Source: an uncultured Bacteroidales bacterium (lineage in GTDB: Bacteria > Bacteroidota > Bacteroidia > Bacteroidales > JAFGXI01). From it: a stretch of 51,042 nucleotides of DNA. The notes below the pieces were generated by a model. That model did not search any database and was not told where the DNA came from. It saw only the letters and a program-made list of their open reading frames with translations. Within the stretch, counting starts at the first letter, position 1. The number at the start of each line of letters is the position of its first letter. The stretch covers positions 1 through 51,042 of the forward strand of contig CAMZKE010000112.1 of the NCBI GenBank assembly GCA_947311115.1. Reading direction: 5' to 3'. This document shows positions 1 through 51,042 of the stretch, one piece after another. A program made the translations under genes and the position numbers.

Positions 1-275
1 ATATACAATAGTTTTAAAATATATCAAATAGTTATAATATTGATAAATATAAGAAAAAACAAAATAGAAATAACAATATGCTATAAGTAAAATATTATTA
101 AAAATTTGATAGATAATGAGTCTATATATCGTCTCAAGCCGGCAAGGCTATTATGCAAAATCTGAAGAGTTTCGGTTGCTAGTGATTTATTGTTTAAAAT
201 AATTTATCAAAATATAGCATTAGAAATAACAAAACATAACTAAATTTCTTACTTTTGGCGAAAGTATTGTTTTTA
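1..275. other. Intergenic leader, nothing recognised
   Basis: AT-rich stretch before the first gene. A slightly less AT-rich core around 130-180 contains a short hairpin (AGCC-GGCAA-GGCT) but I could not match it to a tRNA or riboswitch. The only supported element is the promoter at 250-257. Confidence 0.4.
250..257 (+). promoter_or_regulatory. TAnnTTTG -7 promoter element for the glycosyltransferase gene
   Basis: TACTTTTG matches the Bacteroidota sigma-A -7 consensus TAnnTTTG exactly and lies 18 bases before the ATG at 276. The upstream in-frame TTG at 255 falls inside this element, which argues for the ATG as the real start. Confidence 0.6.
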
Positions 276-1481
276 ATGAATATACTACAGCTAACAAATA
301 AAATGCCCTATCCTGCCAAAGATGGTGGTGCCATAGCTACTTTGAATTTAAGTAAAGGTTTTATAAATTCCGGCAAAAAATTAACTATTCTCACAATGAA
401 TACGGCAAAACACTTTTTCGATGAAAAAAAATTGCCATCAGAACTAACCACTAAAATTACTTTTGAAACTGTTTATGTTGAAGCATCGATAAATGCAAAA
501 GATGCAATAAAAAACTTGTTTTTTTCAAAACTGCCTTACAATGCTGTTAGATTTATTAATAATAATTATAAAAATAAACTTATAAATATTTTAAAATCAG
601 AACAATTTGATATTGTTCAGCTCGAAGGCATTTATCTTGCCCCGTATATTGATACTATAAAAAAGTATTCGACAGCAAAAATATCGCTACGAGCTCATAA
701 TATTGAGCATGAAATATGGAAACGAGTTTCTGCAAATGAAACGAACCCTGTAAAAAAGAAATATTTAAAGGTTCTATCAAACAGAATAAAAAAGTTTGAA
801 CAATCGTACATTAATAAATACGATTTACTTGTACCTATAACCGACCGAGATTTAAAGGTTTTCAATAAAATGGGGAATAATAAGCCGGCAAAAACTTCGA
901 TGACAGGTATAGATATTTCTGATTTAATTTCCGATACAAGTAGTATAGAATACCCTTCGGTTTTTCATATTGGAGCATTAGATTGGGCTCCAAACCAAGA
1001 AGGTTTGCATTGGTTTTTTAATAATGTTTGGCAAAATTTAAGTACAAAACAACCTAATTTAAAGTTATATATTGCTGGAAGAAACGCCCCTGACAATTTT
1101 ATAGAAATAATTAAAAAACAGCCAAATACAATATATTTAGGTGAAGTTGAAAACGCCTACAAATTTATGAACTCAAAAGCTATAATGATTGTGCCATTAC
1201 ATTCGGGAAGCGGAATGCGAATAAAAATTATTGAAGGAATGGCTTTAAGTAAAACAATTGTTTCTACCAAAATAGGTACCGAAGGTATACCTACCGAAAA
1301 TGGTAAAAATATATTAATAGCAAACACGGCTCAAGAATTTAGCGGGGCAATAGAAAAATCAGTTTCAAATCGCGATTTATTTGATAAAATTGGACGTAAT
1401 GCGGCTAAATTCATAAAAGAAAACTACGATAACAATAATTTATCGATAGAATTATTAGATTTTTACAAAAAACATATTTAA
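276..1481 (+). CDS. Glycosyltransferase, family 4/1-like (GT-B fold)
   Basis: A 401-residue cytoplasmic glycosyltransferase, probably moving a sugar from a nucleotide-sugar donor onto a surface glycan or lipid-linked intermediate. The N-terminus (ILQLTNKMPYPAKDGGA) is the usual acceptor-domain start of GT4-like enzymes. The C-terminal donor domain shows the HIGALDWAPNQEG segment and the HSGSGMRIKIIEGMALSK region with the conserved glutamate of the E-x7-E type motif, then STKIGTEGI. I chose ATG 276 over an in-frame TTG at 255 because the TTG sits inside a -7 promoter element and because family members begin near MNILQLT. Donor and acceptor cannot be read from sequence. It stands alone, and no polysaccharide cluster is visible on this side of the window edge. 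Confidence 0.85.
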   Translation: MNILQLTNKMPYPAKDGGAIATLNLSKGFINSGKKLTILTMNTAKHFFDEKKLPSELTTKITFETVYVEASINAKDAIKNLFFSKLPYNAVRFINNNYKNKLINILKSEQFDIVQLEGIYLAPYIDTIKKYSTAKISLRAHNIEHEIWKRVSANETNPVKKKYLKVLSNRIKKFEQSYINKYDLLVPITDRDLKVFNKMGNNKPAKTSMTGIDISDLISDTSSIEYPSVFHIGALDWAPNQEGLHWFFNNVWQNLSTKQPNLKLYIAGRNAPDNFIEIIKKQPNTIYLGEVENAYKFMNSKAIMIVPLHSGSGMRIKIIEGMALSKTIVSTKIGTEGIPTENGKNILIANTAQEFSGAIEKSVSNRDLFDKIGRNAAKFIKENYDNNNLSIELLDFYKKHI

Positions 1482-1594
1482 TCTGTTTGGTTTAAATTAC
1501 CTGCCCCATTTGTACCTATTAAATATTGTTTTAATTTCAATTTGTAATTAGATTTAATATATCACCTAATACTTATAAATGTTAGTTTTTTAGC

Positions 1595-1632
1595 AAAAAA
1601 AACACCCAGATGAAATAAATCAAATGGGTGTT
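1595..1632 (-). terminator. Rho-independent terminator of mdh
   Basis: Stem AACACCCA / TGGGTGTT (1601-1608 and 1625-1632) with an inner GAT/ATC pairing. Read on the minus strand it is followed by a run of T (the A run at 1595-1602), so it ends mdh transcription. It lies between the two converging genes. Confidence 0.8.
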
Positions 1633-1656
1633 ATATATTAGTAAAATCTTATAAGC

Positions 1657-2577
1657 TTATAAAAGACCGTTAGTTTTACGAACAGCTTCAGCAGAAGACT
1701 TCATTTTTTCTTTTTCAGCATCAGAAAGTTCAACTTCTAAAATTTCTTCGATACCGTTTTTACCAATAACAGCAGGTACTCCAATACAAATATCTTCTAA
1801 ACCGTATTGTCCATCAAGTAAACAAGAACAAGGGAAGATTTTTTTTGTATCTAAAGCAATAGCTTTAACCATTTCCGATACAGCAGCACCTGGTGCATAC
1901 CAAGCACTTGTGCCTAATAATTTAGTTAATGTTGCTCCACCTACTTTTGTTGCTTCAACTATTTCAGCTTGTTTATCAGCATCTAAAAACTCAGAAACGG
2001 GCAAACTATTACGTGTAGCTTTTTCAATTAAAGGAACCATACCTGTATCGCTATGTCCACCGATAACCATTGCCGAAACTTCTGATGTAGGGCAATTCAT
2101 AGCTTGAGCTAAGTTATACTTAAAACGAGCACTATCTAAAGCACCGCCCATACCAATTACTCTGTTTTTAGGAAGCCCTGAAACTTTAGCTGCTAAATAA
2201 GCCATAGTATCCATAGGATTACTTACAACAATTAAAGTTACATTTGGAGAATGTTTAACAAGATTTTCAGCAACCATTTTTACAATACCTGCGTTTGTAG
2301 AAATAAGTTCTTCGCGAGTCATACCTGGTTTACGAGGAATTCCACTTGTAATAACAGCTATATCGCTATTTGCTGTTTTTGTATAATCACCTGTAGTTCC
2401 TGTAATAGTAGAATCAAATCCGTTTAAAGATGAACACTGCATTAAATCCATAGCTTTACCTTCAGCAAAACCTTCTTTAATGTCAATTAATACTACCTCA
2501 TCTGCAAAATCTTTAATTGCAACGTACTCTGCACAACTTGCACCTACTGCACCTGCTCCAACAATTGTTACTTTCAT
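1657..2577 (-). CDS. mdh: Malate dehydrogenase, LDH-like type
   Basis: NAD-dependent malate dehydrogenase (malate to oxaloacetate), 306 residues, cytoplasmic, TCA cycle or reductive branch. The Rossmann glycine motif GAGAVGAS is at residues 7-14, and D32 after the second strand marks NAD rather than NADP preference. Substrate-binding arginines are R82 and R88 in the mobile loop (GIPRKPGMTREE) and R151, with the catalytic pair D148 and H175 (GGHSD). R82 is what separates malate from lactate dehydrogenases of this fold. Length and motifs fit the short LDH-like MDH found in Bacteroidota. Monocistronic, with its own terminator at 1595-1632. Confidence 0.95.
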   Translation of the reverse strand: MKVTIVGAGAVGASCAEYVAIKDFADEVVLIDIKEGFAEGKAMDLMQCSSLNGFDSTITGTTGDYTKTANSDIAVITSGIPRKPGMTREELISTNAGIVKMVAENLVKHSPNVTLIVVSNPMDTMAYLAAKVSGLPKNRVIGMGGALDSARFKYNLAQAMNCPTSEVSAMVIGGHSDTGMVPLIEKATRNSLPVSEFLDADKQAEIVEATKVGGATLTKLLGTSAWYAPGAAVSEMVKAIALDTKKIFPCSCLLDGQYGLEDICIGVPAVIGKNGIEEILEVELSDAEKEKMKSSAEAVRKTNGLL

Positions 2578-2693
2578 TCTATTATATTTTAAGTTTGTTA
2601 ATAATTATTTTAAGCCACTAAACTAATGTATTTTATCATAAAAAAATATATTATAAAACATAGATTATTATTTTTAACAAAAATTATATTCTG

Positions 2694-4322
2694 TTATGCT
2701 CTAATAACACCAAGTTTATAATCTTTTCGTTCCGGATTATGATTTGCCGCTTCAATACCCATTGAAATAGCTTTTCTTGTTTCAAGAGGATCTATTATAG
2801 CATCAATCCATAGTTGTGATGCAGCATAATATGGTGATGTTTTTGCTGTATATTCATCTTCAATTTCTTTTGCTAATCGGTCTTGCTCTTCTTGACTAAT
2901 TACCTCACCTTTTGCTTTCATTGTTGCTAATTGAATTTGCAAAATGGTTTTTGATGCCGATTTACCACTCATTACAGCAATTTGTGCTGTTGGCCATGCT
3001 AACATTAGCTGTGGGTCGTAAGCCTTACCGCACATAGCGTAATTGCCTGCGCCATAAGAATTTCCAACAACAACTGAGAATTTTGGAACTATAGAATTTG
3101 CCATTGCATTAACCATTTTTGCACCATCTTTAATAATGCCTGCGTGTTCAGAACGAGAGCCTACCATAAACCCTGTTACATCGTGCATAAAAAGCAGAGG
3201 TATTCTTTTCTGATTACAATTCATTATAAAATGTGCAGCTTTGTCAGCTGAATCGGTGTAAATAACTCCTCCAAACTGCATTTCGTTGGTCTTTGTTTTT
3301 ACTATTTTTCGTTGGTTTGCAACAATTCCTACCGACCAACCATCAATACGTGCATAACCACATACCATAGTTTTTCCATAGCCTGCTTTATACTCATCAA
3401 ATTCAGAATTATCAACTAAACGTAATATCACTTCCTTCATATCGAAAGGAGTATCTCTTTTTTCAGGAACAATACCATATATCTCTTTTTCGTCAAGTTT
3501 AGGTTTTGCGGGTTCAATTCTATTAAAGCCTGCTGTTTGAGGTTCTCCTATTTTTGATATTAAACTTTTAATTGTGTCTAGTGCTTCTTCGTCATTCTCT
3601 ACTTTATAGTCTAAAACGCCAGAAATTTCGGTATGAGTTGTAGCACCGCCAAGAGTTTCGTTATCAACATCTTCGCCAATAGCCGATTTTACTAAATAAC
3701 TTCCTGCAAGGAAAATAGTACCTGTTTTATTTACAATAAGTGCTTCGTCACTCATAATTGGCAAATATGCACCACCGGCAACACAATTACCCATAACTGC
3801 AGATATTTGTGTAATTCCCATTGCACTCATTTTTGCATTATTTCTAAAAATACGTCCAAAATGTTCTTTGTCTGCAAAAATATCGGCTTGTAGTGGCAAA
3901 AAAATACCAGCACTATCAACTAAATATATAATTGGCAAATGATTTTCCATTGCAATTTCTTGAGCTCTTAAATTCTTTTTTCCTGTAATAGGAAACCAAG
4001 CTCCGGCTTTAACAGTAGCATCGTTAGCTACAATTACACATTCTCTACCTTTTACATAACCTAAGCCAATAACAACACCACCCGAAGGGCATCCACCGTA
4101 TTCTTTATACATTCCATCACCAACAAAAGCTCCTATTTCTAAAAAATCGCTTTTATCATCAATTAAATAATCGATACGCTCACGTGCTGTCATTTTATCC
4201 TGTGCGTGAGTTTTATCTATCTTTTTCTGTCCGCCACCTAAGTATATTTTCTCTAATTTCTGATTCATTTCAGAAATCATTAATCGCATACTATCTTCGT
4301 TTTTATTGAATTTTATATCCAT
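2694..4322 (-). CDS. Acyl-CoA carboxylase carboxyltransferase (beta) subunit, methylcrotonyl-CoA type
   Basis: Carboxyltransferase subunit (542 residues) of a biotin-dependent acyl-CoA carboxylase, moving CO2 from carboxybiotin to an acyl-CoA. It has the two crotonase-like halves of the family: the N-terminal half with IVANDATVKAGAW, DSAGIFLPLQADIF and the oxyanion-hole region GNCVAGGAY, and the C-terminal half with DVTGFMVG and VGNSYGAGNYAM. The FLPLQ...HFGRIFRN...MSAMGITQ segment is closest to methylcrotonyl-CoA carboxylase beta chains; propionyl-CoA carboxylase is the main alternative. The biotin carboxylase and biotin carrier subunits are not in this window, so the partner must be encoded elsewhere. 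Start ATG 4322 gives MDIKFNKNED, normal for the family. Confidence 0.85.
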   Translation of the reverse strand: MDIKFNKNEDSMRLMISEMNQKLEKIYLGGGQKKIDKTHAQDKMTARERIDYLIDDKSDFLEIGAFVGDGMYKEYGGCPSGGVVIGLGYVKGRECVIVANDATVKAGAWFPITGKKNLRAQEIAMENHLPIIYLVDSAGIFLPLQADIFADKEHFGRIFRNNAKMSAMGITQISAVMGNCVAGGAYLPIMSDEALIVNKTGTIFLAGSYLVKSAIGEDVDNETLGGATTHTEISGVLDYKVENDEEALDTIKSLISKIGEPQTAGFNRIEPAKPKLDEKEIYGIVPEKRDTPFDMKEVILRLVDNSEFDEYKAGYGKTMVCGYARIDGWSVGIVANQRKIVKTKTNEMQFGGVIYTDSADKAAHFIMNCNQKRIPLLFMHDVTGFMVGSRSEHAGIIKDGAKMVNAMANSIVPKFSVVVGNSYGAGNYAMCGKAYDPQLMLAWPTAQIAVMSGKSASKTILQIQLATMKAKGEVISQEEQDRLAKEIEDEYTAKTSPYYAASQLWIDAIIDPLETRKAISMGIEAANHNPERKDYKLGVIRA

Positions 4323-4447
4323 TTTGCTGTATTTTTTTGCTTAAAAGTAATAAATATCTAAATTATTGTATAATTTAATTTTAAGCGACATCTTATTTAT
4401 AATGCTTTTAATTTATTTTCGTTTTTGGAATTGGCATTCTAATATAT

Positions 4448-4476
4448 AAGTAATCATTAGTTTCTAAAGATTACTT
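4448..4476. repeat. Hairpin, 8 + 4 bp stem
   Basis: AAGTAATC / GATTACTT outer stem, one A-A mismatch, inner TTAG / CTAA and a TTT loop. No T run on either side, so not an obvious terminator. Function unknown. Confidence 0.55.
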
Positions 4477-4783
4477 AATTAGAAATTATCCGTTATACAA
4501 CTTATTTTCTGATAGATATCAATACCCACTATTAAGTTTCACTGTTTTATGATAATATAGAAAACTATTAATTTTATAGATGTTTAAACCAAAGTATTTT
4601 TACTTTTTACCCTTTTGTAAAAATACACTTTAAAATTATTTCAAATATGAATATATATCCAGCATTAAACAAATTGTAAAATCAGCCTAACAAACTAAAT
4701 AACAGTGTAAAAAAAAATACCCCCCTATATTATTTTATGATAATCAGGTGAAAAGTATTTTTTGTTATTTACTCAAATAACGA

Positions 4784-4803
4784 AAATTTATCGTAATAAA
4801 TTA
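4784..4803. repeat. 20-base repeat, copy 1 (AAATTTATCGTAATAAATTA)
   Basis: Identical 20-mer at 50854-50873, next to the IS66-like end. The core AATTTAT-CGTA-ATAAATT is itself an inverted repeat. Both copies follow an AAATAAC-type sequence, so the shared unit may be a little longer. Confidence 0.6.
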
Positions 4804-4832
4804 GATACTTCGCTTTGTTCAGTATGACAGAG

Positions 4833-4910
4833 TTAACCCGCATTATTCATATAATTCAATAATATTACGTATAATCTATTTATAAACAATTCGTTAATAA
4901 TGCGGGTTAA
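4833..4910. repeat. 78-base segment bounded by 15-base perfect inverted repeats
   Basis: Left arm TTAACCCGCATTATT (4833-4847) and right arm AATAATGCGGGTTAA (4896-4910) are exact reverse complements. The 19-mer TTAACCCGCATTATTCATA from the left end recurs at 9971-9989. This resembles a MITE-like or other dispersed element; no ORF inside. Confidence 0.65.
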
Positions 4911-4933
4911 TGTTAGATTACAACATAAAACTA

Positions 4934-4976
4934 AAGCATTTGTCATTTTTAACGTAGTGAAAAACGACAAATGCTT
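4934..4976. terminator. 17-bp stem-loop, possible terminator of the solute-binding protein gene
   Basis: AAGCATTTGTCATTTTT (4934-4950) pairs with AAAAACGACAAATGCTT (4960-4976) with a single mismatch around a 9-base loop. It lies downstream of the minus-strand gene ending at 5041, but the T run after the stem is weak, so a repeat element is the alternative. Confidence 0.45.
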
Positions 4977-5040
4977 CACGAATAAATTTAAAATAAATTA
5001 TAATTATACACCCATCGGGTTAATACAAAACCTAAATATA

Positions 5041-5820
5041 TTAGTTTAAATATTTAATCCATAAGTTCTCAACAGCTTCATCTTCATCAAAAGCATTAAT
5101 TCTATCAATAAAGTTTGAAACTAAATTAATAAATAAGAAATCTTTAGCAGATACTGCTGGACTAATAAATTCTTTTTCTGTTGGTTTAGATATATTTTTA
5201 TAATAAACAGATTTCTCGGTAATACCAAAAGCAAGCATTTCGGTTGTTTCATAATCCGCAACTATTCCATCTATTTTACCATCTAATAACAATTTTTTTG
5301 CCTCGTTAATATCTTTTACACTAACTAATTTTGCATTTGGATAATTTGCTTTAACATATTTTTCGCTTGTAGTGTTTTCTGTAGCCGCAAGAGTAATATC
5401 TTTACGATTAACCAACTTTGGCTCTCCTTTATAAAGTTCTTTCTTAAAAGTTAGTATTGATTTACCTGTTTTATAATAAACTCCAGGAAAAGCAACTTCT
5501 GTATTTCTTTTTGTTGTAATAGTCATACCTGATAAAATAATATCAATTTTACCTTCCTTCAATGCTTTTATTAATTTTTCGAAAGGCATTATTTCAAATT
5601 TAGCCTCTACGCCTAATCTTTTTGCTAATGAATTGGCAATATTAATATCAATTCCATTTAAGTTACCTTTACTATCTTTAAAAGTAAAAGGAAACTGCTC
5701 GCCAGTTGTACCAACAACTAAAACTTTTTCTTTAATAATTTTATTGATTATTTCTTGAGCTTGTGATTGTGTTCCATAAGCAAGAAACAAAACTGTTAAT
5801 AAGATAAATACTTTTTTCAT
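5041..5820 (-). CDS. Extracellular solute-binding protein, family 3 (amino-acid-type)
   Basis: A 259-residue periplasmic-binding-protein fold of the SBP_bac_3 family, which binds polar amino acids or similar small solutes. A signal peptide covers about residues 1-22 (MKKVFILLTVLFLAYGTQSQAQ). The family pattern follows: LVVGTTGEQFPFTF, GNLNGIDINIANSLAKRLG, then KIDIILSGMTITTKRNTEVAF, which is the classic signature of amino-acid binding proteins. No permease or ATPase gene is adjacent, so it may serve a transporter elsewhere or be a stand-alone sensor. The reading frame stays open to 6027, but that would overlap the divergent methyltransferase gene. The ATG at 5820 is right because it starts the signal peptide and lies 23 bases from a -7 element. 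Confidence 0.85.
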   Translation of the reverse strand: MKKVFILLTVLFLAYGTQSQAQEIINKIIKEKVLVVGTTGEQFPFTFKDSKGNLNGIDINIANSLAKRLGVEAKFEIMPFEKLIKALKEGKIDIILSGMTITTKRNTEVAFPGVYYKTGKSILTFKKELYKGEPKLVNRKDITLAATENTTSEKYVKANYPNAKLVSVKDINEAKKLLLDGKIDGIVADYETTEMLAFGITEKSVYYKNISKPTEKEFISPAVSAKDFLFINLVSNFIDRINAFDEDEAVENLWIKYLN

Positions 5821-5842
5821 TTTTTTATTTTTTAATTTGTGA

Positions 5843-5850
5843 CAAATATA
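5843..5850 (-). promoter_or_regulatory. TAnnTTTG -7 promoter element (minus strand)
   Basis: TATATTTG on the minus strand, 22 bases upstream of ATG 5820, in the 82-base gap between the divergent genes. Confidence 0.6.
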
Positions 5851-5902
5851 ACAAAATAATAAATTAATTAGTAATATTTTTACAATCTCTAAAAAATATA
5901 AT

Positions 5903-7048
5903 ATGAATGAATTTGATATAGTTGCAAAAACAATTTTTGGTTTAGAAGAAATTCTAGCTGATGAGCTTAAAACAATAGGTGCAAAAGATATAAAAATTTT
6001 ACAACGTGCCGTTTCATACAAAGGCAATAAAGAAACTCTTTATAAAAGTAATTTACATTTACGTACTGCAATTAGAATATTGGTGCCTATATCGAATTTT
6101 AAAGCTAATAGTGAGCGCGAATTATACAAAGGAACTCAAAAAATTGATTGGGAAAAGTATTTAAATACTAATAAAACTTTTGCTATTGATGGCACTACAA
6201 GTGGTGAATTATTTACTCATTCGAAATATGCGGCTTTACTAACTAAAGATGCTATTGTTGACAAATTTAGAGATAAATTTGACGCTCGTCCTTCAATAGA
6301 TACAGAAAATCCGGATTTAAGAATAAATTTGCATATAAATCATAATAATGTTACAATTTCGCTAGATAGTACAGGAAGTAACCTTGGAAAACGTGGTTAT
6401 AAATTAAGACAAGTTTTTGCTCCACTTAGCGAAGTTCTTGCATCAGGAATTATTTTAGTTTCAGATTGGGATAAGAAACAAGATTTTATTGACCCAATGT
6501 GTGGTTCAGGTACATTTCCTATTGAAGCTGCATTAATTGCAAAAAACATTGCTCCCGGCTCTTTCCGTAAATTTAATTTTGAAAATTGGAAAGATTTTGA
6601 CCGTGGGCTTTGGTTACAACTTAAAAAAGATGCTAAAAATAATGAGATCGATTTTAATGGTAAAATTCAAGGCTTTGATATGGACGATGAAGCGATTACA
6701 ATTTCAAAAGAAAATGCAAGGCGTGCCGGTGTTAATCGTATTGTAAGTTTTGCTAAACAAGATTTTATTGATTCTAATAATGAATTTACTGATAGCCATA
6801 TAATTATGAATCCTCCATACGGAGAAAGATTAATGGAAGACGATGAAATTATTCCTTTTTACAAAGAAATTGGAGACCAATTAAAACACAATTATTTAAA
6901 CTGTAATGCATTTATTTTTAGTGGTAATTTACGAGCTATAAAGCATGTAGGATTAAAGGCCTCATCTAGAATTAAACTTTTTAATGGCCCTATTGAGTGT
7001 AGATTAAATAAATTTGAACTTTATGCAGGTAGTAAAAAGAATAGGTAA
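5903..7048 (+). CDS. THUMP-domain class I RNA methyltransferase (RlmL/TrmN-like)
   Basis: SAM-dependent RNA methyltransferase, 381 residues, probably N2-guanine methylation of rRNA as in the RlmL N-terminal half. Residues about 1-160 form the ferredoxin-like plus THUMP RNA-binding region (FDIVAKTIFGLEEILADEL). The Rossmann methyltransferase follows, with motif I DPMCGSGTFPIEAA, the acidic strand-2 motif GFDMDD, and catalytic motif IV NPPYGER, which marks amino-group methyltransferases. The single-domain length of 380-390 residues is typical of the stand-alone Bacteroidota and Firmicutes members rather than the fused RlmKL of Escherichia. Target base not determined. Divergent from the solute-binding gene. 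Confidence 0.88.
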   Translation: MNEFDIVAKTIFGLEEILADELKTIGAKDIKILQRAVSYKGNKETLYKSNLHLRTAIRILVPISNFKANSERELYKGTQKIDWEKYLNTNKTFAIDGTTSGELFTHSKYAALLTKDAIVDKFRDKFDARPSIDTENPDLRINLHINHNNVTISLDSTGSNLGKRGYKLRQVFAPLSEVLASGIILVSDWDKKQDFIDPMCGSGTFPIEAALIAKNIAPGSFRKFNFENWKDFDRGLWLQLKKDAKNNEIDFNGKIQGFDMDDEAITISKENARRAGVNRIVSFAKQDFIDSNNEFTDSHIIMNPPYGERLMEDDEIIPFYKEIGDQLKHNYLNCNAFIFSGNLRAIKHVGLKASSRIKLFNGPIECRLNKFELYAGSKKNR

Positions 7049-7092
7049 AAATATTTTTAGCTACTTAGTGATTATGAGTTTTTTTCCAGATT

Positions 7093-8064
7093 TTATTTAT
7101 ATTCAAGCAGAAATTCAATTTCCTTTGGATAATAGTTTAATTTTTTAATGTATTTGGGCGATTTTAAAATTTTAATTTTAACTTTATTTGTTTTTGATTT
7201 AATCATATCTTTATAATCTACTACAACTTTATACGAAGTTTTATCGATGTATTCAAAATTTTTAACTCCAATATTAAATACAAGTTCTACTTCTTTTGTA
7301 AATAAATTTGCTTTTATAGATTTTGGTTTATTTATTATCTTAATTGGGACTTTCAAATGCTTTTCTGTAAATTTTTCGACAATAACTGAAATAAGAACAG
7401 AATCTACGCTATATCTTAAATTTGATGTATTCAGTAATTTAGTTTTAGTTATATAATTTTTATTTAAATCATTAATATTTATTAGTTCGGTTTCTACCAT
7501 TGAAATAGTATCAATAATGCCTTTGTAACCACTAACATTTATATGGTTTGGTAAAATTTTAATATCAGATGCTAATCTATATTGCTTTGCAAACGATAAA
7601 ATAATATTAGGTATAACTTTTACTTTTTTACTCGCTAATTTAGATAATTTATAATTTTTTCTAGTAAAATCTATTTGTAATATTTTAATATTGCTACCTA
7701 TTTTTTTATTTATAGCTAGTTTAACTAATTTATTGCTAAAACTTAGCGTATTATTTTTTTGTTCTGAGCATTTATTTATATCGATATAAACCAAAGGTAT
7801 TCCTGATATATATTTATATTTAAGAATATTATATCCGGTAGTTTCTACCTCAATTTTCGACCTTAAAGGCAGTTCGCCTAAAATACCGTTGCCTTCAGGG
7901 TAATTTATATATTCAAATTTAATTTCTATAACATCTTCATAAATATTACCTAAAGCTATAAAAAACCATAATATCGATGATACAAAAAGAAAAATCGAGA
8001 AAACTATCAATTTCTTTGAATTTGGAATATTTTCTCGATTTATTATTTTTTTCAGCCTTTTCAT
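7093..8064 (-). CDS. YbbR-like domain protein
   Basis: A 323-residue membrane-anchored protein with one transmembrane helix at about residues 19-40 (LIVFSIFLFVSSILWFFIAL) and a long beta-rich extracytoplasmic part with YbbR-like repeats. In Firmicutes, YbbR/CdaR binds and regulates the c-di-AMP cyclase CdaA. In Bacteroidota a YbbR-like gene sits next to yajC and nusB as here, but its role is not established. It is the last gene of the minus-strand operon nusB - DUF1573 - yajC - this gene, 26 bases after yajC. The coaE gene that often follows in related genomes is not here. Confidence 0.75.
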   Translation of the reverse strand: MKRLKKIINRENIPNSKKLIVFSIFLFVSSILWFFIALGNIYEDVIEIKFEYINYPEGNGILGELPLRSKIEVETTGYNILKYKYISGIPLVYIDINKCSEQKNNTLSFSNKLVKLAINKKIGSNIKILQIDFTRKNYKLSKLASKKVKVIPNIILSFAKQYRLASDIKILPNHINVSGYKGIIDTISMVETELININDLNKNYITKTKLLNTSNLRYSVDSVLISVIVEKFTEKHLKVPIKIINKPKSIKANLFTKEVELVFNIGVKNFEYIDKTSYKVVVDYKDMIKSKTNKVKIKILKSPKYIKKLNYYPKEIEFLLEYK

Positions 8065-8090
8065 ATTTGGCTACAAGATAAGAAATTTTA

Positions 8091-8417
8091 TTATTTCTTT
8101 TGAGCTAAATCAGCAGCGTCTCTCACAACAGAGTTTTTATCTACTTTAATTCTTACATTATCAGCGATTTCTATTACTAAATGGTCATCTTTAACATCGT
8201 TAATTTTCCCCATTATTCCTCCTGTAGTAACAACTTTATCGCCTTTTGCAATACTCTCTCTAAACTTTTTCATTTCTTTTTGTCGTTTCATTTGAGGACG
8301 AATAATAAAGAAATAAAAGACTACCACTATTAAAACTAATGGTAAAAACGATGCCAAAGGATTAGATTCTCCTCCGGCAGGTTGCGACATTAATAAAACA
8401 AAATTTAAAACATTCAT
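8091..8417 (-). CDS. yajC: Preprotein translocase subunit YajC
   Basis: Small inner-membrane accessory subunit of the Sec translocon (SecDF-YajC), 108 residues. A single transmembrane helix at about 24-42 (FLPLVLIVVVFYFFIIRPQMK) ends in the hallmark RPQ motif, followed by the basic cytoplasmic segment and KGDKVVTTGGIMGKI. The protein starts with a short extra N-terminal stretch; the second Met at residue 10 is an alternative start. It is 15 bases downstream of the DUF1573 gene and part of the same operon. Confidence 0.95.
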   Translation of the reverse strand: MNVLNFVLLMSQPAGGESNPLASFLPLVLIVVVFYFFIIRPQMKRQKEMKKFRESIAKGDKVVTTGGIMGKINDVKDDHLVIEIADNVRIKVDKNSVVRDAADLAQKK

Positions 8418-8432
8418 ATATTTAATTTTTAA

Positions 8433-8876
8433 TTATTTACTTATTATTTCGGCTGTAAAAGCCAGTTGAATTCTATTTGGCTGTGTGTTTGCCATTATTG
8501 TAAGAGTTTTATGTTGCATTCCTGTACGTCCGGCAGAGTCAAATATAGCTTCTATCAAACCTTCTTCTCCGGGCTTTATAGGTTTGTCGGTGTACTTAGG
8601 AACTGTACAGCCACAACTTGATGTTACTTTGGCAATTATTAAATCTGAACCACCTACATTTTTAAATTTAAAGGTGTGAGATACAATTTCACCTGGATTT
8701 ATTGCTCCAAAATCGAATGTTGTACGCTTAAATTCAAACTTGGGCGAGCTTCCTACTTTTGCTGTTGAATCTGCTGTTGCAGGAATATTAATTAAATCGG
8801 TAGTAACTTTATTGTTATTATTACCACAAGATACAAAAAACACTACAATTAATAAACTTACAAAATACCTAAACAT
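8433..8876 (-). CDS. DUF1573 lipoprotein
   Basis: A 147-residue predicted lipoprotein. The signal peptide ends in the lipobox FFVSC with C17 as the lipidated residue. The rest is one DUF1573 domain, an immunoglobulin-like (ASH/MSP-related) fold, with its typical phrases FDFGAINPGEIVSHTFKFKN, SSCGCTVP and PIKPGEEGLI. The biochemical role is unknown. DUF1573 next to yajC and nusB is a recurring Bacteroidota arrangement and suggests an envelope function, but that is association only. Confidence 0.9.
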   Translation of the reverse strand: MFRYFVSLLIVVFFVSCGNNNNKVTTDLINIPATADSTAKVGSSPKFEFKRTTFDFGAINPGEIVSHTFKFKNVGGSDLIIAKVTSSCGCTVPKYTDKPIKPGEEGLIEAIFDSAGRTGMQHKTLTIMANTQPNRIQLAFTAEIISK

Positions 8877-8934
8877 AATAATTATTTTTTTACAATATTA
8901 GCAATTAAAGTTTAATTTTTTCAGTTAAAAAACA

Positions 8935-9879
8935 TTAAATACTTCCCTTTAAACCTAAACCTGATTTTTTTATCAATCCCTCTTTGTTAAGGTCTTTTAC
9001 CATTTTGTCTAAAACGCCATTAATAAACTGCCCACTTTGTTTCGTACTATAAAATTTAGCTATTTCAATATACTCATTCATAGTAACTTTTACAGGTATA
9101 TCGTTAAACTGAGTAAATTCTTCAAATGCCATTTCCATAAGCAAGCTATCGGTAAATGCTAAGCGTTCTGAATCCCAATTTTTAATATATTTAAAAATTA
9201 CATCTGCATTTTTTGTGTGATTTAGAATTGTTTTAGCTACCAAATCTTTAGCAAACAGTTTATCGTTATCTGATTTATATAAAGGCATTAACTTAATTTC
9301 AGTATGATTTTCTTTTAGTTTTTTAAACGTTCGTAAAATCATATCAAAAACAAACTCTAATTCATCATTCCAGTATATGCTATCTTCTTCTAATATTTCG
9401 GTAAAATCGTCACAATCTAAAACAATATTTTCAAGAATTTCAATTATAAGTTTTTTATCGGCTTTGTAATCAGTAGTAACATTTAAGTATTTGTTAAAAT
9501 ATTCTTCTTGGTCTATTTTATTTACAATTTTTGCAATAAAATCGGTATTATTTTTCCACGAAATTTTATTTCTATCAACATAATCAATAAAAGCTTCTGT
9601 ATTTTCTAATTGATACAACACTCTATTATCAACAAACTTTCTGTTAGGATTTAAGTCTTCAAACGATGGCAATTTTTTATTTTTTCGTTGTTCTAACTTT
9701 GTTTCAAACTTATCTTTAATTTCTATTAACAATAAAAAAATCTTATGATACAACTCATAAGTCTTGTTAACACTATAAAGAACCTCTTTTTCTGCGTTTG
9801 AAACATTATCTTTATTACCTCTGTAATACGCAAAAAGAACCTGATACGCCTTAATTCTAATAAGTCTTCTACTTACCAT
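8935..9879 (-). CDS. nusB: Transcription antitermination factor NusB (long Bacteroidota form)
   Basis: NusB binds boxA RNA with NusE (ribosomal protein S10) and supports rRNA transcription antitermination. The protein is 314 residues, about twice the Escherichia protein. The N-terminal RRLIRIKAYQVLFAYY and the C-terminal helix set (RLAFTDSLLMEMAFEEF, IPVKVTMNEYIEIAKFYSTKQSGQFINGVLDKM) are the NusB core; the middle is the insertion typical of Bacteroidota. The frame is open up to 9921, but ATG 9879 gives the conserved MVSRRLIRIKA start, and a -7 element lies at 9898-9905, downstream of the longer start. First gene of the operon leading to yajC and ybbR. Confidence 0.92.
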   Translation of the reverse strand: MVSRRLIRIKAYQVLFAYYRGNKDNVSNAEKEVLYSVNKTYELYHKIFLLLIEIKDKFETKLEQRKNKKLPSFEDLNPNRKFVDNRVLYQLENTEAFIDYVDRNKISWKNNTDFIAKIVNKIDQEEYFNKYLNVTTDYKADKKLIIEILENIVLDCDDFTEILEEDSIYWNDELEFVFDMILRTFKKLKENHTEIKLMPLYKSDNDKLFAKDLVAKTILNHTKNADVIFKYIKNWDSERLAFTDSLLMEMAFEEFTQFNDIPVKVTMNEYIEIAKFYSTKQSGQFINGVLDKMVKDLNKEGLIKKSGLGLKGSI

Positions 9880-9897
9880 AGTGCTATAAAATTTTGG

Positions 9898-9905
9898 CAA
9901 AAGTA
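9898..9905 (-). promoter_or_regulatory. TAnnTTTG -7 promoter element of the nusB operon
   Basis: TACTTTTG on the minus strand, 18 bases upstream of ATG 9879. It decides between the two possible nusB starts. Confidence 0.65.
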
Positions 9906-9970
9906 GTAAATTAATTAGCAAATTTAATACTTAACGAAACAATATTTTTTATACCATAAAGGTAAGGGAA

Positions 9971-9989
9971 TTAACCCGCATTATTCATA
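9971..9989. repeat. 19-mer repeat copy (TTAACCCGCATTATTCATA)
   Basis: Identical to 4833-4851. Here it is not followed by the matching right arm, so it is a solo end. Confidence 0.6.
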
Positions 9990-9991
9990 GG

Positions 9992-10080
9992 TTTTTCTTT
10001 TTCTTAGACATGGCGTCTAACTGTGCTGCTGTATATGAACACTGCAAATGGTTTGCAACAAAAAATAAGAAAAAGAAAAA
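9992..10080. repeat. 89-base nested inverted-repeat element
   Basis: Outer arms TTTTTCTTTTTCTTA (9992-10006) and TAAGAAAAAGAAAAA (10066-10080) are exact reverse complements. Inside are two smaller hairpins, TTAGAC-ATGGC-GTCTAA (10004-10020, overlapping the outer arm) and TGCAAA-TGG-TTTGCA (10043-10057). It could be a MITE-like element or a structured RNA. Confidence 0.5.
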
Positions 10081-10361
10081 TGTATATCAAAAAAACTATT
10101 TACCCAAATTCTGAAATTTCTCTTTGTCATTATTTGCTTAATTTTAAGCAAATTAACCCCATGTCTTTTTTTTTAATTAAATGAATAATAAAGGTTAAAA
10201 CAGATTGAAACTAGTACAAAAAACAACGGTAATAACTATTGGGGACTTCTAATAATTCATTCGCATCAAGAAATTAATCTACAAAATGCCCCTAATAATT
10301 CTTATATTGAAATAAATTTTGAAAAAACTTTTTTTTACGATAAAATATTTATCTTTACTTA

Positions 10362-13300
10362 ATGAGATTTCTGAAAACAATATTTATATTATTAATTGGC
10401 ATAGTTTTACTATCGTCGATAAATATAATAAATAATATTGGCCTAAAATCAAATAATATAGATATTAATGAAATTGAAAATAATTTACATTCAGAAGAAA
10501 TAAAACTTCAAAATATTTTAAACCAATTTACCGACACAAATAATTATAAAAAAACTATTAATAATGAAAATATTACCATATTAAAATTTAAAGGAAATAA
10601 ACTAATTTATTGGTCTGATAACAGCATTAATTTTAATAAAAAGGATATAAATATTTTCAATAGTAAAGGAGCATTTAAAATTGGTAACCGAATATATATT
10701 TCAAAAATTATTAAGGAAGGCAAATATAAAACAATAGGATTACTTTTAATAAAAAAAGCATACCCTTTTGAAAACAAATACCTTAAAAACAGATTTAATA
10801 ATAATTTAAAAATTCCTAACAACTACAATATAACTTTCAAACACAACAATTTAGAAGTAAAAACTAAATCAGGCAACTTTGCATTTAGTTTAATTAAAGA
10901 AAAAAAATATAAGTCTGAGTTTTTACTTTATTTTTTAAATTTAATATTTTTCATATCAATAATTATTTTTTTAAATGGGATAAACAACTTCACACAAACA
11001 ATCCTTAAAAATAATTCAAACACAAAATTTTTATTTTCGTCAACTTTAATAAGCATATTATTTTGGTTTTTAATTACACAGATAAGAGAACCAAATATTA
11101 TTTTTTCTTCACCAATATTTTCATCATTTAATTTTGCTCAAGGCGATTTTTTACCTTCGCTTGGCGATTTTATATTAATAACAATTTTTATTCTTTTTTC
11201 AGCTTATAATTATTTTAAATTCTACAAAATACCTACAAATACAAAACCAACATACAAAACAAATTTTTTATTAATAACTATACCTATTCTATTACTTTTT
11301 TATACCATATTCTTGTTACTTTTTAATTCACTTATTTTTAATTCAAACATTAATATTCAATTATTCGATTTAAAAAACCTTAATTTATACTCTTTATTAT
11401 TCTATTTGTCAATATCACTATTATTATTGGCTTTTGTAATTTATACTGACAAAACAATTCGTATTATTAGTACAATAATACCATTAAAAAAAGCAGTAAT
11501 ATTACTAATTACACTTTTTATTTTTGAAGTTATTTTGTATTATTTTGCATTATTTCAGTACAATGCAATATCAATAATTTATATTTTTACATTAATAACA
11601 ACCCTACTATATATTTATTATAATCAAAAAAAACATTCTAATTGGACAATTATTCTACTTGTAATATTAAGCTCGGCTTTTACCGGAATTTTTGCCACAA
11701 GCAAAAGTGCCGAAAAAGAAAAGGAGCAACGCAAATTATTTGCCGTTGGAGTTTCTAGCGATAGAGATTATGTTGCAGAATCGCAATTTGCCGATTTTGA
11801 ATATAAATTAATTAACGATTTAAAACTAGGTGAATTGGTAAAATCTCCAACTGATAATACTGAAAAAATTTACAAACACATTAAAAAGAACTATTTCCAT
11901 AGTTATTGGTCGAAATACACACCAAATATTACTATTTGTGGTTCGGCAAAATACTTTAACCCCGAGAACGAAATTAGTTATTGCGATAATTATTTCAATA
12001 GGTTAATTAGTGATTATGGTAGAACTATAGCTGGTAGCAATTTTAAGTTTCTAGATATTCAAGATGGCAGAATCCATTACTTTAAATCGTTTAACTACAA
12101 ATTACCGGACGATTCTAGCGAAGTAAATATTTATATTGAGTTTATTTCTAAACTTAGAACCGAAAAACTTGGCTTTCCCAAATTACTTATTGCAGGAAAT
12201 AACACTGATTTAACACTAAAAAAAGAATACTCTTACGCAAAATACAAAAACAATAAACTTATTTTTGAACACGGCGATTACTTTTATAATTTATCGCCAA
12301 ATCTTATCCTTAAAAATAATAAAGAATTTACCTTCGTTAACAAAAATGGATATAACCATTTAATCTATAAAAATAACGACAACACCACAATAGTAAGTGT
12401 AAAAAACATCTCGCTAATTAATTATATGGCAACATATTCATATCTCTTTGTATTTTATTTTATAATAATTAGCATTTCACTATTAATTGTTAACAAAAGT
12501 TATATTACTCATTTTTTTAAATTAAATTTAAAAAATACAATTCAGTTATCAATGCTAGGCATATTAATTTTCTCGTTTATTACAATAGGTATTGCCACAG
12601 CATTTTTACAAATAAACCAATCTAAGAAAACAAATTTTAAAGAAATAAGTGAGAAAACACAATCAATATTGGTTGAACTTCAACATAAATTTAGTTTACT
12701 TAATAAAATATCGCCAAATGATTATGATTATATTAGTAATTTATTAGAAAAGTGGTCTTATGTGTTTTTTACAGATGTAAATATGTACAATACAAGCGGA
12801 AAACTTATTGCAAGCTCTCGTCCTGAAATATTTGATAAAAAAATTATTGGAGAATATATGAATGCTGAAGCATACAACAAACTTGTAAACGAACAACAAT
12901 CAGAATTTATTCACCAAGAACATATTGGCAATTTAGATTATTCTGCTTCATATATTCCATTTTTAAACGACAAAAATAAGATTTTAGCCTACATTAACTT
13001 ATCATATTTCTCGAAAAAAGACACAATTTCAGAAGAGATTAGTGATTTAATTATTACACTCTTAAATATATATGCACTGCTCTTTTTACTAACCGCATTT
13101 GTTGGTATTTTCTTGTCTCACAGTATTACAAAACCTCTTTATGAGATAAAGAAAAAATTTGGACAAATAAGCTTACTTAAAACAAACATTCCTGTTTATT
13201 ATAATCGTAAAGATGAAATTGGCGAACTAGTAAGCGAATACAATCGTGTAATTAACAAATTAGAACAAAATGCACAACTACTTGCAAAATCGGAAAGAGA

Positions 13301-13964
13301 AAGTGCATGGAGAGAAATGGCAAAACAAATTGCCCACGAAATAAAAAACCCGCTTACTCCAATGAAATTGAGTATTCAATTTTTAGTTCGTTCATGGACA
13401 AACAAAGATGATAATTTCGATGAAAAACTTACAAAAGTATCAAATACAATGATGGAACAAATTGATGCACTTTCTTCCATTGCAACTGAGTTTTCTGACT
13501 TTGCAAATATGCCTAAATCTAATAAAGAAAAAGTTAACTTATACTCACAACTTACAAATGTTATCAATTTATTTAATGCTAACCCCAATATTACTTTTAT
13601 AATTAATAAAAATTGTGATACTAAGTTAATATCGGTTATTGATAGAGAACAAATAATTCGAGTTTTTAATAACCTAATTAAAAATGCAATACAATCAATT
13701 CCTGATGGTAGAGAAGGAATAATTAAAATAAATATTACACAAAAAGATAATACAGCTATTATTGAAATTACAGATAATGGAAAAGGTATTCCTAATGAAA
13801 TTGCCGATAAGCTATTTAAGCCTAATTTTACAACTAAAACAGGTGGTACCGGTTTAGGTTTAGCTATTTGCAAAAATATTATTGAAATGAATAATGGCGA
13901 TATTTATTTTACAACTAATGAAAATGATGGAAGTACTTTTGTTGTTGAGTTGAAAATAGTTTAA
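10362..13964 (+). CDS. NtrY-like sensor histidine kinase with multi-pass sensor region
   Basis: A 1200-residue sensor kinase. The first helix is at about 4-22; an extracytoplasmic stretch follows; then a block of about eight helices at 185-446; a second large soluble region at 447-685; two more helices at about 688-752; a third soluble sensor segment; and a last helix at about 896-922. The cytoplasmic part has a HAMP domain (SITKPLYEIKKKFG, KDEIGELVSEYNRV), the H-box AHEIKNPLTPMKLS with phosphoacceptor H992, an N-box near 1105 (NNLIKNAIQSIP), and the ATP-lid motifs DNGKGIP and GGTGLGLAI. The H-box form ENPLTP/KNPLTP is NtrY-type. No response regulator gene adjoins it, so its partner is elsewhere. 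The signal sensed is unknown. Confidence 0.88.
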   Translation: MRFLKTIFILLIGIVLLSSINIINNIGLKSNNIDINEIENNLHSEEIKLQNILNQFTDTNNYKKTINNENITILKFKGNKLIYWSDNSINFNKKDINIFNSKGAFKIGNRIYISKIIKEGKYKTIGLLLIKKAYPFENKYLKNRFNNNLKIPNNYNITFKHNNLEVKTKSGNFAFSLIKEKKYKSEFLLYFLNLIFFISIIIFLNGINNFTQTILKNNSNTKFLFSSTLISILFWFLITQIREPNIIFSSPIFSSFNFAQGDFLPSLGDFILITIFILFSAYNYFKFYKIPTNTKPTYKTNFLLITIPILLLFYTIFLLLFNSLIFNSNINIQLFDLKNLNLYSLLFYLSISLLLLAFVIYTDKTIRIISTIIPLKKAVILLITLFIFEVILYYFALFQYNAISIIYIFTLITTLLYIYYNQKKHSNWTIILLVILSSAFTGIFATSKSAEKEKEQRKLFAVGVSSDRDYVAESQFADFEYKLINDLKLGELVKSPTDNTEKIYKHIKKNYFHSYWSKYTPNITICGSAKYFNPENEISYCDNYFNRLISDYGRTIAGSNFKFLDIQDGRIHYFKSFNYKLPDDSSEVNIYIEFISKLRTEKLGFPKLLIAGNNTDLTLKKEYSYAKYKNNKLIFEHGDYFYNLSPNLILKNNKEFTFVNKNGYNHLIYKNNDNTTIVSVKNISLINYMATYSYLFVFYFIIISISLLIVNKSYITHFFKLNLKNTIQLSMLGILIFSFITIGIATAFLQINQSKKTNFKEISEKTQSILVELQHKFSLLNKISPNDYDYISNLLEKWSYVFFTDVNMYNTSGKLIASSRPEIFDKKIIGEYMNAEAYNKLVNEQQSEFIHQEHIGNLDYSASYIPFLNDKNKILAYINLSYFSKKDTISEEISDLIITLLNIYALLFLLTAFVGIFLSHSITKPLYEIKKKFGQISLLKTNIPVYYNRKDEIGELVSEYNRVINKLEQNAQLLAKSERESAWREMAKQIAHEIKNPLTPMKLSIQFLVRSWTNKDDNFDEKLTKVSNTMMEQIDALSSIATEFSDFANMPKSNKEKVNLYSQLTNVINLFNANPNITFIINKNCDTKLISVIDREQIIRVFNNLIKNAIQSIPDGREGIIKINITQKDNTAIIEITDNGKGIPNEIADKLFKPNFTTKTGGTGLGLAICKNIIEMNNGDIYFTTNENDGSTFVVELKIV

Positions 13965-13985
13965 TATATATGTAAAAATAAAGTA

Positions 13986-14651
13986 ATGGATTTAAATATA
14001 GTTTTTAAATTTTTAATTGACCTTAAATTCAATAATAATAGAGCTTGGTTTAAACAAAATAACGACCGATATATAAACGCAAAATCAGAATTTGAAAATT
14101 TTATTGAATTACTAATTCCACAATTAAAGGAAGTTGATTCCGAGATTGATGTATTACCTGCAAAAAATTGTATATTTAGAATTTATAAAGATGTAAGATT
14201 TTCTAAAAATAAAGAACCTTACAAAACCAATTTTGGTGCGTCTATATCAAAAGGAGGTAAAAAAAGCATAAACGCCGGCTACTACATTCATTTTGAACCA
14301 GACAACTCGTTTATTGGCGGAGGAATTTATAAACCTGAACCCAAAATACTAAAGGCTATAAGAACAACTATATTTGAAAATACTGAACAGTATAAGAATA
14401 TTATTAATAAAAGCACATTTAAAAAATACTTTCCTGACATATATGGCGAAAAGCTAAAAACGGCACCAAGAGGATTTCCAAAAGATTTTAAAGATATTGA
14501 TTTATTAAACAATAAACATTATGCCATAATCCATAATATAGATAACTCTTTTTGGTTTAAAGATGACTTAATTAACAATATTTTAGATGTTTTTAAAGAA
14601 CAAAAAGAATTCAATCATTTTTTAAATAAAATTGTTGAAAAGCACCATTAA
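13986..14651 (+). CDS. DUF2461 family protein
   Basis: A 221-residue soluble protein of DUF2461 (TIGR02453). Recognisable family segments are FLIDLKFNNNRAWFKQNNDRY at the N-terminus, FRIYKDVRFSKNKEPYKTNFGA, then GGGIYKPEP and TAPRGFPKDF. Function is unknown. It begins 21 bases after the kinase stop and is probably cotranscribed with it. No signal peptide or membrane segment is seen. Confidence 0.85.
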   Translation: MDLNIVFKFLIDLKFNNNRAWFKQNNDRYINAKSEFENFIELLIPQLKEVDSEIDVLPAKNCIFRIYKDVRFSKNKEPYKTNFGASISKGGKKSINAGYYIHFEPDNSFIGGGIYKPEPKILKAIRTTIFENTEQYKNIINKSTFKKYFPDIYGEKLKTAPRGFPKDFKDIDLLNNKHYAIIHNIDNSFWFKDDLINNILDVFKEQKEFNHFLNKIVEKHH

Positions 14652-14671
14652 ATAAAACAATTACACAAACT

Positions 14672-15667
14672 GTGAAAAAATACTTAGACATATTTCTTTT
14701 AATAAAACGATTTACATTTATTAAAATAATAAATCACATCAAGTTAAAACTAAGTTTTTACATTTCTTTAATAATAAAAAAACCTATTATTTGGGGACAA
14801 TTTGAGAGTATTAGTATTGAACCAACAAACCTATGTAACCTAAAATGTATTGAATGTCCTACCGGCACTAATAGTTTAACTCGTTCCAAAGGCGAAATAG
14901 AACTACAAACTGCAAAAAATATTATCGATAAAAACAAAAAACACCTCTCTTATTTAATTTTATATTTTCAAGGAGAGCCATTTTTAAATAAAAATATTTT
15001 TGAAATGATAAGTTATGCCAATAAAAATAATATTTTTACATACACATCAACAAATGGGCATTATTTAACAGAAGAAAATTGCCAAAAAATAATTAAATCA
15101 AAGCTTGATAAAATAATTATTTCGATAGATGGAACAACCCAAGAAACTTACGAAAAATATCGTAAAAACGGCAATTTAAACACAGTTTTAAAAGGCATTA
15201 ATACTCTAATTAATATTAAACAGCAACTCAACTCTCCCACCCCATATATTGAGTTGCAATTTCTTGCTTTTAAACACAATGAGCATCAAATACAAGAGAT
15301 AAAAAAACTAGGTAAACAGCTTGGAGTAAACCGAACTGCAATAAAAACAGCACAGTTTTATAACAAAAAAAACTATAGTTTAATTACAAATATTAATAAA
15401 TATTCGCGATATAAAAAAGATGGTAAAAACCTCATTATTAAAAAGAAAATAAAAAATAAATGTTGGAGAATGTGGCATTCGGCTGTTATTACAATTTCAG
15501 GCGATATTATTCCTTGTTGTTTCGATAAAAATGGAAACTATCCATACTCAAACACAGAAACATCTGAAATTAAAAACATTAGGCAATCAAATAAATACAA
15601 AAACTTTTCATCAATAATTTTAGCTAATAGAAAATCGGTTGATATTTGTAATAACTGCAATGAGTAA
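14672..15667 (+). CDS. Radical SAM/SPASM domain protein
   Basis: A 331-residue radical SAM enzyme. The [4Fe-4S] motif C55-xxx-C59-xx-C62 lies in EPTNLCNLKCIECPTG, and the usual FQGEPFLN (motif GGEP-like) and ISIDGTTQETYEKYRKNG segments follow. The C-terminal part carries a SPASM-type cysteine set (CWRMWHSAVI, IPCCFD, CNNC) for auxiliary clusters, as in peptide-modifying or anaerobic-maturase-like proteins. The substrate is unknown; no small precursor peptide gene was found beside it. An N-terminal basic, hydrophobic segment of about 40 residues precedes the motif. It starts with GTG at 14672, 20 bases after the DUF2461 gene; no ATG start is nearby. Confidence 0.82.
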   Translation: MKKYLDIFLLIKRFTFIKIINHIKLKLSFYISLIIKKPIIWGQFESISIEPTNLCNLKCIECPTGTNSLTRSKGEIELQTAKNIIDKNKKHLSYLILYFQGEPFLNKNIFEMISYANKNNIFTYTSTNGHYLTEENCQKIIKSKLDKIIISIDGTTQETYEKYRKNGNLNTVLKGINTLINIKQQLNSPTPYIELQFLAFKHNEHQIQEIKKLGKQLGVNRTAIKTAQFYNKKNYSLITNINKYSRYKKDGKNLIIKKKIKNKCWRMWHSAVITISGDIIPCCFDKNGNYPYSNTETSEIKNIRQSNKYKNFSSIILANRKSVDICNNCNE

Positions 15668-15694
15668 TTGCTTTTATAATAAATATATAATTTA

Positions 15695-15702
15695 TATATT
15701 TG
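15695..15702 (+). promoter_or_regulatory. TAnnTTTG -7 promoter element of the SpoIIE gene
   Basis: TATATTTG, with only 8 bases between it and ATG 15711, so the transcript leader would be very short. Confidence 0.6.
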
Positions 15703-15710
15703 TTATGTAA

Positions 15711-17810
15711 ATGAAAAACATACAATTATTTTTTATAATATTATTAGTAAATTCTGTTATATATGCAGATAATTTAAATAGTAGTAGCCCTAAAAATAGA
15801 CAGGAAAATGCCACAAAAGATAGTTTATTTCACATTATTAAAACTACAAAAAAACCAGAATTAAAAGCAAAGGCATTTATATCGTTAGGTAGAATATATC
15901 AAAACAATAATATTGACTCTTCAACTTATTATTTAAACAGAGCATTAAAACTTTCTAAAATTGCAAAATTAAAAAAACTAGAAGCCGAAAGCAACAGTCA
16001 ACTAGGCATACTATACTATTATACAGCACAATACCTTAACGCAATAAACTATATGAAAGAGGCTGTTGAAATGTATAAAGACATTAACGACTCAAACAAA
16101 ATTTCTGATATTTTAAACAATATTGGCTTGGTTTATACAACAATAGACAAAAACGATTACGCTATTGATTATTTACAACAAAGTGTTGAGATAAAAAAAG
16201 CATTACACGATGATTACAATACAGCTCTAGCCTATTTAAATATAGGTGCAATATATATGAACATGCAAAAAGATTCTATTGCAATGAAATATATGCTTAA
16301 GGCACTACCAACTTTTGAAAAAGATTTACATTCTTCCGATTCATTAAACGCAATGAGCGGTTTAGCATACTGTTATAACAACATTGGACAAATATATCAA
16401 AACAAAGAAGAATATGATAAAGCACTTGTTTATCTCAAAAAATCTATAAAATATTTACAAACAATAAATGATATTTCAAACTTAACCCTCTCGTTTGTGA
16501 ATATAGCTTCTGTTGGACTTGATATTGCAAAAACTAAGTCAGCTAACAATAAAATAAAATATTTAAAAAATATTAAAATATATATTGACAGTGCAATAAC
16601 TAACGCAAATAAAATTCAAGATTACAATAATTTATTTCTGGCTTATAATATTTTATCTAAATATTATTTTGAACTAGGTGATTATAAAAAAGCATACAAA
16701 TATAAAAGCAAGTATATTTCATTAAAAGACAGCATTTTCAACAAACAAAAAATGGCTGAAATAGAAGATTCTGAAGAACGCTACCAAAATTTATTAAAAC
16801 AAACAGAATTAGATAAAAGAGAAATTGAAATAAATAAAAATAACGAGCTAATAAAAAAGCAAAATCAGTTAATTAAAATGGGAGCAATAGCTCTTTTTAT
16901 TTTTATAATTTTAGTATTTTTTATAATTATTTATCTTAGAAAGAATAGGAGAAAAAACAAAATATTAATGCTTAAAAATAAGGAAATTGAATACATAAAT
17001 AAAAACATTAACGACAGTTTAAGAATTGCTAGCTTTATACAAAATATAGTGTTAAGCGAATTTAAAAACAAAGATTCTTTTTTTAATGGCTCTTTTACTA
17101 TTAATAAACCAAAAGAACTTGTGGGGGGCGATTTTACTTGGAAAAAAACTATTGATAATTATATTTATGTTGCTGTTGCCGATTGTATTGGACATGGAAT
17201 TCCGGGAGCAATGGTTAGTATGATTAGTAATAATTTTATGCATTATTCAATAAAAAAACAAAATATTAATAAAAGTCTCGGCGAAATTTTAACCGAACTC
17301 AGAAATAAAGGTATCAAAAAGATTATTCAACAAGATATTTTCTCTTCTGTTATTGGTTTAGATTTAGCCCTAATTAAATTTAATAAAATAACTTTAGAAC
17401 TTGAATACGCAGGAGCAAATTTACCAATCTATATTGTTACCGAACACGACATAAATATTGAAACCAACAAATACAAATTATACAAAATACATAATAATAA
17501 AAGAAAATTATACGAAATTAAACAAGACAGAATGCCTCTTGGTAACTACGAAATTTTAGACGAGTTTACTTCAGTTAAATTAAAATTAAATAAAACTGAT
17601 AGAATATACATGTTTTCTGATGGTTTTGCAGACCAATTTGGAGGTAAGAATAACAAAAAATTCAAATATCAGTATTTTAAAGATTTAATCCTTTCTACTT
17701 CTGATGAAGAAATTACAACACAAGGTAAAATTATAGAATCATCATTTACTGATTGGATTGGTAACAACGAACAAGTTGACGATGTTACAGTACTTGCTTT
17801 AGAAATATAG
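15711..17810 (+). CDS. TPR-repeat SpoIIE-type serine phosphatase
   Basis: A 699-residue signalling protein: signal peptide (about 1-20), a run of tetratricopeptide repeats at about 50-350 (NNIGLVYTTIDKNDYAIDYLQQS and similar), a coiled coil, one membrane helix at about 388-410, and a cytoplasmic PP2C-like SpoIIE domain from about 455. The phosphatase has the metal-binding GGDFTWKK (near 471), ADCIGHGIPGAMVSM and MFSDGFADQFGG segments. Such proteins usually dephosphorylate an anti-sigma-factor antagonist in a partner-switching system; no such partner lies nearby. The TPR part would be periplasmic, so it may sense the envelope. It converges on the giant SPOR protein, with only four bases between their stops. 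Confidence 0.85.
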   Translation: MKNIQLFFIILLVNSVIYADNLNSSSPKNRQENATKDSLFHIIKTTKKPELKAKAFISLGRIYQNNNIDSSTYYLNRALKLSKIAKLKKLEAESNSQLGILYYYTAQYLNAINYMKEAVEMYKDINDSNKISDILNNIGLVYTTIDKNDYAIDYLQQSVEIKKALHDDYNTALAYLNIGAIYMNMQKDSIAMKYMLKALPTFEKDLHSSDSLNAMSGLAYCYNNIGQIYQNKEEYDKALVYLKKSIKYLQTINDISNLTLSFVNIASVGLDIAKTKSANNKIKYLKNIKIYIDSAITNANKIQDYNNLFLAYNILSKYYFELGDYKKAYKYKSKYISLKDSIFNKQKMAEIEDSEERYQNLLKQTELDKREIEINKNNELIKKQNQLIKMGAIALFIFIILVFFIIIYLRKNRRKNKILMLKNKEIEYINKNINDSLRIASFIQNIVLSEFKNKDSFFNGSFTINKPKELVGGDFTWKKTIDNYIYVAVADCIGHGIPGAMVSMISNNFMHYSIKKQNINKSLGEILTELRNKGIKKIIQQDIFSSVIGLDLALIKFNKITLELEYAGANLPIYIVTEHDINIETNKYKLYKIHNNKRKLYEIKQDRMPLGNYEILDEFTSVKLKLNKTDRIYMFSDGFADQFGGKNNKKFKYQYFKDLILSTSDEEITTQGKIIESSFTDWIGNNEQVDDVTVLALEI

Positions 17811-17814
17811 CAAA

Positions 17815-20800
17815 CTACTGCCCTAACACCTCTTTTGCCTTAGCTACAGACAACTTTTTACTACCGCTATAAGCCACTACAAATGCATCTTTCACACCTT
17901 CGTTTACTAAAATAGCTTTCATTCTAGCGGCTTCATCGTAACTTTTGTAATTACCAACAGCAAATACAGTATAACCTCGCTCATCTTTAAATTGTTTTAA
18001 ATTTTGCTTTCGAGCAAGCGATAACCACGATGCAACTTCGCTAACAGGAATTTGTTCTTTATAAGCACCAATCTGCACTTTATAATACAAGTTTGTTGCA
18101 TCAATATCACTTGATGTATTAGGTTCTACTTTTACTTGAGGCAAACTTATATTCTCGTTATTCTCAGTCTTTACATTGTTAGATTTTAAAGCATCGGCTT
18201 TTTGCAATGAAATCTTTTTACCTTCGTAATAAGCAGTTACAAAAGCATCTTTTATACCAATTTTACGAATACGAGATTTTTCAGCATTCGCAATGGCTCT
18301 ATCAGAGAAAATACCTGTTGTATAACGGATAAATCCGTAAGGAGTTTGTTCTTCATAAATTGGAGATAAATTATATAAACGAGAATGAGGTACAGCTTTT
18401 TTATACACTCCAATTTGTACAGTATAAAGCAATTTGCTTGTTTTTTTAATATCTTTTGCAACTACTACAGCCCCTTCATTTTCTGTTATTGTTGTATTAG
18501 TAATATTAGTATTTTGAGCTAAATCAATTGCATTTTTATTACGGCTTTTTACGTTTGCCGATTCGGTTGCTGCAACATCGCTATAATTAACAATATTTTT
18601 CTTGGCCTCGCCTCGTGCAACATATAACGGAACACGTTTACCATTGCGATAAGCAACAATAAATGCATCTTTATAACCCATTGTTTTAATTTCACCAAGG
18701 GCTGTTCTTACGCCTTCGTACGACATAAACATACCTGCTAAATATCTGGTATATGTACTTCCTGCAATTTTTTCAGCAGCAATTGGGCTTAAACCCTTAA
18801 ACGAATTTTGACTAATTGCACGTTTAAAAGCTCCTATTTGCACTTTAAATACAATTCCTTCAGGCAATTTAGGGTTTACAGGTATTGGGTTAGCATCGGT
18901 GTATTGCGATATTGGATAAACTGCATAATTAGCTGTAGCACTTGCGTTAACAACTTTTACAGTATTATCTGCAATATTGTTATTACTTGTTGTAGTTGTG
19001 ATATTTTTATTGACTACATTTGTATTGTTTTCTTCTTCAATATTATTTTCAGAAACTAAATTATCAGAGGTAGCATTTTTTTCAGGTTTAGTTTCATTAT
19101 TTTTGCTAATGTTTTCTGTTTCGGTATTAATAAGTTCATTTACAGTATCCTGCTTTGTTATTTCAGCTTCGGCAATATCAAATTCAGTATTTAAACTATC
19201 AATATTTGCTTCCGAATTATTATTAGCATTTGTTTCTGAAACATCTACAATTTCAGCTGTTTCATTATCAGTAATAGGTGAAATATCGGCAGTTGTATTT
19301 TTTACTATTCCTAAATTATCGGTTTCTTCGCTTGAGTTGTTTGCTAATTGTTGTTCAATTTCGCTTTCATCAATATTCAAGTACAAACTATAAGCTTTTG
19401 TAATATTAGATATAGCTTTATCTTCTAAATCAGCAGCTTCCTTATTATACGCCAATGCTTTTTCGGTACTTTCTACTATATAAGATTTTTCTCTAAGCTG
19501 TTTTGCACGTTTGTAATCTTTTGCAGCATCTTTCTCTAACTGACGAGCTTGCATAATTTCTTTAGCTTTTCCTTTTTTACGATTTGCTTTTAAATTATCG
19601 TATAATACATAAAATTTTGTGTCGTTATATTTTTCTTTATAATCTAATATTGCTAATTCAGAACCAAGCAACTCTGCTTGTTTTTTATCTAAATTCTTTT
19701 GTATTTTTTGTTTTTGTTTATTGTCGGTAGCCTCTTCCAAATCTGTTTTTAAGAAAGCTATATCAGTTTCAATTTCATCATGAGCTGTTTTTTCGTCTTC
19801 AATATCAGATTCTAGTTTTACAAGCTCATTTAAATTTTTAAGCTCGTTATCTGTTAATGTTACTTGCTCTATAACTTTATCAAAAGTTACAGCTTCTACA
19901 TCTTTTGTATCAACTTTTGTATCATACTTTTCTAATGGTTCTACTTTTACAAAACTTCCGGACGAAACAAACTCATCTTCATTTTTATTTAACAATGTAT
20001 TTACTGCAATTTCTTGATTTTGCAGTGCCATTTTTTCTAAATTGTATGCTTTTTCAAGATTCTTTCTTTTTTTAATTACATCAGGCTCGTTTTCTGCATT
20101 TTTTCTAATATTTTTAGCTTCTGAATAAAAATAATCAGCTCCTTTTATATATTCATTTGCAACAAGTTTATTCTGTTTTTCTACATTTTTATTTGTTGAT
20201 ATTTCAGCTAGTTGTGTTTTATACACATTATATTTTAAACTATCGGCAAGTGCTGCAATATTATATGATGTTATTAATTTATTACTTATTTCTACTTCTT
20301 TTTTGTTTAAATTTTCAATAATTTTTTGTTTATCCTTTGTATAAAGTCGATTAGCATTACGTTTTTCAATAATTATCTTAGCTAAATCTTCTTCATTTAA
20401 TTTTTTCTGTTTATCAGCTTTATAACTAATTTTTCTCGATTTTTTTAAATCAGACTCGTCGTTGGCTGTTAGCACAACAGCTAAAGGTTTATTATTTATT
20501 GTATTGTCTGCAACTTCAGGTTTTGCTTCTAAATATAAGTCAAGAGCTTGTTTTTGTTTGTTAATTGCAATTTGCTCTAAATTTAATGCTTGTAATTTTT
20601 CTTTTTGTGATAGATTAGCCTTATTATCTTTAATATTTAAAGCTTCTTCGTAATATAAATCAGCTTGTTTAGTTAAAGTATTTGCTTTTATTTCAACGCC
20701 AGAATTACCATTTGTTTTATGTTTCTCAATTAAATTGGAGTATAATGTATGTTCTTGAAAATTAGTTTTTATATTTTCTTTTTCAAACTTGGTAAACAGT

Positions 20801-23800
20801 TCATTTGCTTCTTCTTTTTTCTTTTCTAAGTCTTTTATTAAAACTTTTTTCTTTTTTGCATCAACTGTTTGAGCAATTTCAGTTTCTAATTGTCTTACTT
20901 CATTGTTTACAGTTTTCCATTTATTTTTGTTTATATTAATGCTTGTTTTTTGGGTTTCAATTGATTGTATTTCATCAGCATTTTCATTTAAAACTTCTGT
21001 ATTTTTTAAATTATATGAACTTGCATCTGCATAAAGTTCATCTGGTGTAGTTTCTTCAACAATTTTGGTTAGTATAATATCTTTTCTATAATTACTTGCT
21101 TTTGTTTGGGCAATAATTGCTAATGCTGAATTTTGCGTTATTTGTTTATTTATTATTGCTATATTTTTTTCAATATCTGCTTTTGTTTCAAGGCTAGTTA
21201 CATTTTCGAGTGTAGCTTGGTATGCAATTAATTTATCAGATAATTGTTTATTTTCATTCTTGTAATATGATGTTTTTAAAAGCTCATTTTTATATTTTTG
21301 TTCTATAGTTGAACTTTCAGAAATATTTGTTTCAAAAGCTAATTTTTTGTTTGTTGCCAACTCTTTTTCTGTGCTTAATACTAACTTATTAAACTCATCT
21401 TTTTGCCTTTTTATTTTTTCTTTATCAGAAAATGCTTGTTTTTGTTTTATTTCTGCTAATTGCGATAATTCTTCGGCTTCGTCAATAAGCGAAATTCTTT
21501 TTTCTTCGTCTTTTTCATTATCCGCTAAACTTTGTTTTTCATTTGATAAATTAGTTAATGAATCGCTTAATAATTTATTTTTAGTATAACTTTTTTGTAA
21601 ATTTTGAAGTTCAATATTTGCAGTTATTAAGTTGTTTGCAGTTTCGTTATTAATTTTGGTTTCATTATTTTCATTTATTTTGTTAGTATTATTTGCAAGG
21701 TAAACCGATTCTAAAGCATCAGCTTCTTTATTTTGACGTGCAATTTGCTTTTGTTTCATATCAACAACAAACGCCAAGGATTCTATTTCTTTGTTAATAT
21801 TATCCTTTTCTACAGATGATGTTGCATTTGCTTTTTTCTGCTCTTTTTCGGCAATTACAGCATTTAAAGAATCAACAACTTGAGTATTGTTTTTAGCTTC
21901 TGCTCTTAATTTTGCTACTTCTGTGTTTGTTGCTTTAACTTCGGTAGTTGTTAAAACTTTTGGCTGTGTCTGTACTGTTGTTTCTGTTACTTTTGTTGAT
22001 TCAGTATTTTCATCATCAATATCAGCAATAGTTAATTTTGCGTCAGTGTTATTATTAGTGTTTTTAGTAACATCTATAGTATTACTATTTGAATTTACTT
22101 TATTATTATCGGCAATTTCTTCTTTGTCAGACAACAACGAGCCACCATTTGCGACACTCTGTTTATCAGACAGTTCCTGTTTTTGTTTAGCTTCTAATTT
22201 AAAGCTTTTGGTTTCAACTATTTTTGCTAATTCCTCTTTGTTAATTTCAGCAAGCACTGCCGTATCAACATCTGTTTGTTTGTTAAATTCGGTTTCAATA
22301 TTTTTTAGTGCAGTAAGCTCTGTTTGTTTTTCTTTTAATTTTGCATTAACCTCCACTTTTTGAGAATTTAGCTGCTGATATTGAATATTTAAAGCTATAT
22401 TTTTATTATTTATCTCATTAATTTTAGATGCGTTATCATTACCAGATTCCGTTTTAAGTTTTTTTATTGTTGCGTTATTGTTTTCAATTTCATTTTTGAT
22501 TTTAGATATTTTTTCATTAGTTATATTCAGAGCTTTCTCGCTCAGTTTAACATCATCATATTTCTTAGTAATTTCTTTTTTTACATCAAAATATTTTTGT
22601 TTTCCTTTGGTCAAATTTTCTCTGTTTGCATTTAATGTATTAACCGACACAGTTAAATCTTTCGCATTTTTTAAATTTTCTGATATTTGTTTTGAGCTTT
22701 CAATATCTTTTGTTTTTTGCTTAACATCAGCATCTATAACATTTGCCATATTATATGCTAATATAGACTCTTGCTCAAGCACATCTGCTTGTTTATTTAA
22801 CTCCTTAGCTTTTTCTTTTTCGATATCTGAAATATCGCTTTGTGCTAATATTTCGTCAGCTCTTTGTCTTAATTTATCTGCTTCTTTATTTTTATTATAA
22901 GAATAAACTAATGATTTACTTACATACTGTTTTGATGATAAAACTTCTTTCTCAAGTTTTACTACATCTTTTTTACTCTCAGTTACAACATCGTCAACAC
23001 TATTTACATCATCTAACTTTAGTTTCTCAAAATTATATTCAAAATCTTTTTCATTTATATTTTTTCGGTTTGATGAAAGTAAATTTTGTTTTTGTTTATT
23101 ACGTTCTTTTGCTTTTTCAATTTCTTCAGGCGACGATATTTTTAGCTTAGATTTAACTTTTATCATATCAATATCGTCATACTGTTTCCTTATCGGATTT
23201 TTATCTACTAAAATTTTATAAACCGAAATTTTATCTCCTGTTGTTTCTCTATTAGATGTAAAATAAGCATAATCTTCGTTTTTATCTGATATATACAAAT
23301 AATCATCGTAAGGAGTGTTAGTTGGAAAATCCATATTTACCGGCTCGCTCCATTTATTAGCAGCAGAATCAAATTCCGATTTAAAAATATCGTAACCCCC
23401 CATTGAGTTATGCCCTTTAGAGCTAAAATACAGCGTTTTACCATCTGAATGTAAATACGGATAGGCATCATCATAAACTGTATTAATAACAGCTGAAAGT
23501 TTTTCCGATTCGCTCCAAGTACCGTCATCATTTTTAAATGCTCGATAAATATCTAAACCTGTAGCTCCTTTTTTTCCATAACTAGAAAAATATACATAAC
23601 CACTATCAGACATAAATATTAACTGTTTTTCTTTCGATTTTTTATCTTTTTTAGTCATAAACTCAGGAGGCTTAACAACTAGTTTACCGCCATAATCGTC
23701 AAGCTGATACGAATAATAGTAATTACTTCGTTTAATGTGTTTGTTTTCTATTACAGTTAAATCGCTAATATATTTTATAAGCTCTTTACCATTATTTGCC

Positions 23801-24231
23801 ATTCTAATTTCTCTATCAACAGAATAATTCTTATTTGCAACTTTTTCGCCTACTTGATCAGAAAATTTTTGAAAATACTCAACTGCTTTATCAAAATCAT
23901 AACTTAAATGGTACGCCCTACCCAAATAATAATAAAGTTCAGGTTCCGTTGTTTCTTTTTTGGCTTTATTTAAAAATTTAAGAGCATCATCAATATTTTT
24001 ATTTTGCTCTATTAAACACTCTGCATAATATAAATTATAAGAGTAATTCTTTGGATACAAACTCATTAGCTGACTAAAAAGCTCTGCTGCCTCTTTGTAG
24101 TTTTTACTATCAAGATTGGCAAAAGCAGCATCTTCTAATTCTAAATCTTTATCTGTAATAGCCTGCGAAAAGACTAATGAAGAAAGAAATAAGCTAAAAA
24201 TTAATAAAAGTTGTCGTATAAAATTATTCAT
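17815..24231 (-). CDS. Giant TPR / PD40 propeller / coiled-coil protein with three C-terminal SPOR-like repeats
   Basis: A 2138-residue exported protein. A signal peptide (about 1-22, ending VFSQA) is followed by TPR-like repeats (about 30-150), then a WD40-like PD40 propeller segment at about 205-345 (YVYFSSYGKKGATGLDIYRA, LYFSSKGHNSMGGYDIFKS, AYFTSNRETTGD). About 1400 residues of Lys/Glu/Asn/Ala-rich coiled coil follow. The C-terminus has three SPOR-like repeats beginning near 1795 (VFKVQIGAFK), 1934 (LYTVQIGVYKK) and 2048 (YYKVQIGAYKE), each ending in KDAFV.AY. SPOR domains bind glycan strands lacking stem peptides. The N-terminal layout is like PorE and related T9SS or gliding proteins, but those end in an OmpA domain. 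I infer a long periplasmic peptidoglycan-binding tether; no function is proven. Confidence 0.8.
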   Translation of the reverse strand: MNNFIRQLLLIFSLFLSSLVFSQAITDKDLELEDAAFANLDSKNYKEAAELFSQLMSLYPKNYSYNLYYAECLIEQNKNIDDALKFLNKAKKETTEPELYYYLGRAYHLSYDFDKAVEYFQKFSDQVGEKVANKNYSVDREIRMANNGKELIKYISDLTVIENKHIKRSNYYYSYQLDDYGGKLVVKPPEFMTKKDKKSKEKQLIFMSDSGYVYFSSYGKKGATGLDIYRAFKNDDGTWSESEKLSAVINTVYDDAYPYLHSDGKTLYFSSKGHNSMGGYDIFKSEFDSAANKWSEPVNMDFPTNTPYDDYLYISDKNEDYAYFTSNRETTGDKISVYKILVDKNPIRKQYDDIDMIKVKSKLKISSPEEIEKAKERNKQKQNLLSSNRKNINEKDFEYNFEKLKLDDVNSVDDVVTESKKDVVKLEKEVLSSKQYVSKSLVYSYNKNKEADKLRQRADEILAQSDISDIEKEKAKELNKQADVLEQESILAYNMANVIDADVKQKTKDIESSKQISENLKNAKDLTVSVNTLNANRENLTKGKQKYFDVKKEITKKYDDVKLSEKALNITNEKISKIKNEIENNNATIKKLKTESGNDNASKINEINNKNIALNIQYQQLNSQKVEVNAKLKEKQTELTALKNIETEFNKQTDVDTAVLAEINKEELAKIVETKSFKLEAKQKQELSDKQSVANGGSLLSDKEEIADNNKVNSNSNTIDVTKNTNNNTDAKLTIADIDDENTESTKVTETTVQTQPKVLTTTEVKATNTEVAKLRAEAKNNTQVVDSLNAVIAEKEQKKANATSSVEKDNINKEIESLAFVVDMKQKQIARQNKEADALESVYLANNTNKINENNETKINNETANNLITANIELQNLQKSYTKNKLLSDSLTNLSNEKQSLADNEKDEEKRISLIDEAEELSQLAEIKQKQAFSDKEKIKRQKDEFNKLVLSTEKELATNKKLAFETNISESSTIEQKYKNELLKTSYYKNENKQLSDKLIAYQATLENVTSLETKADIEKNIAIINKQITQNSALAIIAQTKASNYRKDIILTKIVEETTPDELYADASSYNLKNTEVLNENADEIQSIETQKTSININKNKWKTVNNEVRQLETEIAQTVDAKKKKVLIKDLEKKKEEANELFTKFEKENIKTNFQEHTLYSNLIEKHKTNGNSGVEIKANTLTKQADLYYEEALNIKDNKANLSQKEKLQALNLEQIAINKQKQALDLYLEAKPEVADNTINNKPLAVVLTANDESDLKKSRKISYKADKQKKLNEEDLAKIIIEKRNANRLYTKDKQKIIENLNKKEVEISNKLITSYNIAALADSLKYNVYKTQLAEISTNKNVEKQNKLVANEYIKGADYFYSEAKNIRKNAENEPDVIKKRKNLEKAYNLEKMALQNQEIAVNTLLNKNEDEFVSSGSFVKVEPLEKYDTKVDTKDVEAVTFDKVIEQVTLTDNELKNLNELVKLESDIEDEKTAHDEIETDIAFLKTDLEEATDNKQKQKIQKNLDKKQAELLGSELAILDYKEKYNDTKFYVLYDNLKANRKKGKAKEIMQARQLEKDAAKDYKRAKQLREKSYIVESTEKALAYNKEAADLEDKAISNITKAYSLYLNIDESEIEQQLANNSSEETDNLGIVKNTTADISPITDNETAEIVDVSETNANNNSEANIDSLNTEFDIAEAEITKQDTVNELINTETENISKNNETKPEKNATSDNLVSENNIEEENNTNVVNKNITTTTSNNNIADNTVKVVNASATANYAVYPISQYTDANPIPVNPKLPEGIVFKVQIGAFKRAISQNSFKGLSPIAAEKIAGSTYTRYLAGMFMSYEGVRTALGEIKTMGYKDAFIVAYRNGKRVPLYVARGEAKKNIVNYSDVAATESANVKSRNKNAIDLAQNTNITNTTITENEGAVVVAKDIKKTSKLLYTVQIGVYKKAVPHSRLYNLSPIYEEQTPYGFIRYTTGIFSDRAIANAEKSRIRKIGIKDAFVTAYYEGKKISLQKADALKSNNVKTENNENISLPQVKVEPNTSSDIDATNLYYKVQIGAYKEQIPVSEVASWLSLARKQNLKQFKDERGYTVFAVGNYKSYDEAARMKAILVNEGVKDAFVVAYSGSKKLSVAKAKEVLGQ

Positions 24232-24331
24232 TAACAGTTTGTAAAAATATAATTGACTAAAATATTAATTAAAACTAAGATTAAAAAATGTTTTTTCATT
24301 GACATAAACAAGAATAGCTAATTTATTTTCA

Positions 24332-24339
24332 TAATTTTG
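24332..24339 (+). promoter_or_regulatory. TAnnTTTG -7 promoter element of mtaB
   Basis: TAATTTTG with four bases before ATG 24344. Transcription starting the usual few bases downstream would give a leaderless or nearly leaderless mRNA. Confidence 0.6.
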
Positions 24340-24343
24340 CCAA

Positions 24344-25630
24344 ATGAGTAAAAAAGTAGCATTTCAAACACTGGGTTGTAAACTAAATTTTTCGGAAACA
24401 TCAACGGTTTCAAGACTTTTTGCTAACGAAGGTTTTGAGAAAGTAGGCTTTAACGAAAAAGCTGATATTTATATTATAAATACTTGTTCGGTTACTCAAC
24501 AAGCCGAAAGTAAATGTAGAAATGCAATTAGCAGAGCTCATAGGTTATCGCCCAATGCATTTATTGCAGTTATTGGTTGTTATGCACAACTTAAACCTCA
24601 AGAAATTGTAAAACTAGAAGGTGTTGATATTGTGCTTGGAGCAAACGAAAAATTTAATCTTTTTAGGTATATAGATAATTTAAATAAAAAGAAAGTTCCT
24701 GAAATTCACTCTTGCGAAATTGATAATGTAAATGTGTTTTTACCGGCGTTTTCGTCGAACGACCGCACTCGCTCTTTTTTAAAAGTGCAAGATGGTTGCG
24801 ATTACGAATGTACATACTGCACAATACCTAAAGCACGTGGTAAAAGCAGAAACGAAACCATTAGCAAGACTATTGAAATTGCAAAGCAAGCAATAAATAG
24901 CGGTGTTAAAGAAATAATTTTAACCGGAGTAAATACAGGCGATTTTGGTAGAAGTACAAACGAAAAATTCATAGATTTAATTAAAGAGCTAGACAAATTA
25001 GACATTTCTCGTTACCGTATTTCATCAATTGAACCAAATTTATTAAGTAGCGAAATTTTAGAATTTTGCAATAAATCAACAGCATTTTTACCTCATTATC
25101 ATATTCCGTTGCAAAGTGGTAGCGACACACTACTTAAAGTTATGCAACGCCGATACAACACTAAACTTTATGCCGACAGAGTAAACGAAATAAAAAAAAT
25201 AAGCTCTAATATTGCTATTGGTGTTGATGTTATTGTAGGATTCCCTGGTGAAACCGATGAGCTTTTTGAAGAAACATACAATTTTTTAAATAATTTAGAT
25301 ATTTCTTATTTGCACGTTTTCTCGTATTCCGAACGCCCTGGAACTAAATCAATAAGCATAAAAAATAAAGTTTCACCGCAAAAAATACAAGAACGAAGCA
25401 AAAAACTTCATATTTTATCGGAAAAGAAAAAACGCTATTTCTACGAACAAAATTTAGGTAAAACTTATAATGTTCTTTTCGAGTCATCGTCAAAAGACAA
25501 AATGTATGGTTTTACTGAAAATTACATAAAAGTTGAACATAGTTTCAATTCTAATTTAATTAACAAAATTGTAAAAATAAAATTAGAGATAATTAATGAA
25601 AATGGCGATGTTTATGGTGTTTTAGTTTAA
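24344..25630 (+). CDS. mtaB: tRNA (t6A37) methylthiotransferase MtaB
   Basis: Radical SAM methylthiotransferase that converts t6A to ms2t6A at position 37 of tRNAs reading ANN codons; 428 residues. The N-terminal MTTase domain has its three cluster cysteines C12 (TLGCKLN), C48 (NTCSVT) and C79 (VIGCYAQ). The radical SAM domain has C152-xxx-C156-xx-C159 (DGCDYECTYCTIPKARG), then HIPLQSGSD, MQRRY and DVIVGFPGETDE. A short TRAM-like segment ends the protein. TLGCKLNFSE and CTIPKARGKSR are typical of MtaB rather than MiaB or RimO. It is the last core gene before the accessory island. Confidence 0.95.
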   Translation: MSKKVAFQTLGCKLNFSETSTVSRLFANEGFEKVGFNEKADIYIINTCSVTQQAESKCRNAISRAHRLSPNAFIAVIGCYAQLKPQEIVKLEGVDIVLGANEKFNLFRYIDNLNKKKVPEIHSCEIDNVNVFLPAFSSNDRTRSFLKVQDGCDYECTYCTIPKARGKSRNETISKTIEIAKQAINSGVKEIILTGVNTGDFGRSTNEKFIDLIKELDKLDISRYRISSIEPNLLSSEILEFCNKSTAFLPHYHIPLQSGSDTLLKVMQRRYNTKLYADRVNEIKKISSNIAIGVDVIVGFPGETDELFEETYNFLNNLDISYLHVFSYSERPGTKSISIKNKVSPQKIQERSKKLHILSEKKKRYFYEQNLGKTYNVLFESSSKDKMYGFTENYIKVEHSFNSNLINKIVKIKLEIINENGDVYGVLV

Positions 25631-25855
25631 TCTATTTTGCTGCACTTTATAAAATAGAAATAATTGATTTTTTATTCAAATAACAAAACCAAAATCCTTT
25701 GGCTAGTATTTATAAAAACAATACATTTGATAAAAAATCTTTATAAACGTAACAGGAGGTAAGGAGTTGTGTTTATAGACTAGTTGTAGCCAATACAGAA
25801 AATAATAGTGACAATAAACTAAAGCTTGATATAATAAGAAGGGAAAATTAGGACT

Positions 25856-26779
25856 ATGGAATTAAATGGAAAAAAAATAGCAAAGAAAAAACAAGTTGAC
25901 TATAAAACAAATAAATTAAAACTCGAAAAATCTGGTACACATGCAGGTAAAGAGTATAAGTATATTCTCGACAAAACTGATGCAAAAAAAGGTTATAATT
26001 TTTTCTGTTACAATAGTTCTGAATGGAACGAATTGCAAGATTGGGCTAATGAAAATACCGGACAAGAGAAGAAAAGAAAGATAGTAAATTTTAATGGTGA
26101 AGGTTTGCGAAATATGTTGCGTAGTGAACATATTCTGTATAATATGTTTTTCCCTTTGTCAAAATTACAAAAAACCAAACCCGAATTAGTAAAGAAATTC
26201 ATAGAAAGACTAATTCCAGACATAAAAATTAGCCAGATAAGTAAAATTAGAATTGAATACGTATCGGAATTAGATAAAAAAGAACTGTTGGATGATAATA
26301 CTTCATTTGATGCATATATTGAATACAAGTCTGGAAATAAAAAATGCGGACTGGGAATTGAATTAAAATATACTGAAAAGTCGTATCCATACGGAGAAAC
26401 CGAAGAAGAAAGATTATTTGATAAAAAATCAAAATATAACCAATTAACAAAAAACAGTGGTTATTTCAACTACGAATTTTATAAATTAAACAAACCTGAA
26501 TTAAAAAAAATAAAACAGCTTTGGCGAAATCATTTATTAGGTATTAAGCTAGTAGATATAGAAGAATTACATGAATTTCATTCTGTACATATCTACCCTA
26601 AAGGTAATAAATACCAAAAACAAGCTTGTGATAATTACATTAAGTATTTATCATTAAAAGGTAAAAATAGTTTTGTACCTGTAACTTTTGAAAGCTTTAC
26701 TTCTGTAGCGTACGATATTTTTGGTAATCAAAATTGGATAGAGTATTTAAAAAAAAGGTATCTGTTTGATAATAATTAA
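25856..26779 (+). CDS. Cassette 1 protein, PD-(D/E)XK nuclease-like
   Basis: A 307-residue soluble protein. The centre shows a probable PD-(D/E)XK nuclease core: DNTSFDAYIEYKSGNKKCGL, then GIELKYTEKSYP, giving D...ExK on adjacent strands. A later WRNHLLGIKL helix and the FHSVHIYPKGN segment resemble restriction-endonuclease-like proteins of the PGN_0703 type. A role in restriction of foreign DNA is an inference from the fold and the cassette location; no methyltransferase is beside it. The gene fills cassette 1, starting 73 bases after the cassette boundary and ending 48 bases before its attC-like site. No exact -7 element was found upstream, so it may rely on read-through. AUG start with no Shine-Dalgarno sequence. 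Confidence 0.65.
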   Translation: MELNGKKIAKKKQVDYKTNKLKLEKSGTHAGKEYKYILDKTDAKKGYNFFCYNSSEWNELQDWANENTGQEKKRKIVNFNGEGLRNMLRSEHILYNMFFPLSKLQKTKPELVKKFIERLIPDIKISQISKIRIEYVSELDKKELLDDNTSFDAYIEYKSGNKKCGLGIELKYTEKSYPYGETEEERLFDKKSKYNQLTKNSGYFNYEFYKLNKPELKKIKQLWRNHLLGIKLVDIEELHEFHSVHIYPKGNKYQKQACDNYIKYLSLKGKNSFVPVTFESFTSVAYDIFGNQNWIEYLKKRYLFDNN

Positions 26780-26827
26780 TAGAAAGATGCCAAAACAGCT
26801 CAATCTTCAGAAAGTAGAATAAAGTAC

Positions 26828-26964
26828 TGGCTACAACAAAGGCTCATAGTGCATGCCGCAAATAGCACGTATTAAGAAAGATAATTGTAAATATAAAGAT
26901 TGTGTAAACAAAGAAAAATTGTAGAAATAATGCGGCACGCACCATAGCCCCGGCCGTTGTGTGC
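26828..26964 (+). other. attC-like recombination site 1
   Basis: R'' box TGGCTACAAC (26828-26837), left arm GGCTCATAGTGCATGCCGCA (26841-26860), right arm TGCGGCACGCACCATAGCC (26931-26949), R' box GTTGTGTGC (26956-26964). The arms pair at 17 of 19 positions with one extrahelical C at 26845; the two mismatches become G-T wobbles on the bottom strand. Spacers between box and arm are 3 and 6 bases. Total 137 bases, within the known attC range. Confidence 0.7.
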
Positions 26965-27031
26965 AAGGCAGCATAAAATACAGTCATTAAAAAATTCAGA
27001 GTAATAATTCTTTAAACTAATAGAAAAAGAA

Positions 27032-27039
27032 TAATTTTG
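27032..27039 (+). promoter_or_regulatory. TAnnTTTG -7 promoter element inside cassette 2
   Basis: TAATTTTG, 13 bases before ATG 27053. It means this cassette gene brings its own promoter. Confidence 0.6.
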
Positions 27040-27052
27040 TAGTAAAAAGTAG

Positions 27053-28393
27053 ATGCAAGAAAGTCAAAATATTGAGTGGAAAGAAATTTGGAAAGATGAA
27101 TATCTGAAATGGATTTGTGGTTTTGCAAACGCAACCGGTGGAAAAATACACATTGGAAAAAATGATAAAGGCAAAATCACTGGATTATCCAACTCTAAAA
27201 AACTACTTGAAGATATACCAAACAAAATACAAAACCATCTTGGAATTTTATGTGATGTAATTTTACATAATGAAAATGAAAAGCAGTACATTGAAATAAT
27301 TATTAAACCTTACGAAGTGCCTATTTCCTATCAAGGAAAGTACTATTATCGTAGCGGTAGTACAAAACAAGAATTGAAAGGAAATGCTTTAAATGACTTT
27401 TTACTAAAAAAAGCTGGTAAAACTTGGGACGACATAATTGAGCCCAAAGCTAATATAGAAGACATTGATATAAACGCAATTGAAACCTTTAAAGAAAGTG
27501 CATTCGAGAGTAAAAGAATGCCGTACATAAAAAAAGAAAAAAATACAAATGTCATACTTGACAACCTATTACTTACAGATAACAATCAGCTTAAAAGGGC
27601 AGCAGTATTGCTATTTGGGAAAAAACCCAATAGATTTTACATTAATGCATTCATAAAAATAGGGAAATTTGGTAAAACATCTGATGAACTACATTTTCAA
27701 GAAATAATTGAAGGAAATATTTTTGAATTAGCCAATAAAACCCTTGATATTCTTGATAAAAAGTTTTTAATCGCAAAAATCTCATACGAAGGATTACATC
27801 GTGTAGAAAAATGGGAATATCCATATAAAGCAATACGAGAAACAATAATAAATGCAATAGTTCATCGAGATTATATGGGAGCACCAATTCAAATAAGTGT
27901 TTATGATGACAAAATCATTGTTTGGAATGAAGGGTATCTACCTGATGATTTGACTATTGAAGACTTAAAGAAACAACATTCTTCTCGTCCGCATAATCCA
28001 ATCTTAGCGAGTGCATTTTTTAAAGGTGGATTAATTGAGGCATGGGGACGAGGGACAGTAAAAATAATCAATGAATGTATAAAAGCAGGATTACCCGAAC
28101 CACTTATTGAAAATGTATTTGGCGGAATACAAGTTACATTATTTAGAAATAAATTAGATAAATCAAAACTTATTGAATTAGGTCTTAACAATAGACAAAT
28201 AAAAGCAATTGAGTATTTAAAAGAAAACCTAAAAATTACAAATAGTGAATATCAAAATATAAATTCAATATCAAAAGCAACTGCAACAAGAGATTTGACA
28301 GAATTATTTGATAAATTTAAACTAATTGAAAAGAAAGGGGAAACAGGAATAGGAACTTATTATAAATTGAAAGGGTTCAAAAAGGGTTCATAG
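27053..28393 (+). CDS. Cassette 2 protein, AlbA_2 (Schlafen-like) domain plus GHKL ATPase and winged helix
   Basis: A 446-residue protein of the widespread family annotated as putative transcriptional regulators. Residues about 1-115 form an AlbA_2/Schlafen-like domain (IEWKEIWKDEYLKWICGFANATGGKIHIG, YYRSGSTKQEL). The middle has a GHKL/HATPase_c_4 ATP-binding region: PYKAIRETIINAIVHRDY with the N-box asparagine, the YDDKIIVWNEGYLP G1 region and FFKGGLIEAWGRGT. The last 80 residues form a winged helix (NNRQIKAIEYLKE, SISKATATRDLTEL). Members are common in mobile and defence-related islands; the actual role is not known. The gene ends 43 bases before attC-like site 2. Confidence 0.8.
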   Translation: MQESQNIEWKEIWKDEYLKWICGFANATGGKIHIGKNDKGKITGLSNSKKLLEDIPNKIQNHLGILCDVILHNENEKQYIEIIIKPYEVPISYQGKYYYRSGSTKQELKGNALNDFLLKKAGKTWDDIIEPKANIEDIDINAIETFKESAFESKRMPYIKKEKNTNVILDNLLLTDNNQLKRAAVLLFGKKPNRFYINAFIKIGKFGKTSDELHFQEIIEGNIFELANKTLDILDKKFLIAKISYEGLHRVEKWEYPYKAIRETIINAIVHRDYMGAPIQISVYDDKIIVWNEGYLPDDLTIEDLKKQHSSRPHNPILASAFFKGGLIEAWGRGTVKIINECIKAGLPEPLIENVFGGIQVTLFRNKLDKSKLIELGLNNRQIKAIEYLKENLKITNSEYQNINSISKATATRDLTELFDKFKLIEKKGETGIGTYYKLKGFKKGS

Positions 28394-28435
28394 GGCTCAA
28401 AAAGGACTTAAACTTTTGAATAGTTAATAAACCCA

Positions 28436-28575
28436 GCACACAACATGCAATATAAAAAATTGGGCAGAAAGTGGTAAATATGAATGAATTAACAATAAAT
28501 AAACGGTGTAGTAAACTGAAAGATTGAGATTGGAGCTATAAATGCCCAACTTTTCATATCGCCAGCCGTTAAAGA
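28436..28575 (+). other. attC-like recombination site 2
   Basis: R'' box GCACACAAC (28436-28444), left arm GCAATATAAAAAATTGGGCA (28447-28466), right arm TGCCCAACTTTTCATATCGC (28543-28562), R' box GTTAAAGA (28568-28575). The arms pair at 17 of 20 positions; all three mismatches are A-C on the top strand and T-G wobble on the bottom strand. The arm sequence differs completely from site 1, as is normal between attC sites. Confidence 0.7.
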
Positions 28576-28676
28576 GAATACCTTCGGCCTTTTCTTTAAC
28601 GTAAGCTAATAAAAATTCGGGAGTTAAAAGAATAGTACAAATCCCCCACCGCACCTGAGTATTGTTCGCGTTAATG
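28568..28676 (+). other. Possible third, ORF-less cassette with degenerate attC
   Basis: GTTAAAGA (28568) has its reverse complement TCTTTAAC only 17 bases later (28593-28600), then weak arms (AACG/CGTT, AATA/TATT, GGGA/TCCC) up to GTTAATG at 28670. It could be an empty cassette or just a hairpin. Confidence 0.3.
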
Positions 28677-28809
28677 TTATAAAAATGAACGATACAAAGA
28701 TGGTAAACAGAGATTCTTATTAATAGACTTATTTCTTGTTTTAGTTGGTATTATAGGCGAATAGTAATAAAAGAGAAAAGTATATATTACAACGTAAACA
28801 AATGAATCT

Positions 28810-28830
28810 CCTCGCCGCATGCGGACGAGG
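28810..28830. repeat. GC-rich palindrome
   Basis: CCTCG, then CCGCATGCGG (a perfect palindrome), A, CGAGG. A strong hairpin with no T run; resembles a REP-type intergenic repeat. Confidence 0.5.
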
Positions 28831-28858
28831 TATCGTTTTGGAATACTATTCTTTTATA

Positions 28859-28872
28859 CGTCCCAAGGGACG
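28859..28872. repeat. Perfect hairpin CGTCCC-AA-GGGACG
   Basis: It lies 20 bases past the end of the DUF2279 gene, on its downstream side, and could help end that transcript, but there is no clear T run after it on the minus strand. Confidence 0.45.
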
Positions 28873-28892
28873 GGGAATTAAACCCAAACAGA

Positions 28893-29780
28893 TTAAAAAT
28901 ATATAGGATAAAACTTTACATTGCCTTTTGAAAACTCAGCCGTAGGCAATGGAAACTTAATTATATTTATAAAACTAAACACAGTGTTAACAAATTTACT
29001 TTTAGTTTTTATTCGTCCTAAATCGATATCTAAACTAATATAAAACTGCCTTCTTCTGGTAAAATTCAAATCACTTTCGGTAGGAATAACAGCTAAATCA
29101 TTATTTTTACCACCAACCATACCCTCAGCACCATATCCAACAGCAAAATTTAGCCAAGCCGGAAAATTATTAAAATTTGCTAAACTTTTAATATTAAACG
29201 ATAACCAATAAGTCTGTCCATTATAATCTTTTAAGAGTTGCTCTTTAAAATTACTACCGAGCAAGTCAGGTCTAATTGCAGCATAATAGGTTGTATGAAA
29301 CGAAAATTTTGGAATAATTCGTTGCTCGTTCCAAAGCAGTTGTTGAGACAAATATATAGATGCCCCAACAGCATCTGCAAACAAATCGCTTGTACTAGCC
29401 CCCCAATGCTCAGAGTAACCATCGAACAACTCAACCGACGAAACATATACCATACCAAGCAGTGTACCATAAATTGCAGATTTTTTATCGTTAAACCCAA
29501 CCCAACTAAAACCTTTACTCGAAATTTTACTTAAATAATACGAAGTATATGCGTGTCCAAATTTATCTATTTGTAACCACTCGTTGCTATCATCAAAAAA
29601 ATGAAAATTACCTGTAGAATACTCCTTATACCACAAACTATTTAACAAAATACCTGTACCTGCATATAAAGTAATATTTCCGGCAATAAAATATTTTAAC
29701 CTTTTCACATTTACACTATCTGTTTGAGCTGATGTAAATAAGAAATAAAATATTAGTATGATAGTAAAAATACGTTTCAA
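28893..29780 (-). CDS. DUF2279 family periplasmic protein
   Basis: A 295-residue exported protein of DUF2279, a family of unknown function related to the YfiM lipoproteins. The signal peptide covers about 1-18 (ending TSAQ). Family marks are LQIDKFGHAYTSYYLS and the segment SSVELFDGYSEHWGASTSDLFADAVGA with conserved acidic residues; short hydrophobic helices lie around them. The start codon is TTG at 29780: it gives MKRIFTIILIFYFLF directly, no ATG is available upstream, and a -7 element lies 23 bases away. Divergent from the gene at 29823. Confidence 0.8.
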   Translation of the reverse strand: MKRIFTIILIFYFLFTSAQTDSVNVKRLKYFIAGNITLYAGTGILLNSLWYKEYSTGNFHFFDDSNEWLQIDKFGHAYTSYYLSKISSKGFSWVGFNDKKSAIYGTLLGMVYVSSVELFDGYSEHWGASTSDLFADAVGASIYLSQQLLWNEQRIIPKFSFHTTYYAAIRPDLLGSNFKEQLLKDYNGQTYWLSFNIKSLANFNNFPAWLNFAVGYGAEGMVGGKNNDLAVIPTESDLNFTRRRQFYISLDIDLGRIKTKSKFVNTVFSFINIIKFPLPTAEFSKGNVKFYPIYF

Positions 29781-29786
29781 TTAATA

Positions 29787-29794
29787 TATATTTG
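29787..29794 (+). promoter_or_regulatory. TAnnTTTG -7 element, rightward
   Basis: TATATTTG, 28 bases before ATG 29823. With the leftward element at 29804-29811 it forms a compact divergent promoter pair in a 42-base gap. Confidence 0.55.
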
Positions 29795-29803
29795 TAGTTG
29801 TTT

Positions 29804-29811
29804 CAAAAGTA
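29804..29811 (-). promoter_or_regulatory. TAnnTTTG -7 element, leftward
   Basis: TACTTTTG on the minus strand, 23 bases before the TTG start at 29780. Supports that unusual start codon. Confidence 0.55.
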
Positions 29812-29822
29812 TATAAATTTAA

Positions 29823-30773
29823 ATGAAGAAAAAAACACTAATATTTTTCATAATTATTATAAATCTTAGTTCGATTTATGCTCAATCACACTATCGCGAT
29901 AGCATAAAAACAGCAAGGCAGAAAGAAAAGCCAATAATAAAAGCCGAAAAGAAAGCTTCGCGTAAAGCACGAAACCGATACTTATTAGTAAATTTCGGTT
30001 TCAATATTTCTAAAATGAAAGACCAAACAGTTTCTCCTCTTTTATACAAAGGTGGTGGCATTAATTACGGAATTTCATATCTTCGTTTAGATAAAAAGAA
30101 GGTAAATTTTTATGACTTCAACATTAACAACTCATCTTTAAATATTTCAAATAATGAAATAGCACAAACAAGTGCAAGTAAGCAATTTAATTTACATTTA
30201 AATATATTCTCTCTATACGGAATTACAAATATTAATAACAAATTATTCCTTTATTTTGGATGGCATTTTAAGAATAATTTTATAGCATATATTAATCCTA
30301 AATATATGAATTCAGGTTATGTTATTAGTAGTTTTACCGAATCAGGCGGAACTGTTAGGTTTGATGTGCCGTTTTCGTGGAAAGCAAAAAAAAGTAAATT
30401 CTTATTTTTTCATATAAATAGAAAAGACAGGCAGCTTCGTTTTTCTTTTATGTTTGGATTGCCTTTATTTTCGCACATAATTAGACCTGAATATGCAGGC
30501 ATAACAAATTTTGTTAATGGTAAAACTTCGCCTGTTTCGTTATCAAGCTCATTTATTGGAAAATATATGTACTTAGATTCTAAAATTGAATTATTATACG
30601 AGCTTGGTAATTACAACCTTATAAAATTTTCTTATAATTGGGATTTTCTACATTATAACCCCGGTTACAACAAGATTCAAGCTGCAAATCATTATTTTAA
30701 TGTTTCGTTTGTAATTAAATTAAACAAACATCAAAAATCGATAAATTTTGTAAAGGAGGTTAATAATGATTAA
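29823..30773 (+). CDS. Exported protein of unknown function, beta-barrel-like
   Basis: Not assigned to a family. It has 316 residues. A signal peptide (about 1-20, ending IYAQ) is followed by a short, strongly basic stretch (TARQKEKPIIKAEKKASRKARN). After that the sequence alternates polar and aromatic/hydrophobic residues in short strands (YLLVNFGFNISKM, GGGINYGISYLRL, FYDFNINNSSLNIS, LIKFSYNWDF) and ends in a beta-strand-like tail, consistent with an outer-membrane barrel. It overlaps the start of the next gene by 8 bases, so the two are translationally coupled and probably act together. Confidence 0.65.
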   Translation: MKKKTLIFFIIIINLSSIYAQSHYRDSIKTARQKEKPIIKAEKKASRKARNRYLLVNFGFNISKMKDQTVSPLLYKGGGINYGISYLRLDKKKVNFYDFNINNSSLNISNNEIAQTSASKQFNLHLNIFSLYGITNINNKLFLYFGWHFKNNFIAYINPKYMNSGYVISSFTESGGTVRFDVPFSWKAKKSKFLFFHINRKDRQLRFSFMFGLPLFSHIIRPEYAGITNFVNGKTSPVSLSSSFIGKYMYLDSKIELLYELGNYNLIKFSYNWDFLHYNPGYNKIQAANHYFNVSFVIKLNKHQKSINFVKEVNND

Positions 30774-31794
30774 ATATTTAATTATAGCATTAACAATTAT
30801 TAGTTTTTTTTCTTGCGAAAAGGTATTAATGAAAAAAGACCCATCGAACACACCAACCGAAGTATTTAACTACTTATGGAAACAAATGGACGAGAAATAT
30901 TCTTATTTCGATTACAAAAAAGTTAATTGGGATAGTGTCAAAACAGTTTATTCATCTCAGATTAACGATAATTTATCAGACGATGAGTTATTTTCAATAT
31001 TATTTAAAATGATGTGCGAAGTTCGTGATAATCATACAAATTTAATATCGCCGTTTAATATTTCGCGTTATACCGATAAATACCCAATTCCTCGCAGCAA
31101 TTTCGATTGGCGAATTATACAAAACAAATATATTGGCTCTAATTATTTAATTACCGGAGCATTATACAATAATTGGATACTAAATACAAACAAAAAAATA
31201 GGCTATATATATTATAGTAGTTTTTCAAATACTATCGACGATTACTCGTTAGATTATATTTTTAAACGCTTCGAAAACGCCGACGGTATTATTATTGATG
31301 TTAGAAACAACGGTGGTGGCTCACCCACAAATATTTTCAAAATACTTTCACGTATTGTTCATGTAAAAGAATTAGTTTATAAATCGAGAATGAAAAACGG
31401 ACCCGGACATAACAATTTTGGCGAAAGTCTTTATGTTTATGCTGAACCTGATGGAGATTACAGATTTAGCAATAATAAAATAGCTGTTCTTATAAATAAA
31501 AACTCTTACAGTGCAACATCATATTTTGCGGCTGCTACAAAAGCTTATAGCAGTATTATTTTAATTGGTGATTCTACAGGTGGTGGACTTGGAGCTCCTA
31601 CGGGAGGAGAATTACCTAACGGTTGGACATACCGCTTTTCTGCATCGCAAACATCAGTAAAAAGCAATAGCACTTGGGACCACACCGATATTTTTGAAGA
31701 TGGTGTTCCGCCTGATATTTATGTTACATTTACCGATGATGATTATACAAATGAAACAGATCCTATTATTGAACGTGCAATACAAGAACTATGA
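30766..31794 (+). CDS. S41 family peptidase, lipoprotein
   Basis: A 342-residue predicted lipoprotein protease: lipobox FFSC with C17, then a tricorn/CtpA-type S41 domain. The motif GIIIDVRNNGGGSP (174-187) is the family's conserved strand and glycine turn. The likely nucleophile is S249 in NKNSYSATSYFAAA, followed by ILIGDSTGGGLGAPTGGE, the usual substrate-groove segment. No PDZ domain is evident, and an N-terminal helical region (TPTEVFNYLWKQMDEKYSYFDY) replaces it, as in many Bacteroidota S41 proteins. It ends with TGA at 31792-31794, overlapping the next ATG by four bases. That TGA shows UGA is a normal stop in this genome. Confidence 0.85.
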   Translation: MIKYLIIALTIISFFSCEKVLMKKDPSNTPTEVFNYLWKQMDEKYSYFDYKKVNWDSVKTVYSSQINDNLSDDELFSILFKMMCEVRDNHTNLISPFNISRYTDKYPIPRSNFDWRIIQNKYIGSNYLITGALYNNWILNTNKKIGYIYYSSFSNTIDDYSLDYIFKRFENADGIIIDVRNNGGGSPTNIFKILSRIVHVKELVYKSRMKNGPGHNNFGESLYVYAEPDGDYRFSNNKIAVLINKNSYSATSYFAAATKAYSSIILIGDSTGGGLGAPTGGELPNGWTYRFSASQTSVKSNSTWDHTDIFEDGVPPDIYVTFTDDDYTNETDPIIERAIQEL

Positions 31795-32252
31795 AAATAA
31801 GAGAATATAAACAACAGGATATACCCTCAATAATTGGCTTGATTAAAGAATTAGCTGATTTTGAAAAAGCACCAGAAAAAGTTACAAATTCGGCTGAAAG
31901 AATGCTGAAAGAACAAAAATATTTCGAGTGTTTTGTTGCCGAAAACAGTGATGGTGAAATTATTGGAATAGCACTTTACTTTTTTGCATATTTTACTTGG
32001 GTTGGTAAATCGTTATATCTTGACGATTTATACATAAAACCTAACTATAGAGGCAGTAAAATTGGTAGCAAATTATTAAATAAAATTTTTGAAGTTGCTA
32101 AAAAAGAAAACTGCCAACGTTTGCGTTGGCAAGTATTAGATTGGAACGAACCGGCAATTGAATTTTATAAAAAATGTGGAGCTACTCTTGATAGCGAATG
32201 GATTAATTGCGATTTTACTGCCGATGGTATCGATAAATTTATTAATGGCTAA
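31791..32252 (+). CDS. GNAT acetyltransferase, diamine/spermidine (SSAT)-like
   Basis: A 153-residue acetyl-CoA-dependent N-acetyltransferase. The whole protein resembles eukaryotic-type SSAT: IREYKQQDIPSIIGLIKELADFE, ALYFFAYFTWVGKSLYLDDLYI, the acetyl-CoA loop RGSKIGSKLL, and the C-terminal DWNEPAIEFYKKCGA. Polyamines or thialysine-type amines are therefore plausible substrates, inferred from similarity only. Its ATG overlaps the peptidase stop (ATGA), so it is translationally coupled to the upstream gene. Confidence 0.85.
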   Translation: MKIREYKQQDIPSIIGLIKELADFEKAPEKVTNSAERMLKEQKYFECFVAENSDGEIIGIALYFFAYFTWVGKSLYLDDLYIKPNYRGSKIGSKLLNKIFEVAKKENCQRLRWQVLDWNEPAIEFYKKCGATLDSEWINCDFTADGIDKFING

Positions 32253-32281
32253 AAATTTAAAATAAGACAATAAAAAAATTG

Positions 32282-32289
32282 TAAATTTG
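32282..32289 (+). promoter_or_regulatory. TAnnTTTG -7 promoter element of the UGA-containing redoxin gene
   Basis: TAAATTTG with four bases before ATG 32294. An intact promoter argues against a long-dead pseudogene and predicts a leaderless or very short leader. Confidence 0.6.
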
Positions 32290-32293
32290 TAAT

Positions 32294-33004
32294 ATGAGAT
32301 TATTTATTAGTGTAGTAGTTTTTATAGTTGGTATTAGCTTTACAAAAGCTCAAGCCCCTGATTTTACACAAACCGATATTTACGGAAATACATACAATTT
32401 ATACGACCAATTAGATTTAGGCAAGGTTGTTTTATTAGACTTTTTTTCGGTTGGTTGACCTACCTGTATGACTAACGCAGCCCCGTTAGATACTATTTTT
32501 CAGAATTACCAACAAAATTTGTTTATGTACGGCATTGAATCGTATAGTGGCGATAGTGCCCAAATTGAGCAATTTAAAATTGACCACGGACCTATTTCGT
32601 ACCCTATGTTTTCTACCTTAGTTAACGATTCTGTTAAAAATTTATACAATGTATATGGAACACCAAAATATTATGTAGTTTGCCCTGATAAAGTATATAA
32701 AAGTGTTAATTTTAATGCTATTACCGATATGATTGACACCTGTTTAGCACATATAGTAAACCTAAAGAAACTCAACAAACAAACTATTAAAATATATTAC
32801 AATACAAATAAAATTAACATTATAAACAACTTAAACACAAGTTTAAAACTTGATATATACAATATTATAGGTAAAAAAGTGTATTCTAAAAATATTACCG
32901 ATAAAAACAACTCTTATTACATTCCATTTACAAAAGGTATATATATTATAAAAGTATATTCTAATAATAAAGAAATAAAAACTCAAAAAATTGTTATTCA
33001 ATAA
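32294..33004 (+). CDS. Candidate selenoprotein: exported TlpA-like redoxin with in-frame UGA at the CxxC site
   Basis: Reading through one TGA (32456-32458) gives 236 residues: a signal peptide (about 1-20, MRLFISVVVFIVGISFTKAQ), a short thioredoxin-like domain, and a T9SS type A sorting domain (LDIYNIIGKKVY, GIYIIKV, QKIVIQ). The TGA is codon 55 in the motif DFFSVG-U-PTC. Against the TlpA protein at 42488 (DFWATWCKPC) it aligns exactly with the first redox cysteine, leaving C58 as the partner: a UxxC site. There is no other stop or frameshift, the base after the stop is C (weak termination), and a hairpin lies at SECIS distance. UGA is not read as tryptophan here, since it ends the S41 gene. 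The alternative is a recently broken gene; an internal start after the UGA would lose the signal peptide and active site. Confidence 0.65.
32459..32493 (+). promoter_or_regulatory. SECIS-like hairpin downstream of the in-frame UGA
   Basis: Stem CTAACG (32472-32477) / CGTTAG (32484-32489), loop CAGCCC, extended below an internal loop by GTA/TAC (32466-32468 with 32491-32493). The loop begins 19 bases after the UGA, inside the 16-37-base window used for bacterial SECIS elements. The expected G at the loop start is present only if the closing G-C pair opens. Confidence 0.45.
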
Positions 33005-33458
33005 AATAATTAGTTCAAAAATTGGATATTTACATTTAGTTGCAAATAATAATTCGCTGATATCGATTAAATTTATTGATAAATATACTGATATTGATAA
33101 AAACTCAAATCACATTATTGATAAAACAGTTACCCAACTTAACGAGTTTTTTGAAGGCACACGAAAAGAATTTACAATAAAACTCTCGCCACAAGGTACA
33201 AATTTCCAAAATCAAGTTTGGAGGGAGTTGTTGAATATTCCTTACGGAGAAACTAAATCGTACAGCGAAATTGCAATTGCCATAGGTAATTCAAAAGCTG
33301 TTAGAGCAATAGGAAACGCAAATAATAAAAATCCTATACCAATAATTATTCCTTGCCATAGAGTTATTGGTAAAAGCGGTAAACTTGTTGGTTATGCAGG
33401 TGGTTTAGGTATAAAAGAGGCTTTACTGAAACTAGAATCTAACGTATCTTATAAGTAA
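32991..33458 (+). CDS. ogt: Methylated-DNA--protein-cysteine methyltransferase
   Basis: Suicidal repair protein that takes the methyl group from O6-methylguanine onto its own cysteine; 155 residues. The C-terminal ATase domain is complete: FQNQVWRELLNIPYGETKSYSEIA, the arginine-finger helix (KAVRAIGNANNKNP), and the acceptor IIPCHRVIG with C122, followed by GYAGGLGIKEALLKLE. The N-terminal Ada-like ribonuclease-H-type domain is short. The only start that keeps the whole fold is TTG at 32991, which overlaps the preceding redoxin frame by 14 bases; this implies coupling to it. Its 3' end overlaps the converging lipoprotein gene by 20 bases. Confidence 0.9.
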   Translation: MLFNKIISSKIGYLHLVANNNSLISIKFIDKYTDIDKNSNHIIDKTVTQLNEFFEGTRKEFTIKLSPQGTNFQNQVWRELLNIPYGETKSYSEIAIAIGNSKAVRAIGNANNKNPIPIIIPCHRVIGKSGKLVGYAGGLGIKEALLKLESNVSYK

Positions 33459-35514
33459 AATCGCCGGTTAATTTAAACTTCATTTCGTAATCGCTATAAA
33501 TTTTAATATGTTGGTTATTTGGTCTCGTATCAAAACGAGTAACTATTTTCACCTTATCAGTATTTAACACTTTATAAAATTTATTTCTAGGCAAATTTAC
33601 TCTTAACCTAGTACGCATAGGTGTTTCAACTCTATTTGTTGTGCTATTAACAGTTCCTGCATAAACAATATTAGTTTCTACAAACATTGAATCAGTAATA
33701 TCTAAATTATTATCTAATAAATAAATTTGCACCTTAGCATCTAAAGGGAAACCATTGTACGAAAACAAATAAAACACACCACTTTCAATTTCATCAATAT
33801 TATTTATATTAAAATCAACAGTATCGGTAAGTACAATATTTGAAGCAACAACCGATAATGGAATTTCAATATTTAAGTCAGCTTTTACAGTTGTTTCGTT
33901 ATAAATAAAATCGGTACCGGTACCAACAGCAGGCGGAGTTAAACCATAATTTGTTTTAAAATCGAGATTATAACTAATTTTATTTGGTAAAATATTAATT
34001 AAATCGCTTGGATTAGAGTTTGCTTCATTTAATAGCATTTCGTTATAAGTAGGAATTATATTTGAACTACCGCTATTCACAGGCTTTTCGACAATAAAAG
34101 GTGAATAATTTACAGGTATTTGTAAATTTGCTGTGCTACTACCATTTACTGCTGTTATTGAGTTAAACTGTATCCCTGCCTTCACACCTATTTGATTCTC
34201 TATTGAAATAGATAATTTTACATCATCAAAATTAACACTTGCACTCTCTAACTCCGGTAAAATTTCTATATCAGTTTCACCTGATTCTGAAATTACATCG
34301 TTTCCAAACCAACCTTCGGCATAACTTGGCGTAAGCTCAGTAAAACTACTCAACAAATAAATACTATCGTTTAACGAAAGAGGTATTAAATTACCTGTAG
34401 AATCTATCGATGCAGATAAAGTGTAAGCTAAAGTATTTACCGTATCATTATTCATACCACGCATATCCATTTTGTACTCCGATAAATAAATAACATCAGA
34501 ATAAACACCTCCATTTTGAGCTGAAGGAACAACTCCTGTAAATACAAGAGGCTGATTATCTTTAATTACTTTTGGCATTTTATATTCAAAGTTAATTTCC
34601 TCAGGCAAAGTATTATGCGCTTCAATTGTTACACTTCCGTTTTTTACGGTTAATTCATTAACTTGCTTATTATCAACATTAATTTTTAAATTATCATTTA
34701 ATTCAATAATATTCTGATTAGGAAATTTAGCCAAAGCTGATGTAATTTTAATATCATGAATATTTATTGTTGCTGTTACTGCTCTTGCCGTATCGTCAAT
34801 AATTACGCCATTTGCTCCGGGACTTTGCAATGAAATATTTCCTTTTAAAATACCCTCTATAGTAACATTACTTAATGCTTTTTGCGATAAAACAGTTTCG
34901 TTACTGTTTATTATTGGAAAAGTATCGGTTACAATTACATCTTGGTTTATTTCATTTTTAATTACAAAAATTAAATCGGTAATCTGCATAGGTAACTGAT
35001 TATCAATAGTTATATCAATATACCCTTCCGATACAGTTAAGGATTGAAAATAATCAGTTGCATCAAGTGTAATATCGCTGTAATTTTGAGTTGGCATTGC
35101 AGGTATATCAGTTGGTTGCCCGTTATTTAACCCATTTATTATAGCCAAATATACCGAACCGGTTGGCCCATTATCCTCCTTATCTTTCATTGCAATATCG
35201 CCAAGCGAAACTCCATCTTCAACAACAATATCGTTAATTTTTAAATTACTTAGTTTAGCAGTATATTCAATAGTTGTATCAGGTACTTTTAATATATCAT
35301 CTAAATTAAAGTCGTAAAACGAACTTTTATAAACCAACGAAACCGAACTATCTGTATTTACCTGCAACACAGTATCGTTAACTATATCTCTAATTGTCAT
35401 TGTGGTATTTACAAGCGGAGTAACAACATCAACATCCCATGTAGGTTTTGTATTCTCTTTTTTACAAGAAAATAAAACAATTATTACAAGAAAAATATAT
35501 AGTACTCTTTTCAT
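33439..35514 (-). CDS. Large lipoprotein of unknown function, beta-rich
   Basis: A 691-residue predicted lipoprotein (lipobox VLFSC, C17, then KKEN). The mature part is almost wholly short beta strands separated by Asp/Asn/Thr turns (for example LKINDIVVEDGVSLGDIAM, TVSEGYIDITIDNQLPMQIT, repeated LNIEIPLSVVASN-like strands). This suggests several stacked immunoglobulin-like or jelly-roll-like domains. I cannot name a family. The frame is open to 35535, but ATG 35514 starts the lipoprotein signal and the -7 element at 35524-35531 lies between the two candidates. It is divergent from lysS and convergent with ogt, so it is its own transcription unit. Confidence 0.75.
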   Translation of the reverse strand: MKRVLYIFLVIIVLFSCKKENTKPTWDVDVVTPLVNTTMTIRDIVNDTVLQVNTDSSVSLVYKSSFYDFNLDDILKVPDTTIEYTAKLSNLKINDIVVEDGVSLGDIAMKDKEDNGPTGSVYLAIINGLNNGQPTDIPAMPTQNYSDITLDATDYFQSLTVSEGYIDITIDNQLPMQITDLIFVIKNEINQDVIVTDTFPIINSNETVLSQKALSNVTIEGILKGNISLQSPGANGVIIDDTARAVTATINIHDIKITSALAKFPNQNIIELNDNLKINVDNKQVNELTVKNGSVTIEAHNTLPEEINFEYKMPKVIKDNQPLVFTGVVPSAQNGGVYSDVIYLSEYKMDMRGMNNDTVNTLAYTLSASIDSTGNLIPLSLNDSIYLLSSFTELTPSYAEGWFGNDVISESGETDIEILPELESASVNFDDVKLSISIENQIGVKAGIQFNSITAVNGSSTANLQIPVNYSPFIVEKPVNSGSSNIIPTYNEMLLNEANSNPSDLINILPNKISYNLDFKTNYGLTPPAVGTGTDFIYNETTVKADLNIEIPLSVVASNIVLTDTVDFNINNIDEIESGVFYLFSYNGFPLDAKVQIYLLDNNLDITDSMFVETNIVYAGTVNSTTNRVETPMRTRLRVNLPRNKFYKVLNTDKVKIVTRFDTRPNNQHIKIYSDYEMKFKLTGDFTYKIR

Positions 35515-35523
35515 AGTTATTTC

Positions 35524-35531
35524 CAAAAATA
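35524..35531 (-). promoter_or_regulatory. TAnnTTTG -7 promoter element (minus strand)
   Basis: TATTTTTG on the minus strand, 9 bases before ATG 35514. It fixes the start of the lipoprotein gene. Confidence 0.55.
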
Positions 35532-35640
35532 ACAAATTTTATTGATGAGAGCAGTATTTGTTTGTTTTTGTTGCATTTGTTATTTTAATTTAACAAATCA
35601 TAAAAATCACACAAAATCTGCATCAAAAAAAATAAAAACT

Positions 35641-35648
35641 TATCTTTG
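35641..35648 (+). promoter_or_regulatory. TAnnTTTG -7 promoter element of lysS
   Basis: TATCTTTG, 19 bases before ATG 35668. The longer frame that opens at 35542 begins upstream of this promoter and is not the real start. Confidence 0.65.
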
Positions 35649-35667
35649 CACGAAATTACAGAACAGA

Positions 35668-37389
35668 ATGAGTAATATAGATTTAAAAGAACAAGAAATT
35701 GTACGAAGAAATTCGCTTGAAGAAATTAAGAAACTTGGCATAAATCCATATCCTGCCGAAAAATTTGATGTTAATATAACAACAAGCGAAATAAAAGATA
35801 ATTACAAAGAAGACGATAATAAATATACTGATATAACTATAGCCGGCAGAATTATGAGCCGCAGAATTATGGGTAAGGCATCGTTTTTTGAGTTGCAAGA
35901 CCATAAAGGCAAAATACAGGTTTATGTAAATCGTGATGTAATTTGCCCTGATGAAGATAAAACTTTATACAATACTGTATTTAAGAAACTACTTGATATT
36001 GGCGATATTGTTGGTATTAAAGGTGGTGTTTTCACTACAAAAATGGGTGAAATATCAATAAAAGCCCAAGAATTAACCATTCTTAGTAAGTCGTTACGTC
36101 CATTACCAATTGTTAAAGAAAAAGATGGAAAAACTTACGATGCGTTTTCCGACCCAGAATTACGTTACCGTCAGCGATACGTCGATTTAATTGTAAATCC
36201 GGGCGTTAAAGATGTATTTTTAAAACGAAGCAAAATTATTAATACAATGCGAAATATGTTTAACCAGCGTGGTTACGTTGAAGTTGAAACACCTATTTTG
36301 CAACCAATTCCGGGAGGAGCATCAGCCCGTCCGTTTATTACGCATCACAATGCATTGGATATACCATTATACCTACGAATTGCTAACGAACTGTATTTGA
36401 AGCGATTAATAGTTGGCGGTTTCGATGGAGTTTATGAGTTTGCAAAAGATTTCCGTAACGAAGGAATGGATAGAACTCACAATCCTGAATTTACAGTAAT
36501 GGAAATTTATGTTGCTTACAAAGATTACAAATGGATGATGGAGTTTACCGAAGAAATGCTAGAAAAAATAGCAATAGAACTTCATGGTACAACTAAAGTT
36601 ATGATTGGAGGTAACGAAATTGATTTTAAAGCTCCTTTTCGCCGTTTATCAATGATTGATGCTATAAAAGAGCATACAGGTATTGACATTACAGGAATGA
36701 ATGAAAACCAACTTCGTGATGTTTGTAAACAATTAGATATAGAGGTTGACGAAACTTTTGGTAAAGGAAAAATGATTGATGAAATTTTCGGAGAAAAAGC
36801 CGAAGCAAAAATGATTCAACCTACATTTATTACAGATTATCCCGTTGAAATGTCGCCACTTTGCAAAAAGCATAGAGACAATTCTGAATTAACTGAGCGT
36901 TTCGAGCTTATGGTAAATGGTAAAGAATTAGCAAATGCATATACCGAGCTAAACGACCCTATTGACCAATTAGAGCGTTTTAAAGACCAATTAAAGCTTT
37001 CGGAAAAAGGCGATGACGAAGCAATGTTTATTGATATGGATTTTGTGCGTGCATTAGAATATGGTATGCCTCCTACCTCGGGAATGGGTATTGGTATCGA
37101 CCGCCTTACAATGTTTATGACAGGGCAAGACTCAATACAAGATGTGTTATTTTTCCCTCAAATGAGACCTGAAAAAAAAGTACAACAAGACGACGATAGC
37201 AAATTTATTGATTTGGGAATTGCTCCTGAATGGGTAGATGTAGTTAAAAAACTTGGCTTTTTAACAGTAAACAAATTAAAGGAATCGAATCCAAATAAAT
37301 TACATCAAGATTTATGCGGAATGAATAAAAAGCATAAACTAGGATTAACAAATCCTAAACCTGAAGATGTTAAAAGTTGGATTAAGTAG
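35668..37389 (+). CDS. lysS: Lysyl-tRNA synthetase, class II
   Basis: Charges tRNA-Lys; 573 residues. An N-terminal OB-fold anticodon-binding domain ([25 protein letters not shown]) is followed by the class II catalytic domain: motif 1 region ([18 protein letters not shown]), motif 2 [15 protein letters not shown] and motif 3 [11 protein letters not shown]. The last 70 residues after [10 protein letters not shown] form an added helical domain ([21 protein letters not shown]... ), characteristic of Bacteroidota LysS. ATG 35668 gives the usual [10 protein letters not shown] start. The next gene, gpsA, is 97 bases downstream on the same strand. Confidence 0.96.
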
Positions 37390-37486
37390 TAATAAAATAT
37401 TTTGCCATTCTGTGTAAAACATAGAATCTTTTTACTAAAAGCATAATTATCTTCTATGTTTAGAATGAAAATGAAATCAAAATAAA

Positions 37487-38476
37487 ATGAAAAAAGTAGC
37501 AGTAATAGGCGATGGTAGTTGGGCTACAGCAATTGTTAAAATTTTGCTTAATAATGTTGATGAGCTTAACTGGTATATTCGTTTACCTGAAGATTTAAAA
37601 CATATAAAAAAATATCATCACAATCCTAGATATTTAACAGGAGTTGAACTAGATACAAGCAAATTAAATCTTTTTGATAATATTGAGGAAACAGTTGCAA
37701 ACTCTGATGTAATTATTGTAGTAATTCCTTCGGCATACCTTGGTATAGCTTTAGAAGGAATAAATAAACGATTATTTAAAAACAAACTTATAGTTTCTGC
37801 TGTAAAAGGTATTGTTCCTGAAATACATTTTACTACTTGCGATTTATTTCATATAAATTTCGATGTTCCATTAGAAAATTTAGCTGTTGTTTCCGGTCCT
37901 TGTCATGCAGAGGAGGTTGCATTAGAACGATTATCATACCTTACAACTTCGGCAACAAAGCTTGAAAACCAAGAATATTTAGCCGATTTATTTTCGTGCA
38001 GATATATAAAGACTAAAAAATCGGACGATATTTTTGGTACAGAATATTCAGCAATAATGAAAAATATTATGGCTGTAGCTTATGGTATTGGTCATGGATT
38101 GGGTTATGGCGATAATTTTCAGGCTGTATTAATATCTAATGCAATTAGAGAAATGAAACGCTTTATTGATGCTGTTCACCCAATTACTCGTGATATAAAA
38201 AACTCGGCATATTTAGGCGATTTACTCGTTACTGCATACTCGCAATTTAGTCGTAATCGTACTTTTGGCAATATGATTGGCAAAGGTTATTCAGTAAAAT
38301 CAGCTCAATTAGAAATGAGTATGGTTGCAGAAGGGTATTATGCTGTAAAAGGTATTTACGAAATAAATAAAAAGTATCAGATTGATTTACCTATTACCAA
38401 TGCTGTTTACAATATTCTCTACGAGAGAATTTCGCCAAGTATTGAGTTTGGTTTACTAACTTCATTAATAGACTAA
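37487..38476 (+). CDS. gpsA: Glycerol-3-phosphate dehydrogenase [NAD(P)+]
   Basis: Reduces dihydroxyacetone phosphate to sn-glycerol 3-phosphate for phospholipid synthesis; 329 residues, cytoplasmic. The N-terminal Rossmann motif is VIGDGSWATA (6-15), a D-for-A variant of GxGxxG seen in Bacteroidota. Family segments follow: VSAVKGIVPE with the catalytic-site lysine, VSGPCHAEEVA, YSAIMKNIMAVAYGIGHGLGYGDN with the active-site lysine, and SRNRTFG. Downstream of lysS and probably cotranscribed from it. The long stem at 38479-38557 ends the transcript. Confidence 0.94.
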   Translation: MKKVAVIGDGSWATAIVKILLNNVDELNWYIRLPEDLKHIKKYHHNPRYLTGVELDTSKLNLFDNIEETVANSDVIIVVIPSAYLGIALEGINKRLFKNKLIVSAVKGIVPEIHFTTCDLFHINFDVPLENLAVVSGPCHAEEVALERLSYLTTSATKLENQEYLADLFSCRYIKTKKSDDIFGTEYSAIMKNIMAVAYGIGHGLGYGDNFQAVLISNAIREMKRFIDAVHPITRDIKNSAYLGDLLVTAYSQFSRNRTFGNMIGKGYSVKSAQLEMSMVAEGYYAVKGIYEINKKYQIDLPITNAVYNILYERISPSIEFGLLTSLID

Positions 38477-38478
38477 AA

Positions 38479-38557
38479 AAGAATAAAACCCAAACTAAGC
38501 AATTCTTAACTTTGAAAATCACTCAATTTAGGTAAAAGCCATTTGGGTTTTATTCTT
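38479..38557. terminator. Bidirectional terminator between gpsA and the DUF6132 gene
   Basis: AAGAATAAAACCCAAA (38479-38494) pairs perfectly with TTTGGGTTTTATTCTT (38542-38557) around a 47-base loop. The right arm overlaps the last codons of the converging minus-strand gene. Confidence 0.65.
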
Positions 38558-38774
38558 CTTTTGTTTCTTCTGTTACTTTCTTTTTCTTAAAAAATAACAC
38601 GGCTCCAAAAAATACACCGTAAATTGTCATTAGGTACGGATTAGATGTTATTGGACAAGAACCGGAACTACATCCAATAAAATAATAGTAAGAAAAACCT
38701 CCAATTGCACCTATAACGATACCAATTAGCAGTTTTGTTAAATCTATTTTATTAAACTCCTGTTTTAAATTCAT
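38550..38774 (-). CDS. DUF6132-like small membrane protein
   Basis: A 74-residue protein with two hydrophobic helices (about 14-33 and 47-63) around the conserved segment GCSSGSCPITSNPYLMTIYG, which identifies the DUF6132-type family. The two cysteines in CSSGSC could bind a metal or form a disulfide at the membrane face; the role is unknown. Its ATG shares one base with the stop codon of the upstream gene (TAATG), so the two are translationally coupled. Confidence 0.75.
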   Translation of the reverse strand: MNLKQEFNKIDLTKLLIGIVIGAIGGFSYYYFIGCSSGSCPITSNPYLMTIYGVFFGAVLFFKKKKVTEETKEE

Positions 38775-39055
38775 TAATCTTTTATAAGTTTGCTTAATGT
38801 ACCAAAACTATTATCTGCAGATTTCATTAAATCGGCATAAATAGATTTAAAATGCTTATTTATTTCCTTTTTATCAACTTTTCTATCGTTAACTCGTTTT
38901 ATTAACTCGTTTCTTTTAGCAATAGTCTCTCCTATAAGCTTTGTTATTTCGTCTTTATTTCTGTCAGGATGAGTATCTATCGATAAAAAGCAATCGTTAA
39001 GAATTTCATATGTTACAAATTCTATATCTTTCTTTACATTTTTTTTCTTTGCCAT
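38774..39055 (-). CDS. Small conserved cytoplasmic protein, unknown function
   Basis: A 93-residue, charged, all-helical protein without cysteine clusters, signal peptide or membrane segment. It starts MAKKKNVKKDIEFVTYEILNDC and contains RKVDKKEINKHFKSIYADLM. I recognise the type as a small conserved Bacteroidota protein but cannot assign a function. First gene of a two-gene unit with the DUF6132 protein, and divergent from the AsmA-like gene 44 bases away. Confidence 0.65.
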   Translation of the reverse strand: MAKKKNVKKDIEFVTYEILNDCFLSIDTHPDRNKDEITKLIGETIAKRNELIKRVNDRKVDKKEINKHFKSIYADLMKSADNSFGTLSKLIKD

Positions 39056-39099
39056 TATAATTAATTTTATATTTATAAAAATTTTTGTAAAAGTACTAA

Positions 39100-40896
39100 A
39101 TGTCGATACTAAAAAACAAATTTGCTAAAAATCTTTTTATAATATTACTAACAATTAGCTTAATATTATTTGGAGTTTTGATATATATTAATCATAATTT
39201 AAATAGTATTTTAACCGAAAAAATTAATGATAGTTTTAATAAGAGCAAAATATCAGATTATTATAATTTGTCGTATGATAAGCTAAAAGTAAATGTATTA
39301 AGCGGTAATTTAAAATTATTTAATGTTAAACTAACTCATAAAAAAGATACGAATATTATATTTTTCAACCAATATGGAAGTATCGATTATAGTATTAACA
39401 AGTTAAGTTTAAAGAATGTTAATATTTATGAATACATTAAAACCGATAGCCTCAATGTAGATAAAATTGTAATAAAAAAGCCAGTAATAGTAGTTAATAA
39501 TGGTAGTAAAATATTAAAGCCATATAATTTTTTGAATAAAAAAACAGAATCATCAAAACTGCTATTATCGTTAAAAAAGCTTGATTTACAACATGCAATA
39601 TTGCATTACAACTCAAAAAAGAATAATATAACCGTTAATGATTTAAATATAAATTCAGAAAATATAAAAATTACCTCAAACGTATATATTAACAAATTAG
39701 ATATTAAAATAAGTGGAGTAAGTCAAATTTCAGAATCATTAGAAAACATAAATAATATATCGTTTAGAAACTTAAATATTAACATTAACGAATTAGAAGT
39801 AAACCCAAAAAACGATACAAATATATATTCTTACAGTAATTTTATTGTAAAAATTAATAAACCTAAATTTAACACAAAAGATAGTATATACACTTTTAAA
39901 ACCCGTAATATAGCTATCGATTATAAAAACAAAAGCATAAAAATAGAGAATTTATTGTTTACTCCAAATTACTCAAAAAAACAATTTCCAATAAACTTTA
40001 AATATCAAACCGAAAGATATTATATTGATATAAAAGCAATTAACATTAACAATATCGACCTTTATCAATTATTTGTAAATCCGCATTTATATGCCGATAA
40101 TATTACAATAAACAATGTTATTGCAGATATATACAGAGATAAAACTTATCCGTTAAACAGAAATAATTTTCCACTATTCCCAGCTCAACAAATTAAAAAA
40201 ATAAACATTCCTATTGACATAAAAAATATTAAAATAAACAATGCAAATATAACTTATAGCGAAAAGCTATCGGCAAAGAAAACAGGCAAAGTTGATGTTT
40301 CAAACCTAAACATTATACTCGATAATGTAACAAACAGCAATGATAATAAATTATTAAAAATATCAGCAAAAGGTAAAATACGAAACAAAATTCCTTTTAA
40401 AATTAACGTAAATTTTAACTATAACAAACCTACATTTACATTTGCCGGTATAGTTTACAAAAGCAATTTAAAAAATGCAAATAAAATAATTTCATCGTTT
40501 GAACCTGTTGAAATAAAAAGAGGTACTTTAAACAAACTTACTTTTAATGGATATGCGAATAATACCTCATCAAAAGGTGAAATGCTTTTCTTGTATAATA
40601 ATATTAATGTAAAACTACTAACCCAAAACAACAAAACATCAACAAAAGTTAAAAACGGTTTAATGTCGTTTGCCGCAAACACAATAATTTACAAAAACAA
40701 CCCTGTAAAAGCTAAACAAACTGCTAGAAAAGTTAATTTCGGCTACAAAAGAGATAAAAATAAAAGCTTTATAAATTATATTTGGAAATCGTTTTTTAAC
40801 GGAGTTATTGAAACAATTCATCCGGGAAAAGAAAATCAGAAAAAATATAAATCATACAAGAAAAAACAAAGACAAAAAAAGTATGTTAGAAAATAA
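39100..40896 (+). CDS. Membrane-anchored AsmA-like protein
   Basis: A 598-residue protein with one N-terminal membrane helix (about 11-30, FIILLTISLILFGVLIYINH) and a long, repetitive beta-strand region rich in Asn, Lys and Ile (LKVNVLSGNLKLFNVKLTHK, IDYSINKLSLKNVNIYEYI, INNANITYSEKLSAKKTGKVDVSNLNIIL). Amphipathic strands after an inner-membrane anchor are the hallmark of AsmA/DUF748-like proteins, which are thought to bridge the periplasm and move lipids. The similarity is by pattern only. It ends with a basic tail (KKYKSYKKKQRQKKYVRK) that overlaps the next gene by 14 bases. Confidence 0.6.
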   Translation: MSILKNKFAKNLFIILLTISLILFGVLIYINHNLNSILTEKINDSFNKSKISDYYNLSYDKLKVNVLSGNLKLFNVKLTHKKDTNIIFFNQYGSIDYSINKLSLKNVNIYEYIKTDSLNVDKIVIKKPVIVVNNGSKILKPYNFLNKKTESSKLLLSLKKLDLQHAILHYNSKKNNITVNDLNINSENIKITSNVYINKLDIKISGVSQISESLENINNISFRNLNININELEVNPKNDTNIYSYSNFIVKINKPKFNTKDSIYTFKTRNIAIDYKNKSIKIENLLFTPNYSKKQFPINFKYQTERYYIDIKAININNIDLYQLFVNPHLYADNITINNVIADIYRDKTYPLNRNNFPLFPAQQIKKINIPIDIKNIKINNANITYSEKLSAKKTGKVDVSNLNIILDNVTNSNDNKLLKISAKGKIRNKIPFKINVNFNYNKPTFTFAGIVYKSNLKNANKIISSFEPVEIKRGTLNKLTFNGYANNTSSKGEMLFLYNNINVKLLTQNNKTSTKVKNGLMSFAANTIIYKNNPVKAKQTARKVNFGYKRDKNKSFINYIWKSFFNGVIETIHPGKENQKKYKSYKKKQRQKKYVRK

Positions 40897-41401
40897 ATTA
40901 ATAAAACTTCGAGCATTAGAGCCAACCGATGTAGATTTAATATATAAATGGGAAAACAATACAAGTGTATGGAATGTAAGTAATACTATTACTCCATTTG
41001 CAAAACATATAATAAAAGCATATATCGATTCAGCACACCTCGACATATACCAAACAAAACAACTACGATTAATTATTGAAACAAATAATAATGCTATTGG
41101 AACAATTGATTTGTTCGATTTTGACCCATATAATTTACGAGCAGGTGTTGGTATTTTAATTGCTGAAGATAAAAATAAACAAAAAGGATATGCAAAAAAT
41201 GCCTTAAATCTATTTGTAAATTATGCTTTTAGTATAATAGGCTTACATCAAATATATTGCAATATTTCAGAAAACAACACACCTAGTTTGCAACTGTTTA
41301 AAAGTGCAGGTTTTAAAATTATTGGCAACAAAAAAGATTGGAATAAAACTGTTAATGGTTACGAAAACGAGTTTATTTTGCAGCTAATAAATACTAAATA
41401 A
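40883..41401 (+). CDS. GNAT acetyltransferase, RimJ/RimL-like
   Basis: A 172-residue N-acetyltransferase of the RimJ/RimL/SpeG branch. Marks are LIKLRALEPTDVDLIYKWENN at the start, IGTIDLFDFDPYNLRAGVGILI, the acetyl-CoA loop KNKQKGYAKNAL, and NISENNTPSLQLFKSAGF near the end. Substrate unknown (a protein N-terminus, amine or polyamine are all known in the group). The frame opens at 40808 inside the upstream gene, but ATG 40883 (MLENKLIKLRALEP) matches the family start. It overlaps the AsmA-like gene by 14 bases and ends at a strong terminator. Confidence 0.85.
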   Translation: MLENKLIKLRALEPTDVDLIYKWENNTSVWNVSNTITPFAKHIIKAYIDSAHLDIYQTKQLRLIIETNNNAIGTIDLFDFDPYNLRAGVGILIAEDKNKQKGYAKNALNLFVNYAFSIIGLHQIYCNISENNTPSLQLFKSAGFKIIGNKKDWNKTVNGYENEFILQLINTK

Positions 41402-41427
41402 AAAAAGGAGCATAAGCTCCTTTTTTT
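41400..41427. terminator. Rho-independent terminator, usable in both directions
   Basis: AAAAAAAGGAGC - ATAA - GCTCCTTTTTTT starts within the acetyltransferase stop codon. A and T runs on both sides let it serve the converging T9SS cargo gene as well. Confidence 0.88.
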
Positions 41428-41452
41428 ATTACTATATTGTTAATCTTAATTA

Positions 41453-42187
41453 TTAATGACGAACAATAAATTTATTTGTTGTAGTTTTTACACCATCAAC
41501 ATATACATTATAAAAATAAATACCATTATTCAAATCTGATGTATTATAAGTAGCTTTTTCTAAACCACTAACTAATTTTAAATTACCTATTTGCTTACCT
41601 GTTACATCATGTATAGTAACTTTAGCATTTGAATTTAAATTATAATTAAAATTTACATTCTCATTTGCAGGGTTAGGGTAAGCATTAGAAATAGTTAAAT
41701 TATTTGCTAATTCATTTACAGCACTTTGTTGTTCTATTGTATAAACAACATCTACAATAACCGAATTAGTTTCGTTACCAACTTCATAAGCAGTATATTG
41801 TTCATGAGAATAACCACTTATGGCATTTTCAAACCTAGCATGAATTAAATATGTTAACGATTCACCGGTAGCAAATGTTCTTGCATCTAAGGCATGGTCA
41901 GCTGTTGCTGTACTTGATCCCATACAATGAACATCATCACATATCTCATGAGCAGCTAAACTATCTTGACTTACATTATGCCTTTTAAACACAATGGTTT
42001 TACTTGTGTTAGAAATATTTGTAAAAGTTAAATTTATTGTTCCTGTTTTTCCAGAAAAATCTACCTCTGTAGCAATCTGAAGCGTATCACCTACCACATT
42101 AACTCCACTAGTATCTAACGAAAAATCTTGTGCATTTACTATAAATGCAGAAAAAATTATTAATCCAAAAAGTAATTTTCTTACCAT
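41453..42187 (-). CDS. T9SS cargo protein with Ig-like domain
   Basis: A 244-residue secreted protein: signal peptide (about 1-19, ending VNAQ), one beta-sandwich domain of about 130 residues (GKTGTINLTFTNISNTSKTIVFKRH) with two cysteines in EICDDVHCMG, and a T9SS type A sorting domain (ISNAYPNPANENVNFNY, VTGKQIGNLKL, LNNGIYFYNVYVDG, KFIVRH). It is therefore exported by the type IX system and probably cell-surface anchored or released. Function unknown. Upstream, AAAGTACTCAAC and AAAGTACTTAAC (near 42239 and 42281) form a direct repeat that could be an operator. Confidence 0.82.
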   Translation of the reverse strand: MVRKLLFGLIIFSAFIVNAQDFSLDTSGVNVVGDTLQIATEVDFSGKTGTINLTFTNISNTSKTIVFKRHNVSQDSLAAHEICDDVHCMGSSTATADHALDARTFATGESLTYLIHARFENAISGYSHEQYTAYEVGNETNSVIVDVVYTIEQQSAVNELANNLTISNAYPNPANENVNFNYNLNSNAKVTIHDVTGKQIGNLKLVSGLEKATYNTSDLNNGIYFYNVYVDGVKTTTNKFIVRH

Positions 42188-42487
42188 AGTTTTATATTTT
42201 TAATATTTATGTAAATATACAACAATAAATGGTATAAATAAAGTACTCAACTACCAAATTAAGCAAATGTAGTATAAGTAAAGTACTTAACCGCACTAAT
42301 TATCAGATATATAAACTAAACACTGTTACCTTTTTGTAGAGAGTTAGGCTACATTTCACAGAATACCACAAACACACTAACAAACTATACATCAGTAAAT
42401 TATAAAAAACAGCATATTTTAAAAAATCTCACAAATTATGTTAAGTATTAAAAATTACATAATTTCGTTGTATAAAAATTTAAGAAA
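42188..42487. other. Intergenic region between divergent genes
   Basis: 300 bases with no gene. Contains the direct repeat AAAGTACT(C/T)AAC (two copies about 42 bases apart) and, at 42460-42467, TAATTTCG, one base from the -7 consensus, 20 bases before the TlpA-like gene. Confidence 0.45.
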
Positions 42488-42997
42488 ATGAAGAAAATAA
42501 TTTTATTATTAAGTGCGGTAATTTTGTTTAGCATATCGTATGCACAAGAATCTAATTTACCCAGTGTTGAAATAAAAACATTAGATGGTAAAGTTTTTAA
42601 CACATCAGATATTAAAAATGATGGCAAACCAATTATTATTGATTTTTGGGCAACATGGTGTAAACCTTGTGTTAAAGAGCTGGAAGCTATTGCTGATGTT
42701 TACGAAGACTGGCAAGAAGAAACCGGCGTGAAAATTTATGCTGTTTCAATCGACAACTCAAGAAGTATGGCACGTGTAGCACCTTTTACAAACGCTAAAG
42801 GCTGGGAATATGTAGTATTATTAGACCCAAATTCTAAGTTTAAAGAAGCTATGAATGTTGTAAATGTACCTCACGTATTTTTATTAGACGGTACAGGTAA
42901 AATTATTCATCAGCACACTGCATACTCTGAGGGAGACGAAGACGATCTTTTTGAATTAATTAAAAAAGTAGCAGCAGGGGAAGAAGTAACACACTAA
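42488..42997 (+). CDS. TlpA family thiol-disulfide oxidoreductase
   Basis: A 169-residue periplasmic thioredoxin-fold protein. Signal peptide about 1-19 (ending SYA), then a TlpA/ResA-like domain with the active site DFWATWC58-KP-C61 and the cis-proline region VPHVFLLDGTGKI. It probably reduces or oxidises disulfides in exported proteins. First gene of the group TlpA - DUF6029 - Omp28, a recurrent Bacteroidota set with spacings of 21 and 10 bases. The Omp28-like protein also has a CxxC motif, so the two may share a redox pathway (inference). Confidence 0.92.
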   Translation: MKKIILLLSAVILFSISYAQESNLPSVEIKTLDGKVFNTSDIKNDGKPIIIDFWATWCKPCVKELEAIADVYEDWQEETGVKIYAVSIDNSRSMARVAPFTNAKGWEYVVLLDPNSKFKEAMNVVNVPHVFLLDGTGKIIHQHTAYSEGDEDDLFELIKKVAAGEEVTH

Positions 42998-43018
42998 ATT
43001 TATTGTAACACCAACGAT

Positions 43019-44671
43019 ATGAAAAAATTATCATTATTTACTTTAGTATTATTATCAGTTGTTATGTCTGCTCAGGTTAAAGACGTAATAAAAGGTCATT
43101 TACACGGTAACTTTAATATTGACGTACAGCAATACAATTCAGACTCTTTAATAGGTGCAGAAAAACCACCTGAATCTGTGTTAATGAATGCTTATGGAAA
43201 TTTTACTTATACATACGGCAACTTTTCCGGAGGTTTAAGATACGAGGCTTACCTTAATTCATTAAAAGGATATGATAAATCGTATAATGGTCAAGGTATT
43301 TCTTATAAATATTTATCTTATCAAAACAAAAAAGGCTTAGGAGTTACAGTAGGTAATTTTTACGAACAGTTTGGTAATGGTCTTATTTTACGTTCGTACC
43401 AAGAAAGAATGTTAGGTTACGACAATGCTTTTGAGGGAGTTAGAGCAAGTTTCACAGGTATTAGAGGCGTAACACTTAAAGGCTTAATTGCCAAACAACG
43501 ATTATTTTGGACTACAGGTGCAGGTATTGTTAGAGGTATTGATGGCGATTTCTCGATTAACGATGTTTTTAATCTTAAAGGAAGTACTCAAATTGTTTTG
43601 GGTGGTAGCTTTGTAAGTAAATATCAAGCAGATAAAAATCCTATATTAAAATTACCTGAAAACGTTGGTTCAGGTGCAGGTAGAATATCAATATCGCACG
43701 GAGGCTTCTTTTTATCAAGCGAATACGCATATAAAAGTCAAGACCCATCAGCTGATAATGGATATATTTACAAGCCGGGCGAAGCATTGTTAATAAATGC
43801 TACATACTCACAAAAAGGTCTTGGTGTTTATTTATCTGCTAAGCGAGTTGATAATATGAGCTTTCGTTCTGATAGAGGTCAAGCTATTAACAACTTAAAC
43901 ATAAATTACATTCCTGATATTTCAAAAATACATACATATACATTAGCAGCAATGTATCCTTACGCAACCCAAACCAACGGCGAAATGGGTGCAAGAGCAG
44001 AAGTAATGTATAAACTAAAACGAAAATCGTTTTTAGGTGGTAAATACGGAACTGAATTATTTGTTAGTTATGCAACCGCTTACGACATTAAACGTACTCC
44101 GGCATCCGACACATCAGCCATAGGAGTAAAAGGTTACGATGGTTACAAAAGTAATTTCTTTGAAGTAGGCGACGAACTTTTTTATAGCGATTTTAGCACC
44201 GGTTTACACAAAAAACTAAGCAAAAAATTTAAAATTCATTTAGAATACTTATATCAAGAAATAAATTTCGATAAATTAAGAGGCGAATTAGACCACTCCG
44301 GTAACAAAATGGTATATGCAAATATTGCTATTGTTGATTTTACTTGGAAAATAAAGAGCAAAAGAACTTTACGCTTCGAATTTCAAGGTTTATTTACAAA
44401 ACAAGACAAACAAGACTGGGCTATGGGCTTAATAGAATACACTATGGCTCCTCATTGGTTTGTAGCCGTTTACGATGCTTACAACTACGGAAATAAGCAT
44501 TCCGATTTACGAATTCATTACACAACATTATCTGTTGGATATATGAAAAACTCAACACGAATTCAGTTGTCTTACGGAAAATCAATGGAAGGTGTAATAT
44601 GTGTTGGTGGTGTTTGTAGAGTTGTTCCTGCAACAAATGGTCTATCTTTATCAATAACTAGTAGTTTTTAA
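43019..44671 (+). CDS. DUF6029 family outer-membrane protein
   Basis: A 550-residue predicted outer-membrane barrel of DUF6029. Signal peptide about 1-19 (ending VMSAQ), followed by many amphipathic strands (GNFTYTYGNFSGGLRYEAYLN, GLGVTVGNFYEQFGNGLILRSYQER) and a final strand ending in SITSSF with a C-terminal aromatic, as expected for barrel assembly. Function unknown. The segment GNFYEQFGNGLILRSYQER is the most recognisable part of the family. Sits between the TlpA-like and Omp28-like genes; the three are probably one transcript. Confidence 0.82.
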   Translation: MKKLSLFTLVLLSVVMSAQVKDVIKGHLHGNFNIDVQQYNSDSLIGAEKPPESVLMNAYGNFTYTYGNFSGGLRYEAYLNSLKGYDKSYNGQGISYKYLSYQNKKGLGVTVGNFYEQFGNGLILRSYQERMLGYDNAFEGVRASFTGIRGVTLKGLIAKQRLFWTTGAGIVRGIDGDFSINDVFNLKGSTQIVLGGSFVSKYQADKNPILKLPENVGSGAGRISISHGGFFLSSEYAYKSQDPSADNGYIYKPGEALLINATYSQKGLGVYLSAKRVDNMSFRSDRGQAINNLNINYIPDISKIHTYTLAAMYPYATQTNGEMGARAEVMYKLKRKSFLGGKYGTELFVSYATAYDIKRTPASDTSAIGVKGYDGYKSNFFEVGDELFYSDFSTGLHKKLSKKFKIHLEYLYQEINFDKLRGELDHSGNKMVYANIAIVDFTWKIKSKRTLRFEFQGLFTKQDKQDWAMGLIEYTMAPHWFVAVYDAYNYGNKHSDLRIHYTTLSVGYMKNSTRIQLSYGKSMEGVICVGGVCRVVPATNGLSLSITSSF

Positions 44672-44681
44672 AAAAAATAGT

Positions 44682-45557
44682 ATGAAAAAAATAATTTATA
44701 TATTAATTGTGTCATTTTTCTTTTTTATCTCATGCGATAAAATTAATGGTCCATACATAAAAAAAATTGAAAGTGATAATGGCAATGATAATTCTACTTT
44801 TGTAACAAAAGTATTAATAGAAGATTACACAGCACATACTTGCGTAAATTGCCCTAGAGCAGCAAGAATAATTGAGGAATTACATAATACATATGGCGAT
44901 AAAATTATACCTATAGCTATACATGTCAGCTCATTAGCTAAACCTTACAATCCTCCTTTTGATGCAGATTTTAGAACAACTGAAGGCAACGCATTAGATG
45001 ATGAGTTCGGTCTAGGAGCTTCAGGGCTTCCTAAAGGTATGATTAATAGAGTAGAATATAATGGCGATGTTAAAATACCCGATAGTGAATGGCCTACTAT
45101 GGTAAGCGAATTACTAAATAAAGAGCCTTCTTTAGGTTTGAAACTTAAAACCGTTCTTGATACAATTAATAAATATGTTTCTATTGATGTTAATGTGCAT
45201 ATTTTGAAAGATACAATGGAAAATTTAAACCTATGTGTGTATTTACTAGAAAGCGGTATTATTGGTGGACAGCTTGACGGAGAAGTACCCGGAGATCATG
45301 TTGTTCTTGATTATGAATTTAATCATACTTTTCGGAAATCAATAAATGGCACATGGGGAGATGCTATTTCTACAACACAAGATACATTAAAGAAAGGTGA
45401 AATTATTCCTATTAATTTTGAAAAATTTACTTTAGATGCTGATTATTCTTTTCAAAATTTGAGTATCGTTGTATTTGTTTATGATAATGATTCGAAAGAA
45501 ATCATTCAAGCTGAAAACCTCAATCTTTTTACAAGCTATATAACAAATAGCAATTAA
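44682..45557 (+). CDS. Omp28-related thioredoxin-like lipoprotein
   Basis: A 291-residue predicted lipoprotein (lipobox FFISC, C18). The front domain is thioredoxin-like with a CxxC motif, DYTAHTC54-VN-C57-PRA, then IIPIAIHVSS and GLPKGMINR, as in Omp28 of Porphyromonas and its relatives. The C-terminal half is beta-rich and ends LSIVVFVYDNDSKEIIQAENLN. The role of this family is unclear; redox activity is suggested by the motif. Last gene of the TlpA-DUF6029-Omp28 group, followed by the remnant of a second, related gene at 45562. Confidence 0.85.
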   Translation: MKKIIYILIVSFFFFISCDKINGPYIKKIESDNGNDNSTFVTKVLIEDYTAHTCVNCPRAARIIEELHNTYGDKIIPIAIHVSSLAKPYNPPFDADFRTTEGNALDDEFGLGASGLPKGMINRVEYNGDVKIPDSEWPTMVSELLNKEPSLGLKLKTVLDTINKYVSIDVNVHILKDTMENLNLCVYLLESGIIGGQLDGEVPGDHVVLDYEFNHTFRKSINGTWGDAISTTQDTLKKGEIIPINFEKFTLDADYSFQNLSIVVFVYDNDSKEIIQAENLNLFTSYITNSN

Positions 45558-45561
45558 TAAA

Positions 45562-45687
45562 AAATATGATAATTTTTCTTACGATGCAGCTTGGGTTTCA
45601 AAAAACTTAAATATTGTAACTTTTGTTTACGATAATAATACTAAAGAAGTTTTTCAGGCTGAAGTATCGGAGGTGGAAATTAAATAA
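45562..45687 (+). pseudogene. 3' remnant of a second Omp28-like gene
   Basis: In another frame from the gene above, 41 codons read KYDNFSYDAAWVSKNLNIV, TFVYDNNTKEVFQAEVSEVEIK and stop. This matches the C-terminus of Omp28-like proteins and of its neighbour (NLSIVVFVYDNDSKEIIQAE). There is no start codon or front part. The DNA is clearly diverged from the neighbour, so this is the tail of an old paralogue whose front was deleted, not a recent copy. Confidence 0.7.
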
Positions 45688-45700
45688 TAAAACTTCAGTA

Positions 45701-45739
45701 AATAATAAAAGCGTAAAGTTACTTTACGCTTTTATTATT
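45701..45739. terminator. Bidirectional terminator between Omp28 and phoH-like genes
   Basis: AATAATAAAAGCGTAAAG pairs with CTTTACGCTTTTATTATT around a TTA loop: an 18-bp perfect stem with A/T-rich flanks, placed between converging genes. Confidence 0.85.
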
Positions 45740-45753
45740 TATCCCACCATAAT

Positions 45754-47082
45754 CTATAATAAATCACTAGCAATCTCGGCAAGCAAACTCCGCTCGCCTT
45801 TAACCATGTTTACGTGAGCAAAAACACTTTGTCCTTTCATTCTATCGGTTAAATAACTAAGCCCATTCGATTTTGTATCTAAGTATGGTGAATCAATTTG
45901 CTGAATATCACCTGTAAAAATAATTTTTGTCCCCTCACCTGCTCTTGTAACAATTGTTTTAACTTCAAGAGGAGTTAAGTTTTGAGCCTCATCAACAATA
46001 AAAAACACATTAGATAAACTTCGTCCTCTAATATAAGCTAAAGGCGAAATAATTAGTTTTTCTTGCTGCAACATTTCATCAATCCTTACAATTTCTGCAC
46101 TGTTATCAGAAAACTGATTTTTAATTACCCCCAAATTATCAAACAAGGGTTGCATATAAGGACCTATTTTATCGTTTACATCACCCGGCAAATAGCCTAA
46201 ATCTTTACCACCCAATGCAACAATTGGTCTGGCTAATAAAATTTGATTATACTTTTTTCGTTGAAATAATGCTGATGCCAAAGCTAATAAAGTTTTACCT
46301 GTACCAGCTTTACCTGTTAACGAAATAAGCTTAATATTTGGATTTATCAAGGCGTTTATAGCAAAAGCTTGCTCTGCATTTCTTGGTTCAATACCATAAG
46401 TATTTATTTTTTCAACACGTTTAATCCGCCCCTCTTCAGGGTCGAAATGAGCTAATGCACTTGCTGTTCCATTTTTAAGCACAAAATAAGTATGACCTTT
46501 TAATTTTTTATCAAATTTTAATTCCTCTGCATCAACACCATTAAAATCAGAATATAATTTATCAATAACCGATTTATCGAAACCTTGAATAGTCACAGTT
46601 TCCTTATAAAACTCAGAAATATTTTGTACTTGGTCATTTTTATAATCTTCAGCAAAAATACCTATCGATTTAGCTTTCATTCGTAAATTAATATCCTTAC
46701 TTACAAGAATAACTTTTCTAGTTTTATATTTCTTAGTTATATACTCTGCTATTGAAAGTATTCTATGATCCGGTGTTTTTTCGCTAAACGAATTTTCTAA
46801 TTCCTTTGAAAATGCTTTTCCTGTTTCAATAAACAATTTACCTTTTTTATCGCCTAATTTAACCCCTTTATCAAAAAGTGCATCACCTGCAATTTTATCT
46901 AATTCTCGTGTAAATTCACGTGCATGAAAGTTAATTTCATTACTACCTTTTTTAAAGTTATCAACCTCTTCTAATACAGTAATAGGCAGCACTATATCAT
47001 GCTCATCAAAGCTGTATATTGCATTATAATTATGCAATATAACATTAGTATCTAATACAAATATTTTCTTTTGTTTTGCCAT
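45754..47082 (-). CDS. PIN-PhoH fusion ATPase (PhoH2/YlaK type)
   Basis: A 442-residue protein. Residues 1-140 form a PIN-like ribonuclease domain with acidic residues D11 (FVLDTNV), D105 (DHRILSIA) and D130 (VSKDINLRMKA). Residues about 235-442 form a PhoH P-loop ATPase with Walker A GKAGTGKT (257-264) and Walker B FFIVDEAQN (about 360-368). PhoH2 proteins of this layout unwind and cut RNA in vitro and are often linked to toxin-antitoxin-like or RNA-decay roles; the cellular role here is unknown. No small antitoxin gene sits beside it. It stops with TAG at 45754 and shares a terminator with the converging Omp28 group. Confidence 0.9.
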   Translation of the reverse strand: MAKQKKIFVLDTNVILHNYNAIYSFDEHDIVLPITVLEEVDNFKKGSNEINFHAREFTRELDKIAGDALFDKGVKLGDKKGKLFIETGKAFSKELENSFSEKTPDHRILSIAEYITKKYKTRKVILVSKDINLRMKAKSIGIFAEDYKNDQVQNISEFYKETVTIQGFDKSVIDKLYSDFNGVDAEELKFDKKLKGHTYFVLKNGTASALAHFDPEEGRIKRVEKINTYGIEPRNAEQAFAINALINPNIKLISLTGKAGTGKTLLALASALFQRKKYNQILLARPIVALGGKDLGYLPGDVNDKIGPYMQPLFDNLGVIKNQFSDNSAEIVRIDEMLQQEKLIISPLAYIRGRSLSNVFFIVDEAQNLTPLEVKTIVTRAGEGTKIIFTGDIQQIDSPYLDTKSNGLSYLTDRMKGQSVFAHVNMVKGERSLLAEIASDLL

Positions 47083-47294
47083 TGTTAAAAAATTTTGCTC
47101 TAAATTAACATTTTTTTATTGCCTTGTAATAAATTTATCAATAATTTTGCCTAAATTAAAAACAACAAAAATAATACTATATTGCAACATTTATTAATAT
47201 TTCACAGTCTAAACATAAATAAAACGCAGTGTCTAAAAACTTTAGAACTGCACAAACAAATAATTATTAATTTTTTAACTAAATTTTACGTTTT

Positions 47295-50200
47295 ATGAGA
47301 AAAACAAACTTTAATTGGCTTCTGACGCTTATTGCTGTCATTGGCTTTGCATACACGTCTAATGCTGATGTATGTACACAAACATTTACAGCAAGCGGTT
47401 ATGATGATGACCCTACAACTGTAACAATTGTCCCTTCCGATTTAACCTGTACAGGTGGTGGTACAATAAATTCTATTACCTTAGTTAATACAGCAGGTAG
47501 TTTTACTAATACGAACTGTGGTAATTGGTACGATTTCACCTTAATTGTTGATGGTACTACAATTATAGCAAATGGTTGTCAAGCAGATTTTGACGGAACA
47601 AGTATCGCTGTCGGCTTTTCAACAATTGAAGTGCATTCTAATGATTTAGATGCTTATAGTGACGCTGTAACTGTTGAATTTGACCTACAAATTGATTACA
47701 CTCCGGCAACATGCCCTGCGCCAACAGGATTAACAGCAAGTGCAGTAACAAACAATTCAGCTACATTAAGTTGGGTAATTGGAGCATCAGAAACAGCTTG
47801 GAATGTAGAGTATGGAACTACCGGTTTTGCACAAGGAACAGGAACAACTGTTGCTGCAACCGATACTTTTGTTAATGTAACAGGTTTAACTGCTGCAACT
47901 ATTTATGATTTCTACGTACAAGCAGATTGTGGTGGTGGAGATCAAAGTACATGGGTTGGCCCATTTAGTTTTACTACTGAATGTGGTGCATACAACGTGC
48001 CATGGACAGAAGGTTTTGAAGGAATAGCATCTGCTGGAGACTTCCCTTTATGTGTTAGTTCTAATGGAGATTTTACAACAGGAACTAGTTCTCAATCATA
48101 TAACAGAGATGCCCATACAGGTACTAATTATCTTTATACAAATTACACAGCTGATGATTGGTTCTTTACTGTAGGTATTAATTTAACAGCCGGCGAATCT
48201 TATGATTTTTCATACTGGTATATAACTGATGGTAATTCCGGTTGGACAGAAGTATCATCGTGGGTAGGTACAGCACAAGATGCTGCTAGTATGACTGACT
48301 CTTTAACCGGTATTGCCAACTCAACAATTACTTCTTACGAAGAACTTAGAGGAACTTTTGTTGCTCCTTCAACAGGTGTTTATTATTTTGGAATACATGT
48401 TATAGCAGATGGTTCACCTTGGTATATCACTTTTGATGATTTATCTGTTGATCTAACACCATCATGCCCTGCACCATCAGGATTATCAGCAAGTGCGGTA
48501 ACAAACAATTCAGCTACATTAAGTTGGGTAATTGGAGCATCAGAAACAGCTTGGAATGTAGAGTATGGAACTACCGGTTTTGCACAAGGAACAGGAACAG
48601 GAACAACTGTTGCTGCAACCGATACTTTTGTTGATGTAACAGGTTTAACTGCTGCAACAACTTACGATTTCTACGTACAAGCAGATTGTGGTGGAGACCA
48701 AAGCACATGGGTTGGCCCATTTAGTTTTACTACTGCTTGTGATGCAATTAATGTATTTCCTTATACTCAAGATTTTGATGGTGCTTGGGATTGTTGGTCT
48801 GTTGTAAATAATGATGCAGATACATACGAATGGTCTCAAAGTAGTCAGTATCTAACACCACATTCAGGTTCTTATGTAGCTCATGGTATGGGAAATAATG
48901 ACGATTATTTAATTTCTCCGCAATTTGATATTGTTGATGGTATGGAAATTAGATGGTGGGATATTGTTGAAAATGCAACTAAAAATAATACTTATGATGT
49001 ATTATTATCAACAACAACATCTGATATTTCAAGTTTTACTATTAACTTAGGTACTTTCGATTGTACTAATACAAATTGGGTAGAACATGTAATCAATTTA
49101 ACAGGATACACAGGTAATGTTTATATTGCATTCCATCAAACATATTCAGCTTCTGCTTATTATGGATTCGGAATAGATGATTTTGTTTTACAAGATGGTC
49201 CAACATGTCCTGATCCAACTAATCTAGACGTTCAAAATATTACTACAACAAGTGCAGATTTAGCTTGGACAACAGGTGGTGCATCAACATGGAATGTTAT
49301 GTTTGGTATAGCAGGTTTTGATACAACAGGTCTTGGACCTCTTGCTACTGATATAACAACTAATCCATTATCAGTTGATACATTATCGCCTGCAACAAGT
49401 TATGAATTTTATGTAAGAGATAGATGTGCTACTGATGATTCAAGCGCATGGGTTGGTCCATTTAGTTTTACTACTGAATGTGATGCTATAACAACATTCC
49501 CTTGGTTAGAAGATTTTGAGGATAACGGAACAGAATTACCTATTTGCTTTAATAATGTTGAAGGCACTTGGAATATGGGTACAGAATCGTATTCAGGAAA
49601 TTATGCTGCTAGAATTTCGTATAGCCATCCAAATCCTGCACACCTAGAATCACCTAACTTTATTCTTCCTGCAAATTATCAAATTTCATTTATGTGGAAA
49701 GATGATGATATCTCTACAGCTAAAGTTGCCGGTGCTGACACAACTTTCTTTGAGGTTTCTACTGATGATGGTACAACTTGGATAACATTAGATACATTGT
49801 CAGCAGCATCAAATGAAAGTTCATATAGTATGGCAGAACATGATTTATCTGCTTATGCAGGTACTTTTAAATTTAGATTTAGAGATGTAAACGATGGTTC
49901 ATTTAGTGCTTATGGAACAGGTATAGATTCAATAGTTATTAGAGAAAGAACTGTTACCGACCTAGCATTAGTAACACCACCAAACGGTGCAGTTGCCGAT
50001 TGCGATTTTACAGGACAAGATACAGTTCCTTGTTTTATTGAAAATGTTGGAAATACAGTAATTACAACAGGTGATACTATTTTTGCATGGTACGAATTAG
50101 ATGGTGGTACAGCAGTTGCTGACACATTTGTTTTAGCTGCTGATTTAAATCCAACTGATACATTATTTGCAATGTTTGCTCAAACAGCTGACTTGGCAGG

Positions 50201-50774
50201 TTTAACAACTCATAACTACAAAGTTTATTTTGAGTATGTTAATGATATGAACCCAGTTAACGATACTGTTATAGGTACTGTTACTCATTACGAGCCTAGT
50301 GTTGATTTAGGAGGAGTTAATGACACTATTACCGTTACTGCTTATCCTTATACATTAGATGCAGGTGCAGGTTTTGATTCTTACTTATGGAACGATGGTT
50401 CAACAAACCAAACTTTAGACGTAAGTGCTGATGGTTGGTACAATGTTTTAGCTATTGATTCTAATTATTGCGAAGCTACTGACACTGTATATGTAGTATT
50501 ACCTACAGGAATAAATACTATTGAAAACACAAGTTTAAGTATTTATCCTAATCCAAACGATGGTCAGTTTACTTTAAGTGCTAAATTTAACACTAATGTT
50601 GATTTCACTGTTGAAATGGTTAACCTTAATGGAAAAACTATTTACACAAAAGAATTTAACGGTGTTGATGCTATTAATGAAACAATTGACGTTGATAGTT
50701 ATGCAAAAGGTATCTACTATATTAGATTAGTAGGTAACAATTTTGTAAAACAAGAAAAAGTAGTTGTTTACTAA
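47295..50774 (+). CDS. Large T9SS cargo protein with FN3 and MAM-like modules
   Basis: A 1159-residue secreted protein: signal peptide (about 1-24, ending SNA), a Cys-rich N-terminal domain, then fibronectin type III modules at about 139-228, 391-481 and 638-731 (each starting CPAPTGL, CPAPSGL or CPDPTNL and ending STWVGPFSFTT). MAM/jelly-roll-like domains alternate with them (PWTEGFEG, FPYTQDFDGAWDCW, FPWLEDFEDNG), and a CARDB-like region follows at about 885-1000. The end is a T9SS type A sorting domain (LSIYPNPNDGQFTLS, GIYYIRLVGNNFVKQEKVVVY). This layout is common in adhesins and surface proteins of Bacteroidota; the ligand is unknown. The first two FN3 modules are almost identical in DNA. 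Confidence 0.87.
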   Translation: MRKTNFNWLLTLIAVIGFAYTSNADVCTQTFTASGYDDDPTTVTIVPSDLTCTGGGTINSITLVNTAGSFTNTNCGNWYDFTLIVDGTTIIANGCQADFDGTSIAVGFSTIEVHSNDLDAYSDAVTVEFDLQIDYTPATCPAPTGLTASAVTNNSATLSWVIGASETAWNVEYGTTGFAQGTGTTVAATDTFVNVTGLTAATIYDFYVQADCGGGDQSTWVGPFSFTTECGAYNVPWTEGFEGIASAGDFPLCVSSNGDFTTGTSSQSYNRDAHTGTNYLYTNYTADDWFFTVGINLTAGESYDFSYWYITDGNSGWTEVSSWVGTAQDAASMTDSLTGIANSTITSYEELRGTFVAPSTGVYYFGIHVIADGSPWYITFDDLSVDLTPSCPAPSGLSASAVTNNSATLSWVIGASETAWNVEYGTTGFAQGTGTGTTVAATDTFVDVTGLTAATTYDFYVQADCGGDQSTWVGPFSFTTACDAINVFPYTQDFDGAWDCWSVVNNDADTYEWSQSSQYLTPHSGSYVAHGMGNNDDYLISPQFDIVDGMEIRWWDIVENATKNNTYDVLLSTTTSDISSFTINLGTFDCTNTNWVEHVINLTGYTGNVYIAFHQTYSASAYYGFGIDDFVLQDGPTCPDPTNLDVQNITTTSADLAWTTGGASTWNVMFGIAGFDTTGLGPLATDITTNPLSVDTLSPATSYEFYVRDRCATDDSSAWVGPFSFTTECDAITTFPWLEDFEDNGTELPICFNNVEGTWNMGTESYSGNYAARISYSHPNPAHLESPNFILPANYQISFMWKDDDISTAKVAGADTTFFEVSTDDGTTWITLDTLSAASNESSYSMAEHDLSAYAGTFKFRFRDVNDGSFSAYGTGIDSIVIRERTVTDLALVTPPNGAVADCDFTGQDTVPCFIENVGNTVITTGDTIFAWYELDGGTAVADTFVLAADLNPTDTLFAMFAQTADLAGLTTHNYKVYFEYVNDMNPVNDTVIGTVTHYEPSVDLGGVNDTITVTAYPYTLDAGAGFDSYLWNDGSTNQTLDVSADGWYNVLAIDSNYCEATDTVYVVLPTGINTIENTSLSIYPNPNDGQFTLSAKFNTNVDFTVEMVNLNGKTIYTKEFNGVDAINETIDVDSYAKGIYYIRLVGNNFVKQEKVVVY
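47711..47978 (+). repeat. FN3-encoding repeat, copy 1
   Basis: 268 bases nearly identical to 48464-48734, including synonymous positions. Differences are a 6-base GGAACA unit and a 3-base GGT unit plus scattered substitutions. Confidence 0.85.
48464..48734 (+). repeat. FN3-encoding repeat, copy 2
   Basis: 271 bases, copy of 47711-47978. It has one extra GGAACA unit and one fewer GGT unit. The third FN3 module (from 49205) is much more diverged, except for its end near ATGGGTTGGTCCATTTAG. Confidence 0.85.
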
Positions 50775-50795
50775 TACCAACTTACTAAATATATT

Positions 50796-50830
50796 AAAAA
50801 GGCTGTTTCTAACGAAACAGCCTTTTTTTT
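50796..50830 (+). terminator. Rho-independent terminator of the FN3 gene
   Basis: AAAAAGGCTGTTTC - TAAC - GAAACAGCC followed by eight T; a textbook terminator 22 bases past the stop. Confidence 0.92.
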
Positions 50831-50853
50831 ACACCCTGTTATTGAAATAACAG

Positions 50854-50873
50854 AAATTTATCGTAATAAATTA
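50854..50873. repeat. 20-base repeat, copy 2 (AAATTTATCGTAATAAATTA)
   Basis: Identical to 4784-4803. Lies between the terminator and the IS66-like end. Confidence 0.6.
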
Positions 50874-50891
50874 TATTTCTCATTTACCAAT

Positions 50892-51042
50892 GTAAGCGTT
50901 CGGCAAAACACGTACATATATTATTTCAAAGGCGACCAATTATGAGGTAATAACTCATATAATTTATTAGCTTTATGTTCAGCTATTCTATCAATTACAT
51001 CAGATAACCAAGTATATGGATTAATATTGTGAGCTTTACAAT
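50892..51042. mobile_element. IS66-type insertion sequence, one end
   Basis: The transposase fragment ends 30 bases inside a sequence beginning GTAAGCGTTCGGCAAAAC, which looks like an IS66 terminal inverted repeat (these usually start GTAA). The exact boundary and target duplication cannot be confirmed with only one end. Confidence 0.6.
50921..51042 (-). CDS. IS66 family transposase, C-terminal fragment (runs off the window)
   Basis: On the minus strand the last 39 codons read KAHNINPYTWLSDVIDRIAEH then KANKLYELLPHNWSPLK and stop at 50921. The pattern HxxNPYxWLxDVLxRI...ELLPHNW is the conserved C-terminus of IS66 TnpC transposases. The rest lies beyond the right edge, so whether the element is intact cannot be seen. 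Confidence 0.8.
   Translation of the reverse strand, partial: CKAHNINPYTWLSDVIDRIAEHKANKLYELLPHNWSPLK

Follow-up and report, generated by a model that had tools for sequence, protein, structure and literature searches.

The locus described here, in a 51,042-nucleotide stretch of DNA from an uncultured Bacteroidales bacterium (the window), is very probably a decayed member of an integron class that is widespread in Bacteroidia and has its own non-IntI tyrosine recombinase. The first-pass annotation of the window had proposed two integron-type cassettes, which lie at 25783-28570, and every sequence test that we made agreed with that proposal. Our reading draws on the structure of the cassettes, the fold of attC and its strand asymmetry, the position of attI, and the order, orientation, and distribution of the genes, as observed in the window and across related genomes.

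In its intact form, an integron of this class consists of a recombinase gene and, behind it in the same orientation, an attI site (consensus TATAAACGA abutting GTT) and cassettes of about 0.4-3.5 kb, most of them with one gene and each carrying one attC site (mostly ~120 nt, range 50-180 nt). If the class behaves like known integrons, the attC bottom strand would fold into a hairpin, the recombinase would join the folded attC to attI between G and TT, and cassettes would be gained at attI and lost as circles. The single bottom strand would serve as the substrate and the recombinase as the catalyst, with the strand chosen largely via conserved G.T wobbles and not via extrahelical bases. In the window, the recombinase gene appears to have shrunk to a probable 3' vestige, while attI and two cassettes remain, and an intact platform at the end of another contig of the same genome (C17) could act in trans.

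Two cassettes with matching boxes lie between chromosomal genes

The cassettes are flanked by ordinary chromosomal genes encoding an MtaB-like and a DUF2279 protein (Table 1). The earlier claim that each cassette begins with the exact reverse complement of the R'' box of its own attC site held, with the boxes in place and each unique in the window. GTTGTAGCCA occurred in the 51 kb only at 25783 and its reverse complement only at 26828, and GTTGTGTGC and its reverse complement occurred only at 26956 and 28436, respectively. Among the 26,097 window pairs of GTT and AAC spaced at the cassette-like distances of 0.7-2 kb, 92 matched in at least six of the seven positions beyond GTT/AAC, and only two, cassette 1 included, matched in all seven.

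Table 1. Features of the decayed integron locus and its flanks in the window
Feature	Position	Strand	Details
Left chromosomal flank, MtaB-like methylthiotransferase (UPF0004 + radical SAM)	24344..25630	+	Domain search
Probable vestige, 3' end of Bacteroidia-type integron recombinase gene	25651..25740	+	Similarity to C17 gene
attI-like site	25742..25785	+	Inverted repeat TATAAACGTAAC-12nt-GTTGTGTTTATA, then TATAGACTA abutting GTT; expected crossover after G25783
Cassette 1	25783..26955	+	Starts with GTTGTAGCCA; its own R'' box at 26828 is the exact reverse complement
Cassette 1 gene, 307 aa PD-(D/E)XK nuclease	25856..26779	+	PDDEXK_13 (1.3e-47) / REase-ARP (1.7e-22)
attC1 (R'' TGGCTACAAC ... 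R' GTT)	26828..26958	+	Stem ~20 bp imperfect, loop ~60 nt, one extrahelical base
Cassette 2	26956..28567	+	Starts with GTTGTGTGC; its own R'' box at 28436 is the exact reverse complement
Cassette 2 gene, 446 aa SLFN AlbA_2 + HATPase_c_4 protein	27053..28393	+	Domain search
attC2 (R'' GCACACAAC ... R' GTT)	28436..28570	+	Close kin of attC on C94, C96
Right chromosomal flank, DUF2279 protein	28893..29780	-	Domain search

Site attC1 scored 120 bits with a covariance model (R1, see below) of which it is itself one of the seed sequences, and attC2 was 85% and 79% identical to attC sites on contigs C94 and C96 of the same genome, respectively. For the cassette genes, PADLOC contained no model for the cassette 1 nuclease, and its matches to the cassette 2 protein were to parts of Argonaute-type models and were little informative. 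In the only same-genus genome, the flanking protein was 53% identical, and the contig region retrieved from that genome contained no orthologous neighborhood.

Two other features were observed downstream of the cassettes. A hairpin (GTTAAAGAGAATACC-TTCG-GCCTTTTCTTTAAC, at 28568-28604) lies in the chromosome right after attC2 and starts with the attC2 R' box. A dispersed repeat with the short palindromes CCTCGCCGCATGCGGACGAGG and CGTCCCAAGGGACG occupies 28768-28898. We found it again 5' of the C17 recombinase gene, as a 91% copy (L052:9151-9275), and on contig C20, as a 73% copy (L099:393-494). We considered this repeat as a trace of a moved platform and dropped the idea, as the weaker third copy on C20 suggests a dispersed repeat.

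Related attC sites form cassette arrays across the order

With attC1 as a DNA query, related sites turned up in several families of this order. One of them, on contig C50 of genome G045, belongs to a five-site array whose boxes match for each cassette in turn, though with decay. Searching the window's own genome for a loose GTT..AAC pattern gave only noise, and Rfam contained no attC-like family matching window-type sites. We built the covariance model R1 from eight sites, two of which were the window's own. At E < 1e-3, R1 found 15 sites in the window's genome (in the window and on contigs C94, C96, C117, C95, C155, C97, C45, and C153). The further attC sites for which the first-pass annotation had advised searching thus exist, with a total of about 15-20 in this genome in broken arrays. 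Strong R1 matches occurred in 131 of the 295 sampled genomes of the order. Since cmsearch with default filters missed true C96 sites in whole-locus searches, one of which it found in a short stretch, the R1 counts are lower bounds, and for statistics we used a geometry scanner that is independent of R1 and considers only AAC, GTT, and arm pairing. This scanner found 120 sites in 663 kb of site-rich loci, compared to 8 in the reversed control.

Cassette starts matched their own R'' boxes in at least five of seven positions in 45 of 63 adjacent same-strand pairs, versus 5.9% of mismatched pairs. A second, largely independent set from named genomes gave a match in 62 of 63 pairs, and the two sets pooled (126 neighboring pairs) matched in about 85% of cases versus about 6% expected. 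Judged from sequence, such matching is the signature of circular cassettes, and the cassettes and their attC family are established. The stems of several sites are conserved between genomes, as they would be in a dispersed palindromic repeat whose likeness to attC and placement at gene ends were accidental. However, the boxes change in concert at both ends from cassette to cassette, the stems are free to vary while the geometry stays constant, and the sites show an orientation bias of 111 to 4, leaving a chance resemblance of this kind with a vanishingly small probability. The first-pass annotation had itself named a dispersed palindrome not tied to cassettes as the alternative to its proposal, and the box-match statistics over many arrays exclude it.

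Cassette genes ran in the same direction as the cassette in 39 of 44 cases. The cargo seen included a DRT-type reverse transcriptase (RT_UG39), a PDC-S31 candidate defense protein, HEPN, peptidase S41, and a beta-lactamase-family hydrolase. The RT_UG39 (DRT) reverse transcriptase, at 658 aa, lies inside a cassette (L138:9242-11215) and is an unusually large defense-type cargo. We also observed a cassette of ~379 bp, with the start GTTATAACCA and a 79-nt attC, in several copies within one array of CP006772.1 (L130:3600-9500).

attC hairpins are more stable on the bottom strand

Each window attC forms an imperfect hairpin of about 20 pairs with an unpaired central spacer. Fold energies bore out the earlier claim that both sites fold better on the bottom strand. 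Whole-site folds of the bottom and top strands gave -17.9 versus -16.4 kcal/mol for site 1 and -10.0 versus -8.1 kcal/mol for site 2, and folds with the loops closed gave -18.0 versus -14.7 kcal/mol and -12.3 versus -8.3 kcal/mol, respectively. The extrahelical base ascribed to site 1 was present, and site 2 has none. The additional claim, that every arm mismatch becomes a bottom-strand G-T wobble, applied to most mismatches, these being A.C on the top strand. When the two sites are aligned, they share two such positions.

The same bias extended to 172 sites found with a scanner that scores A.C and G.T alike and penalizes gaps. On the top strand, 296 mismatches were A.C, of which 283 had A on the 5' arm, compared to 59 that were G.T. 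Central spacers over these sites were mostly 1-3 and 5 nt, and about 27 of the 172 sites had extrahelical bases as counted by this gap-penalizing scanner. Extrahelical bases play a key part in how the strand is chosen at known attC sites (PMC4792948). The excess of top-strand A.C mismatches suggests that wobbles may serve strand choice here, as a means other than or additional to extrahelical bases.

An attI-like site and a probable recombinase vestige precede the cassettes

In many loci, the attI consensus lies between the recombinase stop codon and the first cassette, 3' of the recombinase gene; a motif within two mismatches of it occurred in 16 of 47 loci, compared to 0.7 in shuffles. The corresponding site in the window directly precedes cassette 1, and a position weight matrix trained on attI sites of other genomes ranked 25783 fifth among 102,050 window positions.

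Upstream of this site, the window aligned over ~90 nt with the end of the C17 recombinase gene, with 76% identity to the last ~63 nt of that gene. The local score of 49 was reached by none of 1000 shuffles and none of 1351 other segments, although the best of these segments came close with 46, and we regard this short segment as a probable vestige of the recombinase gene. Gene end, attI, and cassette come in the same order here as in intact platforms, and the most plausible reading of the window is therefore an integron with a decayed recombinase gene. The intact gene lies at C17:62017-62847 and is followed, within the last 156 bp of that contig, by the cassette start GTTGTACATA. Because attC sites at the contig ends of C94 and C96 are succeeded by this same start, C17 very probably runs on into the C94/C96 arrays. 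The first-pass annotation had seen no integrase, which is correct for IntI in this genome but misses a recombinase of another kind, represented by the probable vestige with its attI-like site upstream of the cassettes and by the intact copy on C17.

A tyrosine recombinase gene lies directly upstream of arrays

In the closed genome of 'Bacteroidales bacterium CF' (CP006772.1; G227), a tyrosine recombinase gene precedes a 15-site array in the same orientation, and homologues precede arrays in genomes G090, G034, G128, G217, and many others. Since closed and long-contig genomes place these homologues directly upstream of arrays, we count the C17 gene, at first set aside as a non-IntI recombinase, among them. 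A profile (A7) built from six array recombinases had widespread strong matches, and this recombinase type occurred in 110 genomes of a 395-genome phylum sample, roughly half of which fall into the class of the window's genome. The recombinase gene was also present on two Chryseobacterium plasmids, and on one of them, the closed NZ_CP041688.1, the platform has attC sites behind it.

In the fetched loci of the order, nearly every downstream site was in the orientation of the recombinase gene. Across 80 named loci, which include Flavobacterium, Algoriphagus, Pelobium, Chitinophagaceae, and an Ignavibacteria MAG, 111 downstream sites had the same orientation and 4 the opposite, and only 6 sites lay upstream in 1.8 times more sequence. 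A site was found in 33 of the 36 named loci with at least 2.5 kb downstream of the recombinase. Recombinase and attC co-occurred across the 295 genomes of the order (70 with both, 30 with the recombinase only, 61 with attC only, and 134 with neither; odds ratio 5.1, p 3e-10). At the threshold used, attC went undetected in 30 of 100 genomes with the recombinase, and the recombinase in 61 of 131 genomes with attC, which weighs against our reading, although each search misses some true cases. Behind minus-strand recombinase genes, the contig ran on for a median of only 508 bp, compared to 35.8 kb upstream of plus-strand genes. Contigs thus end just behind the recombinase gene, as repetitive arrays would break assembly.

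Recombinases in other contexts were seen twice. In G001 (L073), a homologue is followed by an UpxY/NusG-like gene and not by attC, and some members may serve other loci; the recombinase gene of the window's own genome lies downstream of an UpxY/NusG-like gene (L052:8448-10875). In G055, a recombinase next to attC was rejected as an integrase, as it is part of an IS91-like element made up of a transposase and a tyrosine recombinase (L039:4284-6400), inserted so that its end lies inside an attC R'' box (GTTC|AAC). On plasmid NZ_CP094530.1, the platform likewise has a similar IS91 pair behind it (L340:10759-12701).

These IS91-like elements, which in this phylum carry related Y-recombinases, raise the possibility that the recombinase beside the arrays is a passenger that belongs to an IS91-type or phage-like element and takes no part in moving cassettes, as could the naming of relatives on Acinetobacter plasmids as TnpF or plain integrase. 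However, the position, orientation, and intervening attI are conserved over several orders, the array-type genes in the loci that we read have no adjacent IS91 transposase, the IS91-type copy forms a long separate branch in our tree, and phage records contained no match to the recombinase. We consider a passenger highly improbable. Instead, position, orientation, attI, and distribution strongly imply that the recombinase moves the cassettes.

Array recombinases lack the additional domain of IntI

An extra domain specific to IntI defines the integron integrase (PMC7784347, PMC9668308) and is considered necessary for binding folded single-stranded attC (PMC7784347), and its gain has been proposed to have made single-strand substrates accessible (PMC4792948). 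The array recombinases contain Phage_int_SAM_4 and Phage_integrase domains with conserved catalytic residues and are about 290-570 aa long with a variable N-terminal extension. In many of them this extension is long, with W-x-[IFV]-P type repeats and a weak HARP match (L168:70-1764, L073:757-2469), and it is absent from IntI. Against the IntI profile TIGR02249, array recombinases scored 167-215 bits (cut-off, 265), with an alignment that skipped profile positions of about 181-239. About 41 residues are missing at the site of the extra domain, 43 residues were skipped in an alignment with IntI4 (2a3v), and the KDR-to-HxLRH spacing is 58-59 residues, compared to 100 in IntI and 67 in Xer. The IntI-specific additional domain is thus absent from array recombinases.

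In our tree, 24 IntI proteins formed one clade at 100/100 with none of the 35 array recombinases inside, and four Xer proteins formed another; the tree does not join the array recombinases into one clade. The best NCBIfam family for an array recombinase was NF040815, just under its cut-off. A predicted structure (pLDDT 84, pTM 0.62, with uncertain domain placement) aligned best to archaeal Xer and IntI4 (Z 22.1, 20.0, and 19.9, with a large rmsd over both domains). Archaeal Xer proteins act on double-stranded sites of the dif type to resolve chromosome dimers and are not known to have a cassette array. By sequence and fold, they (4a8e, 5hxy) are the closest solved structures to the array recombinases.

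The intI search that the first-pass annotation had suggested gave no TIGR02249 match over the cut-off in the window's genome, in which the best match was the C17 gene beside the UpxY/NusG-like gene, below the cut-off. IntI over the cut-off was also absent from ten further genomes, at least five of which have such attC sites. Canonical IntI occurred in 5 of 295 genomes of the order, with no strong R1 site near any of these five loci, and in 105 of 395 genomes of the phylum sample, nearly all in other classes; it is nearly absent from class Bacteroidia. In an earlier survey, Bacteroidetes proper contributed one complete integron, in Salinibacter, besides In0 elements (PMC9024848).

With two attC sites and only a probable recombinase vestige, the window formally qualifies as a CALIN (at least two attC, no integrase). 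A plain CALIN would consist of ordinary IntI cassettes inserted in trans at a secondary genomic site without a platform of their own, and it would fit a genome without IntI in a phylum where IntI exists in other classes and in a few genomes of the order, all the more as CALINs are common elsewhere (PMC9668308). Yet the cassettes directly follow an attI-like site and a probable recombinase vestige, IntI is too rare in the class to explain sites in 131 of 295 genomes, and the IntI loci of the order are without a strong site while another recombinase lies directly upstream of arrays. These observations make a plain CALIN improbable.

Discussion

The system works like an integron, yet it is not canonical, as the defining domain of the integrase was tested for and is absent. 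Like the chromosomal (sedentary) IntI integrons, such as that of Vibrio cholerae IntI4/VchIntIA (PDB 2a3v), it arranges one-gene cassettes head to tail, has AAC/GTT in its R''/R' boxes and an unpaired central spacer in its bottom-strand hairpins, and has attI beside the integrase gene; its tyrosine recombinase ends in an SPLD-like motif. Unlike in those integrons, the Bacteroidia recombinase has no extra domain, many members have an extra N-terminal region, and the recombinase gene is oriented with the cassettes with attI at its 3' end. The 'reverse' integrons of Spirochaetes (PMC9668308) share an unusual orientation of intI relative to the cassettes, but their integrases are described as IntI, whereas the Bacteroidia family is without the extra domain. 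CALINs as defined in IntegronFinder (PMC9024848) resemble the window in having at least two attC sites and no IntI nearby, and a method that demands the IntI-specific domain would label the window and all arrays CALIN; unlike CALINs, the Bacteroidia arrays have their own recombinase and attI.

We propose only tentatively, at a likelihood a little short of even, that these loci form a separate Bacteroidia integron class in which an Xer-like recombinase without I2 acts on folded single-stranded attC sites with strand choice mainly through conserved G.T wobbles. We found no description of such a Bacteroidia integron in the open-access papers covered, and an earlier description elsewhere is possible.

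Standard integron searches miss the Bacteroidia system because its probable recombinase is without the defining IntI domain. If our reading is true, it helps to explain the near-lack of integrons in surveys of the phylum's main class, and bacteria from environmental and host-associated settings, as well as at least two plasmids, would carry a large uncatalogued pool of mobile genes, defense-like ones included. The extra domain would then not be essential for a cassette system, single-strand cassette recombination would either be older than the I2 domain or have arisen twice, and the origin of integrons would become directly testable.
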